Of a stretch of 64,000 bases of DNA, positions 1 through 64,000 are shown piece after piece. The translations under genes and the position numbers were made by a program. This DNA is from Clostridia bacterium (GTDB taxonomy: Bacteria > Bacillota > Clostridia > Christensenellales > CAG-138). The stretch's first letter is position 1. Each line of letters begins with the position of its first letter. The stretch covers positions 1 through 64,000 of the forward strand of contig JAUNJX010000005.1 in the NCBI GenBank assembly GCA_030533005.1, in the 5' to 3' direction. The notes under the pieces are model-generated. The model worked only from the letters and a program-made list of their open reading frames with translations. It did no database searches and was not told where the DNA came from.

Positions 1-10
1 CTCTTATTCT

Positions 11-27
11 CACCAGCATAGCTGGTG
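11..27. terminator. Short perfect hairpin at the left edge
   Basis: Arms CACCAGC and GCTGGTG are perfectly complementary around a 3-base loop, followed by GTTTATT. It may be the terminator of a gene lying to the left of the window, but the T-run is poor and the gene is not visible. Confidence 0.3.
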
Positions 28-48
28 GTTTATTGTCGCTAAAGCGCC

Positions 49-90
49 AAAAAAAAAATGGCTGTCCGCAAAACGGGCAGTCATTTTTTT
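49..90. terminator. Bidirectional intrinsic terminator
   Basis: An A-run (49-57) leads into an 11-bp stem (58-68 with 74-84, two G-U pairs, 5-base loop), followed by seven T. It can work on both strands and sits about 40 bp beyond the stop of the minus-strand FMN-binding gene. Confidence 0.8.
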
Positions 91-140
91 CATTACGCAT
101 CCATTCGCATCCATTCGCGTCAATACGCGTCAATACGCGG
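91..140. repeat. Five degenerate 10-bp tandem units
   Basis: The sequence runs as five consecutive decamers of the type CATTCGCATC / CAATACGCGT, between the terminator and the last codons of the FMN-binding gene. The last unit contains the stop codon. Probably replication slippage; no function is evident. Confidence 0.6.
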
Positions 141-549
141 CTTTGGCTAAGATATCCGCAAGCGCCAGCTTGATGGCCTCCGACGTGACCGTCGCGCCCG
201 AAACCACGTCCACAGACCCGAATTGCGCTTCCAGCAAGCGATCGCGCATGCGTTCGATCGCAACGCTGCCCACGCCCTTTGTTTCCTCCGCGCCCTCGAT
301 CTGCAGCTCGACGATCTTATCATCCGCGATGGTGGCGGTGACGACCACATCTCCCGCATACCCGCGCCGCCCCGCCGTATAGACGCCATCCTTATACTTG
401 CCGTCCTGCGCGGCGGGCTTTTCCGTGGGGGCGACCTCGATCTCCGCAGGCGTTTCGACCTGCGCCTCCTCCTGCTTATCGCAGGCGCAAAGCGACGCGG
501 CGCACAGCAGCGCCACACCCAGCCATATCATACGTTTCCTCATGGACAT
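130..549 (-). CDS. FMN-binding domain lipoprotein
   Basis: A 139-residue exported protein. The N-terminus is a lipoprotein signal (hydrophobic WLGVALLCAASL, then lipobox LCAC with the acylated Cys at about residue 23), followed by a Glu/Pro/Ala-rich linker. Residues 50-139 form an FMN_bind domain of the RnfG/NqrC type; the motif DVVSGATVTS near residues 114-123 carries the Thr that is flavinylated in this family. It probably carries flavin on the outer face of the membrane and takes part in electron transfer; the partner is not in the window. AAAGGAG lies 4 bp before the ATG at 549 and 10 bp before a second ATG at 543, so either may be used. Divergent from nfnAB. Confidence 0.85.
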   Translation of the reverse strand: MSMRKRMIWLGVALLCAASLCACDKQEEAQVETPAEIEVAPTEKPAAQDGKYKDGVYTAGRRGYAGDVVVTATIADDKIVELQIEGAEETKGVGSVAIERMRDRLLEAQFGSVDVVSGATVTSEAIKLALADILAKAAY

Positions 550-594
550 GCAGCTCCTTTTGCCATGATTTGCCCGTGCCAAACGCACGGCCTT

Positions 595-621
595 GCATAC
601 GGGTTTTAAGCATTCGTATGC
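595..621. other. Inverted repeat in the leader of the FMN-binding gene
   Basis: GCATACG (595-601) and CGTATGC (615-621) are perfect inverted arms around 13 bases, just downstream of the predicted minus-strand start site. They could be an mRNA hairpin or an operator. Confidence 0.4.
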
Positions 622-637
622 GTTTTCTATCGGTATC

Positions 638-666
638 AGTATAGCGCCGCCGGATTTGCGCGTCAA
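638..666 (-). promoter_or_regulatory. SigA-type promoter for the FMN-binding lipoprotein
   Basis: On the minus strand TTGACG (661-666) and TATACT (638-643) are separated by exactly 17 bp. The predicted leader is about 80 nt. Confidence 0.75.
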
Positions 667-724
667 TCCTCATGGCACTTGCCACATTTTTCAATAAAAA
701 CGTATCGAATTCGTTTTCCACCCC

Positions 725-753
725 TTGACCTCAGGCGCTAAAGTAGGTATACT
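725..753 (+). promoter_or_regulatory. SigA-type promoter for nfnAB
   Basis: TTGACC (725-730), 17-bp spacer, TATACT (748-753). It lies 59 bp from the divergent promoter of the FMN-binding gene, so one regulator could act on both. Confidence 0.8.
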
Positions 754-825
754 GCATATTGAAACGCTGGGTTCCAATCTAATCTAATACAATGCGTGAT
801 CATCACATCATGAGGAGGAGCAGGC

Positions 826-1680
826 ATGCAAAACAACGAAATCGTCGTAAAGACCATGCTGAACGATACGGTGTGCCGTATGGATATCTATGCGCCGCAC
901 ATCGCCGCGAAAGCATTGCCGGGACAGTTCATCATTCTGCGCACGGACGCGGAGGGTGAGCGCATCCCGCTGACCATTGCCGATTATGACCGTGAAAAGG
1001 GTCTGATCGCCATCATTTTCCAGATCGTGGGCGCTACCACCATGAAGCTTGCGCACATGTCTCAGGGCGAATGCCTTGCGGACTTTGTGGGGCCCTTAGG
1101 CAAGCCTACCCACACGAGCGGCTTTAAAAAGGTCGCGGTGGTGGGCGGCGGCGTAGGCTGCGCGATCGCCTTCCCCGTTGCCAAGGCCATGCACGAGGCG
1201 GGTGCCGAGGTGCACTCCATCGTCGGCTTCCGCACGAAGGATCTGGTAATACTGGAGGATGAATTCCGCGCCGTCAGCGACAAGTACGTTCTGATGAGCG
1301 ACGACGGCACGGTGGGCGAAAAGGGTCTTGTTACGGACGCTTTGAAAAAGCTCATCGAGAGCGGTGAAAAATATGACGAGGTCATCGCCATCGGACCCTT
1401 GATCATGATGAAATTCGTCTGCAAGACCACCAAGGAATTCGGCGTCAAGACCGTCGTGAGCATGAACCCCATCATGATCGACGGCACGGGCATGTGCGGC
1501 TGCTGTCGCCTGAGCGTGGGCGGCAAGATGAAATTCGCCTGCGTGGACGGCCCCGAGTTTGACGGTCATGAGGTCGATTTTGACGAAGCCATGGCGCGCA
1601 GCGGTATGTACAAGGAATTTGAAGGACATGCGCGCGAAGCCACCTGCAATCTTTTCAAGCAAGCGGAAGGGGGAAAATAA
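826..1680 (+). CDS. nfnA: NADH-dependent ferredoxin:NADP oxidoreductase, subunit A
   Basis: A 284-residue FAD/NAD-binding subunit of the PyrK/sulfide-dehydrogenase-beta type. Residues 1-95 form the FAD-binding barrel (PGQFIILR, RIPLTIADYD). Residues 100-215 are the NAD-binding half with VAVVGGGVGCAIAFPVAKAM. The C-terminal cysteines, in DGTGMCGCCRLSVGG and KFACVDGPEFDGHEVDF, ligate a [2Fe-2S] cluster in this family. With NfnB it forms the cytosolic electron-bifurcating transhydrogenase that couples NADH and reduced ferredoxin oxidation to NADP+ reduction, or the reverse. AGGAGG precedes the ATG. nfnB starts 2 bp after the stop. Confidence 0.92.
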   Translation: MQNNEIVVKTMLNDTVCRMDIYAPHIAAKALPGQFIILRTDAEGERIPLTIADYDREKGLIAIIFQIVGATTMKLAHMSQGECLADFVGPLGKPTHTSGFKKVAVVGGGVGCAIAFPVAKAMHEAGAEVHSIVGFRTKDLVILEDEFRAVSDKYVLMSDDGTVGEKGLVTDALKKLIESGEKYDEVIAIGPLIMMKFVCKTTKEFGVKTVVSMNPIMIDGTGMCGCCRLSVGGKMKFACVDGPEFDGHEVDFDEAMARSGMYKEFEGHAREATCNLFKQAEGGK

Positions 1681-1682
1681 CT

Positions 1683-3071
1683 ATGCCGAACATGAGCCCC
1701 ACAAAGAACCCGATGCCCACCCAGGCGCCGGACGTGCGTAACAAGAACTTTGACGAGGTCGCCACCGGTTATACCGAAGCGATCGCGCTTGACGAAGCGG
1801 CGCGTTGTTTGAACTGCAAGAACAAGCCCTGCGTGCAGGGCTGCCCCGTGCAGATCGATATCCCCGCCTTCATCCATAAGATCACGGAAAAGGATTATGA
1901 GGGCGCATACGTCGTCATTTCCCAGTCCAGCAGCCTGCCCGCCGTTTGCGGGCGCGTATGCCCGCAGGAAAACCAGTGCGAAAAGTACTGCGTGCGCGGC
2001 ATCAAGGGCGAGGGCGTAGGCATCGGGCGTTTGGAGCGCTTCGTTGCCGACCTCCATGCCGCCGATCCCGACGCGAAGGTCGAAAAGCCCGCCTCCAACG
2101 GCCACAAGGCCGCGGTGGTCGGCAGCGGCCCGGCGGGTCTTGCGTGCGCGGGTGAGCTTGCGCGGCGCGGCTATCAAGTATCCATCTTTGAAGCGCTGCA
2201 CACCGCAGGCGGCGTTCTGGTCTACGGTATCCCCGAATTCAGGCTGCCCAAGCGCATCGTGCGCAATGAGATCGAGACGCTCAAGAAGCTGGGCGTGGAT
2301 GTGGAGACCAACACGGTTATCGGCCGCACCTTTACGGTGGACGAGCTGTTCGAGCAGGGCTATGAATCCGTATTCATCGGCTCCGGCGCGGGTCTGCCCA
2401 AGTTTATGGGTATCCCCGGCGAAAACCTCAACGGCGTGTATTCCGCCAACGAATTCCTCACCCGTACCAACCTGATGAAAGCCTACACCGGCAAGAGCGA
2501 CACCCCCATCATGCAGGCCAAGCGCGTCGCCGTGGTCGGCGGCGGCAACGTGGCGATGGACGCCGCGCGCTGCGCGCTCAGATTGGGCGCGGATGTGGTC
2601 TACATCATCTATCGCCGCTCCATGGATGAGCTTCCCGCCCGGCGCGAGGAAGTGGAGCACGCGGAGGAGGAAGGCATCGTATTCAAGCTGCTCAACAACC
2701 CAACGGAGATACTGGGCAACGACAAGGGCGCCGTTTGCGGCATCCGCTGCATCCAAATGGAGCTGGGCGAGCCCGACGCTTCGGGGCGCCGCCGTCCCGT
2801 GGAGGTCGCGGGTTCCGAATTCGATCTGGATGTGGACTGCGTGATCATGTCGCTGGGCACCTCGCCTAACCCCCTCATCAAGCAGACCACCGAGGGAATC
2901 GAAACGGAGAAGCACGGCTGCATCATCGCGGACGAAACCGGCGCTACCACCCGCGAGGGCGTGTTTGCGGGCGGCGACGCCGTGACGGGCGCCGCGACCG
3001 TCATTCTCGCCATGGGCGCGGGCAAGGGCGCTGCGGACGCCATGGATAAGTACATGCAAAGCAAAAAATAA
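1683..3071 (+). CDS. nfnB: NADH-dependent ferredoxin:NADP oxidoreductase, subunit B (GltA-like)
   Basis: At 462 residues the length matches NfnB and the small subunit of glutamate synthase. The N-terminus has eight Cys for two [4Fe-4S] clusters (CLNCKNKPCVQGCP and CGRVCPQENQCEKYC). A first Rossmann motif binds FAD (VVGSGPAGLACAGELARRG, about residue 142) and a second binds NADPH (VAVVGGGNVAMDAARCALRL, about residue 283). The C-terminal GVFAGGDAVTGAATVILAMG motif is typical. The large glutamate synthase subunit is absent and the partner is nfnA, so the bifurcating transhydrogenase role is the better reading. A terminator follows directly. Confidence 0.93.
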   Translation: MPNMSPTKNPMPTQAPDVRNKNFDEVATGYTEAIALDEAARCLNCKNKPCVQGCPVQIDIPAFIHKITEKDYEGAYVVISQSSSLPAVCGRVCPQENQCEKYCVRGIKGEGVGIGRLERFVADLHAADPDAKVEKPASNGHKAAVVGSGPAGLACAGELARRGYQVSIFEALHTAGGVLVYGIPEFRLPKRIVRNEIETLKKLGVDVETNTVIGRTFTVDELFEQGYESVFIGSGAGLPKFMGIPGENLNGVYSANEFLTRTNLMKAYTGKSDTPIMQAKRVAVVGGGNVAMDAARCALRLGADVVYIIYRRSMDELPARREEVEHAEEEGIVFKLLNNPTEILGNDKGAVCGIRCIQMELGEPDASGRRRPVEVAGSEFDLDVDCVIMSLGTSPNPLIKQTTEGIETEKHGCIIADETGATTREGVFAGGDAVTGAATVILAMGAGKGAADAMDKYMQSKK

Positions 3072-3092
3072 GCGCCTGACCATGCGATAGAC

Positions 3093-3125
3093 AAAAAGGC
3101 GGGCTTATCTGGCTCGCCTTTTTTT
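3093..3125 (+). terminator. Intrinsic terminator after nfnAB
   Basis: AAAGGCGGGC and GCTCGCCTTT form a stem with one mismatch around a 7-base loop, followed by a T-run of seven. It separates nfnAB from the rex-like gene. Confidence 0.85.
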
Positions 3126-3133
3126 ACCGGTGA

Positions 3134-3163
3134 TTGACGAACCGCGAAAAATGTCGCTATAAT
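3134..3163 (+). promoter_or_regulatory. Promoter of the rex-like gene, flanked by an inverted repeat
   Basis: TTGACG (3134-3139), 18-bp spacer, TATAAT (3158-3163). GATTGAC (3132-3138) and its complement GTCAATC (3170-3176) bracket the promoter, one copy over the -35 and one near the start site. Confidence 0.75.
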
Positions 3164-3188
3164 GGTCTTGTCAATCGGGGAGGAACTT

Positions 3189-3845
3189 ATGGAAGAAACA
3201 AACGGCATCCGTTCTATTCCGGCACAAACGCTCAAGCGTCTGCCCACCTATCTCACATTCCTTCGCGGCAGCGCATGCGCGGGCTCGGCATATGTTTCCG
3301 CCGGCAAGCTTGCAGCGGCGCTGGATCGCACCGAAATACAGGTGCGCAAGGATCTCGCCGCAGTCAGCACCACGGGCGGCAAGCCCAAGGTCGGCTTCGC
3401 GCGCGACGCGCTCATACGGGATATCGAGGATTTTCTGGGTCTTCGCAACGTGGACAGCGCCATCCTCGCGGGCGCAGACGGCTTTGGCAGAGCCCTGCTT
3501 GGGTATGACGGGTTTAAAAAATGCGGCATCACCATCGTGGCCGCCTTTGACGACGACCCGGCACTCGTGGGCGGCAGCATCGGCGGCGCGCACATACTGG
3601 GCATGGAAAAGCTGACGTCGCTGTGCAAGCGCCTGCACATCCATATCGGCGTGCTGTGCGTGCCCGACGAGCAGGCGCAGCAAACGGCGGAAAGGATGAT
3701 CGAGGGCGGCGTGCTCGCCATCTGGAATTTCACAAACGTGGCCTTGCAGACGCCGGAAACCGTCGCCGTCCGCAATGAAAACCTGATCGATTCCCTGACC
3801 CTGCTGCTGCATGAGCTCTCGCAGCGCATGCGCGCCGACGCCTAA
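3189..3845 (+). CDS. Rex-like redox regulator with altered dinucleotide loop
   Basis: A 218-residue protein with the Rex layout: winged helix (residues 8-75, PAQTLKRLPTYLTFLR, IQVRKDL), Rossmann domain, C-terminal swapped helix. Family Rex proteins repress fermentation and hydrogen-metabolism genes until NADH binds. Here the GxGxxG loop reads GADGFG: its second glycine is Asp. The acidic end of the following strand (AAFDDDP) is kept, while the DNA-recognition stretch after VRKDL differs from the canonical FGxFGxxGxGY. NADH sensing may therefore be lost or changed. GGGGAGG 5 bp before the ATG at 3189 fixes the start. It precedes the sensory hydrogenase gene by 73 bp. A canonical Rex is encoded at 31935-32570. 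Confidence 0.8.
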   Translation: MEETNGIRSIPAQTLKRLPTYLTFLRGSACAGSAYVSAGKLAAALDRTEIQVRKDLAAVSTTGGKPKVGFARDALIRDIEDFLGLRNVDSAILAGADGFGRALLGYDGFKKCGITIVAAFDDDPALVGGSIGGAHILGMEKLTSLCKRLHIHIGVLCVPDEQAQQTAERMIEGGVLAIWNFTNVALQTPETVAVRNENLIDSLTLLLHELSQRMRADA

Positions 3846-3918
3846 TCGAAGCTGCGCCATTACAAATAAAGAGATTACCGACCATTCTATCCATCTCATC
3901 ACAAGGAGAAATGCCGCT

Positions 3919-5607
3919 ATGAGTCTCAATCAGGGATATATCCGACTGATCCAGTCCAACTGCAAGAACTGCCATAAATGCATTCAGCGCTGCCCCGTGA
4001 AATCCATACGCTTTTCAAGCGGCAAGGCGGATATCATCGCGGACGAATGCTTGCTTTGCGGGCAATGCTATGTGGCGTGCCCGCAAAACGCCAAGGAGAT
4101 ACGCTCCGACGTCGAACCCGTAAAAGCGCATATCACGGCGGGCGAAAAGGTCTATGTAAGCCTTGCGCCCTCCTTTGCCGCCAACTATAAGGGCGCGACC
4201 ATCGCCTCCATGCGAAAGGCGCTTTTGGAGCTTGGCTTTGATACGGTGGAGGAAACCGCCATCGGCGCCACCATCGTCAAGACCCGCTATGAGCAGATCA
4301 TCGAGGACAGCAAGGGCGAGCACGGCGTACTCATCTCCTCCTGCTGCCCCGTCATCAACGATTTCATCAGCCTTCACAAGCCCGAAGCGCTGCCCTACCT
4401 TGCGGACGTCGTCACGCCCGCGGAGGCGCACTGCCGCAAGATCAAGCAGGAGCACCCGGAGGCAGTCACCGTATTCATCGGGCCTTGCATCGCAAAAAAG
4501 CGCGAATCGGATCGTTCCCAGTATATCGACCACGCGCTCACCTTCGACGAGCTCACCCGCTGGATGAACAACGAGAGCGTTATGCTCACCCCCATCCCCG
4601 ACGCGGAGGAGAACAGCCGCGCGCGCCTCTTTCCCACCAGCGACGGCGTGCTTCGCACCATGTTCAAAAACCCCGACTGGTCTTATGTCACCGTGGACGG
4701 CATGGACAACTGCCGCCGCGCGATCAAGGAGATCATCAAGGGGGAGCTAAAAAATGTATTTGTCGAAATGTCCGCCTGCGCCGGAAGCTGCGTATGCGGC
4801 CCCGTGATGGAGCGCATGCGCGACACCCCCATCGCAAACAACGCGCTGATCAACGCCTATGCGGGCAAAAAGGATTTTATCGTCGAACAGCCCGCGCCCG
4901 ACACGCTGCACGAGGCTCACGACGATCTCAAGATCCGCAAGGTGCACATATCGGAGGAGACCATCAAAAAGACCCTGCTGCAAATGGGCAAGACCTCTCC
5001 CGATCAGGAGCTCAACTGCGGCTTCTGCGGCTATGACACCTGCCGCGACAAGGCGATCGCCATCTGCATGGACAAGGCGCAGATCGACATGTGCCTGCCC
5101 TATTTAATGGAAAAAGCGCAATCCTTCTCCGACATCATCATCAAGTATTCCCCCACGGGCGTGATCGTGCTCAACGAGTCGCTGGAGATCCAGCAGCTCA
5201 ACGACGTCGCCTGCGATATCATGAACGTCAAGGATCGCAAGGATCTCTACGGCGAACAGCTCGTCACCATCCTCGATCCGCGCCCGGTACTGGACGTGGT
5301 GCAGCTTAACAAGGCCGTGCGCAACCAGCCCATGTATTTGACGGAATACCGCCGCTATGTGGAGGAATCCGTCATCTACAACAAGAACTATCATATCATC
5401 ATCGTGTTCCTCCGCGACGTGACGAGCCAGGAGGCCGCCCGCTCCCACAGGGAATCCGTAAGCAGCAACACCATAGAGGTAGCGGACGAGGTCATTGACA
5501 AGCAGATGCGCGTCGTGCAGGAGATCGCCTCCCTTTTGGGCGAGACCGCAGCGCAGACCAAGATCGCGCTGACGAAATTGAAGGAGTCGCTGCAGGACAA
5601 TGAATGA
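3919..5607 (+). CDS. Sensory [FeFe]-hydrogenase-like protein with PAS domain
   Basis: A 562-residue cytosolic multidomain protein. Residues 12-58: a 2[4Fe-4S] ferredoxin (CKNCHKCIQRCP, CLLCGQCYVACP). Residues 68-350: the [FeFe]-hydrogenase H-cluster domain with altered motifs SSCCPV (L1), GPCIAKKRE (L2) and EMSACAGSCVCGP (L3); all cluster cysteines and the proton-relay Cys of L1 are present, but Met of L2 is Gly and Met of L3 is Ser. Residues 370-405: an extra four-Cys [4Fe-4S] domain (CGFCGYDTC). Residues 425-530: a PAS domain. This is the architecture of the putative sensory (HydS/HsfB-like) hydrogenases, thought to sense H2 or redox state rather than produce gas. The ATG at 3919 has AAGGAG 10 bp upstream; a nearer ATG at 3911 meets a stop at once. 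It overlaps the phosphatase gene. Confidence 0.88.
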   Translation: MSLNQGYIRLIQSNCKNCHKCIQRCPVKSIRFSSGKADIIADECLLCGQCYVACPQNAKEIRSDVEPVKAHITAGEKVYVSLAPSFAANYKGATIASMRKALLELGFDTVEETAIGATIVKTRYEQIIEDSKGEHGVLISSCCPVINDFISLHKPEALPYLADVVTPAEAHCRKIKQEHPEAVTVFIGPCIAKKRESDRSQYIDHALTFDELTRWMNNESVMLTPIPDAEENSRARLFPTSDGVLRTMFKNPDWSYVTVDGMDNCRRAIKEIIKGELKNVFVEMSACAGSCVCGPVMERMRDTPIANNALINAYAGKKDFIVEQPAPDTLHEAHDDLKIRKVHISEETIKKTLLQMGKTSPDQELNCGFCGYDTCRDKAIAICMDKAQIDMCLPYLMEKAQSFSDIIIKYSPTGVIVLNESLEIQQLNDVACDIMNVKDRKDLYGEQLVTILDPRPVLDVVQLNKAVRNQPMYLTEYRRYVEESVIYNKNYHIIIVFLRDVTSQEAARSHRESVSSNTIEVADEVIDKQMRVVQEIASLLGETAAQTKIALTKLKESLQDNE

Positions 5608-6766
5608 TCTATGGACGGACATCGGCTATTACAGCCTGAATAAGTACGGCGAGCAGCTCTGCGGGGATCATGTGGATCTGGTGGAGGGCGAGGACGGCTC
5701 CCGCATTGCGGTGCTCGCAGACGGCATGGGCAGCGGCGTGCGCGCAAGCATCCTTTCTACCCTCACGGCCAAGATCATCTCCACCATGATGGCAAAGGGG
5801 CTTGTGCTGGACGAGTGCGTCAAGACCATTGCGGCGACCCTTCCGGCCGCCGCCAACGGCATCGCCTATTCCACGTTCACCATACTGCATATCGAGGAAA
5901 ACGCGCGGGCAAGGATCATCCAATATGACAACCCGCACGTCATTTTTCTGCACAACGGCAAACGCGTCGATTATGCGGAAAGCATACTCAATATAGAGGG
6001 CAAGCAGATCTTTTTCTCGCAGGTGGAGCTTCGCTGCGGCGATGTGCTGCTCGCCATGAGCGACGGCGTGATCGGCGCAAGCGACAACAACATCATGAAT
6101 CCCAACTGGCAGCGGGACAACGTCACGGATTTCATGGAGGCGCTCTATCATCCGGATTATTCCGCCAAGGATCTTTGCACCTTGCTTCTGGATCAGTGCG
6201 ACAGCCTGTATGGCAGCAAGCCGGGCGACGATGTGACCGCCTGCGTGGCGCGCATCCGCAAGCGCGAGCAGGTCAACCTCGTATTCGGCCCGCCCGCCAA
6301 TAAGGCGGACGACCGGCGCGTGATGACGCTTTGCTTCTCCAAGGCGGGCAAGCATATCATCTGCGGCGGCACGACTGCCCAGATCGCCGCAAAATACCTC
6401 GATACGCCCGTGCGGCTGGAATACGAAACGCCGGAGGCGGGCATACCGCCCATCTCCCATATCGAGGGCGTAGACCTTGTGACGGAGGGCGTGGTCACGC
6501 TCACACGGGTCTTGGAGTATGCGGACAACTATGTCGAGGACAACCGCAACTATTTCAAATGGGGCAACAAGCACGACGGCGCTTCCATGCTCGCGCGCAT
6601 GCTATTCGAGGTCGCCACGGACATCAACCTCTTTGTAGGCCGCGCCGTGAACGAGGCGCAGCAAAACATCGACAGCTACTCCTTTGGCAACAAGATGCAC
6701 CTGATCGAGCGGCTGTCAACGCAATTGCAGCGCATGGGCAAAAACGTGAAGATCAGCTATTTCTAG
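5600..6766 (+). CDS. SpoIIE-type PP2C serine/threonine phosphatase
   Basis: A 388-residue single-domain PP2C of the SpoIIE/RsbU class. The metal-binding Asp motifs are visible as VLADGMGSGVRAS (about residue 38) and LLAMSDGVIGASDNN (about residue 150), with GDDVTACVARI at the end of the core. The last 170 residues form a family-specific C-terminal extension. The ATG lies inside the 3' end of the hydrogenase gene (8-bp overlap), implying coupled translation and a fixed ratio. The likely role is to turn the sensory hydrogenase signal into dephosphorylation of a protein target that is not encoded nearby. No partner kinase or anti-sigma pair is visible. Confidence 0.88.
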   Translation: MNDLWTDIGYYSLNKYGEQLCGDHVDLVEGEDGSRIAVLADGMGSGVRASILSTLTAKIISTMMAKGLVLDECVKTIAATLPAAANGIAYSTFTILHIEENARARIIQYDNPHVIFLHNGKRVDYAESILNIEGKQIFFSQVELRCGDVLLAMSDGVIGASDNNIMNPNWQRDNVTDFMEALYHPDYSAKDLCTLLLDQCDSLYGSKPGDDVTACVARIRKREQVNLVFGPPANKADDRRVMTLCFSKAGKHIICGGTTAQIAAKYLDTPVRLEYETPEAGIPPISHIEGVDLVTEGVVTLTRVLEYADNYVEDNRNYFKWGNKHDGASMLARMLFEVATDINLFVGRAVNEAQQNIDSYSFGNKMHLIERLSTQLQRMGKNVKISYF

Positions 6767-6800
6767 GCTTCGCCTTCATCCAAGGCCAAGCCCTCTGGAT

Positions 6801-7568
6801 TTACAGCATATCCGTGATGATCTTTACGATCAGCAAGGCGATAACGATCACCATGATGGGGCGAATGAATTTCGCCCCGTTTTTGATGGCAAGAGAGGCG
6901 CCCAGATAATTGCCCAGAACCGCGCACAGCGCCGCCGGGACAGCGACGGAAAACATCACCTTGCCGCCGACGATAAACGCCGCCAGCGCCCCGATATTGG
7001 ACGCAAGATTCACCACGCGCGCGTTGCCGGAGGCCGTGATCAGGCTATAGTGCAAAAGGGATACGAACAGCAGCGTATAGAACGTGCCCGCGCCCGGGCC
7101 GAAAAAGCCGTCATACGCGCCCACCACAAGGCCGATCAGCGCGGAAAGGACATATTCGCGCCACTTGGAAACCGCCGGGCGTTCCACATCCTCCTTGCCA
7201 AAGCCCTTATTCAAAAAGAGGAAAAGCGCCACCGCGGGCAGCAGGAACATCAGGATCAGCTGCAAATACCGTTCGCTGAAGCGCAGCGCCAGCTGCGCAC
7301 CGAGATTGGAGCCCACCAGCGCGCCCAGCACGGCAAAAAGCACGCTTTGAACGCGCACATTGCCGGAGCGATAGTATTTGACAGCGCTCACGGCGGTGCC
7401 AAGGCTCATGGCGAACTTGTTGGTGCCATAGGCCATATGCACGGGCAAGCCCGCAAAAAGATAGGCCGGTATCGAGATGATGCCGCCGCCGCCCGCGACG
7501 GAATCCGCAAAGCCCGCCAAGAATACCATCGGGCATACGATCAGCAGCTGTTTCCATAATTCGTTCAT
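6801..7568 (-). CDS. TSUP (TauE/SafE) family membrane transporter
   Basis: A 255-residue integral membrane protein with about eight hydrophobic segments and the TSUP repeat signatures GFADSVAGGGGIISIPAYLF near the N-terminus and GAYDGFFGPGAGTFYTLLF in the second half. Family members export or import sulfite, sulfoacetate or related organosulfur anions; the substrate cannot be told here. GAAGGAG 6 bp before the ATG at 7568 chooses this start over an ATG 18 bases upstream. Single gene, convergent with the phosphatase gene across 34 bp. Confidence 0.88.
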   Translation of the reverse strand: MNELWKQLLIVCPMVFLAGFADSVAGGGGIISIPAYLFAGLPVHMAYGTNKFAMSLGTAVSAVKYYRSGNVRVQSVLFAVLGALVGSNLGAQLALRFSERYLQLILMFLLPAVALFLFLNKGFGKEDVERPAVSKWREYVLSALIGLVVGAYDGFFGPGAGTFYTLLFVSLLHYSLITASGNARVVNLASNIGALAAFIVGGKVMFSVAVPAALCAVLGNYLGASLAIKNGAKFIRPIMVIVIALLIVKIITDML

Positions 7569-7652
7569 GGTTTCTCCTTCGCGCAAGGCGCGCGCATCGT
7601 AAAAATTCCGCGAAAAAAAGCAAAAACAAATCTTTCGACCTTTTCCGAGGGT

Positions 7653-7661
7653 AGTGTATCA
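7653..7661 (-). promoter_or_regulatory. Extended -10 promoter for the TSUP gene
   Basis: On the minus strand TGATACACT gives a TGn extension and a TACACT -10 box, about 85 bp before the start codon. No good -35 element is seen. Confidence 0.45.
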
Positions 7662-7711
7662 CGGATGGCGCGCGGCGAGTTATATATTCGTTTGTTTTAC
7701 GCGCAAAAGAA

Positions 7712-7740
7712 TTGCAATTGTGTTTTTTCTGTGTCACAAT
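7712..7740 (+). promoter_or_regulatory. Candidate promoter for the dicarboxylate/amino-acid symporter
   Basis: TTGCAA (7712-7717), 17 bp, CACAAT (7735-7740); an alternative is TTGTGT-16-TATTAA shifted by 6 bp. TTGTG and CACAA form inverted ends around 12 bp here. Confidence 0.45.
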
Positions 7741-7831
7741 ATTAACATAAGCTGTTCTGTTTTGCTAAAGCACATCTTATCATTTCTATGTGCGCCGGCA
7801 CATGCAAATTAAGGAGGTATCATTCATTATT

Positions 7832-9082
7832 ATGGAAAAAGCTGTAAAAAAACCTATTCCCCTGACTGTTAAGATACTGATCGGCTTGTTGATGGGCATC
7901 GTCGTCGGCCTCGTGCTCAACGTTGCGGGTCTTGTGGACGTCGCAAACAACTGGATCAAGCCCTTTGGCACACTGTTCCTCAACCTCATCAAGATGATCA
8001 TCGTGCCGCTGGTATTCGGCTCCCTGGTCATGGGCGCCTGCGGCTTGGGCGACATCAAAAAGGTCGGCCGCATCGGCGGCAAGACCATCGTGTACTTTTT
8101 GTGCACCACGGCGTTCGCCGTCATCATCGGCCTTGTCATCGGCAAGCTCTTTAACGTGGGCGCCGGCATGACGCTGCCCGCGGACGCGGTCTACGAGGGC
8201 AAGGAAGCCACCGGCTTTGTGGACACGCTGCTCAACATCATCCCCACCAATCCGTTCAAAGCGCTGGTGGATGGCAACATGCTGCAGGTCATCGCGTTCG
8301 CGCTGTTCGTGGGCGTGGGCATCGCCGTCGTCGGCGAAAAGGCCGAAGGCTTCAAAAAGGGTATGGAAGGCTTCACCGAAGTCATGTACGCCATCATCGG
8401 CGGTGTGATGAAGCTGGCGCCCTATGCCGTTTTCTGCCTGATCATCCCCGTCGTCGCCTCGCAGGGCGCGTCGGTTCTCGGGCCTCTTGCGATGCTGATC
8501 GTGGCCGTGTATGTCGCATGTATCCTGCACGCGGTTCTCACCTATTCCGCCACGGTCAAGCTGCTGGGCAAGATGAGCCCCGTCAAGTTCTTCAAGCTGG
8601 CGGCTCCCGCTTCCATCTTCGCTTTCACCACGGCGAGCTCGTCCGCCACCCTCCCCTTCTCCATGGACTGTGCCAAGAGCATGGGCGTATCGCCTGACGT
8701 GCGCTCCTTCGTGCTGCCCTTGGGCGCCACCATCAACATGGACGGCACCGCCGCCTTCCAGGGCATCTGCGCGCTGTTCGTGGCCGCCGTATACGGCATT
8801 GATCTGACCTTGGGTCAGATGATCACCATCATCCTCTCGGCGACGCTTGCTTCCATCGGCACCGCAGGCGTGCCGGGCGCCGGCACGGTGATGCTTGGCA
8901 TGGTGCTCACCACTGTAGGTCTGCCGCTGGACGCTGTCGCCATCATCATGGGCGTAGAGCGTATCCTTGACATGGCGCGTACCAGCGTCAATGTCACGGG
9001 CGACTTGGCCTGCTCCGTTGTGATCGCACAGTCCGAGCATGAGCTGGACGAGAAATACGTCACCATGGACATCGAAGCGTAA
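7832..9082 (+). CDS. Dicarboxylate/amino acid:cation symporter (DAACS family)
   Basis: A 416-residue sodium- or proton-coupled symporter of the GltP/GltT/SstT family for glutamate, aspartate, serine/threonine or C4-dicarboxylates. It has eight membrane helices plus two re-entrant hairpins; the serine-rich hairpin motif AFTTASSSATLPF, the NMDGTA motif in TM7 and AGVPGAGTVML (hairpin 2) are intact, so it should be active. AAGGAGG lies 14 bp before the ATG, which is long; ATT codons 3 and 6 bases upstream are in frame and would give better spacing. Flanked by its own promoter and a downstream hairpin. The next gene is an amino-acid racemase, consistent with Asp/Glu metabolism. Confidence 0.9.
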   Translation: MEKAVKKPIPLTVKILIGLLMGIVVGLVLNVAGLVDVANNWIKPFGTLFLNLIKMIIVPLVFGSLVMGACGLGDIKKVGRIGGKTIVYFLCTTAFAVIIGLVIGKLFNVGAGMTLPADAVYEGKEATGFVDTLLNIIPTNPFKALVDGNMLQVIAFALFVGVGIAVVGEKAEGFKKGMEGFTEVMYAIIGGVMKLAPYAVFCLIIPVVASQGASVLGPLAMLIVAVYVACILHAVLTYSATVKLLGKMSPVKFFKLAAPASIFAFTTASSSATLPFSMDCAKSMGVSPDVRSFVLPLGATINMDGTAAFQGICALFVAAVYGIDLTLGQMITIILSATLASIGTAGVPGAGTVMLGMVLTTVGLPLDAVAIIMGVERILDMARTSVNVTGDLACSVVIAQSEHELDEKYVTMDIEA

Positions 9083-9123
9083 ACCCTGCGGCGTTGCCGT
9101 TACAGCACTGACAGACAGCATAT

Positions 9124-9160
9124 GCGGCGTGGAGAAAAATCTCCGCGCCGCTTCCATTTC
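9124..9160 (+). terminator. Hairpin after the symporter gene
   Basis: GCGGCG-TGGAGA and TCTCCG-CGCCGC form a long stem with an AAAA loop, followed by a mixed T/C run. Probably a weak intrinsic terminator. Confidence 0.55.
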
Positions 9161-9170
9161 TGTTGTATTC

Positions 9171-9179
9171 TGCTATAAT
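9171..9179 (+). promoter_or_regulatory. Extended -10 promoter for the racemase gene
   Basis: TGCTATAAT gives a perfect TATAAT with the TGn extension. No convincing -35 is present, as is usual for extended -10 promoters. The predicted leader is about 30 nt and contains the ribosome-binding site. Confidence 0.65.
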
Positions 9180-9215
9180 CAGTGTATTCTGCTGCATAGG
9201 AGCGAAGGAAGATTT

Positions 9216-9926
9216 ATGGCAACCAAAGTACTGGGCATCATCGGCGGCATGGGTCCTGCCGCCACCGTGGATCTTTATGATAAGCTGCTGCGTTATACCG
9301 ACGCCGCCTGCGATCAGGCGCATGTGCCTGTGCTTATCGACGGCAACACCCGCATACCCGACCGCACCGCCGCCATCCTGCACGGCGGGGAGGATCCGCG
9401 CCCCGAGCTTTGCAAAAGCGCCAAGCGCCTTGAAAACGCCGGGGCGGAGCTTCTGATGATGGCGTGCAACACGGCGCATTACTTTTATGACGACGTCTGT
9501 GCCGCTGTACGCGTGCCGGTTTTGCACATGCCGCGCATCACGGCGGCCGCCGCAAGGGAAAAGGGGTACGCGCGCGTGGCGCTGCTGGCCACCTCCGGCA
9601 CGGTGCAAAGCGGGGTGTATGCAGACGCCTTTTCCCGCGAAGCGCCTAACATAGAGCTGCTGCTACCGGAGGACGAGGAGCAGACGGCAATCATGTCCCT
9701 CATCTATGACGGCGTAAAGGCAGGCCACAAAGACCTTGACGTCACGCCCGTGCGCAAGCTGCTCGAACGCATGACGCGGCAGGGCGCCGCCTGCTTCATT
9801 CTCGGCTGCACGGAGCTGCCGCTGGCGTTTTCCATGTATGCGCTGGACGCGCCCACGCTCGACCCCACCTCGCTGCTTGCAAAAGAAGCCCTGCGCCAAA
9901 GCGGCGCAAGGCTTCGCATCGAGTGA
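9216..9926 (+). CDS. Aspartate/glutamate racemase family protein
   Basis: A 236-residue cofactor-independent amino-acid racemase. The two catalytic cysteines of the family are at residues 84 (MACNTAH) and 198 (LGCTELPL). The N-terminus LGIIGGMGPAATVDLY and GNTRIPDRTAAIL are typical of the RacD/YgeA group. It would make D-Asp or D-Glu in the cytosol; D-Glu feeds peptidoglycan, but true MurI has a different N-terminus, so aspartate or broad specificity is more likely. GAAGGA 6 bp before the ATG at 9216 fixes the start. Its neighbour is an Asp/Glu-type transporter. Confidence 0.88.
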   Translation: MATKVLGIIGGMGPAATVDLYDKLLRYTDAACDQAHVPVLIDGNTRIPDRTAAILHGGEDPRPELCKSAKRLENAGAELLMMACNTAHYFYDDVCAAVRVPVLHMPRITAAAAREKGYARVALLATSGTVQSGVYADAFSREAPNIELLLPEDEEQTAIMSLIYDGVKAGHKDLDVTPVRKLLERMTRQGAACFILGCTELPLAFSMYALDAPTLDPTSLLAKEALRQSGARLRIE

Positions 9927-9950
9927 TCCTTGCCGATAAGCGGAAGCGGC

Positions 9951-11006
9951 CTACAGCCACCATGTAAATGCGAAAATGCCAAAGCTCACCGCCATCAAGG
10001 CGATGCAGACGGGCTTGTTCCATTCCCACACGCGCTTTTGCCCCATGGTGGAAAAGGGGAAGCAGGGTATGCTGTGATAGAACAGAAATACCGTGCCGTA
10101 CATCGCCGCCCGCTCCAGCGCCGGATGCAGCGCCATGCCGTACAGGCACAAAAGCGTCGTTACCAGCACGAACAGCCATTCCGTCAAGCCGCATATGCCA
10201 AGCCTTTTGGCACATTGCGGCGTTTTTTCATATTTGACCGGATACATTCTGCCCATCCACGGATAAAAGCTGCCCATGGCCATAAGCGCGAAGGAAAGAC
10301 CCGCGCCGCCCGAGGGCACGGCGTATTTCCATTTGCCCCCCGCGATGCGCGCGCCAAGGTAGCTGCCCAGCGTGCTCATAACGAGCATAACGCCCCCCGC
10401 CTGCATGGCGACCTCAAAACCATCTATGCCCTTGGTCAAAAAGCCGCTGACGCCCAGCGCAAGCATGTTAAAAACCGCCATCACGGCAAGCGAAGGCCCC
10501 TCGCCCCAATTGCTTCCCGGCATATCCGTATAGAGCTTGCAGTTGGTACCCATAAGGGCAGCCGCAAAGAAGCGAAAACAGAATTTTGCGACGCCGCCCC
10601 AGCCCACATAGCGGGACATATCCATAAACATGCTCTCATGCAGACCCGCCGCTTCCGCGCGCGCCTTGCTCCTGAGATTTTCGTCGATGATCATGGCCGC
10701 AACATATTTGCAGCCCTGTGCATGCAGCCACTCCACGGCGCCCTTGTAAAGCATGTCCGCAACGCCCGTGCCGCGATACGCGGGGCAGACAAAGCCCACA
10801 TCGATATAGCCGATGCGCTTATCCTCGGCAAAGTCCACGACCTTTAAAAACGCGCCGCCGCAAAGGTTGCCGTTTTCCTCTATAACGACGCCCTGCTGCG
10901 GCCTCCCCACGCCCAGCCGCTCGAAAAAGGTGAAGCACGCCCGCGCCTTTTTCTCCAGCTCCGCGGCCTCCTCCGGCCGTATCTCACGCATTGTAAATTC
11001 CATCAT
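9951..11006 (-). CDS. GNAT acetyltransferase fused to a multi-pass membrane domain
   Basis: A 351-residue protein. Residues 1-125 are a GNAT acetyltransferase with the acetyl-CoA loop CPAYRGTGVADMLYKGAVEW. From about residue 140 there are five to seven hydrophobic segments, for example PSLAVMAVFNMLALGVSGFL, GGVMLVMSTLGSYLGARI, WLFVLVTTLLCLYGMAL and a C-terminal CIALMAVSFGIFAFTWWL, so the second half is an integral membrane domain of unknown family. The start ATG overlaps the stop of the upstream glycerate-kinase-like gene (ATGA) and has AAGGAG 6 bp away. The substrate is unknown; a GNAT head on a membrane body suggests acetylation of a membrane-associated molecule. The fusion is read directly from one uninterrupted frame. 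Confidence 0.75.
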   Translation of the reverse strand: MMEFTMREIRPEEAAELEKKARACFTFFERLGVGRPQQGVVIEENGNLCGGAFLKVVDFAEDKRIGYIDVGFVCPAYRGTGVADMLYKGAVEWLHAQGCKYVAAMIIDENLRSKARAEAAGLHESMFMDMSRYVGWGGVAKFCFRFFAAALMGTNCKLYTDMPGSNWGEGPSLAVMAVFNMLALGVSGFLTKGIDGFEVAMQAGGVMLVMSTLGSYLGARIAGGKWKYAVPSGGAGLSFALMAMGSFYPWMGRMYPVKYEKTPQCAKRLGICGLTEWLFVLVTTLLCLYGMALHPALERAAMYGTVFLFYHSIPCFPFSTMGQKRVWEWNKPVCIALMAVSFGIFAFTWWL

Positions 11007-12421
11007 GACTGCTCCTTCTTCACCATGCCCTTGCCGCGCGACAGCCGCGTGCGTATGGCGGCGGGCAGGCGGCGTATGCGGTTCGGCTCCCGCTTGGGCG
11101 CGCCGATCTTTTCCACGTCCCGCCCCAAACGGATGAAGCGAAACACCCGATCCACCGTTTCGTCAAACACCCTGCCCGCTTCCTCGTCCGGCATCTCCTG
11201 CTTCAGCGGCACCTTGACCACGCCCATGACCGTCCGCTCCCGCCCGCCGAGCTCCGGCTGCTCCCAGCCATAACAGGTCAGCGCCACCACGGGCACGCTG
11301 AACTTGGCGCAGCGCGCCACCACGTTTTCCGTGGCGCGCTCCCCCAGGCTGTCTACAGCACAGATATCCTCGCCGCCGGTGATGACCAGCGCCTTGCCCG
11401 TAAGCAGGCGCTCAAAATCCACAGCGTCGAGCATCCCTTCCACAGCCTCGCGGCGTTCCACGCGCAAAAGCTGTTCTGCATGCAGCCCCAGCGTATCCGT
11501 TTTCTCCCGGCACATCAGGATAAAGGTCGCGCTCGCGGCGAGCGGATGCAGAAGCTCCGCATCCATGCGCGCCGGCGCGCCCGCCGTGATGGGCTCACCC
11601 GCCGCGTCATAGAACTTTACGCCCAAGGCGCGCGCGCAGCCCATGCCGCCGTCCGTAACGGTATTTGCCATGATGTAGATGCGCTTTAAGCCCTCGTCCA
11701 AGGCTCTGCGTATGCATACGCCCGTGGCATAGCCGTCCGCCTGCGCCTCGATCACGCCGATGCGGCCGCGCAGCACGCCATAGGTCAGGCGCTGCTTGGT
11801 TTCCGCAAGCGTCACATGCCGAAAGCTCCCGCCCGCAGCCGTCACAAGGGCGTTGACGCACCCCTCCCCCACGATGAGCGGCAGCGGCAAAATGCGTACG
11901 CCCGGGAATGAGCTTCGCGCGGCGATGGTCAAACGCTTGACCGCATCCAGCGCGGATACGCCGACAAGCGCCGAGGGCGCAAGCAGGATATGGATGTTGC
12001 GGCCAACGTTCCTGTGCCTGCCGCGCGCCTTGGAGACGCGAACGGACAGCTGCACATCGCCGCCGTGAAGATACCCGTCGGCGCCCACGTCGCCAAAGTA
12101 TGTAAGTCCTTCCACCTGTTCCAAACGGTTGTTTTCCAAAAAGGGCATGGAGGGGCACAGGTACATGTCCAGCGCCGTGTCCTGCTGCAATTGATCGAAG
12201 ATGCGGCGCATGCATTTGAGCTTGCCGCCCATGATGACCGCAAGATAGATGTTTTCGCCCGGCGATGTGGGATCGATCCCCCCATAGAGGGACAATCCCT
12301 TCATATCCGAGAGCGTAAGCACGGAAAAAAGCTCCTCTAACACCAGACGCTGCACATGCGCGTCCGGCGCGATATTCACAAAATCAAAACGTATCCCCAA
12401 GGCAAGACGGCGAAGCTGCAT
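11003..12421 (-). CDS. Divergent glycerate-kinase-like protein with extra N-terminal domain
   Basis: A 472-residue protein. Residues from about 145 onward resemble type II glycerate kinases (GarK/GlxK): ILLAPSALVGVSALDAVKRL, PGVRILPLPLIVGEGCVNAL, ANTVTDGGMGCARALGVKF, KALVITGGEDICAVDSLGER and VPVVALTCYG line up with family blocks. Key positions are changed: the usual APDSFKG is APSALVG, and ADGGEGT is IVGEGC with the Asp lost, so kinase activity is doubtful. The first 140 residues and the basic last 50 match nothing I recognise. Translationally coupled to the GNAT-membrane gene. The start rests on an ATG with GAAGGGG 11 bp upstream. Confidence 0.6.
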   Translation of the reverse strand: MQLRRLALGIRFDFVNIAPDAHVQRLVLEELFSVLTLSDMKGLSLYGGIDPTSPGENIYLAVIMGGKLKCMRRIFDQLQQDTALDMYLCPSMPFLENNRLEQVEGLTYFGDVGADGYLHGGDVQLSVRVSKARGRHRNVGRNIHILLAPSALVGVSALDAVKRLTIAARSSFPGVRILPLPLIVGEGCVNALVTAAGGSFRHVTLAETKQRLTYGVLRGRIGVIEAQADGYATGVCIRRALDEGLKRIYIMANTVTDGGMGCARALGVKFYDAAGEPITAGAPARMDAELLHPLAASATFILMCREKTDTLGLHAEQLLRVERREAVEGMLDAVDFERLLTGKALVITGGEDICAVDSLGERATENVVARCAKFSVPVVALTCYGWEQPELGGRERTVMGVVKVPLKQEMPDEEAGRVFDETVDRVFRFIRLGRDVEKIGAPKREPNRIRRLPAAIRTRLSRGKGMVKKEQS

Positions 12422-12451
12422 AGGCTGTGACCCCTTCCAAATATCCTATCC

Positions 12452-12480
12452 ATTATGCCATGAAAGGGGGCTTGGTTCAA
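12452..12480 (-). promoter_or_regulatory. Promoter for the glycerate-kinase-like/GNAT operon
   Basis: On the minus strand TTGAAC (12475-12480), 17 bp, CATAAT (12452-12457), about 30 bp before the start codon. Confidence 0.65.
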
Positions 12481-12489
12481 TACGGCAGC

Positions 12490-13464
12490 TCAGATTTCTT
12501 CCAGATTGTCGATTTTGCCCTGCTCAAAGGCCAATCGATATAGCCTGGCGCGCATAACGCCCTCCTGCTTATGCACCAAGCCCATCACGCTGCCGTTGCG
12601 GCAGGAGACGGGCGGGCGCACCTCGCCAAATTCACCCAGAAACGCGCAAATATCCGCAAAGCTGAAGCTTTGGCGCAGCGACTGCGTCAGATACCCCATG
12701 GCCTCCTCCTCCCAGCCCTCGCGCACCGCTTCAAAGAAGGCGACGCTTACGCCCATTTCGTCCTGCGGCGGCGCGTAGCTTCGCGTAAAAAAGCCCGTCT
12801 CCGGCCGCTGGGGCAGAAAGCCGGAAGCCGTCAGGCGATAGCGCACGCGCCGCTCATGACCGAGCCTCGTCCCTATGCGCTCGATGGCGGCGGGCTCCTC
12901 CTCTAAAAACACAGCGTCGCCATGAATGTCCAGCACGTCCTGCATGCTGCCGTTGAGCAGCACGAGCCGTTCCCGCTCCCCCCGCACAAGCACCCCCAGA
13001 TATTCGCCGTAGGGCAAAAAAACGCCGTCCTCGCCTTGTCCCAAGGCGTAGGCGTACAACGGCTTACCCTGCTGCTCTACAGAAAGCCGCACCTCGTTTT
13101 CCCTATACAGCGTGAGCGTATAGGCGTTAAAGGTCGTCTGCGCCAGCACGATGGGCTTTTCCTGCCAAACGGGCGCCGTGCGCGTTTGCAGGCTGCATTC
13201 CACCACCCCGCCCGGCCAAAGGCACACATCCGCATCCGCTATGGCGGCGGTGCGCAGCTTACCCCCCTCAAAGCTTATCTTTCGTGTGATGGGCTGATGC
13301 CCCGCTGTAAGCGGAATGGCGCGCACATAGTAATCGCCCGTATCGGATACAGGCATGGCGGCATAGCCCTGCGCGCCGCACTCGCCCAACAGATGCCCGT
13401 TGACCTCGATGAGCGCGTCCGTATCCGCGCGAAGGATCATCAGCGGAACCGGGGAAGCATACAT
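12490..13464 (-). CDS. Hypothetical protein, cytosolic, beta-rich
   Basis: A 324-residue protein I do not recognise. It has no signal peptide and no membrane segment. The composition alternates short hydrophobic and charged runs, as in beta-sandwich proteins (residues 1-200), followed by a more helical acidic C-terminus (VAFFEAVREGWEEEAMGYL). GAAGGAGGG 7 bp before the ATG at 13464 supports the start and shows it is a real gene. It lies upstream of the glycerate-kinase-like gene on the same strand, but that gene has its own promoter, so co-transcription is only possible, not shown. Confidence 0.65.
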   Translation of the reverse strand: MYASPVPLMILRADTDALIEVNGHLLGECGAQGYAAMPVSDTGDYYVRAIPLTAGHQPITRKISFEGGKLRTAAIADADVCLWPGGVVECSLQTRTAPVWQEKPIVLAQTTFNAYTLTLYRENEVRLSVEQQGKPLYAYALGQGEDGVFLPYGEYLGVLVRGERERLVLLNGSMQDVLDIHGDAVFLEEEPAAIERIGTRLGHERRVRYRLTASGFLPQRPETGFFTRSYAPPQDEMGVSVAFFEAVREGWEEEAMGYLTQSLRQSFSFADICAFLGEFGEVRPPVSCRNGSVMGLVHKQEGVMRARLYRLAFEQGKIDNLEEI

Positions 13465-13546
13465 GTACTCACCCTCCTTCTCGCTTTTTCGGCAAGCAAA
13501 GCCCTCCCGCCGTTGCTTGTCTGCCTTTCAGTCTATGAATAAGGAA

Positions 13547-13575
13547 TTGCAAATAAAACCGGCATGCGCTATAAT
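13547..13575 (+). promoter_or_regulatory. SigA-type promoter for asnS
   Basis: TTGCAA (13547-13552), 17 bp, TATAAT (13570-13575). The leader is only about 36 nt, so there is no room for a T-box. Confidence 0.85.
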
Positions 13576-13617
13576 CCTAATAATTGTTTATTCTTGCTAT
13601 TTGGGAGGCATTGGGAA

Positions 13618-15000
<1,383 letters not shown>

Positions 15001-15033
15001 TACACAGACCCTTCCTTGCATATATCTAAACAT

Positions 15034-15071
15034 CAACCAAAGCTGTCATACGATGGCTTTGGTTATTTTTT
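15034..15071 (+). terminator. Intrinsic terminator after asnS
   Basis: AACCAAAGC pairs with GCTTTGGTT across an 11-base loop and is followed by ATTTTTT. Confidence 0.85.
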
Positions 15072-15119
15072 GCTCTGATGGTTAATACTGTTTGTAAATC
15101 CAAAACAGGGGGCGGATAT

Positions 15120-16001
15120 ATGCACAATCTTATGCTACACACAGGATGGCGGGAAGCGGAGAACCAGCTGCTTTTCACCGAGGTTAAAAACGCGCGCAGC
15201 AACGGGCAGCCGCTCAAGGCCGTATTCGAGCGGGTGGCGCAGGCCACCGGCCGCAAGCCCAACAGCATACGCAACTACTATTACGCAAGGGTCAAGGCGG
15301 ACGAGAGCCTTGCGCCCATGGCGGGCAGCACGGCCTTTGTTCCCTTTAATGAGGAGGAGATCGACTATCTTTTGCGCGAGGTGCTCACGGCACAGGCAAA
15401 GGGTATCTCCGTGCGCGCCTGCACGCTGTCTTTGGGCAAGGGCGACACCAAAGCCATGCTTCGCTACCAGAACAAGTATCGATCCCTTCTCAAAGCCGAC
15501 GCGCCCCGCGTGCGGCGCATGATGCAAACGCTCGCCAAGGAGGGGCAGCCCGTTTTCGATCCCTTTGCAAGCATGCGCATCACGCGCGCGGGACGGCCGA
15601 AAAAGCAGGGCAGCCTCGTGGATGCGCTCTGCGGCGTGGTACGGGAGCTGGATCAGGTGGACGGCTTGGATGTGACAGCGTTTTTTGAAAGCCTGGGCGC
15701 GCTCGCCGTCAGCGCAAGCCGGGGCGCAAGGGCGCTTCGCACGCTCGAGGAAATGCAAAAGGGCGCTTCAGGCGAGGACGTTTCGGCGCTGTACGCCCGC
15801 ATCGACGCGCAGGAGAAGGAGCTTCGCGCGCAGCGGGAGCGTTTCAATATGCTGCTCAAGCTCTACCGGCAGCTCGTGGACGTGAACCGGCAGTTTCTGG
15901 GGATGACAGGGGTCAGCAAAATGTCCTCCCTCTCCGGCTACATCAGCGACCTGTCCCGCAACGTTGAGGACTGCGAGCGGCTGCTCACGGGGTTGGTATG
16001 A
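15120..16001 (+). CDS. Myb/SANT-like DNA-binding protein (RsfA-type head)
   Basis: A 293-residue protein. Residues 5-60 (HTGWREAENQLLF, GRKPNSIRNYYYARVK) look like the Myb/SANT-type DNA-binding fold found in the Bacillus prespore regulator RsfA: regularly spaced Trp/aromatic residues and a helix that checks target spacing. A second similar block may lie around residues 75-125 (FVPFNEEEIDYLLREVL, SLGKGDTKAMLRYQNKY). Residues 225-285 are predicted coiled coil with heptads (YARIDAQEKELRAQRERFNM), so it probably dimerises. AGGGGGCGG before the ATG at 15120 supports the start. It is coupled (ATGA) to a cell-wall peptidase, suggesting a sporulation or envelope role. The family call is an inference from motifs. 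Confidence 0.65.
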   Translation: MHNLMLHTGWREAENQLLFTEVKNARSNGQPLKAVFERVAQATGRKPNSIRNYYYARVKADESLAPMAGSTAFVPFNEEEIDYLLREVLTAQAKGISVRACTLSLGKGDTKAMLRYQNKYRSLLKADAPRVRRMMQTLAKEGQPVFDPFASMRITRAGRPKKQGSLVDALCGVVRELDQVDGLDVTAFFESLGALAVSASRGARALRTLEEMQKGASGEDVSALYARIDAQEKELRAQRERFNMLLKLYRQLVDVNRQFLGMTGVSKMSSLSGYISDLSRNVEDCERLLTGLV

Positions 16002-16912
16002 GTATGGAAGAAAGCATCCGCGCCGCCGACATCCTCGCGCGCACCGCGCGCCTCGCCGCCGATTACCCCTTCGTGGGGCTGCAAACCATAGGCTACAGCG
16101 TGCTGGGTCGCGCGCTGTTCACGCTTTCCATGGGGAGGGGCGCGCCGCAGGTGTACATCAACGCCACGCACCATGGCAATGAATGGATCACGTCGCTGCT
16201 GGTGCTGCGCTATTTTGAGGCATACGCCAAGGCTGTCCAGACGGGCGGCGACATAGCCGGCACGCCCGCAAGCGATCTTTTCTACGGCACGACGCTTTTT
16301 CTTACGCCGCTCGTCGATCCCGACGGCATGGACATCGCGCTTTCCCAAGCGCCGCCCGACGTGATGGCGGCGGCAAGGCAGCTTTCCCTTACCCAGCCCG
16401 CCGTGCCCTTCCCGCAAGGCTGGAAAGCGAACGCCACGGGCACGGATCTCAACCTCAACTACCCCGCGGGGTGGGACACGGCAAGGGAGCTTAAGGCCGC
16501 GCAGGGCGTTACAGAACCCGGCCCGCGGGACTATGTGGGCACAGCGCCCCTTAGCGCGCCCGAAAGCCGCGCCGTATACGATTTTACCCGCGCCAAGGAT
16601 TTTCGGCTGATCCTTGCCTATCACACGCAGGGCGAGGTCATCTACTGGCGCTACGGCACGCAGGATCCGCCGGACGCGGAACGGATCGGGCGGCGGCTTG
16701 CCGCAGCCTCCGGCTACGCGTTGGAGGATACGCCCTACCAATCCGCCTTTGCGGGCTACAAGGACTGGTTTATACAGGCGTTTAACCGACCCGGTTATAC
16801 GGTGGAGGCGGGTCGGGGGCAAAACCCGCTCCCGCTTTCCCAGCTTGACAACATGTACGAAAAAAACGCGCCGCTCCTTACGGCGGCGCTGCTGTCGGCT
16901 ATGGAATTATAG
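15998..16912 (+). CDS. M14 family zinc carboxypeptidase (gamma-D-Glu-mDAP peptidase type)
   Basis: A 304-residue metallopeptidase of the M14 fold without a signal peptide. Zinc ligands: ATHHGNEW (HxxE) and the His of LILAYHTQGE. The catalytic Glu is in YTVEAGRGQNP. The substrate-binding segment TDLNLNYPAGWD has the DLNLNYPAGW form seen in gamma-D-glutamyl-L-diamino-acid endopeptidases that cut peptidoglycan stem peptides, rather than the LNRN of digestive carboxypeptidases. Cytosolic location suggests muropeptide recycling or a forespore role. The start overlaps the stop of the Myb-like gene; the 3' end overlaps convergent rsmA by 6 bp. Confidence 0.88.
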   Translation: MSMEESIRAADILARTARLAADYPFVGLQTIGYSVLGRALFTLSMGRGAPQVYINATHHGNEWITSLLVLRYFEAYAKAVQTGGDIAGTPASDLFYGTTLFLTPLVDPDGMDIALSQAPPDVMAAARQLSLTQPAVPFPQGWKANATGTDLNLNYPAGWDTARELKAAQGVTEPGPRDYVGTAPLSAPESRAVYDFTRAKDFRLILAYHTQGEVIYWRYGTQDPPDAERIGRRLAAASGYALEDTPYQSAFAGYKDWFIQAFNRPGYTVEAGRGQNPLPLSQLDNMYEKNAPLLTAALLSAMEL

Positions 16913-17719
16913 CTGCTCGCTCAGGCTTAAGAATTGCTCCGGCGCAAGCGCTTCCGCCCGCGCAGACGGTGATATTTTGCAGGCGGCAAGCGCTTTTTCT
17001 ACAGGCTGTTTGCCGCTGTAGGCCTTTAGATTGTTGGCGATCGTCTTGCGGCGCATGGCAAAGCAGGTCTTGACCAGCGGCGCAAGGTTCGCTTGATACG
17101 CGCGCGCGTTGCGCGACAGCGTCACCACCTCCGAATATACATCAGGCCGCGGATAATAGCTTTCCGGCGAGAGCGCAAGCACGCGCGAAGGCGTATAGTA
17201 GGCCTGCGAGAGCACCGCCATGGGGCCGTACACGCGCTCGCAGGGCTGCGCAAAAAAGCGGGCCGCCGCCTCCTGCTGCACCATGAGCGTCATGCGCCCG
17301 ATGGGCAGCGCACAGGAAAGAAGCCGCATGCAGATGGGCGTCGTCACATAATAGGGCAGGTTGCCCACCACATAGATCGCTTCCCCGCCAAGCGCCTGAT
17401 GAAGTGCCGCCAGATCGGTTTTTAAAAAATCCTCCCGGTACAATAGCAGCGCGTCCCCAAAGCGATCGCGCAAAATGTCCGCCATATGCGCGTCGATCTC
17501 CACCGCCGCGACAGCTCTTGCGCGCGCAAGCAGCCCTTCGGTAAGCGCGCCGGCGCCGGCGCCTATTTCCAGCACGCCCTTGCCCTCCACAGCCGCCGCG
17601 TCCAAAATGCGGTCGATCGCGTCGGCGTCCACCAAAAAATTTTGCCCCAGCGCCTTGTTGGGCGTGAGGCTATAGGTGTTGAGCATGGCCTGTAAGGCTT
17701 GAATCCGCTTGTTTTGCAT
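16907..17719 (-). CDS. rsmA: 16S rRNA (A1518/A1519) dimethyltransferase
   Basis: About 270 residues, the KsgA/RsmA length. SAM-binding motif I is KGVLEIGAGAGALTEGLL; the adenine-binding motif IV is VVGNLPYYVTTPI. N-terminal LGQNFLVDADAIDRILDAA is diagnostic. It dimethylates two adjacent adenosines near the 3' end of 16S rRNA in late 30S assembly. An ATG at 17719 and a GTG at 17725 both follow the yabE stop closely; there is no clear Shine-Dalgarno, so translation is likely coupled to yabE. The pair yabE-rsmA keeps the Bacillus order, without rnmV between them. Confidence 0.95.
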   Translation of the reverse strand: MQNKRIQALQAMLNTYSLTPNKALGQNFLVDADAIDRILDAAAVEGKGVLEIGAGAGALTEGLLARARAVAAVEIDAHMADILRDRFGDALLLYREDFLKTDLAALHQALGGEAIYVVGNLPYYVTTPICMRLLSCALPIGRMTLMVQQEAAARFFAQPCERVYGPMAVLSQAYYTPSRVLALSPESYYPRPDVYSEVVTLSRNARAYQANLAPLVKTCFAMRRKTIANNLKAYSGKQPVEKALAACKISPSARAEALAPEQFLSLSEQL

Positions 17720-17728
17720 ATGCACCCG

Positions 17729-18799
17729 CTATTTCATCTTGACCAATATGGTCATGTTGTATTTGGAGCCCCAGCGGCGCGCCTCGCTCTCGGTATTGAA
17801 CCAAAGATCGATGGCGTTGTTCTTGGGCGCAGCATAGTTGCGGAATGCGCCCGTATCCTGCGCCGTGCCGTAGCCGTAGCCCTTGATGTAGATCTGGCTT
17901 CCATAGGGAATGAGCTTGGGATTCACGGCGATACAGCCAAGCTTTGGGCGGGTGCCGGTCGCCGTGCGGCTGCCCTTGCAGTACGCCGTCACGCGATAGA
18001 CCTCCATCTCGACCCAGCCGTCCTTGCCCGCCTTGGGCGCGGCCTTATAAAGACGCGTTTCCCCCTTATAGCTCGTCTGGTAATGGATCTTGGTGCCCAC
18101 GCGGGTGACGCGGTCTATCGCAGGCTCCAGCACGACCTGATCCACGACCTCACGCGATACCTCCACGCCGTTTTTGGTCGTGATGCGCTGCGTGACCTGC
18201 TTGGCGCCGTTCCTGCCGTCCTGCTCCACTTCCTTTTTTTCCGTGTACCATGAACTGTCCTTGATGGTCACATCTTGAAAATACAGCGTTTTATTGGAGG
18301 AGGTATACTTTTCCTCCACGCTGGTATGCGTGATGCGCATGCCGGGCGCAACGTCCGTAAAGGCAAGGTGAGAAAGCTCGTCATCCACATCGTAATGCAC
18401 CTGCGCCTGACCGAGCGCTTCGCCCACCGTGCCGTCGGCCATATGCAGCACCTGTACCTCGCCGCCCGACGCTACCGCCACGGGGAAAGCCCGCGTGATC
18501 TCAATGCTGTCGCCTTCCTGTAAAAGCGTATCCGGTGCGGGCGCAATCACGTCCTCCCGGTTCGTCCGGACGTCGGCCTGCACCAGCAGATCCTCCACCG
18601 TGCAGGGCATGACGCAAAGCTTTGTGACACGGCCGCCGTCATTGAGGGTGACGTTGATGCGCCCGTCGGGCTGCAGCAGCGTAAAGACGCACCAACAGAT
18701 CGAGGCGGACGCGAGCACACCCAGCGCCAGCATTACGATCCATTCATGATCCCGTATGAAATTTCGTTGCCCCAAGGGGCGCAGCTTGATCACTTCCAT
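17729..18799 (-). CDS. yabE: G5/3D-domain cell-wall protein, YabE-like
   Basis: A 356-residue exported or membrane-anchored protein. A single membrane segment (residues 19-43) is followed by DUF348/ubiquitin-like repeats (INVTLNDGGRVTKL and similar), a G5 domain (about residues 155-235) and a C-terminal 3D domain, VTAYCKGSRTATGTRPKLG through IDLWFNTESEARRWG, with the three conserved Asp residues. It resembles Bacillus YabE and other Rpf-like/MltA-fold murein lytic enzymes, acting on peptidoglycan outside the membrane. There is no ribosome-binding site; an in-frame stop lies 9 bases upstream, and the promoter ends within about 10 bases of the ATG, so the mRNA is probably leaderless. Confidence 0.9.
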   Translation of the reverse strand: MEVIKLRPLGQRNFIRDHEWIVMLALGVLASASICWCVFTLLQPDGRINVTLNDGGRVTKLCVMPCTVEDLLVQADVRTNREDVIAPAPDTLLQEGDSIEITRAFPVAVASGGEVQVLHMADGTVGEALGQAQVHYDVDDELSHLAFTDVAPGMRITHTSVEEKYTSSNKTLYFQDVTIKDSSWYTEKKEVEQDGRNGAKQVTQRITTKNGVEVSREVVDQVVLEPAIDRVTRVGTKIHYQTSYKGETRLYKAAPKAGKDGWVEMEVYRVTAYCKGSRTATGTRPKLGCIAVNPKLIPYGSQIYIKGYGYGTAQDTGAFRNYAAPKNNAIDLWFNTESEARRWGSKYNMTILVKMK

Positions 18800-18807
18800 G
18801 TCCGTTT

Positions 18808-18836
18808 ATTTTACCGAATACCCTCCCTTATGTCAA
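18808..18836 (-). promoter_or_regulatory. SigA-type promoter of yabE, giving a leaderless or near-leaderless mRNA
   Basis: On the minus strand TTGACA (18831-18836), 17 bp, TAAAAT (18808-18813). A start site 7 bases downstream falls at about 18801, two bases before the ATG at 18799. The -35 is the perfect consensus. Confidence 0.8.
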
Positions 18837-18867
18837 TGAACGTCATGTGACAAAGCCCGCGCCGCCG

Positions 18868-18896
18868 TTTACAGAAGCCGTCCGGCAAGGTATAAT
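18868..18896 (+). promoter_or_regulatory. SigA-type promoter of the PBP gene, giving a leaderless or near-leaderless mRNA
   Basis: TTTACA (18868-18873), 17 bp, TATAAT (18891-18896). The predicted start site is about 18903 and the ATG is at 18906, so there is no space for a Shine-Dalgarno. It diverges from the yabE promoter 32 bp away. Confidence 0.8.
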
Positions 18897-18905
18897 AAGC
18901 TACAT

Positions 18906-21038
18906 ATGGAAGCGAAACGGGTCATCTGCATATTCTTATGTATCGTTATGCTCACAAGCGCATTGGGCGGGTGCGGCATGCGCACCTCCTCCTGCCGGGC
19001 AGTGGTGGACGACTATATTTCCTATATCCAAAACGGCGAATATGAGGCGGCCTACGATCTGCTCGCCTCGGACGTGCAGAACCTGACCGAGACGGAAAAG
19101 GACGGCCGCATCACCAAGGCAGCCTTTGTGCAAAAGTACAAGGGCATCGCGGAGGTTTTGGAGATCACCGCCGTGGAATACGGCAACGTGGCGCTGGAGG
19201 AAGGGGAGATCATCTCCAAGGGCAGCTGCGATATTCTCTATCATTCGGCGCTGATCGGGGATTTCACCGAGCATTGCAGCTTCATCCTCATGCGTGAGGA
19301 TGGACGATGGTTCATCGAATGGACGCCCGGCATGATATTTGCGGACATGCGCTGGGGCGATACCGTGCGCAAAGCCTCCGTTCCCGCCTCCCGCGGAGAG
19401 ATCATGGCGGACAGCGAGGTGCTGGCGATGACCGCGGGCACCATCACCGTCTACGCCGTGCCCTCTAAAATAGCGGACGTGGAGCTTTTTGTGGCGCAGG
19501 TCGCGCGGCTGCTGGACATGAATCCGGACAAGCTGCGCAAGGCGCTGGAAAAGGCATACAACGACATGGCCGTGCTCAAGACCTATTATACGGACGAATT
19601 TGAGGCGTCTACGGAGCAGCAGCTCCTCTCCGTGGACGGTATCGGCGTGGATTACGGCAACTACGGCACGCAGCGCGAATACCCCTACGGCAGCCTGATG
19701 GCGCATATCATAGGCTATGTAGGCCCGATAGAGGAATCCCAGCTCGAGACGCTCAACGCGGCACTCACGAGCGAACAGACCCCCTACAACACGGACTCCC
19801 TTGTAGGCCGCCTCGGCTTGGAACGGCAGTACGAATCGGCGCTTCGCGGGCAGGAGGGCAGCATCATCTATATCCGCACCGCGGGGGGCAACAACCGGCG
19901 CACGTTCTATGAAATCCCCGCAAAAAACGGCAGCGACATCAACCTGACCATCGATATCGAGCTGCAAACGGAGCTGGAGGAGCTGCTCGACCTTGCCTTA
20001 TACGGCGATACCACGGCGGGCGCGGTGGTGGTGATGAACCCCGTCAGCGGCTGCATCGATGCGATCGCCTCCTATCCCTCCTATGATCTGAACCTCTTTG
20101 CGCGCGGCATCAGCAAAACCGATTATAACGCGCTGCTGGAGCAGCCCAACAAGCCGCTCATCAACCGCGTGACGCAAGGCTTATATCCCCCCGGCTCCAC
20201 CATGAAGGCTTTCACGGCGGCAGCGGCGCTGGACAAAGGCGTGCTCACGCCGGACTACGCCTTTGACGACAGCCAGATCGAAAAGGATTACTGGACGCCC
20301 GAAACGTACGGCAACTGGATATGGACGCCCATCAAGCGCACGCATATCAATTACCCCATCGCGGGGCCTCTGAACATGCGCAAGGCGCTGATCCATTCGG
20401 ACAACATCTACTTTGCAAACGCGGCGCTGCTGCTGGGCTGGGAGCCCTTTCGGGACTATATGGAAAATCTCGGGTTTACGGAGCCCATCCCCTTTGACAT
20501 CGCCGTTGCAAAGCCGCAGCTTATCAATGAACAGACGGAGGTCAGCTATAAGATGCTGGCGGACAGCGGCTACGGACAGGGCGAGATATTGACAGCCCCC
20601 CTGCAACTCGCGGCCATGTTCAGCGCATTCGCCAACGACGGGGATATTCCCGTGCCCCGCCTGATCGAAGGCTTCTATGAGGAGGACGGCTTTTTGTATC
20701 GCGCCGTGGAGCATGAGGAAAGCGCGATCTGGAAATACGACGTCATTTCCTCCGACGCCATCATGACGCTTACGCCGATGCTGGAGGACGTGGTAGACCC
20801 CACCATCAACGGCACCGGCCGCAACCTTAAGGTGCGCGGCTGCACGGTGGCGGCAAAAACGGGCACGGCGGAGATCGGCAACGACAAAAGCCGCGAGATA
20901 TCCTGGTTCGTAGGCTATCGCACGGGTGTAGAGGAAAAGGACGAAAGGCTCGTCCTCGTCATGGCGGAGATCCCCACCGGCGATGCCGAGCTTACCTCTA
21001 TCAAATTTGAAATCGCAAGGCCATTATTGGAAATGTAG
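18906..21038 (+). CDS. Class B penicillin-binding protein, MecA/PBP3 type, lipoprotein
   Basis: A 710-residue peptidoglycan DD-transpeptidase. The N-terminal signal ends in a lipobox-like SALGGC (Cys at about 22). Residues 28-140 match the NTF2-like MecA_N domain, followed by the PBP dimerisation domain (VGRLGLERQYESALRG) and the transpeptidase domain with all three active-site motifs: STMK in PPGSTMKAF, SDN in IHSDNIYFA, and KTG in AAKTGTAEIG. Related proteins are PBP2a of staphylococci and lipoprotein PBP3 (PbpC) of Bacillus; many are low-affinity for beta-lactams, but that is not shown here. There is no ribosome-binding site before the ATG. Only 3 bp separate its stop from the convergent GGDEF gene. 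Confidence 0.92.
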   Translation: MEAKRVICIFLCIVMLTSALGGCGMRTSSCRAVVDDYISYIQNGEYEAAYDLLASDVQNLTETEKDGRITKAAFVQKYKGIAEVLEITAVEYGNVALEEGEIISKGSCDILYHSALIGDFTEHCSFILMREDGRWFIEWTPGMIFADMRWGDTVRKASVPASRGEIMADSEVLAMTAGTITVYAVPSKIADVELFVAQVARLLDMNPDKLRKALEKAYNDMAVLKTYYTDEFEASTEQQLLSVDGIGVDYGNYGTQREYPYGSLMAHIIGYVGPIEESQLETLNAALTSEQTPYNTDSLVGRLGLERQYESALRGQEGSIIYIRTAGGNNRRTFYEIPAKNGSDINLTIDIELQTELEELLDLALYGDTTAGAVVVMNPVSGCIDAIASYPSYDLNLFARGISKTDYNALLEQPNKPLINRVTQGLYPPGSTMKAFTAAAALDKGVLTPDYAFDDSQIEKDYWTPETYGNWIWTPIKRTHINYPIAGPLNMRKALIHSDNIYFANAALLLGWEPFRDYMENLGFTEPIPFDIAVAKPQLINEQTEVSYKMLADSGYGQGEILTAPLQLAAMFSAFANDGDIPVPRLIEGFYEEDGFLYRAVEHEESAIWKYDVISSDAIMTLTPMLEDVVDPTINGTGRNLKVRGCTVAAKTGTAEIGNDKSREISWFVGYRTGVEEKDERLVLVMAEIPTGDAELTSIKFEIARPLLEM

Positions 21039-21041
21039 GCT

Positions 21042-22961
21042 TTATCGATCCGCATTGCGCTTGCTCTTGCAAGCGCCCTTTTTTGTTTCATACATGCGCA
21101 CATCCGCCGCGTGGATGGCGTCCTCCAAGGAATCGTCCCGCCCTGGATGCAGCATGCAATAGCCGAAGCTTGCGCTGACGGGCTGCGGGGGATGATGGAC
21201 GGCGTTATAATCCTCCAGCGCCTTGGTAAGCGCCGTAACGTAAGCCGCCGCGTACTGTTCGGTCACGTTTGCGGCGATCACGACGAACTCGTCGCCGCCG
21301 TAGCGCATGACGACCTCGCCGTGGTGGCGCTGGCTTTTGAACGCGTCCGCAAGCGCCTTGATGCAGCGATCCCCTTCGTCATGCCCATACAGGTCGTTGA
21401 TCGCCTTTAGCCCGTTAAGATCGGAAAAGAGCAGCATAAGATCCGTCTTTTGATCGATGCTTTCATTCCACACGCGGCCGCCGTACTTTTTAAAGCCCGC
21501 CCGGTTGTATACGCCGGTGAGCGCGTCATAGCACCACATGCTGTCAAGCTTTACGATCATGGCCTGCATGAGCTGCTGTTTTTTGATGGTTTCAATGGCG
21601 TTGCCGATGTCCGTCATGACGGTATAGAACATCTCGCTGTCCAGCTGCAGCGCGCTGTTGCCGCAGATGCAATAGCCATAGAGATGATCGGCAAAATGGA
21701 TCGGCGCAAACACATAATAGCCCGCTTTTTGCTTTTCGCGGATATAGGACAGAAACGCGTTCATATCCATAGCCGCGGGCTCTAAAAACACGCCGTTATC
21801 GTAGCCCAGCAGCAGCGACGCTTTTTCGTTGCGGCAGTTTTTCGCAATGCTGCTGTCGTAGGTCATGGTTCGCTCCAGCGTGTCCATCTCCCGCTCCGTA
21901 AGCACACGGTCGAACACGAACAGGTGGAAGGTATCGCAGGCAAGATCCGGCACATACATCTTGAGCACGTCCTTAAGATCCTCAAAGCACTCCACCATGG
22001 TAAGGCCGTGCGCCATGTGCTCGGTGAGGCGCTCCAAACGCTCCGTCTTGTCCAAATTTTGAAAATAGAGTTTTCTAAAAAGCTCCTCCTGCACGGGCTG
22101 GCTGTTGCGGCACCCGCAGCTTTCCCTGAACACGGACGCCGTTTTGATATAGATGGGCACATCGATATCCGCGTCCTCAAGCTTGCCCAATATCGCCTGA
22201 CACGCCATGTAGCCCGAAAGCTGCGGCATGCGGGCTACGGAGGTCAAGGCCGGCACATGATACATGCCCTCGGTATCGTCGTCAAAGCCGGTGATGGCAA
22301 TATCCTCCGGCACCCGTATGCCCTCGCGGGTCAAACGGTTATACGCGCCCAGCGCGTTTTTGTCGCTGGAGCAGATGATCGCCGTGGGCATGGGCAGATC
22401 GGAGGCCATAAACGCCCCGACGGCCGCCTCGCCGTTGAGCTTGCTCCATTCGCCCCAATAGACCCGCGCGGGTTCATAGGGGATGCCGTTTTCCTCCAGC
22501 GCCTCCCGATAGGCTGCAAAGCGCGCCTCCGCCTCGGTATTGTCCCGCACGCCCGCGATATAGTTGATGCGCCTGTGCCCATGCACCTGTATCATGTGCA
22601 GCACAAGCTCCTTCATAGCCGCCTTGTTGTCGATCAGCACGTTATGCATGCCATGCGTCATGCGCTCAAGGCTCACCGCTGGCACGCCGGATTCCTTGAC
22701 GCGGCGTTGGATTTCCATCGTCACATCGTCCGTCCAGATGGTGGAGCTTGCCACGATCACGCCGTCATATTGCGAAAAATCAGGCAGGTCGAACACCATG
22801 TATTCGCCCACCGTCGTTTTGTTGGACACGTTATATTGCATCTTACAGGTATAGATCACCACATTGCAGTCGTTTTCCGCGGCGCACTCCAATATGCCCG
22901 CGATCACCTGATGCGCGTGCGTCTCCGCGATAAAAGTAGACAATACCGCTATGTTTTTCAC
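21042..22961 (-). CDS. LacI-type ligand-binding domain fused to a GGDEF diguanylate cyclase
   Basis: A 639-residue soluble protein. Residues 1-300 are a periplasmic-binding-protein/LacI-type sensor (KNIAVLSTFIAETHAHQVI, DGVIVASSTIW, DIAITGFDDDTEGMYHVPAL) but with no helix-turn-helix before it and no signal or membrane segment. A middle region (300-470, GAF-like) leads to a GGDEF domain with FSDLNGLKAINDLYGHDEGD and an intact RYGGDEFVV, so c-di-GMP synthesis is expected. It probably senses a small sugar-like ligand in the cytosol. The start is a GTG at 22961 with GGAGG 7 bp upstream; upstream in-frame codons lack such a site. Confidence 0.9.
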   Translation of the reverse strand: MKNIAVLSTFIAETHAHQVIAGILECAAENDCNVVIYTCKMQYNVSNKTTVGEYMVFDLPDFSQYDGVIVASSTIWTDDVTMEIQRRVKESGVPAVSLERMTHGMHNVLIDNKAAMKELVLHMIQVHGHRRINYIAGVRDNTEAEARFAAYREALEENGIPYEPARVYWGEWSKLNGEAAVGAFMASDLPMPTAIICSSDKNALGAYNRLTREGIRVPEDIAITGFDDDTEGMYHVPALTSVARMPQLSGYMACQAILGKLEDADIDVPIYIKTASVFRESCGCRNSQPVQEELFRKLYFQNLDKTERLERLTEHMAHGLTMVECFEDLKDVLKMYVPDLACDTFHLFVFDRVLTEREMDTLERTMTYDSSIAKNCRNEKASLLLGYDNGVFLEPAAMDMNAFLSYIREKQKAGYYVFAPIHFADHLYGYCICGNSALQLDSEMFYTVMTDIGNAIETIKKQQLMQAMIVKLDSMWCYDALTGVYNRAGFKKYGGRVWNESIDQKTDLMLLFSDLNGLKAINDLYGHDEGDRCIKALADAFKSQRHHGEVVMRYGGDEFVVIAANVTEQYAAAYVTALTKALEDYNAVHHPPQPVSASFGYCMLHPGRDDSLEDAIHAADVRMYETKKGACKSKRNADR

Positions 22962-23020
22962 CCAATAGCCTCCGACGGTCAGATGTGAGCCTGATACGCA
23001 GTACAAAATGCACTAAGTGT

Positions 23021-23049
23021 ATTTTATATCAAAATATCACAGAACGCAA
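23021..23049 (-). promoter_or_regulatory. Promoter of the sensor-GGDEF gene
   Basis: On the minus strand TTGCGT (23044-23049), 17 bp, TAAAAT (23021-23026). The -35 lies inside an 11-bp tandem repeat. Confidence 0.6.
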
Positions 23050-23063
23050 CCGGAACGCAACCG
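23042..23063. repeat. Perfect tandem repeat of GAACGCAACCG
   Basis: Two back-to-back identical 11-bp copies cover the -35 region of the sensor-GGDEF promoter. An 11-bp period is one helical turn, so it may be a regulator site. Confidence 0.6.
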
Positions 23064-23078
23064 CTTCATCAGAAATGC

Positions 23079-23438
23079 TCAACATCCGTGACCGCCGCAT
23101 CCGTAGCGCCGGCAATGCGCCGGTTCACACTGGGCATGGCGTTCCTCACAAAGCCGATAATCGCCGCCGCCGATGCGCAGCCGCCCGCCGCCGGTAAGAT
23201 AATCCGCCAGCTTTTTTCTGGCGCTGTTGTAAATGATCTGCACCGTCGGGCGCGACACGCCCATGTGCGCGGCGCACTCCTCCTGCGTCATATCCGCCTT
23301 GTCGATCAGGCGAATGACCTCATATTCCTCCACGGTCATGACTTGGGAGGGAACGGTCGCGCCCGGCGCGCCATAGGTCAAAAATTCGTTGATGGGCGGC
23401 AGCGCGCACACGTTTTTCCATTTTCTCGGTCTTGCCAT
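23079..23438 (-). CDS. DUF134 family DNA-binding protein
   Basis: A 119-residue cytosolic protein. The N-terminus MARPRKWKNVCALP and the helix-turn-helix segment (MTQEECAAHMGVSRPTVQII, residues 50-70) are diagnostic of DUF134, a small sigma-70 region-4-like regulator. The tail is unusually rich in Cys and His (CEERHAQCEPAHCRRYGCGG plus HGC), suggesting metal binding. Family members often sit next to metal-cofactor genes, but their targets are poorly known. GGAG lies 7 bp before the ATG. The gene has its own promoter, overlapped by an inverted repeat that may be its own operator. Confidence 0.85.
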   Translation of the reverse strand: MARPRKWKNVCALPPINEFLTYGAPGATVPSQVMTVEEYEVIRLIDKADMTQEECAAHMGVSRPTVQIIYNSARKKLADYLTGGGRLRIGGGDYRLCEERHAQCEPAHCRRYGCGGHGC

Positions 23439-23482
23439 GCTTTACTCCATATTGCGGCCATGCGGCCTTCATTAAATAGCAT

Positions 23483-23524
23483 ATGCTAATTATTACCGAT
23501 TCATCATACCCTCATTATTAGCAT
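23483..23524. promoter_or_regulatory. Candidate operator: paired inverted half-sites at the DUF134 promoter
   Basis: ATGCTAATTAT (23483-23493) and ATTATTAGCAT (23514-23524) are inverted with one mismatch, 31 bp centre to centre (three helical turns). One lies in the -35/-10 spacer, the other just past the start site. The first overlaps a perfect palindrome TAGCATATGCTA. Confidence 0.55.
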
Positions 23525-23531
23525 AAGTCAA
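23503..23531 (-). promoter_or_regulatory. SigA-type promoter of the DUF134 gene
   Basis: On the minus strand TTGACT (23526-23531), 17 bp, TATGAT (23503-23508). Confidence 0.75.
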
Positions 23532-23614
23532 TAACTAATTCCCATTCCTCGCCGTCTTTCTTTTATTTTCATTTTCCCTCTTTTTTGCCATGCAAATATG
23601 TTGAATAGTTTCCA

Positions 23615-23643
23615 TTGACTATCGACACTACATATAGTAATAT
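23615..23643 (+). promoter_or_regulatory. nrdDG promoter with an embedded NrdR box
   Basis: TTGACT (23615-23620), 17 bp, TAATAT (23638-23643). ACACTACATATAGTAA at 23625-23640 matches the NrdR-box consensus ACACTATATATAGTGT at 13 of 16 positions and covers the spacer and part of the -10. A weaker half-match at 23596-23611 may be the second box. The 23439-23759 gap otherwise holds only the DUF134 promoter and operator. Confidence 0.7.
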
Positions 23644-23759
23644 ATCTTTACATCCCATACAACATATGGACGCGCAAACAGGACGCCGGCCTTTGCCCAC
23701 GGACATGACGGGGCGACCCGCAAACCACAAATATCATCACAATTGAAGGAGAAAGCCGT

Positions 23760-25859
23760 ATGCTAACCAAGATTCGCAAGCGCGACGGTACGATTGTCGC
23801 ATTTCAACCCGAAAAGATCACCTGGGCTATTTTCAAGGCTGCCAACGCCGTTGGCGGCGACGATTGGGAAAAGGCCGAGGGGCTTTGCGCGCAGGTGCTG
23901 GATATGGTACAGCTGCAATACGGCGAGAGCATCGTGGATGTGGAAGCCGTACAGGATATCGTGGAAAAGGTGCTCATCGAAAACGGGCATGCGCGCACCG
24001 CAAAGGCGTATATCCTGTATCGTGAAAAACGGCGCGGCGCACGGGAGGCCAACGCCCTCATCGGCGCGACCATCGAGATGTTCTCCAATTATTTGGACGA
24101 TCAGGATTGGAAGATCAAGGAAAACGCCAACGCGCAAAAATCCATCAACGGCATGAACAACTATATCCGGGAGAAATTCACCCGCCAGTATTGGCTGCAT
24201 GAAGTCTATCCCGAAGAAATCCGCAACGCTCACATGTCCGGCGATATCCATTTGCACGATCTGGGCTTCTTTGGCCCCTACTGCGCGGGGTGGGATCTCA
24301 AGCAGCTTTTGATAGGCGGCTTTGGCGGCGTGCCCGGCAAGGTCGAATCCAAGCCGGCTAAACACCTGCGCTCCTTTTTGGGGCAGATCGTCAACTCCAC
24401 CTTCACCACGCAGGGCGAAACCGCCGGTGCGCAGGCATGGTCCTCCTTTGACACCTATTGCGCCCCCTTCATCCGCCACGACAATTTGGATTACGAGACG
24501 GTCAAGCAGGCGCTGCAGGAATTCATCTTCAATTTGAACGTGCCTACCCGCGTGGGCTTCCAATGCCCGTTTTCCAACCTCACCTTCGATATCGTGCCGC
24601 CGCGCACGCTCAAGGATGAGGCCGTCATCATCGGCGGCGTGCCGCAGGAGAGCACCTATGGCGAGTATCAGGCCGAAATGGACATGCTTAACATAGCCTT
24701 TTGCGACGTGATGATGGAGGGCGACAGCAAGGGGCGCGTGTTCACCTTCCCCATCCCCACCATCAACGTCACCAACGAATTCAAGTGGGATAGCCCGGTC
24801 GTGGACAAGTTCATGGAGATCACCTGCCGCTACGGCATCCCCTATTTCTCCAACTATATCAATTCCGACCTTTCGCCGGAGGACGCGCTCTCCATGTGCT
24901 GCAGGCTCAGGCTCAACACCAAGGAATTGCGCAAGCGCGGCGGCGGCCTGTTTGGCTCCAACCCCCTTACGGGCTCCATCGGCGTCGTCACCATCAACCT
25001 GCCCCGCATCGCGTATCTTTCCAAGACCGAGAGCGAATTCCGCAGCCGCCTTTGGCAGATGATGAACGTCGCGCGCACGTCGCTTGAGATCAAGCGCAAG
25101 ACCATCGAGGAGCAAACCGTCAACGGCATGTATCCCTACGCCGCGCACTATCTGCAAAACGTGAAGGATCGCACCGGCTTTTACTGGTTCAACCATTTTA
25201 ACACCATTGGCCTTGTCGGCATGAACGAGGCATGCCTCAACTTCCTCGGCAAGGACATCACCACGCCCGAGGGGCAGAAGTTTGCCAACGACACCTTGGA
25301 TTATATGCGCGCCACGCTCACCACCATCCAGGAGGATACGGGGCATGTATACAATCTTGAGGCCACGCCCGCCGAGGGCACGAGCTACCGCCTTGCTAGC
25401 CTTGATAAGGAGCGCTATCCCGATATCATCACCGCCGGGGAAAGGGTGCCCTATTACACCAATTCCTCCCAGCTTCCCGTCGGCTTTACGGACGATATCT
25501 TTGAGACCTTGGACTTGCAGGATAACCTGCAATGCAAGTACACCGGCGGCACGGTGCTGCACCTGTATCTGGGCGAGCAGATCAAGGATATCAGCATCGC
25601 CAAAAAGCTTTTGAAAAAGGCATTCACCAACTATAAGCTGCCCTATCTCTCGCTTACGCCCACCTTCTCCGTCTGCCCCGAGCACGGCTACATTTCGGGC
25701 GAGGTATACAGCTGTCCCGAATGCGGGCAGGATACGGAGGTATGGAGCCGCGTGGTGGGGTATCTGCGACCCGTGCAGCATTATCACAAGGGCAAGCAGG
25801 AGGAATACCGGCAGCGGGTGAAATACGTCATCAAGCCCGAGGAGCTGCAGGCGCAATGA
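23760..25859 (+). CDS. nrdD: Anaerobic ribonucleoside-triphosphate reductase (class III)
   Basis: A 699-residue glycyl-radical enzyme that reduces ribonucleoside triphosphates to deoxyribonucleotides without oxygen. Residues 2-95 form an ATP-cone allosteric domain (KIRKRDGTIVAFQPEKITWA). The catalytic barrel follows. Near the C-terminus are four zinc-binding Cys (CPEHGYISGEVYSCPECG) and the glycyl-radical loop RVVGYLRPVQHY, whose Gly is the radical site. AAGGAG lies 8 bp before the ATG. It needs NrdG, encoded next with an ATGA overlap. The NrdR box at the promoter suggests repression when dATP is high; nrdR itself is not in the window. Confidence 0.97.
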   Translation: MLTKIRKRDGTIVAFQPEKITWAIFKAANAVGGDDWEKAEGLCAQVLDMVQLQYGESIVDVEAVQDIVEKVLIENGHARTAKAYILYREKRRGAREANALIGATIEMFSNYLDDQDWKIKENANAQKSINGMNNYIREKFTRQYWLHEVYPEEIRNAHMSGDIHLHDLGFFGPYCAGWDLKQLLIGGFGGVPGKVESKPAKHLRSFLGQIVNSTFTTQGETAGAQAWSSFDTYCAPFIRHDNLDYETVKQALQEFIFNLNVPTRVGFQCPFSNLTFDIVPPRTLKDEAVIIGGVPQESTYGEYQAEMDMLNIAFCDVMMEGDSKGRVFTFPIPTINVTNEFKWDSPVVDKFMEITCRYGIPYFSNYINSDLSPEDALSMCCRLRLNTKELRKRGGGLFGSNPLTGSIGVVTINLPRIAYLSKTESEFRSRLWQMMNVARTSLEIKRKTIEEQTVNGMYPYAAHYLQNVKDRTGFYWFNHFNTIGLVGMNEACLNFLGKDITTPEGQKFANDTLDYMRATLTTIQEDTGHVYNLEATPAEGTSYRLASLDKERYPDIITAGERVPYYTNSSQLPVGFTDDIFETLDLQDNLQCKYTGGTVLHLYLGEQIKDISIAKKLLKKAFTNYKLPYLSLTPTFSVCPEHGYISGEVYSCPECGQDTEVWSRVVGYLRPVQHYHKGKQEEYRQRVKYVIKPEELQAQ

Positions 25860-26539
25860 ACATAGCGGGTCTACAAAAAAGCAGCACCATCGATTTTCCG
25901 GGGAACCTTGCCTGTGTGCTCTTTACGCCCGGCTGTAATTTGGACTGCTTCTATTGTCACAACAGGGCGCTGCTTACAAACAGCGCCCCTTTGATGCCTA
26001 TGGAGGATGTGATGGGGTTTTTACAAAAGCGCGCGGGGCTATTGGACGGCGTGGTCGTCAGCGGCGGCGAGCCTACCTTGCAGAATGACCTTACGCCCTT
26101 CCTCCGCGACGTGCGCGCGCTGGGATACGCGATCAAGCTGGACACCAACGGGCAGCGGCCGGAGGTTGCGGAGGCATTATTACAAGACGGCCTCATCGAT
26201 TATCTCGCCGTGGACGTCAAGGCTCTGCCGGAGGATTATCCTATCGTCACGGGCACAGACGGGTATGAAAGCGCCATACGGACGCTGCAATGCGCCATGA
26301 CGCTGGGCATACCCTGCGAGGGACGCACCACCATGTATCCCGGCCTGCGTCCGGAAAAGCTGATCGCCCTTGCAAAAGCCATGCCGCAGCTACCCCGCTG
26401 GCGGCTCAACGTCTACCGTATGCCCGCGGAATACCGTGAGGAGGACGCGCTGAAGCTGCGCCTCCCCGCCATCGCGGAAACCGAAGCGCGGCGCCTGCTG
26501 CCAGAGCTTCGCGCCTGTCAGCCGGGCGTGGTGCTGTAG
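25856..26539 (+). CDS. nrdG: Anaerobic RNR-activating radical SAM protein
   Basis: A 227-residue radical-SAM activase. The Cx3Cx2C cluster motif is CNLDCFYC (residues 27-34), preceded by the typical STIDFPGNLACVLFTPG; GGEPTLQ is the SAM-binding GGE motif. It generates the glycyl radical on NrdD with SAM and reduced flavodoxin or ferredoxin. The length and the position directly behind nrdD, with coupled start and stop codons, fit NrdG of the long, pyruvate-formate-lyase-activase-like type. Convergent with the lipoprotein gene 3 bp further on; no terminator is visible between them. Confidence 0.95.
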   Translation: MNIAGLQKSSTIDFPGNLACVLFTPGCNLDCFYCHNRALLTNSAPLMPMEDVMGFLQKRAGLLDGVVVSGGEPTLQNDLTPFLRDVRALGYAIKLDTNGQRPEVAEALLQDGLIDYLAVDVKALPEDYPIVTGTDGYESAIRTLQCAMTLGIPCEGRTTMYPGLRPEKLIALAKAMPQLPRWRLNVYRMPAEYREEDALKLRLPAIAETEARRLLPELRACQPGVVL

Positions 26540-26542
26540 CCT

Positions 26543-27046
26543 TTATTCCGCCGGCTTGAGCTTATATACACTCCAAAGCATGCCGTCGTTGGCTAGCTTT
26601 CCCAGCCAAACCTCCGCATCCATGCAATACAGGCGGTATTGATCCCCCACGCTATAGGCGCGTCTTGTCTCATAAGCGCCTATATCCACAGGCTCGCCCA
26701 CAAAGTACATTTCCTTCCACGCGTCATCCGTCACATCTATGCACACCGTCTCGTCCGTGCCGTGGGATTCGACGCTTTCCCCCGTGGCCTCGTCCAGTAT
26801 GGTCAGGCCGTTTTCTTTAAAAACATAAAGCTGCCCCGTGCCCTCAAAGGGATACGCGGAGCTTAACGGGTTCATGTACAGGCATTCTTCAAAGGCATAG
26901 GTCTTGCCAAAGGGCGCTTCTTCCTGTTGGAGCGCCGCCTGCTGTGGCGCTTCGGGCGCATCTGTCGGCGCGGGCGCTGTGACAGCGGGCGCGCAGCCCG
27001 CAAACAGCAACGCCGCAAGCAATACCATCGACAATCGCTTCATCAT
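26543..27046 (-). CDS. Putative lipoprotein, function unknown
   Basis: A 167-residue exported protein. The signal peptide MMKRLSMVLLAALLFAGC ends in the lipobox FAGC, so the mature protein is anchored at Cys18. A Pro/Ala/Glu-rich linker (residues 20-45) leads to a globular domain of about 120 residues with paired Cys (EECLYM, DETVCIDV, RLYCMD). I do not recognise the domain. GGAGG lies 9 bp before the ATG, inside the 3' end of the upstream SH3 gene, so the two form an operon and may act together at the cell surface. Confidence 0.7.
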   Translation of the reverse strand: MMKRLSMVLLAALLFAGCAPAVTAPAPTDAPEAPQQAALQQEEAPFGKTYAFEECLYMNPLSSAYPFEGTGQLYVFKENGLTILDEATGESVESHGTDETVCIDVTDDAWKEMYFVGEPVDIGAYETRRAYSVGDQYRLYCMDAEVWLGKLANDGMLWSVYKLKPAE

Positions 27047-27050
27047 GCTA

Positions 27051-28004
27051 TCATTCCTCCACCTTCACATACTTGGCGCTGACCCACGCGGGGCCGTAGG
27101 TTTGAAACCAGTCTATGCGATACCATCCGCCGTATCTTTCTTCCAAGGCGACGACGGTTCCCTTTTTGATCCTGCCAAGCGAGGCGTGTTCCGTGCCCGG
27201 ACCCGTGCGCACATGCACGGTGGAACGCATTTCGCCGCAGCCCAGCTCGCCGCAATCGGCGGCGGGGATGATCTCTACGCCCGGCTGCGCGCTTTCGTCC
27301 AGCTTGAGGCATTCGATCGGCACGCAGGACCACCGGTTATTGCTTTTGATCTGCGCCCAATCTCCGGATTGCCCCAGATACGTTACGCGCGCCCCCGCCT
27401 CTACCTGACCCAAGGCCGGATAGAGCCGATTCGCGCCCTCCCGCACGTCCGCTTCCGTCACCACCGTGGCGTTGGCTTGGGCTTTATTTGCATCCGGCAC
27501 GAACACAGCCCGCTGCGCTTCCCAGCTGTCCCCCGCGAAATAGCCGCCCACGGGCGTGCATTTGGCCCATTGCCGCAGCAGCTCGTCCTTCTTTTCCTCC
27601 GTGCCGCAATAGAGGAAGATCGCGCCATGGCCATCGGTATAATAGGTATAGGGCAGCTCCGTGGCGGCATACACGCTTTGATCGTCCCGCACAAGCGCAT
27701 AGCCTTGGATGCAGTCCTTTACCGCCTGCATATCCGCGTGTATGGCGTAGACGTACAGCGTCAGCTTGTCGCCATCCTCAAAAACATAGTGGCACTTGGT
27801 CATCTTAGGCCCGTCCGGAAACGCCAGCGCGTTCCCCGCTGTCGTGCGGGTGAACCGGATATCATAGGTGCAAAAGGCGTTGGCCAAGCACCCCTTTAAC
27901 GTATCCAAGGCATACGGCTCGTTATTCTGCAAGCCCAGCGCAGGAAGCGGCGCCGTGAGCAAGAGCAGCACGGCGAGCAAACCTGTCAGCATTCTTTTAT
28001 ACAC
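27051..28004 (-). CDS. Exported protein with bacterial SH3 domains
   Basis: A 317-residue secreted protein with a signal peptide (residues 1-24, LLAVLLLLTAPLPALG). Residues 30-175 are an unidentified domain. Two SH3_3-type repeats follow: TEADVREGANRLYPALGQVE... (about 185-235) and STVHVRTGPGTEHASLGRIK (about 260-315, ending AWVSAKYVKVEE). Such domains bind cell wall or other surface ligands. The start is a GTG at 28004 with AGAGGAGG 8 bp upstream, a better site than the ATG 4 codons further in. The downstream lipoprotein gene begins 4 bp after the stop. Confidence 0.82.
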   Translation of the reverse strand: MYKRMLTGLLAVLLLLTAPLPALGLQNNEPYALDTLKGCLANAFCTYDIRFTRTTAGNALAFPDGPKMTKCHYVFEDGDKLTLYVYAIHADMQAVKDCIQGYALVRDDQSVYAATELPYTYYTDGHGAIFLYCGTEEKKDELLRQWAKCTPVGGYFAGDSWEAQRAVFVPDANKAQANATVVTEADVREGANRLYPALGQVEAGARVTYLGQSGDWAQIKSNNRWSCVPIECLKLDESAQPGVEIIPAADCGELGCGEMRSTVHVRTGPGTEHASLGRIKKGTVVALEERYGGWYRIDWFQTYGPAWVSAKYVKVEE

Positions 28005-28121
28005 GGCACATTCCTCCTCTTGCCATCATGATCTATAAGCATTATCGCACGCGCGCCGCGCGCGGGGTATCGCATGCCCGCATGATTCACCGTTTGTTCA
28101 CAAGAATTTCTGCGCATTCTA

Positions 28122-28150
28122 TTGCGTTCATGCCCCGCGTGCGCTATGGT
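28122..28150 (+). promoter_or_regulatory. Promoter of the small DUF2007-like gene
   Basis: TTGCGT (28122-28127), 17 bp, TATGGT (28145-28150), about 40 bp before the start codon. Confidence 0.55.
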
Positions 28151-28190
28151 CATGGTAAGAATCACAGAAAACGCAGCCCAAGGAGGACGC

Positions 28191-28442
28191 ATGATCACCC
28201 TTTTCAACCGCCGCGAGGTTCTCTTGACCTATTCCCTGCAAGCCCAAAGCGACGCTCGCAACGCCTTGCAGGCTGCGGGTATCGACTATATCGTGCGCAC
28301 GAAGAACACCATGAACCACCATGGCGCTGCCCGCGCGCATACGGGCAGCTTCGCGCAGCGCATGGACGCCGCCTATGAATACAAGATCTATGTGCACAAG
28401 GCGGATTATGCCAAGGCGCGCATGGCGATAGGCGCCATGTAG
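28191..28442 (+). CDS. Small DUF2007-like protein
   Basis: An 83-residue cytosolic protein. The pattern RREVLLTYSLQAQSDARNAL, AAGIDYIVRTKN and EYKIYVHKADYAKARMAI resembles DUF2007-type ferredoxin-like folds (a compact beta-alpha-beta unit of about 70 residues), often called putative signal-transducing proteins. The central HHGAARAHTGSFAQR insert is not typical. AAGGAGG 3-4 bp before the ATG at 28191 is strong. Single gene with its own promoter. The family call is tentative. Confidence 0.6.
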   Translation: MITLFNRREVLLTYSLQAQSDARNALQAAGIDYIVRTKNTMNHHGAARAHTGSFAQRMDAAYEYKIYVHKADYAKARMAIGAM

Positions 28443-28477
28443 CGCACCCTTATCCATTGCGATTTTCCTTTGCCCTC

Positions 28478-28510
28478 TTGACGGCAATCTGTATTACTGC
28501 TATAGTACAG
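28478..28510 (+). promoter_or_regulatory. Promoter and overlapping palindromic operator of the GntR/ABC operon
   Basis: TTGACG (28478-28483), 17 bp, TATAGT (28501-28506). A 22-bp imperfect palindrome at 28489-28510, with ends CTGTA and TACAG and 16 of 22 symmetric positions, covers the -10. The first gene encodes a GntR regulator, so autorepression is likely. Confidence 0.75.
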
Positions 28511-28528
28511 TTCAACGGAGGATGCGAT

Positions 28529-28921
28529 TTGGACTTTTCGGGATTAAAACTCAATGGCGACGAGCCTGTCTATATCCAGCTTGCGACCCACGTCAAGCGG
28601 GCTGTCGCCGCGGGCACGGTGCAGGACGGGGAAACGCTGCCCTCCCGCCGGGAAGTGGCGGCGCGCCTTGGCGTAAACCCCAACACCGTGCAAAAGGCGT
28701 TTCGCTTGATGGAGGAGGAGGGATATATCGTCACACCCCCCAACGCGGCCTCCTCCCTTCGCCTGACGCCGGAGATCATGGCGCGCATACAGGCGGAACT
28801 AAGCGAGGAATTCGTGCGCGGGTTTGTGAAGAAAGCCCGGCAAAACAAGCTATCTCAAGCGCAGCTTATCGCGCTGATCCAGAAATATTGGGAGGACACG
28901 GCATGCGATACTACAAACTGA
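28529..28921 (+). CDS. GntR family regulator, YtrA subfamily
   Basis: A 130-residue transcription factor. The winged helix-turn-helix (residues 8-75: PVYIQLATHVKRAVAAGTVQ, LPSRREVAARLGVNPNTVQK, EEEGYIVT) is typical GntR, and the short C-terminus of about 50 residues without a ligand domain marks the YtrA subfamily, which usually controls an adjacent ABC transporter. The start is a TTG at 28529 with CGGAGG 7 bp upstream; the frame is open further upstream but that would run through the promoter. The 3' end overlaps the next gene by 19 bp. Confidence 0.88.
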   Translation: MDFSGLKLNGDEPVYIQLATHVKRAVAAGTVQDGETLPSRREVAARLGVNPNTVQKAFRLMEEEGYIVTPPNAASSLRLTPEIMARIQAELSEEFVRGFVKKARQNKLSQAQLIALIQKYWEDTACDTTN

Positions 28922-29718
28922 CCAATTTCGTGTATCGATACTTCTTTTTGCAAAACATACTGCTTTGCGCAGGGCTGTTTTTTACGACCCTCGTCCTGCT
29001 TTCGGGCTTCGCGGTCGGCAATACGAATAACGCCCTGCACGCCCTGCTGCCGTATGAGAGCATCATCTATCGATCCGGCATGCCCTATGTTTTTGCGGGC
29101 GCCTTGTGCTTGCAGGCTTTGCTTACCACCCTTCGCTGCATGGTCGACTTTGGGCGCACGGGCGGCGCAAGCATACTCCTGCTGCTGCCCGGCTCACGAA
29201 GGGTCATGATACTCGCCTTCGTGACGGCGGGCATGCTGGGCGCGCTGATGCTCTACGCGGCGCAAACGCTGGGGCTGCTCGCGGCCTATCCTTCCATCCT
29301 CTGTAGCTGTCAGGACGCGGTGGACGCAAGCAAAAGCCTGCAGCTGCACGCACCCGTCGCCCGCACCAACGGCTTGTTCTTGGCGATGCTGCGAAGCGAT
29401 CTTTTTCACATCCTGCTGCCCCAATCCTCTCTGGAGACGCTGCATACGCTGCTGTTGCTGCTCGCCTTTGGCGGCGCGCCCGCGATCGTGCTGTTTTCTT
29501 CCGATCAACCGGATAAGCCCCTTTCGGGCGCCATACTCGCCATCTCCACCATAGCGCTCGCCACCTATCTGCTTTGTCTGCGCGGGGCGCTATTGGTAAG
29601 TGACGCCGATGCCGACGTATCCCGCCTCATCGTCAAATCGGCATGGCTGCTGTGGCCGCTTGCAAGCGTCTGTAGCGCCATAGGTAAGCGCACGTCCAAG
29701 AAGGGAGGCACAAAATGA
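28903..29718 (+). CDS. Multi-pass membrane protein, probable ABC permease
   Basis: A 271-residue integral membrane protein with about six hydrophobic segments (for example FFLQNILLCAGLFFTTLVLL, FVTAGMLGALMLYAAQTLGL, LHTLLLLLAFGGAPAIVLF, ILAISTIALATYLLCL). No signature is recognisable, but position and topology fit the permease of the ATPase encoded at 31178-31885, as in YtrA-controlled operons. GGGAGG stands before the ATG at 28903, inside the end of the GntR gene. The stop overlaps the next start (ATGA). Confidence 0.72.
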   Translation: MRYYKLTNFVYRYFFLQNILLCAGLFFTTLVLLSGFAVGNTNNALHALLPYESIIYRSGMPYVFAGALCLQALLTTLRCMVDFGRTGGASILLLLPGSRRVMILAFVTAGMLGALMLYAAQTLGLLAAYPSILCSCQDAVDASKSLQLHAPVARTNGLFLAMLRSDLFHILLPQSSLETLHTLLLLLAFGGAPAIVLFSSDQPDKPLSGAILAISTIALATYLLCLRGALLVSDADADVSRLIVKSAWLLWPLASVCSAIGKRTSKKGGTK

Positions 29719-31175
29719 AAGCGTTTTGCAAGACCTACGCCGCCGCCATCAGCGGCGCGCTATGCCTCATGATCCTCCTTGGCACGACCGTTTCGCTGTT
29801 TGCGCGCGCCGACAAGGGAACCTATACCATCGCCAACGTGACAGGGGACGAAGCGTTGCTTGCTTCCCTCACCCTTCCCATGGAGCTGCGCGACGACACG
29901 CACACGCAGGAATTGCGCGTGCAGGACGGCACGCTTTTGCACACCTTCCGCAAGCGCGAGATCATCGAAACCGAGATGCACACGGATAACAATATCTACG
30001 CGCAGCTTATCCCCGCGCCGGACAGCGTAAGCGTGATGGAAGATTACACCTATCAGGCGGGCATGGAAAAGGGCACGGCCACGCCCTCCCTCAAGCGCAC
30101 CGTGGATAAGACCATGCTGGTCATGGACGTCATCTATCGCAAATACCGCGCGGGGCTGCTGGATAGCTTGGGCGGTGTGGCATATCAATTCGTCACCATC
30201 CCCACGGAGGAGACCTACGACGCGGCGCCTGTGGCATTTATCTACACCCATGAGGACAGCAGCGTGGACGCAGCGGGCAATCCCCTATACTACCACAGGG
30301 GGCTTGCGGAGGAAATGGATACCGCGTTTCTCGCGGCGATCAACGCCGTCCAATCCAATTGTATAGCGGTGCTGCATGACAGCGTATATGCGCTCACGCC
30401 CTGCCTCCCCGCGTGCGGGGGCAACGCCGCCGTGTACCGGGTGGAGGACTGGCAGCCGGACAGCTATACCATAGAGCCGGAAACGGTGGAGGGCTACGCC
30501 TTATTGCCCATAGAGACCCTTTCGCAGGGCAAGGCTACACCCATCTTCCGCTTCCCGGCGGCGGGTGTGCGAACGCTGCGGCTGGACGCGGTGGACGGGC
30601 TTTTATGCCTGCTGCTCGTGGAAAATGATACATTGACGCTGCGGGTCTATACGCCGGAGGGCGAGCTGCTGCGCCGGGTGGAGCTGGGGCGCTATACGGC
30701 GCAGGATGAGGTGTGGACGGACGCCGTCGTCACCCATGACGGCGCAAGCGTGCTCTGCTACCGCTTGCAGCAGCGCAGCCGCGTCTATGACAAAGATATA
30801 CGCGCCTATGTGGATGCGGGCATGGAGGATATGCTCTATGCCGTGGATCTGCAAACGGGCACGCTGCTCTCAAGCCTTCAGGACGAATGGAGCTCGATGG
30901 ATTTCGGCTTTGCAAAGGGACGCTGGGTGCTATCCACCCAAGGGACGCTTCGCTTGCAAGGGGACAGCTTCATCGCCTACGAAGCCCGCTTCCTCATACT
31001 GGACGCGCAGGGTGAAACGCTGTGCAGCTTCGATGTGCAAACCGACGCGTGGCAGGATCAAATCAGTCAGCTGCAAAGCGAATATGATCTGTCGCATGGG
31101 GACTACCGGTTGAATAGCATGCAAAAATACAGGACGCTGCATGTGGATATGGGCGGCCTTACATGGGGGGCTTGA
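29715..31175 (+). CDS. Membrane-anchored extracytoplasmic protein of an ABC operon, unknown family
   Basis: A 486-residue protein with one N-terminal signal anchor (residues 8-30, AAAISGALCLMILLGTTVSL) and a large external part. Residues 225-460 contain repeated short units such as YRVEDWQPDSYTIEPE, DTLTLRVYTPEGELLRRVE and LYAVDLQTGTLLSSLQDEW, with the spacing of beta-propeller blades. I do not recognise the family. Coupled by ATGA to the permease gene and followed 2 bp later by the ATPase gene, so it is probably an accessory sensor or substrate-handling subunit of this transporter. Confidence 0.7.
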   Translation: MKAFCKTYAAAISGALCLMILLGTTVSLFARADKGTYTIANVTGDEALLASLTLPMELRDDTHTQELRVQDGTLLHTFRKREIIETEMHTDNNIYAQLIPAPDSVSVMEDYTYQAGMEKGTATPSLKRTVDKTMLVMDVIYRKYRAGLLDSLGGVAYQFVTIPTEETYDAAPVAFIYTHEDSSVDAAGNPLYYHRGLAEEMDTAFLAAINAVQSNCIAVLHDSVYALTPCLPACGGNAAVYRVEDWQPDSYTIEPETVEGYALLPIETLSQGKATPIFRFPAAGVRTLRLDAVDGLLCLLLVENDTLTLRVYTPEGELLRRVELGRYTAQDEVWTDAVVTHDGASVLCYRLQQRSRVYDKDIRAYVDAGMEDMLYAVDLQTGTLLSSLQDEWSSMDFGFAKGRWVLSTQGTLRLQGDSFIAYEARFLILDAQGETLCSFDVQTDAWQDQISQLQSEYDLSHGDYRLNSMQKYRTLHVDMGGLTWGA

Positions 31176-31177
31176 AG

Positions 31178-31885
31178 ATGCTGGAAATAGAAAAGCTAAG
31201 CTACAGCTACGCCTATGACGAGAAGGTGCTCAGGGATGTAAGCCTGTCGTTGGGTAAGGGCGAGATCGTGGGGCTGCTCGGCGAAAACGGCGCTGGCAAG
31301 ACGACGCTATTTAAGTGCGTGCTGGGGCTGCTGCCGCATCAATCCGGCACGGTGCGCTTGGACGGCGCGCCCCTTTATACCCAGCGGGAGCGTATCGCCT
31401 ACATCAGCGGCGAGGGCGCCTGTGTGGGTCGCCTCACGCCCGCGCAGACGGGCGAATTTCTCGCGCAGTTCTATCCCCGCTTCCACGCCGAGCGCTACAA
31501 AAAGCTGTGCCGCTTTTTCGAGCTTGCCGACCGCCCCGTCATGGAAATGTCCAAGGGCGAGCGCGCCAAGGCGGAGCTTGCGGCAGGCTTTTCACGGGGC
31601 GCCGATTACATCCTCATGGACGAGCCGTTCAACGGCAAGGACGTATTTACCCGGCAGGATTTCCTGCGCATCATCGCGGGGATGCTGGATGGAGAGACCA
31701 TCCTCATCTCCACGCACCTTGTCAGCGAGGTGGAAAGCTTTATCGACCGCGTGCTGATCCTGCATAAGGGGGAGCTCGTTGCGGACGAGAGCATGGACGC
31801 ACTGCGGCAGCGCACGACGCTGCTCGATCTTTTGCGGGAAAAGATCGGCTACGATGAAAACCGCGTCATGGCGTTTTGGGAATAA
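31178..31885 (+). CDS. ABC transporter ATP-binding protein
   Basis: A 235-residue ATPase subunit. Walker A is LGENGAGKTTLFK, Walker B is YILMDEPF, and the H-loop His is in LISTHLVSEVE. The signature motif is unusual: MSKGERAKAEL in place of LSGGQ, as in several YtrB/EcsA-like exporters. GGGGGG lies 7 bp before the ATG at 31178, which I prefer over the ATG at 31163 that has no ribosome-binding site. It powers the permease encoded at 28903-29718. Last gene of the operon; no terminator is seen in the 49-bp convergent gap to rex. Confidence 0.9.
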   Translation: MLEIEKLSYSYAYDEKVLRDVSLSLGKGEIVGLLGENGAGKTTLFKCVLGLLPHQSGTVRLDGAPLYTQRERIAYISGEGACVGRLTPAQTGEFLAQFYPRFHAERYKKLCRFFELADRPVMEMSKGERAKAELAAGFSRGADYILMDEPFNGKDVFTRQDFLRIIAGMLDGETILISTHLVSEVESFIDRVLILHKGELVADESMDALRQRTTLLDLLREKIGYDENRVMAFWE

Positions 31886-31934
31886 CCCAATCGCCATAAC
31901 GCGGTTCATGATAAACGCTTGATTCTGTTCTGTA

Positions 31935-32570
31935 TTACGCTTCGTCCTTCGCGTCGTTCTTCATATGAAACAGCAGGCACAAAAGGCTGTCGCTTAAATT
32001 GACGCTCTCCACGGGTATATCGGATATCACATCCTCGGGCGCAAAATTCCATACGCCCTTGATGCCCGCCGCGGCCATGCGCTCCGTCATGCCCTGCGCG
32101 ACGCTGCGGCGCGCCGCGATGATGCCGATATCGATATCGTTTTCCCTGATGTAATCCTCCAGCGCGTCCACATGCAGCACGGGTCGTCCGTTGACCTGCG
32201 TGCCGACGACGCGCTCGTCGATATCGAACAGCGCCCGCACGCTCACGCCGTCCCGTTCAAAGCCCTCAAAAAACGCCAGCGCCTGCCCGATATGCCCCGC
32301 GCCTATGACGATGGCGGTATGGCGCGTATCGTCGGTAAGTATCTTGCGTATCTGATCCAGCAGCGTTTTGACATTATAGCCGTACCCCTGCTGGCCAAAG
32401 CCGCCAAAGCAGTTGAAATCCTGCCGCACCTGCGAAGGATTGAGCCGCATGCGCGCAGCAAGCTCGCTCGACGAGATACGCTCCGTGCCCAGCGCCTCCA
32501 AGCTTAATAAATTCCTGTAATACTTCGGCAAACGGCGTATGACCGCCTCCGAAACGCGCTTTTGCTGCAT
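31935..32570 (-). CDS. rex: Redox-sensing transcriptional repressor Rex
   Basis: A 211-residue canonical Rex. The winged helix (residues 8-70) contains NPSQVRQDFNCFGGFGQQGY, the recognition helix and FGxFGxxGxGY wing of the family. The Rossmann domain has an intact GxGxxG (VIGAGHIGQAL) and the acidic ALFDIDERVVG; the C-terminus ends with the dimer-swapping helix. It represses NADH-oxidising fermentation genes when the NADH/NAD+ ratio is low. GGAGG 5 bp before the ATG. This is the standard Rex; the second copy near the left edge is divergent. Confidence 0.94.
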   Translation of the reverse strand: MQQKRVSEAVIRRLPKYYRNLLSLEALGTERISSSELAARMRLNPSQVRQDFNCFGGFGQQGYGYNVKTLLDQIRKILTDDTRHTAIVIGAGHIGQALAFFEGFERDGVSVRALFDIDERVVGTQVNGRPVLHVDALEDYIRENDIDIGIIAARRSVAQGMTERMAAAGIKGVWNFAPEDVISDIPVESVNLSDSLLCLLFHMKNDAKDEA

Positions 32571-32611
32571 ACTCGCCTCCGTTCCATGGGATGAAAATGC
32601 TCGTTTTTTTC

Positions 32612-32641
32612 ATTATACCGCACAAAGCACGAAAGGAGCAA
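32612..32641 (-). promoter_or_regulatory. Promoter of rex
   Basis: On the minus strand TTGCTC (32636-32641), 18 bp, TATAAT (32612-32617), about 40 bp before the start codon. Confidence 0.7.
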
Positions 32642-32683
32642 GAATTATCGTTAAAATAATGGCAATCTTATTGCGTTATACAT

Positions 32684-33411
32684 TTAGGACAGCGGTGAAA
32701 ACGTAGCCGCGTCCTCCTTGACAGCCCAGCTGCCCGACATGCCGCCGTGCGCGGCGCCCAGCTCCACATGCAGCATGGCAATACCCTGATCGAGCCTGCC
32801 AAAGCCGAAGTTAGCGCCGGTGCGCACCACGCTGATGCTTTCTCCCTCGACGCGGAATTCCCACGGCTGCCCGTTTACGGCGGACGGCGCAAGCCGCGCG
32901 CAGGAAAGGGCGAGCTGCTGCCATTCGGGCAGCTCGATCAGCGCCTCCTGCGAAAGCCCCGTCAGCGCCGCCAAGGTTTTGCGTGGTCTGCCCACATAGC
33001 TTTCCCCCGGCTTGCCAAACGCGATGACGGCGGCCATGCGCTCGTCCTTATTCACTTTGATATGCGCCGTGGCGACGCCCTTTTTATAAGAGCCGCCCAA
33101 CCAGCAGGTGCCTAACCCCAGCGCCGTGCACTCCAATATAAAGCTTTCGCCTATATAGCCGCAGCGCAAAAGGTCGTCGCCCGTATAGATCAGCGCTGCA
33201 AAGCAGGGCGTGCCCTTGACCTTGCCGCCGCCTAAGAAGATGGGCTTGAAAACGCGCGCGTCCTCCCCCATCACCAGCCGGACGTCGTCGCCGGAGAGCA
33301 TCTTCGCGGTTTGCGCGAGCGCCTCCATGTCCGCTTCCTCCGGTGCGCCGCCGTATTTGCGCATGGAAAAACGCTGTCCCGTCGCCGAATACCACCGTTC
33401 CATCGTATAGC

Positions 33412-33415
<4 letters not shown>
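32684..33415 (-). CDS. Nitroreductase family protein (TM1586 type)
   Basis: A 243-residue flavin-dependent oxidoreductase of the single-chain, duplicated nitroreductase type. N-terminal [17 protein letters not shown], central [16 protein letters not shown] and C-terminal [17 protein letters not shown] match the family blocks; two half-domains of about 110 residues replace the usual homodimer. It probably reduces quinones or nitro compounds with NAD(P)H and FMN. The ATG at 33415 overlaps the uvrA stop and has GAGGAAG close by. It ends the coaX-uvr operon. Confidence 0.85.
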
Positions 33416-36252
<2,837 letters not shown>

Positions 36253-36267
36253 AGCTTCCTTTGTCCT

Positions 36268-38292
36268 TTATTTCCTTGTGCGACCCCACGATTTGCGGCC
36301 GCTGCCCGGCGTGCCGGGCTTGGGTGTGGCGGGCTTGTCCGGATTGCCCTTGAGCTTGAAAAGCTCGTCGCGCAGCTTCGCGGCGGTCTCAAATTCCAGC
36401 TCCGCGGCAGCCTGCCGCATTTGCGCCTGCAATATTTCTATCCGCGCCGCCCGCTCGCGTTCTGGCAACTTATCCGCGTCGCTTCCCGCCTTGGAGCTGA
36501 TCTCCAATACGCTTCGCACAGCCTTTTGTATGCTCTGCGGCGTGACGCCGTTCGCTTCGTTATATGCCTGCTGCTTGACGCGCCGCCGCGCCGTCTCGTC
36601 CATACAGCGGCGCATGGAATCCGTGATGACGTCCGCGTAGAAAATGACGCGCCCGTCCACGTTTCGCGCCGCGCGCCCCACGGTCTGTATAAGCGATATG
36701 GAGGAGCGCAAAAAGCCCTCCTTGTCCGCGTCCAGCACCGCAACCAATCCCACCTCGGGCAGATCAAGACCCTCGCGCAAAAGGTTGATACCCACCAGCA
36801 CGTCGAATTCGCCCAATCGTAAATCCCTGATGATCTCCATGCGCTCGATGGTCTCGATATCCGCATGCATGTAGCGCACCTTTACGCCCAGGCCGTCAAA
36901 ATATTCCGTCAGCGTCTCCGCCATGCGCTTGGTAAGCGTCGTCACGAGCGTACGATACCCTTTTTGCGCCATCAGGCGTATTTCGCCCAAGAGATCATCC
37001 ACCTGCCCCTTGACAGGCCGCACCTCGATCACGGGGTCAAGAAGCCCCGTGGGGCGAATCACCTGCTCCGCCACCTGCGTGGCTAACGAAAGCTCGTAAT
37101 CGCCGGGCGTCGCGGATACGCAGATCATCTGCTTCCATCGCCCGTTGAACTCGTCGAAGGTAAGGGGCCGGTTGTCCATCGCGGAGGGAAGCCGGAAGCC
37201 GTATTCCACAAGGCTTTCCTTGCGGGCGCGATCCCCCCGGTACATGCCCCGCACCTGCGGCAGCGTGACGTGGGATTCGTCCACCAGCAGCAGAAAATCA
37301 TCCGGGAAATAGTCCATCAGCGTATAGGGGGGCTGCCCCGGAGAACGCCCGTCAAAATAGCGGGAGTAGTTTTCAATGCCGGGGCAAAAGCCGATCTCCC
37401 GCATCATTTCCATGTCGTAGTTGGTGCGCTGCTCGATGCGCTGCGCCTCGATCAGCTTGTTTTCCGCCTTGAATTTGGCGACCTGCGCGTACATGTCCTG
37501 CTCGATCTGCGCCATGGCGGCCACCATCTTATCATGCCCCGTGGCGTAATGGGTAGCCGGGAATATGGCGACGTGGGCTCTATCCAGCATGATCTCGCCG
37601 GTCGCCAGATGGATTTCGCTGATGCGCTCCACTTCGTCGCCGAAGAATTCCACCCGCAGCGCCTTGTCAGACCAATTCATGGGGAATATTTCCAGCACGT
37701 CGCCCTTGGCGCGGAAGGTGCCGCGCGCAAAGTCGAACTCATTGCGCTGATACTGTATTTCGACCAGCCGGCGTATGACCTCGTCCCGCTCGATCTGCAT
37801 GCCGCGCCGCAGCGAAATGGAGAGCTTTAAATACTCCTCCGGATCGCCCAAGGCGTAAATGCAGCTTACGGAGGCCACAATGATCACGTCCTTGCGCTCG
37901 TTGAGAGCGCAGGTCGCGCTATGCCTGAGCTTATCGATCTCGTCGTTGACGGTGGAGACCTTTTCGATATAGGTATCCGAAGCCGCGATGTAGGCTTCGG
38001 GCTGATAGTAGTCGTAATAGCTTACAAAATATTCCACGGCGCTGTCCGGGAAGAATTCGCGGAATTCCGAACAGAGCTGCGCCGCGAGCGTTTTGTTGTG
38101 CGCCACGACCAGCGTGGGCTTTTGCACGCGCTCGATGACCTTGGCCATGGTGTAGGTCTTGCCGCTGCCCGTAACGCCCAGGAGCACCTGCAAACGGTCG
38201 CCCCGCTCCACGCCGTGGCTCAACCTATCGATGGCCTCCGGCTGGTCGCCCAAGGGCTGAAAGGGCGATTTGAGAACGAATTTATCTTCCAT
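36268..38292 (-). CDS. uvrB: Excinuclease ABC subunit B
   Basis: A 674-residue DNA helicase-fold subunit of nucleotide excision repair. Walker A is [14 protein letters not shown]; the beta-hairpin that clamps DNA is [20 protein letters not shown]; helicase motifs [15 protein letters not shown] and [15 protein letters not shown] are intact. The C-terminal UVR domain ([20 protein letters not shown], about 625-660) contacts UvrC. The start codon overlaps the Dabb stop by one base (TAATG). uvrC is not in the window. Confidence 0.98.
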
Positions 38293-38573
38293 TATACCTC
38301 GAAATCCACCGACACGGAGGATTCCATGACGCTGTGGATGTAGTCGCGCACCGCGACGTGCGCGGGATGCTCCTTGTAGGCATTCAACCCCGCAAGATCG
38401 TCAAAGGTGCAGATCGCGCAAAGATGATAGGAGCGCTTGCTGTCCAGCACGTCCACCCCCACCTCCATATCCTTGAGAGAGGGCACCTTGCCCTTGAGGG
38501 ATAAAAGCATGGGTCTGATCTTCTCCGCCTCCGCCTTGTCGTTGTATTTATGACACACGATATGCCGTATCAT
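38292..38573 (-). CDS. Dabb (stress-responsive alpha/beta barrel) family protein
   Basis: A 93-residue dimeric ferredoxin-like protein. [19 protein letters not shown], the [20 protein letters not shown] stretch and [14 protein letters not shown] are the family hallmarks. Function is unknown in bacteria; some relatives act as small monooxygenases or cyclases. GGAGG lies 6-7 bp before the ATG. Between coaX (25 bp upstream) and uvrB (one-base overlap), so it is part of the same transcript. Confidence 0.88.
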
Positions 38574-38598
38574 GTCGATTCCTCCTTCTTTTTATTGC

Positions 38599-39363
38599 TT
38601 ATTCATTCAGTGCGTAAATGTGCGCAAGGCCGTCCAGCGTCAGCGTCGGCACCACCTTGTCGATGGCGTGGGTGCCGTCGGCGATCATGCTGGCCATGCC
38701 GCCCGTGGCGACCACCGTGCAGGAGCACCCCGCCTCCGCCTCGATCTTGCGTATGAGATAATCCACCTGCCCCACAAAGCCGCGCGTAAGGCCGGAGCGT
38801 ATGCCGTCGGAGGTATTGCGGCCAATGACCTTGGCAGGCTTGATGAATTCCTCCTTGTTGAGCATGGAGGCTTTTTCCACCAGCGCGTCGGAGGACACCA
38901 TGATGCCGGGGCAGATCACGCCGCCGATCAGCTCCGCATGGTCGTCGATGACCGTGAAGGTGGTGGCGGTGCCAAAGTCCACCACGATGGAGGCGCCGTT
39001 TAGCGCATACGCGGCGACCGCGTTGCAGATGCGATCCGTACCGAGCTTTTTGGGGTCGTCGTAGGCGATCCTGATATCGAGCTTCAAATCCGGGCTTACC
39101 TGCATCAGCCGCACGCCCTCAAAATAGAGGGAGCACATATGCTCGATGGTATAATTGAGAGAGGGCACGACAGAGGAGAAGATGATGCCGTCCACATACG
39201 TCTTATCGATGCCCAAATGACGAAAAAAGCTTTCCACCTGTATGCCGTACTCGTCCGCTGTGCGTCCGCGTTCCGTGGTAAGCCGCCATGAATTTTGCAG
39301 CTTGCCTTCCTTGTAAAGCCCCGTTTTGATGTTGGTATTGCCGACGTCCAGTGCAAGAAGCAT
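38599..39363 (-). CDS. coaX: Type III pantothenate kinase
   Basis: A 254-residue kinase for the first step of coenzyme A synthesis (pantothenate to 4'-phosphopantothenate). The ASKHA-fold motifs are present: LALDVGNTNIKTG (phosphate 1, catalytic Asp), LGTDRICNAVAAYAL (pantothenate binding), VVDFGTATTFTVI (phosphate 2) and GGVICPGIM. GGGAGGG 4 bp before the ATG. Type III enzymes are insensitive to CoA feedback. First gene of the coaX-dabb-uvrB-uvrA-nitroreductase operon. Confidence 0.96.
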   Translation of the reverse strand: MLLALDVGNTNIKTGLYKEGKLQNSWRLTTERGRTADEYGIQVESFFRHLGIDKTYVDGIIFSSVVPSLNYTIEHMCSLYFEGVRLMQVSPDLKLDIRIAYDDPKKLGTDRICNAVAAYALNGASIVVDFGTATTFTVIDDHAELIGGVICPGIMVSSDALVEKASMLNKEEFIKPAKVIGRNTSDGIRSGLTRGFVGQVDYLIRKIEAEAGCSCTVVATGGMASMIADGTHAIDKVVPTLTLDGLAHIYALNE

Positions 39364-39396
39364 ATTGCCCTCCCTTTTTTCCGTTGATCGTTCTCT

Positions 39397-39425
39397 ATTA
39401 TAGCGGTTTTGCGCCCATGCTGCAA
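39397..39425 (-). promoter_or_regulatory. Promoter of the coaX-uvrBA operon
   Basis: On the minus strand TTGCAG (39420-39425), 17 bp, TATAAT (39397-39402). Confidence 0.75.
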
Positions 39426-39454
39426 TATATTCAGAAAACCCGCGCTTTCTTTGC

Positions 39455-39490
39455 TTTACATTGCCTGCGGCAACCCCTATAATTATAGGG
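39455..39490 (+). promoter_or_regulatory. Promoter of the VanW-family gene, covered by a perfect palindrome
   Basis: TTTACA (39455-39460), 17 bp, TATAAT (39478-39483). The -10 lies in the perfect 16-bp palindrome CCCTATAATTATAGGG (39475-39490), and the spacer holds TTGCC-TGC-GGCAA (39461-39473). Both look like operator elements. Confidence 0.7.
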
Positions 39491-39534
39491 TATGATATTT
39501 TGGCCGATTAGGGCGCAGGGATAAGGAGAGTGCG

Positions 39535-41139
39535 ATGGAATACGATACCGGCTACGAGCCGCGGCAGAAAAAAACAACGCAGGGCCACACCGCACGCGTC
39601 GTACTGATCACACTGTTGGTCGTTGCGCTCATCATGGGCGGCGTGCTTTTGACCTTGAAAATTCTCAACGACAAGGAGGAGGCCGCGCGGCAGGCCATCA
39701 TCCATTCCGATCTGTTCCACCCCGGCATCGAGGTGGGCGGCGTCGATGTAAGCAACATGACCTATGCGAACGCCGTAACGGCGTTACAGGCAAAGCAGGA
39801 TGAGGCGCTTGCGGACATGCGCTTCCTTTTTACCTGCAACGGCAGCAACTATACGGCGGACAGCACCTATTTCCTCGTATCCTCCGATGCGGATGAACAG
39901 CTTAAGGCCGCGTTCACGCTGGGGCGCGAGGGAACGCTGGAGCAATTGCAATCGGAGCTTGCGGATATCGCCGCAAACGGCCGCAGCTTTGACGTGACCT
40001 ACACCATAGATCCGGACGGCGCAAAATTTGAGGCGCTGATCCAGACCATCAGCCAGAAGATCGATAAAGACCCGACCGAGGCGACCTACACCGTCAAGCA
40101 GCTTCCTATTGATCCCGATACGGGCGGCATCGCCTGCTTTAACATAGGGCTGCCCAGCGAGGAGGCGATCAAGGAGGGCGCAACGCCGGTTACGGACGTG
40201 CGCGATCTTCGATTTGACTTCATCGAGGGCGAAAACGGCTGGGGCGTCAAGCATGACGAATTATACGATACCGTTGTTGCGCGCACCAAGGCGCGCGAAT
40301 GGGGTACCATCGAGGTGCCCCTGGGCGAGATCCCGCCCGTGGTCACGATAGAAACGCTCAAGCAGTCGCTCGTGCTGCGTTCCGAATCCATCACCAAATA
40401 CGCCGGTTCCTCTAACCGCGTATTCAACATCAAGAAGGCCGTGGGCAGCCTGTATGGGCTCGTGCTGCAGCCCGGCGAGAGCTTCAGCCATAACACGGCG
40501 CTGGGGGATCGCACCGAGGAGGGCGGCTGGAAGCTGGCGCCCGCGGTGATCGGCGGCGGCGCCAACCATGAGGATCAGCCCGGCGGCGGCGTTTGCCAGA
40601 CCTCTACCACGCTTTATCAGGCGGTGCTCATGAGCGATCTGCAGGTGGACGCCCGCAAGGGTCACAGCACCATGTCCTCCTATGCGGAGGGCGGGCTGGA
40701 CTGCACGATCGCAGACTCCACCACCGGCAACATCGATTTTCAGTTTACCAACAACACGAATGCCCCGATCTACATCTTCATGTGGCTGGAAACCAAATCC
40801 AAGCGCTGCCACGCGGAGATCTACGGCGAACCTTTTGCGGACGATTTCGATCATATCCAGCTTTATTCGGAGCTGATCGAGACCATCCCGCCCACGGCAG
40901 ACGTCTATACGCAGAATCCGCAGCTGTTCGCGCCCTATTGGCAGCAGCGCAATTCCGCCAAGGAGGGATATTCCTTTGACGCGTACAAGCTCTATATGAT
41001 GGGCGATACGGAGGTGCGGCGCGTCAAGATAGACAACACCGTTTACAAGATGCACCCCGCGCGCTTCTACGTCTGGCCCACATGGGCGGGCGAGGCGCTC
41101 GATCCGCTTTATCAGCTTCCGTATCAGTATACGGATTGA
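39535..41139 (+). CDS. VanW family cell-surface protein
   Basis: A 534-residue protein with one N-terminal membrane anchor (residues 22-44) and the rest outside. Residues 55-230 contain peptidoglycan-binding-4-like repeats (GIEVGGVDVSNMTYANAVTA). Residues 295-440 form the VanW domain: RVFNIKKAVGSLYGLVLQPG, SFSHNTALGDRTEEGGW and PGGGVCQTSTTLYQAVL. VanW proteins accompany some vancomycin-resistance clusters but are common in Clostridia without resistance; no van genes are present, so a general cell-wall role is more likely. AAGGAGAG lies before the ATG. A terminator follows. Confidence 0.88.
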   Translation: MEYDTGYEPRQKKTTQGHTARVVLITLLVVALIMGGVLLTLKILNDKEEAARQAIIHSDLFHPGIEVGGVDVSNMTYANAVTALQAKQDEALADMRFLFTCNGSNYTADSTYFLVSSDADEQLKAAFTLGREGTLEQLQSELADIAANGRSFDVTYTIDPDGAKFEALIQTISQKIDKDPTEATYTVKQLPIDPDTGGIACFNIGLPSEEAIKEGATPVTDVRDLRFDFIEGENGWGVKHDELYDTVVARTKAREWGTIEVPLGEIPPVVTIETLKQSLVLRSESITKYAGSSNRVFNIKKAVGSLYGLVLQPGESFSHNTALGDRTEEGGWKLAPAVIGGGANHEDQPGGGVCQTSTTLYQAVLMSDLQVDARKGHSTMSSYAEGGLDCTIADSTTGNIDFQFTNNTNAPIYIFMWLETKSKRCHAEIYGEPFADDFDHIQLYSELIETIPPTADVYTQNPQLFAPYWQQRNSAKEGYSFDAYKLYMMGDTEVRRVKIDNTVYKMHPARFYVWPTWAGEALDPLYQLPYQYTD

Positions 41140-41148
41140 TGTTTTTTT

Positions 41149-41182
41149 GCGGCAAAGGTCATTCGGCCTTTGCCGCTTTTTT
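41149..41182 (+). terminator. Intrinsic terminator after the VanW gene
   Basis: GCGGCAAAGG pairs perfectly with CCTTTGCCGC around an 8-base loop, with six T behind it and a T-run before it. Confidence 0.9.
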
Positions 41183-41256
41183 GAGGCACCCGGATCGATT
41201 TTCCCTTTTGCGCCGCTAAAATTCCGCAATTTTCAGTGCATTTTTCAAATCGTTTC

Positions 41257-41285
41257 TTGTGAAGTGTACCATGATGCGTTATACT
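41257..41285 (+). promoter_or_regulatory. Promoter of the hybrid histidine kinase
   Basis: TTGTGA (41257-41262), 17 bp, TATACT (41280-41285). The leader of about 110 nt contains a GGATC-GCT-GATCC hairpin followed by GCCC and six T (41341-41363), which could act as an attenuator. Confidence 0.6.
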
Positions 41286-41402
41286 ATGATTGTATATCGA
41301 TATCTCATTTTGATACTATCGTGTCGGTCGGCGTCTGCAAGGATCGCTGATCCGCCCTTTTTTAAACCGCCTATCCTGATTCGTTGATCTGGAGGAAACA
41401 GC

Positions 41403-44400
41403 ATGACCGCTGAAAGCAGCAACACAAGGTCAAATGAGCAAAAAGATGTCGTCTATTTGTCCATGCTTGACGCCGTGCCGGGCGCGTTTGCGATTTGCCG
41501 CGTGGAGGAGGGGGCGCTCGTTACCGAATTTGCAAACTCCGCCATAGGTGAGCTTGTTGGCTTATCGCAGGAGGAGCTTTTGCAAACGGAGCCCAAGGAC
41601 TGGATTTACGCGGACGACGCAGCGCTGTTTCGCAGCACCTTTCGCCGTGCCGCCGCGAAGCAGGAGGGCTTTTCCGCCATGTGCCGCACCCGCCGCCGCG
41701 CGGACGGCTCTATGGCGCGCATCTATGCCGAATACCTGCCGCGCGTCGCCGCGGACGATACGCTGCGCTATTTTATCCGCTACACCAACATCACCGAAAA
41801 ACGTCTGCAGGAATTGGAGCAGGACAATCGTTTCAACGACGTCATGCAAACCATGGCCACAGGCTTTGCTATCATCAGCCTGGAGCCCAACGGGCGCTGT
41901 CCCGTGCTCTACATCAATCCCGCCATGTGCAAGCTGTTGGGCGGCACGCAGGAGGAGATTCTTGCCATCTATAAGCATGATGTGCTGCTCGGCGCCCATC
42001 CGGAGGACTTGCCGCACCTGACGGCGCAGCTTCAGGAGGATATTCTGGGCGACAACGATTCCTCCTCCGTTTGCAGGATCAAGGATTGCAAGGGGAAATA
42101 TATATGGGTGCAGATCGCGTCGCGCTGTGTGCGCACCGGCGGACGGTCATACCTGTATTGCTCCTTTGCGGATATCTCGGAATTCTTAGAAAAGGAAGCC
42201 CTGCGCCGCGACAAGGAGGATCTGGAGGATCATCTCGCGGGTGTGGCGCGTTTCCTCAGCTGTGATATGTGGACCTACGACATCGAAACGCAGGTCGTTC
42301 ATCAATTTAAAAAAATGCCCGCCTTCCCCAATCTCTCCACCATCATTGAAGGCGGCTGCGACAGCCTGCTAGAGGGCGTACCCGTTCATCCCGACGATGT
42401 GGAGCAGTACCGGGACGTGTTCCGCCGCATCCATTTTGGCGAGGAAGTCATCATCTCGGAGTTCCGCATATTGGAGAATTACGCCCATCTTCGAGCCGGC
42501 TGGGTTCGGCAGATCTATACGGTCAAAAAGGACGCGTTCGGCGAGCCTATGGAAGCATGGGGCATCGCCGTGGACGTCAACGATGAAAAACAGGCGCGTG
42601 AGAAATACGAGACGCAGCTTTTCCGCCGCACATCGGTAGACGCGAGCGCGTTAGGCTACACCTGCTGGAACCTGACGCAAAACGCGGTGCTGCTGCTGGA
42701 CTTCAAAAACATACCGCCCAAGACTGCCGCACCCTATCTGGGCGCGTCGCTGGACAGGATGCTGGAGCTGGCGCAGGACAGGCTGACGCTGACCATCACG
42801 GACGCCGAGCGCATCTTTCGGCTTGTCAACCGGAAAAGCCTGCTGGAAGCCTTCCGCAACGAACGCCCCGTCAGCTGCGAATGCCAGTATATAGACAAGG
42901 ACGGCGATTTCCGCTGGGGGCGGGTCGAGGTTTCCTTCCTCGTCGAGCCGGCCAGCAAGGACGTGCTCGCTTTCGTGCATATCTTGGACATCACGGACAA
43001 GAAGGTGGCGCAGGATCTGATCGAATCCACCGTGCGCTATGACTACGAGGTGGTGGGACGCGTAGACGTGCTGCGCGACAGCGTGATCCACCTTGTCACC
43101 AGCGACAAGCGCGTCGCCGGCATACAGGACAAGGCGCGTGTCAGCGACCTTGTGGGAAAATTCCTCCCCTATGTCCGGGAGGAGGATCGCGCCCGCTTCA
43201 TCTCCTCCTTCGATGCGCGCAATATTCTTAAGGAGCTGGCGCAGAAGGATACCTACGAATTCACCGTGCATGCAGAGGATGCGGACGGCAACATTCGCGT
43301 CAAGCGCATACGCTTTGCCGATTATGACAGGCAGCGCGGTTTGCTGCTTTATACCCGCAGCGACATCACCGAAACCATCACCCAGCAAGAGCAGCAGCAG
43401 GACGCGTTGGCAGCGGCGCTGCAGGCAGCCGAAAACGCGAACGCCGCCAAAACGGAATTCTTCTCCCGCATGAGCCACGATATCCGCACGCCCATGAACG
43501 CCATTATGGGCATGACGCTGCTCGCCTCCCAAAGCCTTGGCGACGATAAGGCGGTGGGCGAATATTTAAGCAAAATCCACACCTCCTCGCGCTTCCTTCT
43601 GGCTCTTATCAACGACATACTGGATATGAGCCGCATCGAAAGCGGCAAGCTGCAGCTTCGCAGCGAGCCCTTTGACATGGCGGAGCTTTTAAGCGCCATC
43701 AACGAGATCATCGCCGTGCAGGCAGGCAGCAAGGCGATCCATTTTGAAAGCGTGTTCCATGCCTCGCTGGATCGCCGCTATATCGGGGATCGGATGAAGC
43801 TTGAGCAGATTCTGCTAAACGTCCTGGGCAACGCGATCAAATTTACCGACGGCGGCGGCAGCATCACCTTTGACGCCCGCGAGCTGGAACGCACCGACGA
43901 CGTCGCCACGCTGCGCTTTATCGTCACCGATACCGGTATCGGCATAAGTGAAACGTTTTTAGAGCACATGTTCGAGCCCTTTTCACAAGAAAACGCGCGC
44001 CCCGCCATCAACGGCGGCACAGGGCTGGGCATGGCCATCACCCAACGCCTCGTCGAACGCATGGGCGGCGGGATCCAGGTGCACTCCGTACAGGAGGAGG
44101 GCACAGAATTCACCGTAACCCTATGCCTTGGCGTCACAAAAGACCGCGCGCAGCATCCGGAGGAAGAAGCGCCGGCGCAAGCCGTTCCGCTTGCAGCGCT
44201 TGATTTTACAGGCCGACGCGTGCTCTTGGCGGAGGATCATCCGCTCAACATGCAGGTTGCCCAGCGTCTTTTGGAGCATGAGGGCTTTGTTGTGGACACA
44301 GCCGAAAACGGCCAGCTGGCGATTGACGCCTTTGCCGCCTCAAAAGAGGGCTGCTACGACGTCATTCTCATGGATATCCGCATGCCCGTCATGGACGGTT

Positions 44401-44594
44401 TGGCGGCCACCAAAGCCATTCGCGCCCTGGAGCATCCCGACGCGAAAAGCATCCCCATCATCGCCATGACGGCCAACGCCTTTGAGGAGGACGTAAAAAA
44501 GAGCCTTGCGGCGGGCATCGACGCGCATCTTGCCAAGCCCATCGAGCCCGATATGCTCTTTCAAACGCTTTACAAATTCATCAATAAAAAGTAG
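41403..44594 (+). CDS. Cytosolic hybrid sensor histidine kinase, multiple PAS domains and receiver
   Basis: A 1063-residue protein without membrane segments. Four or five PAS-type blocks fill residues 14-665 (for example MLDAVPGAFAICRVEEGALV, MATGFAIISLEPNGRC, and a PAC-like RYFIRYTNITEKRLQELEQD). The kinase core follows: H-box FFSRMSHDIRTPMNAIMGM (His at about 692), N-box LNVLGNAIKFTDGGG, G-boxes TDTGIGI and GTGLGMAIT. The C-terminal receiver (about 935-1060) has VLLAEDHPLNMQVAQ, phospho-acceptor Asp in VILMDIRMPVMDG and the Lys in HLAKPIEPD. The output partner is unknown. TGGAGGAAA lies before the ATG. It stands alone between two terminators. Confidence 0.93.
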   Translation: MTAESSNTRSNEQKDVVYLSMLDAVPGAFAICRVEEGALVTEFANSAIGELVGLSQEELLQTEPKDWIYADDAALFRSTFRRAAAKQEGFSAMCRTRRRADGSMARIYAEYLPRVAADDTLRYFIRYTNITEKRLQELEQDNRFNDVMQTMATGFAIISLEPNGRCPVLYINPAMCKLLGGTQEEILAIYKHDVLLGAHPEDLPHLTAQLQEDILGDNDSSSVCRIKDCKGKYIWVQIASRCVRTGGRSYLYCSFADISEFLEKEALRRDKEDLEDHLAGVARFLSCDMWTYDIETQVVHQFKKMPAFPNLSTIIEGGCDSLLEGVPVHPDDVEQYRDVFRRIHFGEEVIISEFRILENYAHLRAGWVRQIYTVKKDAFGEPMEAWGIAVDVNDEKQAREKYETQLFRRTSVDASALGYTCWNLTQNAVLLLDFKNIPPKTAAPYLGASLDRMLELAQDRLTLTITDAERIFRLVNRKSLLEAFRNERPVSCECQYIDKDGDFRWGRVEVSFLVEPASKDVLAFVHILDITDKKVAQDLIESTVRYDYEVVGRVDVLRDSVIHLVTSDKRVAGIQDKARVSDLVGKFLPYVREEDRARFISSFDARNILKELAQKDTYEFTVHAEDADGNIRVKRIRFADYDRQRGLLLYTRSDITETITQQEQQQDALAAALQAAENANAAKTEFFSRMSHDIRTPMNAIMGMTLLASQSLGDDKAVGEYLSKIHTSSRFLLALINDILDMSRIESGKLQLRSEPFDMAELLSAINEIIAVQAGSKAIHFESVFHASLDRRYIGDRMKLEQILLNVLGNAIKFTDGGGSITFDARELERTDDVATLRFIVTDTGIGISETFLEHMFEPFSQENARPAINGGTGLGMAITQRLVERMGGGIQVHSVQEEGTEFTVTLCLGVTKDRAQHPEEEAPAQAVPLAALDFTGRRVLLAEDHPLNMQVAQRLLEHEGFVVDTAENGQLAIDAFAASKEGCYDVILMDIRMPVMDGLAATKAIRALEHPDAKSIPIIAMTANAFEEDVKKSLAAGIDAHLAKPIEPDMLFQTLYKFINKK

Positions 44595-44608
44595 AGACGG
44601 CTATCTTT

Positions 44609-44638
44609 CGGCGGGGGTATCCCCCGCCGCTTTCTTTT
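44609..44638 (+). terminator. Intrinsic terminator after the hybrid kinase
   Basis: CGGCGGGGG and CCCCCGCCG form a perfect 9-bp stem with a 3-base loop, followed by CTTTCTTTT. Confidence 0.88.
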
Positions 44639-44727
44639 GCCCTTCGTAGGGGTCGATCGCATATTGCTGTATCACGGGATTGACCGGCGCGCACACGCCA
44701 GCTTCGCTTGAACCGGTGCTTCTTGCT

Positions 44728-44928
44728 CTACGCTTCCGCTTCCCAGAACAATTCGTCCAACGTCTTGCCCAGCACCCGGCAAATGGCGATGCACAGGCGA
44801 ATGGTCGGGTTATAATCCCCCATCTCGATGGCGTTGATGGTTTGGCGGGAGACGTTCACCGCGTCGGCCAGCTGCTGCTGGGAAAGATCCAACGCCGCGC
44901 GGGCGGATTTCAGGCGCAGATTTTTCAT
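44728..44928 (-). CDS. Small XRE-family helix-turn-helix regulator
   Basis: A 66-residue DNA-binding protein that is all helix-turn-helix: LRLKSARAALDLSQQQLADA, VNVSRQTINAIEMGDYNPTI, LGKTLDELFWEAEA. This is the YozG/'antitoxin-like' short XRE class which commonly travels with a small membrane protein, as here (the stop of 44931-45479 is 2 bp upstream). It probably autoregulates the pair. GCAGGTG stands before the ATG. Confidence 0.9.
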   Translation of the reverse strand: MKNLRLKSARAALDLSQQQLADAVNVSRQTINAIEMGDYNPTIRLCIAICRVLGKTLDELFWEAEA

Positions 44929-44930
44929 GG

Positions 44931-45479
44931 CTACACCTGCCCGTCCCGCTCTTTACGCCGATCCAAGGCGCGCTTTAGCGCCATCATGGCGATGATCACG
45001 GCCAGCATCACGGCGATCACCAGATTCACGCAGCGATAGGTGAGCATGCCGTTTTCCACCATGCTGTCCGATGCGTGCAGATACATGCTCGCCGACCCAA
45101 GGTTCGCAAGCATGATCAGCCCCATGATCAAATAGGTATTGCGCGGCGGCTCCCGAAAGGACATGTAGGCGTCCTGCCAGATGCAGATCGTCGCAAACAC
45201 CAGCGTGGATACGCAGATGCCCAAGAACGCGCAGGTCATCGTATCGCACCAGCGGATACCCGTCATTTGATCGAATACACCCACAGCGCACGCATAGCCG
45301 ATGGCTGTAAAAAACGCGTACTTATACGCCGTGCCCTGCGCAAGCTTCTGCCGCTCGTCATATTCACGCTTGTTAACGCCGGTGCGCTTCCTGACGATAT
45401 ACGCGATCACGCCGAACAGCAGGATGCACACCGCCATGCCGACCACCATGCCCCAAATGTATGCTTTACTTCTTACCAT
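44931..45479 (-). CDS. Membrane protein partnered with the XRE regulator
   Basis: A 182-residue integral membrane protein with about five helices: YIWGMVVGMAVCILLFGVIA, YKYAFFTAIGYACAVGVF, AFLGICVSTLVFATICIW, YLIMGLIMLANLGSASMYL and LVIAVMLAVIIAMMAL. The loop after TM1 carries REYDERQKLAQG, a motif seen in membrane proteins encoded beside short XRE regulators. Function is unknown. AAGGAGG lies 9 bp before the ATG; a consensus promoter is directly upstream. The two genes form a small operon. Confidence 0.8.
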   Translation of the reverse strand: MVRSKAYIWGMVVGMAVCILLFGVIAYIVRKRTGVNKREYDERQKLAQGTAYKYAFFTAIGYACAVGVFDQMTGIRWCDTMTCAFLGICVSTLVFATICIWQDAYMSFREPPRNTYLIMGLIMLANLGSASMYLHASDSMVENGMLTYRCVNLVIAVMLAVIIAMMALKRALDRRKERDGQV

Positions 45480-45508
45480 GTTCTTCGTCCTCCTTAATTA
45501 CATGGCAT

Positions 45509-45537
45509 ATTGTAAAGCATACATTTTGTTTTGTCAA
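45509..45537 (-). promoter_or_regulatory. SigA-type promoter of the membrane protein/XRE operon
   Basis: On the minus strand TTGACA (45532-45537, perfect -35), 17 bp, TACAAT (45509-45514). The AT-rich inverted repeat ATATTTT-AC-AAAATAT (45540-45555) lies directly upstream and may be an operator. Confidence 0.8.
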
Positions 45538-45566
45538 CTATATTTTACAAAATATCAAGCAGCTTT

Positions 45567-45935
45567 CTATTTCTTGGTTTTTGGGGTGAAGATGACGGCG
45601 TTGAGGTAGCCAAACAGGATCGCCGCGGCCACACCACCCGCCGTCCCCTTGATGCCGCCCGTGAAGGCGCCCAGCACGCCCTCCTGCGCGGCTCCCTCCA
45701 TGGCGCCCTTTGCAAGCGCGTAGCCAAAGCCCGTGAGCGGCGTTGTCGCGCCCGCGCCGCCCAGCTTTACCAGCGGCTCGTACAGGCCAAGCGCCGTAAG
45801 CGCCACGCCCGCCGTGACAAAGATCACCAGAATGCGCGCGGGCGTAAGGCGCGTGAGGCTGATGAGCAGCTGGCCGATCACGCAGATCGCCCCGCCTATT
45901 ACAAAGCACCATACATAATCCATCAACGAGCTCAT
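45567..45935 (-). CDS. spoVAE: Stage V sporulation protein AE (SpoVAEb)
   Basis: A 122-residue membrane protein with three to four helices (YVWCFVIGGAICVIGQLLI, RILVIFVTAGVALTALGLY, GGVAAAILFGYLNAVIF). GGAGATTPLTGFGYALAKG and QEGVLGAFTGGIKGTAGG are diagnostic of the SpoVAC/SpoVAE fold. In spores it belongs to the SpoVA channel that moves Ca2+-dipicolinate into the forespore and out at germination. GAAAGGAGG before the ATG; it overlaps the spoVAD stop. Confidence 0.94.
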   Translation of the reverse strand: MSSLMDYVWCFVIGGAICVIGQLLISLTRLTPARILVIFVTAGVALTALGLYEPLVKLGGAGATTPLTGFGYALAKGAMEGAAQEGVLGAFTGGIKGTAGGVAAAILFGYLNAVIFTPKTKK

Positions 45936-46969
45936 ACGCTCCTCCTTTCCAACACCACGGCATGCGCGATGCCGGGTATACTGTCGCTTTGCATGGTAGC
46001 AGTGGGGCTCAACAGCGCCCCCGTCGCCATGATGATGGCACGTTTGAAATCGCCCGCCTCCATGCGTTTGAGTAGATACCCATTGAGCACCGCCGCGGAG
46101 CAGCCGCAGCCGCTGCCGCCGCAATCTACGTTCTGCGTGTTTGGGTCGAATATGGCGTTGCCGCAATCCAAATGCCGCTCCCCCAGCGCCAGACCCTTAT
46201 GTGCGCACAGCTCCCGGAACATCGTGCTTCCAAAGCTGCCCAGATCCCCCGTGACGACCAGATCGTAATCCGAAAGCGCGCGGCCGGTATCCTTAAGATG
46301 CGTCGCAAGCGTGTCCGCCGCGGCGGGCGCCATGGCAGCCCCCATGTTGGCCGCGTCCGTAATGCCAAGATCCACCACCCGGCCTATGGTGCCATGCGTG
46401 ATGCAAAGCGTATGGTAAACGCGGGCATTGGCTTCCCCTTCGGCGCAAAGCACCGTGCAGCCCGCCGCCGTCACGGTGCGCTGCGCCGTGGGCGGGTTTT
46501 GTCCGCCCATCTCCAAGGGCAGCCTGTACTGCCGCTCCGCCGTGCAGAAATGGCTTGTGGCCACGCAGGCCACATGGTTCGCGTAGCCGCCATCCAGCAG
46601 CACAGAGCCTAGAAGCAGGCTTTCGGTCATGGTGGAGCAGGCGCTGTACAGACCCAAAAATGGCGCGTTCAGCTCGCGTGCCGCGTAGTTGGCAGAGATG
46701 AGCTGATTCAAAAGATCGCCGCCAAGAAGGCAGTCCAGCGCCTCCGGCTGCATGCCAAGCTTGGAGAGCGCGCAGTGCACGCTGGAGATAAACATCTTGC
46801 GCTCCGCCTTCTCCCAGCTTTCCTCGCCCCATGTATCCTCCGGCATCACGGTGTCGAAAAATTCTCCCAGCGGTCCCGCCGCCTCCATCTGGCTGACGAT
46901 GGCCGCGGAGGATATGATCTGCGGCGGCTGGCGGAACAAAAGGGTCTGTCTACCGATACGGTTGCGCAT
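45932..46969 (-). CDS. spoVAD: Stage V sporulation protein AD
   Basis: A 345-residue thiolase-fold protein that binds dipicolinic acid. Family blocks are GRQTLLFRQPPQIISSAAIV, GGDLLNQLISANYAARELN, GLYSACSTMTESL, ATSHFCTAERQYRLPLEMGG and DCGGSGCGCSAAVLNGYLL. The start is the ATG at 46969, with GAGGAG 8 bp upstream; a TTG two codons earlier is too close to that site. It precedes spoVAE with overlap. spoVAC, normally next to it, is 5 kb away, so this gene has its own forespore-type promoter. Confidence 0.96.
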   Translation of the reverse strand: MRNRIGRQTLLFRQPPQIISSAAIVSQMEAAGPLGEFFDTVMPEDTWGEESWEKAERKMFISSVHCALSKLGMQPEALDCLLGGDLLNQLISANYAARELNAPFLGLYSACSTMTESLLLGSVLLDGGYANHVACVATSHFCTAERQYRLPLEMGGQNPPTAQRTVTAAGCTVLCAEGEANARVYHTLCITHGTIGRVVDLGITDAANMGAAMAPAAADTLATHLKDTGRALSDYDLVVTGDLGSFGSTMFRELCAHKGLALGERHLDCGNAIFDPNTQNVDCGGSGCGCSAAVLNGYLLKRMEAGDFKRAIIMATGALLSPTATMQSDSIPGIAHAVVLERRSV

Positions 46970-46984
46970 AAACAATGCTCCTCA

Positions 46985-47030
46985 TTTCATATTTTGTTTT
47001 AGTATGCCGCACTTCGCCGCCCAAACATGC
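46985..47030 (-). promoter_or_regulatory. Forespore (SigG-type) promoter of spoVAD-spoVAE
   Basis: On the minus strand the -10 is CATACTA (47000-47006), matching CATNNTA, with GCATG (47026-47030) upstream as -35; the spacing is 19 bp by this alignment, one more than usual. The block 46985-47010 is identical at 24 of 26 positions to 52801-52826 before the spoVAC operon. Confidence 0.65.
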
Positions 47031-47036
47031 GCCGGC

Positions 47037-47071
47037 AAAAAATAAAACAGCCGCGTTTTTTGCGACTGTTC
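47037..47071 (-). terminator. Intrinsic terminator after the EAL gene
   Basis: On the minus strand ACAGTCGC and GCGGCTGT pair (one G-U) around a 7-base loop, followed by TTTATTTTTT. Confidence 0.8.
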
Positions 47072-47102
47072 AGACTATCGACGATCATAAACGCAGCATC
47101 CG

Positions 47103-49016
47103 CTATCCTGCGTTTTTTTGCGCAAGAAACGCCAAATACTGCTCCTCCGGCACGGGTCTGCTGTAAAAATAGCCCTGCAAATGATCCACGCCCATATCGA
47201 TCAGCTTTTCGGCCTGCGCCTGCGTTTCCACGCCCTCCGCCACCAATCCCTTGCCCAGCTTTTTCGCCATGGTCACAACGCTGTTTAGCACCACAAAGGT
47301 GTGTGCGCCGCCCGCGGAAAAGCTGTCCCAAATAAGGCTTTTGTCGATCTTCATCAGATCGTAGGTCATCTTGGAAAGCTGCGCAAGGTTGGAATACCCC
47401 GTGCCGAAATCATCGATAGAGAAGCTGCATCCCATCTGCGCGAAGCGGCGCATATTGCTTTGCGTCGCCTCCCCCGCCTCCACGGCGCAGGTCTCAGTGA
47501 TCTCAAAGTTCAGAAAGCTCGCCGGCACGCCGTAGCGCTCCAAAATGGCCGCATAGGTATCCACCAGCACCGGATCGCCTGCCTGCGCGCCGGAAAGATT
47601 CACCTCGATATACTTTACGCCCTTTTCCCAAAGGCGTTCCCTTGCCGCAAAATCGCACACCTTATTGAGCACGATCTCGTCGATGCGATCCACGATGCCC
47701 CGGCGCTCCGCAATGGGAATAAATTCCTCGGGCGAAACAAAGCCGACCTCCTCGTTGGATTTCAGGCGCACCAGCGCCTCCGCCGAATTAAAGGCAGCCT
47801 CCGGCGCGCAGAAAATGGGCTGATACACCACGTTGAAGCCGTCGTTTTCCAGCGCCTCCTCCACGAGACGTTCGATGGCGGCGCGGCGGTTTTTCTGTTT
47901 GACGATCTCGTCGTCCACGATATAGACCGTGCGGCCGGTGCGGTAGGCAAGATAATCCAGCGTTTCCAGCACGCTGTCCGCATCCGGCGCAAGGCGCGGG
48001 CAATCCAGCAAAACGATGTGGTAATGACCGCGCAGATAGATATGGTACTGGGTCTGCGCCTTCTCCACCAGCATCACCAGCCTGTCCAGATACCCCTGCG
48101 CGCGCGCTTCGCTATCCAGCAGCACGCACAGCGCGTCGTCGTGATAGAGATAGACGGGCGCGTCCGTCACGCGCGCCAGCAGCGCGATGAGCGTATGGGT
48201 CAGGGTCTTGGCTACGGAAAACCCGTACTTGGATTTGATGTTGCGCATATTTTCCAGCATCAGGCACATCACGCAGAATTTTTTACGTTTGGCATAACGC
48301 TCCGCAAGTATGATCTCAAAGGCGCGCCGGGTAAAGCTGCAGGCCGAACGGTCGTAATGCTCGCTGGGATCCTCCAAGGAAAGATACAAGTGCAGCATCA
48401 TCAGCGCCACGGCGACGCTGGATATAAGCCATCCTTTGAAAAAATACTGGATCACGGCAACCACGATCCATATGAAAATACCGCCCCGCACCGCGCGGCG
48501 GGTACGGAGGGAATACGCATTTTTCACATACAGCACGCGGGCGTTTGCAAGACACATATAAAAGGCAACGCAGAAATACAGCGCCACGGTCATGCGCCCG
48601 TAGGAATAGACTACCCGCCCGTCATTGTAGTATGCCAGCTCGCCCAATACCGCTGCGGCAATCGCCATAAAGAAGGGGATGCTCACCAGCGCATATTGCC
48701 ATTTGGAAAGGCGCTGCTCCTTTCGACCCAGCGTTTCCACATACAGATACATCAGATACACCAGAAGATCCAAGGTAGCGATAAATACCTGATGGCACAG
48801 CCTGTTCGCCCATGGCGGCACGGTGCTCATATGCGTGATCGTATAAACGGTGGCAACGTCGAAGATCAGATTGACGCCGGCGCAAAGCAGCATCAATGTA
48901 AAAAGCGAGGTGGAAAGACGGTGCACCCGCTTCATGCTAAAATAATTATAAAGGATCACCACCAGCACGGCAGTCGCCGCGATCTGGAAGCGCACATTCT
49001 GCCAGAATAATTCCAT
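47103..49016 (-). CDS. Membrane-bound EAL-domain c-di-GMP phosphodiesterase with degenerate GGDEF
   Basis: A 637-residue protein. Residues 1-220 hold six or seven membrane helices (IAATAVLVVILYNYF to GGIFIWIVVAVIQYFF) of the 7TM sensor kind. Residues 235-375 are GGDEF-like but the GGDEF signature is lost (YLYHDDALCVLL in its place). Residues 385-630 are an EAL domain with catalytic motifs present: AEALVRLKS, ENDGFNVVYQPIF, NFEITETCA, IDDFGTGYSNL and AEGVETQAQ, so phosphodiesterase activity is expected. TGGAGC before the ATG. Opposes the GGDEF protein encoded at 21042-22961. Confidence 0.92.
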   Translation of the reverse strand: MELFWQNVRFQIAATAVLVVILYNYFSMKRVHRLSTSLFTLMLLCAGVNLIFDVATVYTITHMSTVPPWANRLCHQVFIATLDLLVYLMYLYVETLGRKEQRLSKWQYALVSIPFFMAIAAAVLGELAYYNDGRVVYSYGRMTVALYFCVAFYMCLANARVLYVKNAYSLRTRRAVRGGIFIWIVVAVIQYFFKGWLISSVAVALMMLHLYLSLEDPSEHYDRSACSFTRRAFEIILAERYAKRKKFCVMCLMLENMRNIKSKYGFSVAKTLTHTLIALLARVTDAPVYLYHDDALCVLLDSEARAQGYLDRLVMLVEKAQTQYHIYLRGHYHIVLLDCPRLAPDADSVLETLDYLAYRTGRTVYIVDDEIVKQKNRRAAIERLVEEALENDGFNVVYQPIFCAPEAAFNSAEALVRLKSNEEVGFVSPEEFIPIAERRGIVDRIDEIVLNKVCDFAARERLWEKGVKYIEVNLSGAQAGDPVLVDTYAAILERYGVPASFLNFEITETCAVEAGEATQSNMRRFAQMGCSFSIDDFGTGYSNLAQLSKMTYDLMKIDKSLIWDSFSAGGAHTFVVLNSVVTMAKKLGKGLVAEGVETQAQAEKLIDMGVDHLQGYFYSRPVPEEQYLAFLAQKNAG

Positions 49017-49070
49017 GCTGTTGCTCCATCGTCGGGAAAACGTTCTGCAAAACCCTTATCGGCACATAAT

Positions 49071-49100
49071 GCAAAAGAGCAGGCAAGCCCGCTCTTTTGC
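49071..49100 (-). terminator. Hairpin after the HU gene
   Basis: GCAAAAGAGC and GCTCTTTTGC form a perfect 10-bp stem around a 10-base loop. The T-run lies inside the arm rather than after it; possibly a terminator. Confidence 0.6.
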
Positions 49101-49114
49101 AAAAGAACAAACGC

Positions 49115-49387
49115 TTAGTTGATAGCGTCCTTAAAGCCCTTGCCAGCCTTGAAGGTCGGCGCCTTGCAGGCAGCGATCTTGATCTTGGCACCGGTGGCGG
49201 GGTTATGACCCTCGCGCGCCGCGCGCAGCTTTCCTTCAAACGTGCCAAAGCCCAGAACGGCAACCTTGTCGCCCGCTTTCACTGCGCCCACGATCGCTTC
49301 AAAGGTTGCAGCAACCGCTTCCTCGGCGGCCTTCTTGGTCATGCCAGTCTTTGCAGCAACGGCTGCAGCCAATTCGCTCTTGTTCAT
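49115..49387 (-). CDS. hup: HU-family DNA-binding protein
   Basis: A 90-residue nucleoid protein. MNKSELAAAVAAKTGMTKKA, the VLGFGTFEGKLRAAREGHNP beta-arm with the DNA-intercalating Pro, and KIKIAACKAPTFKAGKGFK are the HU hallmarks. It dimerises, bends DNA and compacts the chromosome. TGGAGG lies before the ATG. It is encoded alone, between an EAL gene and a cysteine desulfurase gene, with its own promoter. Confidence 0.97.
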   Translation of the reverse strand: MNKSELAAAVAAKTGMTKKAAEEAVAATFEAIVGAVKAGDKVAVLGFGTFEGKLRAAREGHNPATGAKIKIAACKAPTFKAGKGFKDAIN

Positions 49388-49449
49388 TCGTTACCTCCAT
49401 AAGTAGTATTATTGTATAGTATTCCCTAGGGTTTTGCGTTTACTTTGTT

Positions 49450-49478
49450 ACTATAGCCAAAAACAGGGCGTTTGTCTA
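49450..49478 (-). promoter_or_regulatory. Promoter of hup
   Basis: On the minus strand TAGACA (49473-49478), 17 bp, TATAGT (49450-49455), about 60 bp before the start codon. Confidence 0.7.
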
Positions 49479-49569
49479 TACCCTTGACGAAAAAAATGCT
49501 AAATTTCGGCACGGTTTTTTTCTTTCAGGCTGAAAAAAGGATTCATGCGCACCATGCGCATCCCGTTCA

Positions 49570-50736
49570 TTATATTCTTCCCTGTCCAGCCGTCGCGCAA
49601 ATCGCGCCCAATGCCTCAATCGCCGCGGAAACATCCGCCTCGCTCGTCGCGTACCCCAAGGACAGCCGCACCGTTCCCTGCGGGAAGGTGTGCAGCGTCT
49701 TGTGGGCGTTGGGCGCGCAGTGCAGCCCGCAGCGCGTCATGACGCCGTATTCGCTCTCCAGCCGATAAGCAGCCGTCGCGTTGTCCATGGGCATGTCGAT
49801 CGATATCACGCCCACGCGCGATTCCAGCGCCGTCGGCCCTACAACGCGAAGCGGCAACGCCTGCAGGCCGCCCAGCATCCTCTTGGTCAGCGCCATTTCG
49901 TGCGCGCGCAGCGCTTCCACGCCCCGCGCCGCCACAAACGCCAGCGCCGACTGCAAGCCGAATATGCCGGGCAGATTCTGCGTGCCGGATTCAAAGCGAT
50001 CCGGCATATAATCAGGCTGCAGCTCGCTGTCGGACGCGCTGCCCGTTCCGCCCGTAACGATGGGTGCAAGCGCCTTTGCAAAGCGTTTTTCCAGCAGCAG
50101 CGCGCCGACGCCCTGCGGACCCAAGAGCCCCTTATGTCCCGGAACGCAAAGTGCGGCAAGGTGCAGCGCGTCAAAATCGATGGGGTAATGCCCTGCGGTC
50201 TGCGCCGCGTCCACGGCAAGCGGCACGCCCCGTTCGGCGCATATCGCTGCCGTTTCCTCCAAGGGGAACAGCGCGCCGCATACGTTTGATGCATGGGATA
50301 GGAGCACAAGCCTTGTGTTGGGCTGAAACAAAGGCAGTATGTCCCGCGCATCGGTAAGGCCGTTTTCATCCGCGGGTATGCGGGAAAAGGACACGCCTCT
50401 TTTTGCGAGCGCCACAAGCGGGCGCATCACCGCGTTATGCTCCAAGCTGCTCACGATCACATGGTCGCCTTCGTGCAGATAGCCTTGCAAAAGGAGGTTC
50501 AGCCCCGCCGTCGCCCCCGGCGTAAAGAGCACATGATCCTCTCCGCCGCCAAAGGAAAACAGCGTTGCAAGCGCCGTACGGGTATCCAGCACCGTCATGG
50601 CGGCTTCCGACGCCTGTTTATAGGTGCCGCGATTGACGTTGGCGCCGATCTCGTTGATATAGCGCGCCATAGCCTCGCCTACCCCCGGCGCCTTGGGAAA
50701 GGATGTAGCGCCGTTATCCAAATAGATCGACTGCAT
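49570..50736 (-). CDS. Cysteine desulfurase / class V aminotransferase
   Basis: A 388-residue PLP enzyme. The PLP-binding Lys is in CVPGHKGLLGPQGVG and is preceded by DAAQTAGHYPID; the catalytic Cys is in TRCGLHCAPNAHKTL near the C-terminus, giving the group II (SufS/Csd) RxGxHCAP form. It would release sulfur from cysteine, for Fe-S clusters or thio-modification. There is no iscU/sufU next to it, so the acceptor is unknown. N-terminal IYLDNGATSFPKAP is typical. Own promoter, weak ribosome-binding site. Confidence 0.9.
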   Translation of the reverse strand: MQSIYLDNGATSFPKAPGVGEAMARYINEIGANVNRGTYKQASEAAMTVLDTRTALATLFSFGGGEDHVLFTPGATAGLNLLLQGYLHEGDHVIVSSLEHNAVMRPLVALAKRGVSFSRIPADENGLTDARDILPLFQPNTRLVLLSHASNVCGALFPLEETAAICAERGVPLAVDAAQTAGHYPIDFDALHLAALCVPGHKGLLGPQGVGALLLEKRFAKALAPIVTGGTGSASDSELQPDYMPDRFESGTQNLPGIFGLQSALAFVAARGVEALRAHEMALTKRMLGGLQALPLRVVGPTALESRVGVISIDMPMDNATAAYRLESEYGVMTRCGLHCAPNAHKTLHTFPQGTVRLSLGYATSEADVSAAIEALGAICATAGQGRI

Positions 50737-50767
50737 AGCGGATTCTCGCTTTCACATATTTCATCCC

Positions 50768-50795
50768 ATTATAGCACAACGGTCTTGTATGGCAA
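50768..50795 (-). promoter_or_regulatory. Promoter of the cysteine desulfurase gene
   Basis: On the minus strand TTGCCA (50790-50795), 16 bp, TATAAT (50768-50773). Confidence 0.65.
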
Positions 50796-50802
50796 GATAC
50801 GC

Positions 50803-50837
50803 AAAAACAGGGTCGAAGTCTCCTCGACCCGACCCTG
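50803..50837 (-). terminator. Intrinsic terminator after the zinc-ribbon peptide gene
   Basis: On the minus strand CAGGGTCG and CGACCCTG form an 8-bp stem around 14 bases, followed by TTTTTGC. Confidence 0.8.
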
Positions 50838-50852
50838 CCGCACGATTTGCTC

Positions 50853-51134
50853 TTAGTCGTTTGCGACCATAAACTTGGTGCCGCAATTCTTGCATTTCAA
50901 GTTGACCGAACGATCGTCCGCGCTGCAAATGCGGAAGTTGGTGCTGCCGCAGCTGGGGCAGGCATACACCGCGCCGTCGGCATTTTTAAAGGAACAGGCC
51001 AACAGATGCTGCGGCAAGCTGACGTTGGACACAGGCTGATTGATCGCATTCCCCTGAAAATCATAATTGGTCGCGCCGCCCGCCACTTCGTCGAGCGATT
51101 CATCATTCATGGCGCTAAGCTTCTTTTCATCCAT
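50853..51134 (-). CDS. Small zinc-ribbon protein with double-glycine-type leader
   Basis: A 93-residue protein. Residues 1-21 (KKLSAMNDESLDEVAGGA) fit the leader of double-glycine peptides (LSxxELxxVxGG), which peptidase-containing ABC exporters cut after GG in bacteriocins, pheromones and RiPP precursors. After a 35-residue linker comes a zinc ribbon: CPSCGSTNFRIC and CKNCG, four Cys in two knuckles. AAGGAGG 9 bp before the ATG and a terminator behind it show a real single-gene unit. No peptidase transporter or modifying enzyme is in the window. It could instead be an intracellular zinc-ribbon protein with a chance leader; I do not know its function. Confidence 0.75.
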   Translation of the reverse strand: MDEKKLSAMNDESLDEVAGGATNYDFQGNAINQPVSNVSLPQHLLACSFKNADGAVYACPSCGSTNFRICSADDRSVNLKCKNCGTKFMVAND

Positions 51135-51236
51135 TATAATAGCCTCCTTGTGTTTTGTTCTTCCTGTATGCTCACTCTGTATGTTCGCTTCTTTATACGC
51201 TGGGATGCAGGGTTTGTTAGGTTCTCATACGCTATT

Positions 51237-51266
51237 TGTTATTTTACATCACAGGCGCTGCTTTTG
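51237..51266 (-). promoter_or_regulatory. Candidate promoter of the zinc-ribbon peptide gene
   Basis: On the minus strand TAGACA followed 18 bp later by TAAAAT, about 110 bp before the start codon. Coordinates are approximate to a few bases. Confidence 0.4.
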
Positions 51267-51306
51267 TCTATACGATGCGGCAGCAAGGGATTTTCCCCGC
51301 CGCGCG

Positions 51307-51960
51307 CTACAGGCTTTCGTCTATACAGGTCGATAAGACATGTTCAAGGTTCTCATAAAAGCGGGCGATATGCAGCCCGTCCACCAAACCGTGATGGCAG
51401 AGGATGGAGACCGGCATCAAAAGCCGCTCCCCCTGCCTTTCGTATTTGCCCCATGTGATGCGGGGATTGCTGTCCGCGGGGCTGGGCACAGGCTGTACGA
51501 GCGCTGTGTAGGAAAGCCACGGCATGGAGGAGATGAAAAACATGGGGAGGCTATCCGTGCCCTCCTCGTGAATGCCGCCCTGCTCGCGCGATTGCTTCTG
51601 CCGTTCCACAGCATAGGGTATGAATTGCGCGAGCGGCTTATCGCAATACAGCGCGCAATAGCAATAGGTGCCGTCCGGCTTCGCCACCGTGTTGGAGGTG
51701 GGGCAGGCGGAAAATTCCACGATCTCTCCCTCCTCAATGCGCTGCCGCAGCTCCGGCACCTGATTGGCGGCCTTTGCGGCACACCACAAGAAGGTCAAAA
51801 AGAAGGGAAAGCCCGCTTCCTTTGTGCGCTTGACAAAAGCCGTCACGTCCACCGTATGCGTAAGCCCCACATAGGGATAGCCCATGCCGCAAAAGTAGCG
51901 AAAATGCTCCCGCCGGGCATAGGCTCCCATATCGATACGCCTTTTTTCCATTTCACCCAT
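51307..51960 (-). CDS. Chloramphenicol acetyltransferase-like protein
   Basis: A 217-residue trimeric-CAT-fold acetyltransferase. The catalytic His motif CHHGLVDGLHIARF (HHxxxDG) is intact near residue 190; REHFRYF at the N-terminus and PRITWGKY are also family features. The length is that of type A CAT (about 219). Many chromosomal homologues in Clostridia do not confer chloramphenicol resistance, so the substrate is open. I chose the ATG at 51960 because GGAGGAG lies 5 bp upstream; an ATG three codons later is possible. Confidence 0.88.
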   Translation of the reverse strand: MGEMEKRRIDMGAYARREHFRYFCGMGYPYVGLTHTVDVTAFVKRTKEAGFPFFLTFLWCAAKAANQVPELRQRIEEGEIVEFSACPTSNTVAKPDGTYCYCALYCDKPLAQFIPYAVERQKQSREQGGIHEEGTDSLPMFFISSMPWLSYTALVQPVPSPADSNPRITWGKYERQGERLLMPVSILCHHGLVDGLHIARFYENLEHVLSTCIDESL

Positions 51961-51996
51961 GCCGGCTCCTCCTATACGCGAAAATCTTTCATCTAT

Positions 51997-52005
51997 AGTA
52001 TAGCA
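51997..52005 (-). promoter_or_regulatory. Extended -10 promoter of the CAT-like gene
   Basis: On the minus strand TGCTATACT (TGn plus TATACT), about 35 bp before the start codon. Confidence 0.55.
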
Positions 52006-52048
52006 GGAATGGGCTTGGATTTCGATACCCTTGTACGGCTTGCGCCGA

Positions 52049-52507
52049 TCAGCCCAGCCAGCAGGCGAGCAGCCCCACCACGATGCTTGCGCTGACCCCG
52101 TACACGAGCACCGGACCCGCGATGGTGAACAGCTTTGCCCCCACCCCCATGACGTAGCCCTCGCGTTTGAATTCCATGGCGGGCGCCACGATGGAATTGG
52201 CGAAGCCCGTAATGGGCACCGCCGATCCCGCGCCCGCGTACGCGCCGATTTTGTCATACACGCCAAGACCCGTAAGCGTCGCGCCTAAAAACACCAGCAC
52301 GATGGCCGTCGCCGTCGCCACGCCCTTTTCGTCCAAGCCGCACAGGGTACGCGCCGTGTCCTGTATGCCCTGCCCGATACAGCAGATCACGCCGCCCACC
52401 CAGAAGGCGCGCAGGCAATCCCGGCCGGTTTTGGACTTGGGCGCCGTCTCGTTCACGCGCTGCTGATAGGCCTGCGCTTCTTTGCTTTGCTGCTTCTTCT
52501 TTGCCAT
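52049..52507 (-). CDS. spoVAC: Stage V sporulation protein AC
   Basis: A 152-residue membrane protein with about four helices. After a charged head (MAKKKQQSKEAQAYQQRVNE) come CLRAFWVGGVICCIGQGIQD, IVLVFLGATLTGLGVYDKIG, AGAGSAVPITGFANSIVAPA and KREGYVMGVGAKLFTIAGPV, diagnostic of SpoVAC. It is a mechanosensitive-type component of the dipicolinate channel. GGGAGG before the ATG. It follows an 88-residue membrane protein gene by 14 bp and is separated from spoVAD by five unrelated genes. Confidence 0.96.
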   Translation of the reverse strand: MAKKKQQSKEAQAYQQRVNETAPKSKTGRDCLRAFWVGGVICCIGQGIQDTARTLCGLDEKGVATATAIVLVFLGATLTGLGVYDKIGAYAGAGSAVPITGFANSIVAPAMEFKREGYVMGVGAKLFTIAGPVLVYGVSASIVVGLLACWLG

Positions 52508-52521
52508 TTGCGTCCTCCCTT

Positions 52522-52788
52522 CTACGCCCTGCCCCGCATACCGTGGACGGTCCCCGGCCTATAGCGAATCTCCCGCTCCGGCCTATGGGTGCCGCCGTTG
52601 CCCTGCACGCTGCTAAGCGGCATCTCAACATGCGTTCGCTCCTGCATCTTTTCCTCCTTCACCGCCACGAACCGCGCGTTGCCGCTTGGCTTGTCCTGCG
52701 TGCGCCCGACGCCAAAGTATACGGCCAGCGCCACGAGCGAGGCAAGCAGCAGCCCAACGATCAAAAGTACCTTTCCGCGTTTGGTCAT
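52522..52788 (-). CDS. Small single-pass membrane protein ahead of spoVAC
   Basis: An 88-residue protein: a short basic head (MTKRGK), one membrane helix (VLLIVGLLLASLVALAVYFG, residues 7-26) and a hydrophilic tail rich in Arg and Gly (VQGNGGTHRPEREIRYRPGT). No family is recognised. GAGGATCG lies before the ATG. It is the first gene behind the forespore-type promoter and is followed 14 bp later by spoVAC, so it is probably made in the forespore and sits in the inner spore membrane. Confidence 0.7.
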   Translation of the reverse strand: MTKRGKVLLIVGLLLASLVALAVYFGVGRTQDKPSGNARFVAVKEEKMQERTHVEMPLSSVQGNGGTHRPEREIRYRPGTVHGMRGRA

Positions 52789-52800
52789 AGGCGATCCTCT

Positions 52801-52845
52801 TTTCGTATTTTGCTTTAGTATGCCGCGTTCGTCCTTGGATTACGC
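52801..52845 (-). promoter_or_regulatory. Forespore (SigG-type) promoter of the spoVAC operon
   Basis: On the minus strand the -35 GCGTA (52841-52845), 18 bp, -10 CATACTA (52816-52822). The block 52801-52826 repeats 46985-47010 with two differences. Confidence 0.7.
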
Positions 52846-52854
52846 TTTGCACGC

Positions 52855-52882
52855 AAAAAAAGAAAGACCGGCTTGGCCTTTC
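52855..52882 (-). terminator. Intrinsic terminator after divIVA
   Basis: On the minus strand AAAGGCC and GGTCTTT pair (one mismatch) around a short AAGCC loop, then TCTTTTTTT. Confidence 0.75.
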
Positions 52883-52903
52883 CCGGATTTTTAAAATATG
52901 CGC

Positions 52904-53317
52904 TTACGGCGCGTCGGGCGCGTCAGGCACATCCGCCGCAGGCGCTTGCGCCTCGTCCGCTTTTTCTTCCTTCGCCTTTTGCGCGGCTTCCTTGCGCGCC
53001 TGCCGTCTTTGCGCCCAACGGCTTTGCTTCTTTTCCGGCGCGGCCTCCGGCGCCTGTGCCGCGGGCGGCTGCGCGATGGCCGCCGCGTCCTTCTTTTCGG
53101 GGGAAAGCAGCTTCGCGGCCTCGGACGCGGGCAAATCCTTGACAAGCTTGGTCAAGGCGGCTGTAAGCTTCTCTATGCGCACATGCAGCGCCGCTTCCTC
53201 CTGCTCATGCAGGGTAAGCTCGTCATACAGTGCGTCCAAAAAGAAATCCACCTCCGCCACGTCATACCCGCGAAAGGCTCGGCTGAACTTCTTTTGCACG
53301 ATTTCTTCCTTCATCAT
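52904..53317 (-). CDS. divIVA: DivIVA domain protein
   Basis: A 137-residue cell-pole/division protein. The N-terminus FSRAFRGYDVAEVDFFLDAL is the membrane-curvature-sensing DivIVA head; residues 35-65 form a short coiled coil. The C-terminal half is a long Ala/Pro/Lys/Glu-rich low-complexity tail (KQSRWAQRRQARKEAAQKA, AQAPAADVPDAPDAP), and the protein is shorter than Bacillus DivIVA (164), so the coiled coil is truncated. The start is uncertain: the best AAAGGA is about 14 bp from the ATG at 53317. Follows sepF with a strong hairpin between them. Confidence 0.85.
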   Translation of the reverse strand: MMKEEIVQKKFSRAFRGYDVAEVDFFLDALYDELTLHEQEEAALHVRIEKLTAALTKLVKDLPASEAAKLLSPEKKDAAAIAQPPAAQAPEAAPEKKQSRWAQRRQARKEAAQKAKEEKADEAQAPAADVPDAPDAP

Positions 53318-53347
53318 AAACGCATAAACGTCCTTTGCAACTGTGAT

Positions 53348-53374
53348 GCGCCGGCGGGGAACCCCCGCCGGCGC
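53348..53374. other. Perfect 12-bp hairpin between sepF and divIVA
   Basis: GCGCCGGCGGGG and CCCCGCCGGCGC pair completely around a 3-base loop. There is no T-run on either side, so it is more likely a processing or stability element than a terminator. Confidence 0.7.
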
Positions 53375-53384
53375 TGCGTCTCCC

Positions 53385-53843
53385 TTACATGTACTCGGCG
53401 TCCGCAGAGCTCTCGCCGCTGCCGATCACGTCGTAGTTGTTGGGGGCAACCACGAAGATACCGCGGGCGATCTTGGTGATCGTACCGTTGAGCGCGTAGA
53501 TCGCACCCGCCATAAAGTCGAGTATGCGCTGCGCGCAGTCGATCTCCAGTTCTTCCATGTTCACGATCACGGGTTTGCGGCTTTTGAGATTATCAATGAT
53601 GTTTTGCGTATCCTCATAGCTGACGGGATGATACACGATCATCTTCATCTGCGCCGCGTTGGGGAGATTTACCACATTGTTGTTCGCGGCCCGCTTCTTG
53701 CTGCGGGCGCTGCTCATAGGAAGCACGTTATCGGCGTCACGCGTGTCTTCTTCCTCGTAGAAGTCCTCTGTGTATTCATCCTCCTCGAAGCCTGTGTCCT
53801 CGATACCGATGAAATCCATGAATTTGTTCAAAATACTCGCCAT
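53385..53843 (-). CDS. sepF: Cell division protein SepF
   Basis: A 152-residue FtsZ-associated division protein. The N-terminal amphipathic helix (MASILNKFMDFIGIEDTGFE) binds the membrane; an acidic linker follows, then the SepF core from about residue 70 (MKMIVYHPVSYEDTQNIIDN, KSRKPVIVNMEELEIDCAQR, ILDFMAGAIYALNGTITKIA, IFVVAPNNYDVI). I start at MASIL (53843) because the homologous proteins begin there; GGAGG is 11 bp upstream. Lies between yggS and divIVA as in Bacillus. Confidence 0.95.
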   Translation of the reverse strand: MASILNKFMDFIGIEDTGFEEDEYTEDFYEEEDTRDADNVLPMSSARSKKRAANNNVVNLPNAAQMKMIVYHPVSYEDTQNIIDNLKSRKPVIVNMEELEIDCAQRILDFMAGAIYALNGTITKIARGIFVVAPNNYDVIGSGESSADAEYM

Positions 53844-53949
53844 TGTGTTATATTCCTCCATTCAACATTTTTTTGTTGGTGCTTGGAAGAATATAGGTAT
53901 CCTTCGACGGCCGCCCTATCTCTCTACGCTCGCCGTCCGGTTGCCCTTC

Positions 53950-54639
53950 TTAGATTCTCGCGCCGAACATGGCCGTGCCGACACGGACCATGGTTGCGCC
54001 CTCCTCGATGGCCACCGTATAATCGCCGCTCATCCCCATGGACAGAGCCTGCATGTGCACATTGGGCAGCGCAAGCGCCGCCGTGTCCTCATACAGCCTC
54101 CGCATCCGCACAAAGTACCTGCGCGCATCCTCTGCCCCCACAGCAGGCGGTATGCACATAAGCCCCTTGACGCGAATATGGGACATCGCGGAGATTTTCA
54201 ATAACAGATCGGGCAGCTCGTCCCGTTCCACGCCGCCCTTTTGCGCCTCGTCACCGATATTGACCTCGATGAGTACATCCTGCGTGCAGTCATGCAGCAG
54301 GCATTGGCGCTCAAGCTCCTCTGCAAGCGCAAGCCTGTCCACCGACTGGATCAGCTTGATTCCTGCATCTGCGATATATTTTACCTTATTTGTCTGCAAT
54401 TGTCCAATCAAATGCATGCCGACGCCGCGCTGCGCGAAAAAATCCCGCTTGCGCTGCCATTCCTGCACCCGGTTTTCGCCCACGTCCGTAAGCCCGCAGT
54501 CGATCGCCTCGGCGATCGCGTCCTCGGCAATGAACTTGGTCACGCCCACAAGGGTGACGTCCGACACGCTCCGGCGCGCACGCGCGCACGCATTCTCGAT
54601 ATTCTCCCGAATGGTCAGGTAATTGTCCCGTACCGACAT
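53950..54639 (-). CDS. YggS/YlmE family PLP homeostasis protein
   Basis: A 229-residue single-domain, alanine-racemase-fold PLP-binding protein. The PLP Lys is in VTLVGVTKFI; GENRVQEWQRKRD, MHLIGQLQTNKVKYI, VLIEVNIGDEAQKGG and LSMGMSGDYTVAIEEGATMV are the family blocks. It buffers cytosolic pyridoxal phosphate and affects amino- and keto-acid balance. GGAGGG 7 bp before the ATG at 54639. Next to sepF as in most Gram-positives. Confidence 0.95.
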   Translation of the reverse strand: MSVRDNYLTIRENIENACARARRSVSDVTLVGVTKFIAEDAIAEAIDCGLTDVGENRVQEWQRKRDFFAQRGVGMHLIGQLQTNKVKYIADAGIKLIQSVDRLALAEELERQCLLHDCTQDVLIEVNIGDEAQKGGVERDELPDLLLKISAMSHIRVKGLMCIPPAVGAEDARRYFVRMRRLYEDTAALALPNVHMQALSMGMSGDYTVAIEEGATMVRVGTAMFGARI

Positions 54640-54653
54640 ACCGTATCCCTCCG

Positions 54654-55823
54654 TCACATTTCGTATTTCATGCCCGCGTAAAGCGTCTCGCCGCGGGTGC
54701 GTATGATCGCCGTTTCCTCGTCGGCGGAGAGCACATCCACCTCTACGCGGTGCGTTTCGCCGCTTTCCCGAATGCTCACTCCCGCCACGCCGTTTTTCAC
54801 GCTGACGGCCTGTATGGGCACCGCCAGCCCCACCGCGTCCAATCCGACGGTCGCGTGCGCCGCGCGAACGTTGATAAGCGCGTCGATGGGAACGTTGAAT
54901 TCGATGATGTTGAGTATGCCCGAATCGTAGATGGCGGGCGCGAGCGCCGTGCCCACATACAGATTTTCAGCATACCCCTCAAACGTCACCGTATACTTTT
55001 CCCCCTGCACAAGATGCAGCGCCTGCGACGCGGGCGTGACAAAGGCATAATACCAGTGCGTATCGTCGATGAGGCGATACAGCTTGGTTTCGTCCGCCGT
55101 GACGGTCTCGCTGCCGCCGCCTTTGGCTGCGGCGCTGACGAGATCGGCGTTCACCGTTTCCATCTTATCGGCATTGAGCGCGTCCTCGTACCCGTCAAAA
55201 TAAAAGCTGACCACGCCCTCCTCGGTAGCGAGCACCTCGGTCGCATAGGAGGATATCTGCGCCTGCTTGACCTCCTCCTGCTCGTAAAGCGCCGTCAGCT
55301 CCGCCGTAGGCTGCACGGCGGAGCGCAGATAGGTGCTGCGCTCATCCAGAAGCACCTTAAGCTCCTTTTCCAACGTCAAAAGACAGCCCGTGCCCTCCAT
55401 ATCGCAATCGCGGATGGCGGCCTCCTTTTGCTGGATGGAAAGCTCCATCACGGTAAGCTCGGGATATTCAATGCCCGCGAGTATCTCCATCTGCATGGCG
55501 TAGATCTGCGCGCGGATGCTCGCAAGGGACTGCGTCATTTCGTCGTTAAAGCCGTATTTGTAGACCGTCGCAATGGCGCTTTCGGGGAACACGCGCTCCC
55601 CCTCCGTCACGGCGTAATCGGCGCGATTGTACTTTTCCGTAGATATGCTGCGTTCATCGCGTATGACGACGCCCGTCACGGGCATCGCAAGCTTCTGGCT
55701 GCCATCCTGTATTTCTCCCCTGTCCCGGGAAAACACCAGCACGAACACGCCCGTGAGCACCGTCAGCACGAAGAGTCCCACAAGCACAAAAAAGCGCGGC
55801 TTTAGTTGTACATTTCTTCCCAT
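54654..55823 (-). CDS. HlyD-like membrane-anchored adaptor protein
   Basis: A 389-residue protein with one N-terminal membrane anchor (residues 12-32, VLVGLFVLTVLTGVFVLVF). The outside part has a barrel-sandwich half (TGVVIRDERSISTEKYNRAD), a helical hairpin (about 110-200, IYAMQMEILAGIEYPELTVM to QISSYATEVL), and a beta-barrel and C-terminal part that ends with GVAGVSIRESGETHRVEVD. This is the HlyD/MFP layout often seen just upstream of yggS-sepF in Clostridia; no exporter is encoded next to it. There is no ribosome-binding site before the ATG, and an extended -10 sits 10 bp away. The stop overlaps the region before yggS. Confidence 0.8.
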   Translation of the reverse strand: MGRNVQLKPRFFVLVGLFVLTVLTGVFVLVFSRDRGEIQDGSQKLAMPVTGVVIRDERSISTEKYNRADYAVTEGERVFPESAIATVYKYGFNDEMTQSLASIRAQIYAMQMEILAGIEYPELTVMELSIQQKEAAIRDCDMEGTGCLLTLEKELKVLLDERSTYLRSAVQPTAELTALYEQEEVKQAQISSYATEVLATEEGVVSFYFDGYEDALNADKMETVNADLVSAAAKGGGSETVTADETKLYRLIDDTHWYYAFVTPASQALHLVQGEKYTVTFEGYAENLYVGTALAPAIYDSGILNIIEFNVPIDALINVRAAHATVGLDAVGLAVPIQAVSVKNGVAGVSIRESGETHRVEVDVLSADEETAIIRTRGETLYAGMKYEM

Positions 55824-55832
55824 AATAGATGT

Positions 55833-55841
55833 ATTTTATCA
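55833..55841 (-). promoter_or_regulatory. Extended -10 promoter of the HlyD-like gene (near-leaderless)
   Basis: On the minus strand TGATAAAAT gives a TGn extension and TAAAAT. A start site 7 bases on falls about 3 bases before the ATG at 55823, leaving no ribosome-binding site. Confidence 0.55.
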
Positions 55842-55843
55842 CA

Positions 55844-55874
55844 CAACGCCGCCGTAATCCATACGGCGGCGTTG
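55844..55874. terminator. 13-bp perfect hairpin between mlpA and the HlyD-like gene
   Basis: CAACGCCGCCGTA and TACGGCGGCGTTG pair perfectly around a 5-base loop. On the minus strand it is followed by TGTGATAAAAT, not a T-run, so it may end mlpA transcription weakly or serve the adjacent promoter. Confidence 0.6.
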
Positions 55875-55919
55875 CGTGTGCAAAAGAGTTTACATTTGAA
55901 GCCTGCTTATTGCCCGTTA

Positions 55920-57185
55920 TCAGGCGTTGAGGATCATCGTCTCGATCTCCTTTTCCTTCTTGGTCATGCGCCCCACAAATGCGCCGTGCAGGTTGTCAAG
56001 GTCGCACACGATGGGGATAATGCCCTGTACATGCGCCATCGTCACCCCTTCGATCAGCGCGATGGATTCCTCCTCCGTGCGCAGCTTGCCACCGCGGATC
56101 TCCGCCTTGCCGATGGCGTTGGCGCGGGCGGAGGTGCTCTCCTGCCCCATGATATAGCTCGCCTTGAGCTGCTCCTTGGCGCGGGTAAGCTCCGTTTGGC
56201 TGACGCCCTCCTTTTGCAGACGCCTTAGCTCGTCCAGCATCAGCGCGACCACTTGCGCCGCCTGCTTTTCCCCCGTGCCCGCGTAAAGGGTGAAATACCC
56301 GCTGTCGCTATAAGCGCTGGGATAGGAATACACCGAATAGGCAAGGCCGCGCTGCTCGCGTATGCTCTGAAAAAGGCGGGAGGACATGCTGCCGCCCAGC
56401 ACGTTGTTGAGCGCGTGCAGGGCATATTGCTCCGGCGTGTCGGAGGGGAAGCCGGGCAGACCCAGACAGATATGCACCTGCTCGATATCCTTTTCCACGG
56501 CCTTGAGCGCGCGCCCCTTATGCAAAGCACTCTTAGGCATGGGGGCTGCATCCTTCGCGTCCTTCACGCCAAAGAGCGGCGTAAGCAATTCGAGCGTCGC
56601 CTTCTCCTCCAAATTGCCCGCCACGGCGATCACGGTCTTTTCGCTGACGTAGCGCCGCTGCATATAGCCCCGCAGCATGTCCGCGCTCAGCGCGCGCACG
56701 CTGCTTTCCGTACCCAAGATGGGCTTTGCAAGCGGCGTATCGCCATAGACCTGCGCCGCGATCAACTCGTGCACGAGATCCTCCGGCGTATCCTCCGTCA
56801 TTAGGATCTCCTCGCATACGACGCCCTTTTCGCGTTCGATATCCTCCGCGTCGAGCTTGGGCGCATGCACGAGGTCGGCAAGAATATCGGCGCTTTTGCC
56901 GATATGCTCGCCCAGCACCTTCGCATAGAAGCAAGTGCACTCCTTGGAGGTGAAGGCGTTGAGGTTGCCGCCCAGCGCGTCCATCTCCGCCGCGATATCC
57001 TGCGCAGTGCGCTTTTGCGTGCCCTTAAAGAGCATGTGTTCGATAAAGTGGGATATGCCCGCCTCCTGCGCCGTTTCATATACGGAGCCGGCCTGCGTCC
57101 AAACACCCATGGAAACGGAGCGAAAATCCGGCATCCTTTGCATGACCACGCGAACGCCGTTGGGAAGGGTGGTTTTTGTAATCAT
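55920..57185 (-). CDS. mlpA: M16 family zinc peptidase (MlpA/YmxG)
   Basis: A 421-residue processing-peptidase-like enzyme. The inverted zinc motif HxxEH is in ISHFIEHMLFKGT (about residues 44-56) and the distal Glu in REKGVVCEEILM. The inactive-half signature of the family, RGLAYSVYSYPSAYSDSGYF, is in the second domain. In Bacillus the homologue mlpA sits behind pnp and ylxY, exactly as here, and affects extracellular protease production. The start overlaps the ylxY stop (ATGA) and lacks a clear ribosome-binding site, so translation is coupled. Confidence 0.93.
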   Translation of the reverse strand: MITKTTLPNGVRVVMQRMPDFRSVSMGVWTQAGSVYETAQEAGISHFIEHMLFKGTQKRTAQDIAAEMDALGGNLNAFTSKECTCFYAKVLGEHIGKSADILADLVHAPKLDAEDIEREKGVVCEEILMTEDTPEDLVHELIAAQVYGDTPLAKPILGTESSVRALSADMLRGYMQRRYVSEKTVIAVAGNLEEKATLELLTPLFGVKDAKDAAPMPKSALHKGRALKAVEKDIEQVHICLGLPGFPSDTPEQYALHALNNVLGGSMSSRLFQSIREQRGLAYSVYSYPSAYSDSGYFTLYAGTGEKQAAQVVALMLDELRRLQKEGVSQTELTRAKEQLKASYIMGQESTSARANAIGKAEIRGGKLRTEEESIALIEGVTMAHVQGIIPIVCDLDNLHGAFVGRMTKKEKEIETMILNA

Positions 57186-57829
57186 TCGGTTTGTATGGCG
57201 TCGCCTACGGCGGCGACGCGCAATCCTTTCGTTTGTAATTCCGACAGCAGCCCGGGCAGCGCGTCCGCAAAGGCGCGCGTGGGCTGCGTTAGTAATATAC
57301 TGCCTTTTGTCGCCGCATTCGATGCACGCGTTACGATATCCCGCGCGCCGCCCTTTGCGCAAAGCACATCCGCCGTGCAATGAACATGCGTAAGCCCCAG
57401 TTTGCGAGCGATGCGGCTTGCGTTTGTATCGGGTGCGCCGTAATAATAAAGCGGCGTGCCGCCTGCGGCCTCGATCGCCGCCTTAGACGCCTTGGCGTCC
57501 TTGAGGTCATCCCCGGTTACGGCAAGCTCATGCGCCGAAATCAGGCGCGTAAGCGCTTCGGGGTGCGCGTCCGCCCATTCCCCGCTCACGGCGAAGGTAA
57601 TGCGCGTTTGCGCCGTTTGCAGCGTCTCAAGGATATCCTCCAGCGCCGCCGCGTCGTAATCCAGCTTGCAAAGCAACGCCACATCCTCGCCCGTGCCGCG
57701 ATAGACGGGCGCCATGGTCATCTTAGAGAGCTGCCTGCCTAGATCATGGCCGCCCGTGGCGGCATAGAGCACGCACACGACCAGCAGCAAAAAAAGGTTG
57801 ATCAGCAAATCGTTCTTTCGTCTTTTCAT
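57182..57829 (-). CDS. ylxY: YlxY-like polysaccharide-deacetylase-fold protein, catalytic residues lost
   Basis: A 215-residue protein with an N-terminal membrane anchor (LLINLFLLLVVCVLYAA). The rest has a NodB-type layout (ALLCKLDYDAAALEDILETL, ITFAVSGEWADAHPEALTRL, LYYYGAPDTNASRIARKLGL), but the TFDDG motif and the HxxxH zinc pair are missing (HELAVTGDD in place of the second), so it is probably not a deacetylase. Identity rests on the position between pnp and mlpA as much as on sequence. ATG at 57829 with GGGGG 8 bp upstream. Confidence 0.75.
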   Translation of the reverse strand: MKRRKNDLLINLFLLLVVCVLYAATGGHDLGRQLSKMTMAPVYRGTGEDVALLCKLDYDAAALEDILETLQTAQTRITFAVSGEWADAHPEALTRLISAHELAVTGDDLKDAKASKAAIEAAGGTPLYYYGAPDTNASRIARKLGLTHVHCTADVLCAKGGARDIVTRASNAATKGSILLTQPTRAFADALPGLLSELQTKGLRVAAVGDAIQTE

Positions 57830-57920
57830 CCCGCGCACCCCCATAATACAAGCCTATGAGCGGTATGCGCCGAATAGAAATCAACGGGACGGCAAGCCGT
57901 CCCGTTTGACAAAAGTCCGT

Positions 57921-60017
57921 TTATTTTTCCTCGGGGATCAAGCCCTTGCGTGTCAGGTCGATCTTGCCGTCCGGCTTGACGTCGATGACGCGAACCAGTA
58001 TCTCGTCGCCGATGCTGACCTCGTCCTCCACCTTCTCGACGCGGTGGTTGGCAAGCTTGCTGATGTGCACAAGACCCTTCTTGCCCGGCTTCACCTCGAC
58101 CTGCGCGCCGATGGGCAGGATATTGACCACCTTGCCCAAGATCACATCGCCCACCTCGATATCGCGCACGATGGATTCGATGATCTTGCGAGCCTTGTCC
58201 GCCGCTTCCGCATCGGGGGAGGCGATGAACACGCGGCCGTCGTCCTCCAGATCGATCTTGACGCCGGTATCGGCCACGATCTTGTTGATGGTCTTGCCGC
58301 CGGAGCCGATGACCTCGCGGATCTTGTCCGGGTTGATGGTAAATTGGATGATGCGCGGCGCATAGGGGGACATCTCCTCGCGGGGCGCGGGCAGGGTCTC
58401 AAGCATCTTGTCCAGTATAAAGAGGCGGCCTTGGCGCGCCTGCTCCAGCGCACGGGTCAAAATCTCCTCGTTGATGCCCTTGATCTTGATATCCATCTGG
58501 ATGGCCGTGATGCCTTCCTTGGTGCCGGCGACCTTGAAGTCCATATCGCCCAGGAAGTCCTCAAGCCCCTGAATATCTGTCATGATGGCGATATTGCCGT
58601 TGGCGTCGTCCTTGATAAGACCCATGGCAACGCCCGCAACGGGCTTCTTAAGCGGCACGCCCGCATCCATGAGCGCCAAGGTGCTCGCACAGATGGAAGC
58701 CTGCGAGGTGGAGCCGTTGGAGCTGATGACCTCGGAAACCAGACGGATCGCATAGGGGAAATCCTCCTCGGAGGGAACCATGGGCAGCAGCGCGCGCTCC
58801 GCCAATGCGCCGTGGCCGATCTCACGACGACCGGGGCTGCCTACGCGGCGTACCTCGCCCACGCTGTAGGGCGGCATGTTGTACTGGTGCATATAGCGCT
58901 TGAAGGATTCCTCGCTGATGCCGTCCAGCGTCTGCCCGTCGCCGATGGAGCCCAGCGTGCAGATGGTCAGCGCCTGCGTTTGACCGCGCGTGAACACGGC
59001 GGAGCCGTGCGCGCGGGGCAGCACGCCCACCTCGCACCAAATGGGGCGAACCTCGTCGTACTTACGGCCATCGGGACGGATGCCGCGATTGATGATCTTA
59101 TCGCGCACGATCTCCTTTGTGATGCCATAGAGGATGCTGTCGATATCCTTGGCGCTTTCGGGATATTCCTCGGCAAAGTGCGCAATGGTCTCGGTCTTTA
59201 CCTGCTCGCTTCTGGCCTCGCGCTCCTTGCGGTCAAACGTATCCAGGGACCATTCCACCTTGTCAAGGGCATATTCCCGCACCTTGGCGGCAAACGCCTC
59301 GTCCGGCTTATAGATGTTGACTTCTATCTTGGGCTTGCCGCATTCGGCCTGCATCTTCTCGATCAGGGCGACAATCTCCTTGATATCCTCATGGGCAAGA
59401 AGGATCGCGTCCAGCATTTCCTTTTCGGAGAGCTCATTCGCGCCCGCTTCCACCATCATCACGGCGTCGCGCGTGCCCGCCACGGTGAGGTTCAGGCGGC
59501 TCTTGGCGCGCTGCTCCGCGTCGGGGTTGATGACGTAATCGCCGTCCACGAAGCCCACGCTCACAGCGCCCGTGGGGCCTGCAAAGGGCGCGTTGCTGAT
59601 GGAAAGCGCCGCGGAGGAGCCGATCATCGCCAGCACGTCCGGCTGCACGTCGGGATCGACGGAAAGGACGGTAGCGATCACCTGAATGTCGTTATAGAAG
59701 CCCTTGGGAAACAGCGGGCGAAGGGGGCGATCGATCAAGCGGCAGGCAAGAACGGCCTTTTCGGAGGGACGACCCTCGCGCTTGATGAAGCCGCCGGGGA
59801 TCTTGCCCACGGCATACATCTTTTCTTCAAATTCAATGGAAAGCGGGAGGAAATCCACGCCGTCACGGGGGGTCTTTGCTACGGTAGCGTTGACCATCAC
59901 CACGGTGTCGCCGGAACGAACCACGACGCTGCCGCCCGCCTGCTCGGCATATTTGCCCGTTTCAAGAGTCAGGGTACGCCCTGCCAATTCCATGCTGTAA
60001 ACTTTTGCTTCCTGCAT
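57921..60017 (-). CDS. pnp: Polyribonucleotide nucleotidyltransferase
   Basis: A 698-residue 3'-5' phosphorolytic exoribonuclease. Two RNase PH domains ([40 protein letters not shown] and [20 protein letters not shown]) flank a helical linker; KH ([20 protein letters not shown], about 560) and S1 ([20 protein letters not shown], about 620) domains close the protein. It degrades and tails mRNA in the cytosol. I start at the ATG 60017 because AAGGAG lies 7 bp upstream; the ATG two codons earlier sits directly on that site. Downstream of rpsO as usual. Confidence 0.98.
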
Positions 60018-60100
60018 CTTCATGCTCCTTCTCTATATTTCATTTCATACCATTTTAGAGTATAGCCCAAACGAGCCTGCTTGTAAAGTGGATATGCCCC

Positions 60101-60137
60101 TATATTGCGCAAAAATCGCCTATATATTGCGCAAAAA
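60101..60137. repeat. Direct repeat of TATATTGCGCAAAAA
   Basis: Two 15-bp copies at 60101-60115 and 60123-60137 between pnp and the rpsO terminator, 22 bp apart (two helical turns). No function is evident. Confidence 0.5.
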
Positions 60138-60163
60138 AGAGCCGTCCTTTCGGGCAGCTCTTG
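60133..60163 (-). terminator. Intrinsic terminator after rpsO
   Basis: On the minus strand AAGAGCTGCCC and GGACGGCTCTT pair around a GAAA tetraloop, then TTTT. It may be leaky, as pnp follows. Confidence 0.85.
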
Positions 60164-60181
60164 GGGTAACTCCGATTCGTT

Positions 60182-60439
60182 TTACTTGCGCAGGCCAAGG
60201 CGTGCAAGCAGGGTACGGTAACGCTCAATATCCGTATCCCTGAGGTAGTTGAGCAAGCCACGGCGCTGGCCGACCATTTTCAGAAGGCCGCGACGGGAAT
60301 GATGATCCTTCTTGTTTTCCTTAAGATGCTCGTTGAGGTGGTTGATGCGCTCGGTCAATAACGCGACCTGCACTTCGGGGGAACCGGTGTCGCCCTCGTG
60401 CAACGCAAATTCGGTGATGATCTCCTGCTTGGTTTTCAT
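60182..60439 (-). CDS. rpsO: 30S ribosomal protein S15
   Basis: Eighty-five residues, close to the usual 89. [60 protein letters not shown] and [20 protein letters not shown] are the S15 blocks. It binds the central domain of 16S rRNA early in 30S assembly. TAGGAGGG before the ATG. A promoter overlaps the end of ribF, and the leader of about 90 nt can fold into a hairpin, as expected for S15 autocontrol. Confidence 0.98.
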
Positions 60440-60531
60440 GTTTCGAAACCCTCCTAAATTTAATCTGTTATTTCACCGTGAGCCGAGCAAAGCGTCGGAG
60501 TGCTCGCTAAACTCAGCAGGCGGATTGGAAC
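60440..60531 (-). promoter_or_regulatory. rpsO 5' leader, candidate S15 autoregulatory RNA
   Basis: The leader contains CGAGCA and TGCTCG arms (60484-60489 and 60501-60506) around 11 bases, close to the ribosome-binding site. S15 represses its own mRNA through structured leaders in several bacteria; this structure is a candidate, not a match to a known class. Confidence 0.35.
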
Positions 60532-60537
60532 CTTTAT

Positions 60538-60566
60538 ATCATATCACGCGAAAAAGTCTTTGTAAA
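60538..60566 (-). promoter_or_regulatory. rpsO promoter inside the end of ribF
   Basis: On the minus strand TTTACA (60561-60566), 17 bp, TATGAT (60538-60543). The -35 lies in the ribF coding region. Confidence 0.75.
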
Positions 60567-61440
60567 TAGGCAAATTTTGCAGTATGCTCCTTGCGCTGTC
60601 CGCGTCGCGGGCAAGCTGCGCGCGCAGTGCGTCCGTATTTGCAAAGCGCGTTTCCTCCCGCATGAAGGCCATAAAATGCACGTCCATCGTCCGGCCGTAG
60701 AAATCCCCGTCGAAATCCAGCAGATGCGTTTCCACGCGGGTGTCGCCGCCGCCCAACGTGGGATTGCTGCCCACGTTGGTAATAGCCGGATGCGTCGCCC
60801 CCGCAAGGCTCGCATGTGTTGCATATACCCCGACCTTGGGCAGAACAAGCTGCGCGTCGCACGCGATATTGGCCGTGGGAAAGCCCAGCGTCCGGCCGAT
60901 ACGCCGACCCGATTGCACCTCGCCGCGCATACAATAGGTGCGCTGCAGCATGGCGTTTGCTTCCTCCATGCGCCCTTTTTCGATGCAGCTTCGTATGCGC
61001 GTGGAGGATATGGGCACGCCTTCATATAGACACGGCGGCACGGTGATCACGTCAAAGCCCCATTCCGCGCCCAAGGCCGCGAGCGTCGCCACATCGCCCG
61101 CACCGTTTTTGCCAAAGGTATAGTTATAGCCCGTCACCACCGCGCGCATAGCAAAGCGCGCACGCAGCATCGCAACGAAATCGCGCGGGGAAAGCGCCGC
61201 GTAATCCGCTGTGAATGCATCCGCCACCACCTCTAAGCCCTGCGCCCGAAGTGCGGCAAGACGCGCCCCATCCCGCATCAAAAGCCGCGGAGCCTGCGCA
61301 AACACGCCGCGCGGATGATTGGCAAACGTATGGATCAACGCCGTCTCGTTCCTTTGTGCGGCGACCTCCCTCGTCGTGCGAAGCAGCGCCACATGCCCGG
61401 CATGCACGCCGTCAAAGGTACCCAATGCGATCACGGCCAT
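60544..61440 (-). CDS. ribF: Bifunctional riboflavin kinase/FAD synthetase
   Basis: A 298-residue enzyme making FMN and FAD from riboflavin. The N-terminal FAD synthetase has ALGTFDGVHAGHVALL (HxGH) and PISSTRIRSCIEKGRMEEAN (ISSTxxR). The C-terminal flavokinase has GRRIGRTLGFPTANI and GVYATHASLAG; VETHLLDFDGDFYG carries the catalytic Glu region. The start ATG at 61440 has GGGAG 7 bp upstream, within the truB end. The order truB-ribF-rpsO is that of Bacillus. Confidence 0.96.
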   Translation of the reverse strand: MAVIALGTFDGVHAGHVALLRTTREVAAQRNETALIHTFANHPRGVFAQAPRLLMRDGARLAALRAQGLEVVADAFTADYAALSPRDFVAMLRARFAMRAVVTGYNYTFGKNGAGDVATLAALGAEWGFDVITVPPCLYEGVPISSTRIRSCIEKGRMEEANAMLQRTYCMRGEVQSGRRIGRTLGFPTANIACDAQLVLPKVGVYATHASLAGATHPAITNVGSNPTLGGGDTRVETHLLDFDGDFYGRTMDVHFMAFMREETRFANTDALRAQLARDADSARSILQNLPIYKDFFA

Positions 61441-61442
61441 AA

Positions 61443-62324
61443 TCAGTCTCCCTGTAAAAAGGATAGGGACAGGTGCAGCATGCCGTCCTTGGCTTCCCCG
61501 ACGCCTATGAACGCGTCGTCCACATACAGGCGAAGAAGCCCGTCCGCAGCCTCCGTGGGAATGGACGCGCCGTTTAGCAGGAATTTCCTGTGCTTGGGGG
61601 AAAGCGCGGGCGCAAGCGGGGGTAAAAAGGGCAGCGCCGCGTCCGGCGGGGTCACAGCGGCTTCGGCGCATCCGCGCTCCGCCATATCCGACAGCTCCGC
61701 CAAGCTGACCGCGTCCTCAACGCGCAGCGGCCCCGCAGCCGTGCGCAGCAAAAACGACATATGTGCAGGGCACCCCATCGCCGCGCCTATATCCTGACAA
61801 AGCGTGCGGATATAGGTTCCCTTGGAGCAGCGTATCCGCAGCATGTAACGATCCGGCTCGGACGACCCCAAATACGACAGCTCGTAAATCTGCACCCTGC
61901 GGCTGCGGGATTCCACCGCGTTGCCCGCGCGGGTGTGCGCATAGAGCGCCTTGCCGTCCACCTTGATGGCGGAATAAAGCGGCGCCGTCTGCTCGATCTC
62001 GCCAGTAAAGCGCGGCAATACGGACAGCAGCAAAGCCTCGTCCGCCGTTACGGGCGCGACTTCCAAAACCGCGCCGTAGCTGTCCTGCGTATCCGTCGTT
62101 TTGCCCAGCGCCAGCTCGCAGACGTATTCCTTTTCCTTATCCACCAGAAGATCGAACAGCCTTGTCGCGCGTCCCAGGCATATGCCTAACACGCCTGCGG
62201 CACCCGGATCCAGCGTCCCCATGTGCCCCACGCGCTTCATGTGCAAAATATGCCGCACATCCGCCACCACGTCGCTTGACGTCATGCCGGGCGGCTTGAG
62301 TATGTTGAGAATGCCTTCGATCAC
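61443..62324 (-). CDS. truB: tRNA pseudouridine-55 synthase
   Basis: A 293-residue TruB. The catalytic Asp is in GHMGTLDPGAAGVLGICLGR; KEYVCELALGKTTDTQDSYG, YSAIKVDGKALYAHTRAG and CSKGTYIRTLCQDIGAAMG are family motifs. It makes pseudouridine 55 in the T-arm of tRNA. I start at the GTG 62324 (VIEGILNILKPPGMTSSDVV), 5 bp after the nrnA stop; the frame is open further but overlaps nrnA and is not TruB-like. Confidence 0.95.
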   Translation of the reverse strand: MIEGILNILKPPGMTSSDVVADVRHILHMKRVGHMGTLDPGAAGVLGICLGRATRLFDLLVDKEKEYVCELALGKTTDTQDSYGAVLEVAPVTADEALLLSVLPRFTGEIEQTAPLYSAIKVDGKALYAHTRAGNAVESRSRRVQIYELSYLGSSEPDRYMLRIRCSKGTYIRTLCQDIGAAMGCPAHMSFLLRTAAGPLRVEDAVSLAELSDMAERGCAEAAVTPPDAALPFLPPLAPALSPKHRKFLLNGASIPTEAADGLLRLYVDDAFIGVGEAKDGMLHLSLSFLQGD

Positions 62325-62328
62325 CGGC

Positions 62329-63291
62329 TTATTCGCCCGACAGCAGCGCGCCCGCCATTTGCAATGCGCGCGCGCAGACCTCATCCAGCGTGCCATGATC
62401 CGTATAACCCGCGGCGCGTTTATGCCCGCCGCCGTTCATCCTTGCCGCTACATCGCCTACATCCAAGCTCGTCTTGCTGCGCAGGCTGACCTTGCAAGCA
62501 CCCGCCTCGGCAGACTCCCGCACGAGTACGGCGATCTCCACCGTATCCACATCGCGGATATGATCGATAATGCCCTCTACATCCTCGCAGGTAGCGCCCG
62601 CATCCTCAAAATCCTGCCGGGTGATACGAGACAGACCCAGCCTGCCGTTGCAATAAAGCTCGATATGCGCGAGCGCATAGCCCAAAAGCCTGACCTTGCT
62701 AAAGGGCATCGTGCGGTATACGCAGCGGTTGATATAGGCGTTGTCCGCGCCGTCCTCTATCAGCTCCGCCGCCGCGTGCAGCGTTTCGGGGCTGGTGTTG
62801 CTGTAGGCGAAATTGCCCGTATCCGTCATAATGGCTGTGTACAAGCAGGTCGCAATATCGGGGTCGATCAGACCCATCATTTCCAAGAGGTCAAAGAAGA
62901 TCTCCCCCGCCGCCGCCGTGTCCCACACGCAGTTATCATCGGCATATTCCGCATTGGTAACGTGATGGTCGATGTTGAGCGTGTGCCGGGCGTTTGCAAA
63001 CAGCGTTTCCGCCGTCCCCAGGCGATCCCTTGCCGCGCAGTCCACGCTGATGACGTTTCGCGTTTGCGCCGCCTCCGCGGGCTTTTTAAGCGCGCCCGAA
63101 AAAGGCAGAAAGGCATAGACCTTGGGCAGCGCGTCCTCGCAGACGATCTGCACGCTTTTCTTCAGCTTTTGCAGCGCCCCGTAGAGCGCAAGCCCCGAGC
63201 CCAGCGTATCGCCGTCAGGCGACACATGACAAATGATGGTGTAGTCGTCGCGCTCCTGCAAATAGGAGGCGATGAAGGACAGCTTGCTCAT
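62329..63291 (-). CDS. nrnA: DHH-family bifunctional oligoribonuclease/pAp phosphatase (NrnA)
   Basis: A 320-residue DHH/DHHA1 phosphoesterase. Metal motifs: HVSPDGDTLGSGLALY (DxD), ISVDCAARDR, and NIDHHVTN (DHH); the DHHA1 substrate motif is NGGGHKRAAG near the C-terminus. It degrades nanoRNA and 3'-phosphoadenosine 5'-phosphate in the cytosol. Between rbfA and truB, the place it takes in many Clostridia. Start overlaps the rbfA stop (ATGA). Confidence 0.95.
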   Translation of the reverse strand: MSKLSFIASYLQERDDYTIICHVSPDGDTLGSGLALYGALQKLKKSVQIVCEDALPKVYAFLPFSGALKKPAEAAQTRNVISVDCAARDRLGTAETLFANARHTLNIDHHVTNAEYADDNCVWDTAAAGEIFFDLLEMMGLIDPDIATCLYTAIMTDTGNFAYSNTSPETLHAAAELIEDGADNAYINRCVYRTMPFSKVRLLGYALAHIELYCNGRLGLSRITRQDFEDAGATCEDVEGIIDHIRDVDTVEIAVLVRESAEAGACKVSLRSKTSLDVGDVAARMNGGGHKRAAGYTDHGTLDEVCARALQMAGALLSGE

Positions 63292-63644
63292 TTTTCCTTT
63301 TCCTTTTGCAGTTCGTCCAGTATTTTTGCGATATGGACGCTGTATTCAATGGAATTATCCAAAGTGAATTTGAACTTGGGCAGCGCCCGTATCTCCATAC
63401 GCTGCCCCAGCTCGTGCGAGATGAAGCCCGCGGCCTTGTTGAGCGTATCCACGGTAGTCTCACGCACGGCGTTATCCTCGTCATAGACGCTGATCTTGGC
63501 CTTGGCCCACTTGAGGTCGCTCGTCACCTCCACGGCCGTCACCGTCGCCATGTTGGAGATGCGCGGATCCTTCATATCGCGGATGATCTCGCAGAGCACG
63601 CGCTTAATCTCCTCGCTCATTCTATCATATCTGTTGACTTCCAT
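63288..63644 (-). CDS. rbfA: Ribosome-binding factor A
   Basis: A 118-residue KH-fold 30S maturation factor. NRYDRMSEEIKRVLCEIIRD, DPRISNMATVTAVEVTSDLK and ISHELGQRMEIRALPKFKFT are the RbfA blocks. It helps process the 5' end of 16S rRNA. The ATG at 63644 directly follows the infB stop (1 bp gap), with GGAAAG upstream. Confidence 0.96.
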   Translation of the reverse strand: MEVNRYDRMSEEIKRVLCEIIRDMKDPRISNMATVTAVEVTSDLKWAKAKISVYDEDNAVRETTVDTLNKAAGFISHELGQRMEIRALPKFKFTLDNSIEYSVHIAKILDELQKEKEK

Positions 63645-63645
63645 A

Positions 63646-64000
63646 TTATCTTTCCACTTCCTCCATGACAAACGCTTCGATGATATCGCCTTCATGGATA
63701 TCGTTGAAGTTTTCGATGCCAACGCCGCACTCATAGCCCTGCGCCACTTCCTTGGCGTCGTCCTTGAAGCGCTTGAGCGATGCGATCTTGCCCTCGTGTA
63801 CGATCACGCCGTCGCGCACCAAGCGGATCTGCGCGTTGCGCACGATCTTGCCCTCCTGCACATAGCAGCCCGCGATGGCGCCAACGCCCGTGATCTTGAA
63901 GGTGCTGCGCACCTCCAAGTGTCCAAGCAGGTTCTCCTTGAATACGGGCGCGAACATGCCCTTCATGGCCTGCGTGACCTCCTCGATCGCGTCGTAGATG
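63646..64000 (-). CDS. infB: Translation initiation factor IF-2, C-terminal part
   Basis: The last 117 codons are in the window; the gene runs off the right edge. [80 protein letters not shown] and [13 protein letters not shown] are the IF-2 domain IV region that binds fMet-tRNA. Upstream of rbfA as in Bacillus. Confidence 0.97.

Follow-up and report, generated by a model that had tools for sequence, protein, structure and literature searches.

How does a double-glycine (GG) leader come to stand in front of a zinc ribbon in a small gene with no exporter beside it, and what would the product of such a gene be for? The gene, P0002, lies on the minus strand of the window, i.e. the whole stretch of 64,000 nucleotides analysed here. 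Our analysis suggests that P0002 likely encodes a zinc-ribbon precursor, from which a small unmodified protein would be released and exported in trans by an NHLM-type exporter within an ECF-like regulon.

The leader and the ribbon motif on the minus strand, which the first-pass annotation of this DNA had pointed out, are both confirmed (Table 1). The precursor reads MDEKKLSAMNDESLDEVAGG up to the predicted cleavage site and ATNYDFQGNAINQPVSNVSLPQHLLACSFKNADGAVYACPSCGSTNFRICSADDRSVNLKCKNCGTKFMVAND after it. The leader has L-15, M-12, L-7, V-4, G-2 and G-1, the pattern of GG/PCAT substrates; the positions -15, -12, -7 and -4 are those at which GG peptides contact C39 peptidases (PMC7018657; PMC6959990). 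The first pass was right to read this segment as a leader for a C39 exporter, and its lengths need a small correction: the GG ends at residue 20, giving a leader of 20 residues instead of 21 and a product of 73 residues instead of 72. The strong ribosome-binding site, the terminator and the separate promoter that it claimed for the gene are all found, the promoter being probably an ECF-type box, and the terminator separates P0002 from a downstream class-V aminotransferase gene. Directly upstream of P0002, on the same strand, there is a chloramphenicol-acetyltransferase-like gene (PF00302, 3.7e-27, window positions 51307-51963), and a leucine-rich-repeat-like gene occupies this position in the sister species. 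We also considered a sigma-70 promoter for P0002 with a 10/12 match at 51241-51270 on the same strand; three sigma-70-like sites were found in the region where 0.8 are expected. This candidate was set aside in favour of the ECF-like box because it is farther upstream, in sequence that differs in the sister species, whereas the box is common to both.

Table 1. Features of P0002 in the window and genes of the exporter operon on contig C36
Feature	Position in window	Strand	Support
P0002 gene, double-glycine leader plus zinc-ribbon precursor, 93 aa	50853..51134	-	74% identical orthologue, purifying selection
Leader peptide, residues 1-20, MDEKKLSAMNDESLDEVAGG	51075..51134	-	hydrophobic residues at -15, -12, -7, -4
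Predicted exported product, residues 21-93 (73 aa)	50856..51074	-	cleavage after GG predicted from the C39 peptidase rule
Zinc-ribbon core, residues 59-91, C59xxC62-x18-C81xxC84	50862..50960	-	weak zinc-ribbon profile matches, model, invariant Cys
Ribosome-binding site AAGGAGG, 8 nt before ATG	51143..51149	-	
Promoter box CTAACA-N15-CGTATAA (ECF-sigma-like), exact match	51193..51220	-	same box at exporter operon and other GG peptide genes
Intrinsic terminator directly 3' of P0002 gene	50810..50830	-	hairpin z -3.8
P0003, 96 aa, first gene of C36 operon, leader plus ribbon			59% identical to P0002, closest paralogue in genome
P0004, 73 aa, second leader plus ribbon peptide of C36 operon			
P0007, short HlyD-like adaptor of C36 operon			
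P0005, C39 ABC exporter (ABC1) of C36 operon			TIGR03796, 965.3 vs cut-off 853.3 bits
P0006, second ABC protein (ABC2) of C36 operon			TIGR03797, 735.3 vs cut-off 709.4 bits

The ribbon of P0002 likely binds zinc, judging from its sequence. Its profile matches are weak and the best of them are zinc-binding families, with TIGR02098 as the only model above its cut-off, marginally (21.9 vs 20.9 bits). All four ribbon cysteines are invariant in the 10 of 10 aligned peptides of the genus. AlphaFold models place three strands in residues 67-91 with pLDDT of about 75-80, and have low confidence in the leader and the linker and a mean pLDDT of about 60 overall; a second model made from a deeper alignment is no better in confidence. 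The Foldseek matches of the model are non-significant and include zinc ribbons (aIF2-beta, NrdR). P0002 has no match to the NHLP/Nif11 leader models TIGR03793 and TIGR03798 at E values up to 10, and it scores 12.6 bits with Bacteriocin_IIc (PF10439), below the cut-off of 27.1.

No exporter is found close to P0002, as the first-pass annotation had observed in concluding that one acting in trans would be needed, and the C39 exporter that it proposed to seek elsewhere in the genome is indeed present. The genome of the window is a MAG of 2.26 Mb, about 85% complete, in which a single C39 domain was detected (C36:4023-4415, E 1.6e-36). The operon there has the order P0003, P0004, P0007, P0005, P0006, so that two peptides with leader and ribbon precede the exporter genes. 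P0005 and P0006 pass the NHLM equivalog cut-offs, and P0007 matches TIGR03794 over the N-terminal part only and scores 55 bits, far short of the cut-off of 156.2. P0005 retains Q13, C19, H93 and D109, which we take to be the C39 residues expected for the family. Short HlyD-like partners (about 140-167 aa) are found at many Clostridia NHLM loci, e.g. L006:4441-4920, and two that were tested matched TIGR03794 over the start only. Within the operon, a strong conserved hairpin separates the peptide genes from the exporter genes (L006:5020-5091 and L012:10240-10320, z about -3.9) and possibly limits read-through into the latter.

MAG STF1_245 (contigs JAQVRG010000062 and JAQVRG010000012), which represents another species of the genus, shows the same arrangement: it carries the same operon and, likewise away from it, a P0002 orthologue with 74% identity. 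In both species this gene is directly upstream of the class-V aminotransferase gene, followed by HU-like and EAL-like genes (names assigned by inspection). Between the two species dN is well below dS in the leader, the linker and the ribbon, each taken separately. Among the four long peptides, the four cysteines of the ribbon and 10 of 20 leader positions do not vary, and the leader pattern is kept in seven peptides of the genus, apart from a single deviation at -15. A scan of genome contigs for relatives returned only the sister species, so at this sensitivity the close family seems to be confined to the genus; viral contigs contained no relatives. A wider ribbon search of 396 genomes of the order gave weak ribbon-only matches in three other genomes (open frames of 447, 345 and 100 aa) and nothing else. 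Homologues with a ribbon and no leader, which the first pass had named as evidence against its own reading, were sought, and the clear homologues retain both leader and ribbon.

A promoter box that both have in common ties the seemingly lone P0002 to the distant exporter. CTAACA-N15-CGTATAA is found upstream of P0002 and its orthologue, of the exporter operon in both species and of a tandem peptide set on contig C89, with one exact occurrence in the window. There are 5 and 3 exact sites in the two genomes (8 in total) against about 0.1 expected, as computed for the 13 fixed bases, and allowing up to one mismatch gives 16 sites in the two genomes versus 2 for the reversed pattern used as control. 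Of the 16 sites, eleven stand directly before a GG peptide gene or the exporter operon; one of the eleven is placed there by synteny, across a contig break. The remaining five precede a LysM mini-protein gene (one), a PdaC/DUF3298 lipoprotein gene (two), an ECF sigma operon (one) and no obvious target (one). The two lipoprotein sites match between the species, the copy in the window's genome being at a contig end. The predicted export and co-regulation of P0002 are well supported at the level of sequence, and P0002 would be part of a scattered and coordinated secretion system, since it has its promoter in common with the exporter and with other export-tagged peptide genes.

The box is probably read by an ECF sigma factor, which would place the regulon under ECF control. 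Thirteen aligned sites have a conserved AAC in the -35 element, a conserved CGT in the -10 element and a fixed spacing, and AAC and CGT occur at these places in studied ECF promoters (PMC6767563, PMC6713349). In the sister species the box stands ahead of an operon of two genes that includes one for an ECF-type sigma factor; in the window's own genome, a MAG about 85% complete, no copy of the box was found before an ECF sigma gene. ECF sigma genes usually regulate themselves. We also considered a sporulation sigma factor as the reader of the box and prefer ECF because of the sigma gene that follows the box in the sister species. Upstream of GG peptides in other genera no copy of the box was found, so this promoter regulation appears to be lineage-specific. 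The LysM mini-protein (L200:7130-7342) has no GG leader, follows an exact copy of the box and is near a pilin-like gene. Paired GG peptides without ribbons are also found under the same box (L199:9882-10320 and L201:4559-5017); the pair in genome G000 comes before genes for lamin-tail/CotH and VTC-domain proteins, and a similar CotH-type gene is near the pair on its contig in genome G001.

P0002 is not the lone gene that it had been taken for. Six double-glycine ribbon peptides were found in the window's genome, one of them cut by a contig end, and all are behind the promoter box of the exporter operon. A search with the peptide profile gave a further member at the edge of contig C75, which follows the exporter operon by synteny with the sister species, and the tandem set on C89, in which one member has AG instead of GG and one is apparently degenerate. 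The promoter search added a ribbon GG peptide on contig C73. The list of substrates for the genome may be incomplete. The member that looks degenerate is the third tandem ribbon peptide (L176:10108-10362), whose start and frame differ from those of its neighbour. Behind the C73 peptide (L198:1532-2580) lies the gene of a LytTR response regulator, possibly a second link to regulation.

Several other families of the class also have ribbon cargoes at their NHLM exporters. We applied one mechanical rule to 53 loci with an NHLM-type ABC1 from the family, the order and the class (822 kb, sampled unevenly) and to 481 kb of control DNA. The exporter loci have 39 GG peptides in 18 of 53 loci, and 16 GG peptides with CxxC..CxxC in 8 of 53, two of these eight being the genus's own; the counts are lower bounds because the scan misses unusual leaders. 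The control gave one spurious GG match and P0002 itself. The first-pass remark that a metal-binding cargo behind such a leader is unusual is supported. The joining of leader and ribbon in P0002 is not a matter of chance, since dN is well below dS and P0002 alone has the combination in the control. Other cargoes at NHLM-type exporters have LysM domains (E 3e-12 and 4e-11) or an SH3_3 domain (5e-13), and in other genera the GG leaders joined to LysM or SH3_3 beside such exporters are at L113:3936-4549, L050:7480-7713 and L121:10715-11740. At L124:12466-15222, GG peptides near an NHLM exporter have glycine-rich cores with repeated CFC/CAC motifs and are unlike ribbons.

We propose the following mechanism. 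An ECF sigma factor, most likely, would turn on P0002, the dispersed GG peptide genes and the exporter operon through CTAACA-N15-CGTATAA. The C39 domain of P0005 would bind the P0002 leader through its hydrophobic residues at -15, -12, -7 and -4, and P0005, working with P0006 and P0007, would cut after Gly20. The 73-residue chain would then be exported unfolded and free of metal. One PCAT is known to secrete a co-regulated set of GG peptides (PMC7018657). PCAT1 exports a 66-aa cargo that has no structure while in its cavity and is recognised by its leader alone (PMC6959990), so a ribbon would be expected to cross metal-free and fold outside. Outside the cell the four cysteines may take up Zn(II) and the chain may fold without enzymatic modification. 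In an anaerobe the thiols could stay reduced. As one of several related ribbons, the product might work at the cell envelope or close to it, or serve in antagonism or signalling. An envelope role is hinted at by the regulon members, antagonism by the exporter family.

These two roles are sub-cases of the proposed export and do not exclude it. In the first, the ribbons would be directed at the producing cell itself, as a coat on its surface or as a zinc buffer or sensor when the envelope is stressed, and we regard this as possible, in a tentative way. The likely ECF control argues for it, as do the copies of the box before the LysM protein, the PdaC/DUF3298 lipoprotein and the GG peptides beside the CotH/VTC operon, and MAM, a Faecalibacterium envelope protein that probably uses a PCAT, gives a precedent (PMC12184118). 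However, the peptides have no sorting signal or lipobox, and no metal-uptake gene was seen in the regulon. In the second role the mature ribbon would be an antibacterial peptide, unmodified and stabilised by metal, and its paralogues would make up a weapon set, i.e. a bacteriocin system; we consider this rather unlikely. NHLM and C39 exporters are mostly linked to bacteriocins, the GG peptides are multiple, small, variable and co-regulated, and the hairpin between the two peptide genes and the exporter genes is there in both species, as if peptide were made in excess. But no immunity gene or receptor was identified, inspection of the genes beside the peptides giving no immunity candidate, the ribbon and linker are conserved between the species and not diversified, and the LysM and SH3 domains among the other NHLM cargoes point to the envelope.

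Two readings do without the proposed secretion of an unmodified ribbon. Zinc ribbons are usually cytoplasmic folds, which counts against export, and the best ribbon profile and PDB matches of P0002 are intracellular proteins (Elf1, aIF2-beta, RNA polymerase subunits and HVO_2753). P0002 could in that case be an intracellular zinc-ribbon protein, e.g. a nucleic-acid-binding regulator, with an N-terminus that resembles a GG leader by chance or descent. This is quite improbable given that the leader is found in every clear homologue, under purifying selection and with all four contact positions, that sister genes are in an operon with a C39 exporter in two species, and that ribbon-only matches in the 396 genomes are weak and confined to three other genomes. 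A RiPP precursor with core cysteines modified by an enzyme in trans, which the first pass had allowed for, is very improbable. RiPP clusters often contain GG leaders and NHLM exporters, and some related leaders weakly match RiPP leader models. But among the RiPP enzyme classes looked for in the genome (about 85% complete, so absence is not absolute) no YcaO and no LanC-like protein was found, the radical-SAM enzyme suggested as a partner comes down, among SPASM proteins, to a SCIFF maturase (745 bits against a cut-off of 425), and the CxxC zinc-site geometry is kept in all members.

The secretion of unmodified ribbons would have wider implications. The usual reading of a C39 exporter is that it handles bacteriocins, RiPPs or pheromones. 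If NHLM-type exporters routinely carry ribbons, LysM and SH3 domains, many "bacteriocin export" annotations in Clostridia would in fact mark the secretion of small folded domains. Secreted zinc ribbons also raise the question of how a four-thiol metal site is loaded after passage of an unfolded chain, and a common promoter offers a route to in-trans substrates that resemble orphan genes. We speculate, at somewhat less than an even chance, that this is an undescribed ECF-sigma-controlled regulon of uncultured Clostridia, whose many scattered substrates all pass through one NHLM-type C39 exporter and whose unmodified, cysteine-rich ribbons take up metal and fold outside the cell. We found no report of zinc-ribbon cargo behind GG leaders in the literature covered, from which subscription journals were mostly absent. 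The parts are of known kinds, and their combination, i.e. an NHLM exporter with scattered substrates, an ECF-like promoter and ribbon cargo, was not found described in the literature searched.

Four known systems come close to this one. MAM of Faecalibacterium has a GG leader and is probably exported by a PCAT to the envelope (PMC12184118), but it is helical and encoded beside its PCAT, and no ribbon or dispersed regulon is described for it. The NHLM/NHLP "bacteriocin export" cassette (TIGR03796, TIGR03797, TIGR03794; Haft et al. 2010, PMC2887384) is matched in that ABC1 and ABC2 pass the cut-offs, an HlyD-like partner is present and small leader peptides are encoded in the operon. Our system departs from it in having a short classical GG leader instead of the long nitrile-hydratase/Nif11 leader, zinc-ribbon cargo with no modification enzyme found, a short HlyD partner below the cut-off, and substrates dispersed across the genome. 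In PCAT1-CtA of Clostridium thermocellum (PMC6959990), a C39 ABC exporter likewise takes a cargo that is about 70 residues long and follows the same leader rules, whereas in our system the exporter is encoded together with a second ABC protein and an adaptor, a Cys4 ribbon forms the cargo, and the substrates would be supplied in trans from several contigs. The pneumococcal rtg locus (RtgAB, PMC7018657) resembles our system in the use of one PCAT for a co-regulated set of GG peptides; rtg is one locus under the Rgg/SHP pheromone, whereas here the genes are dispersed behind an ECF-like promoter.
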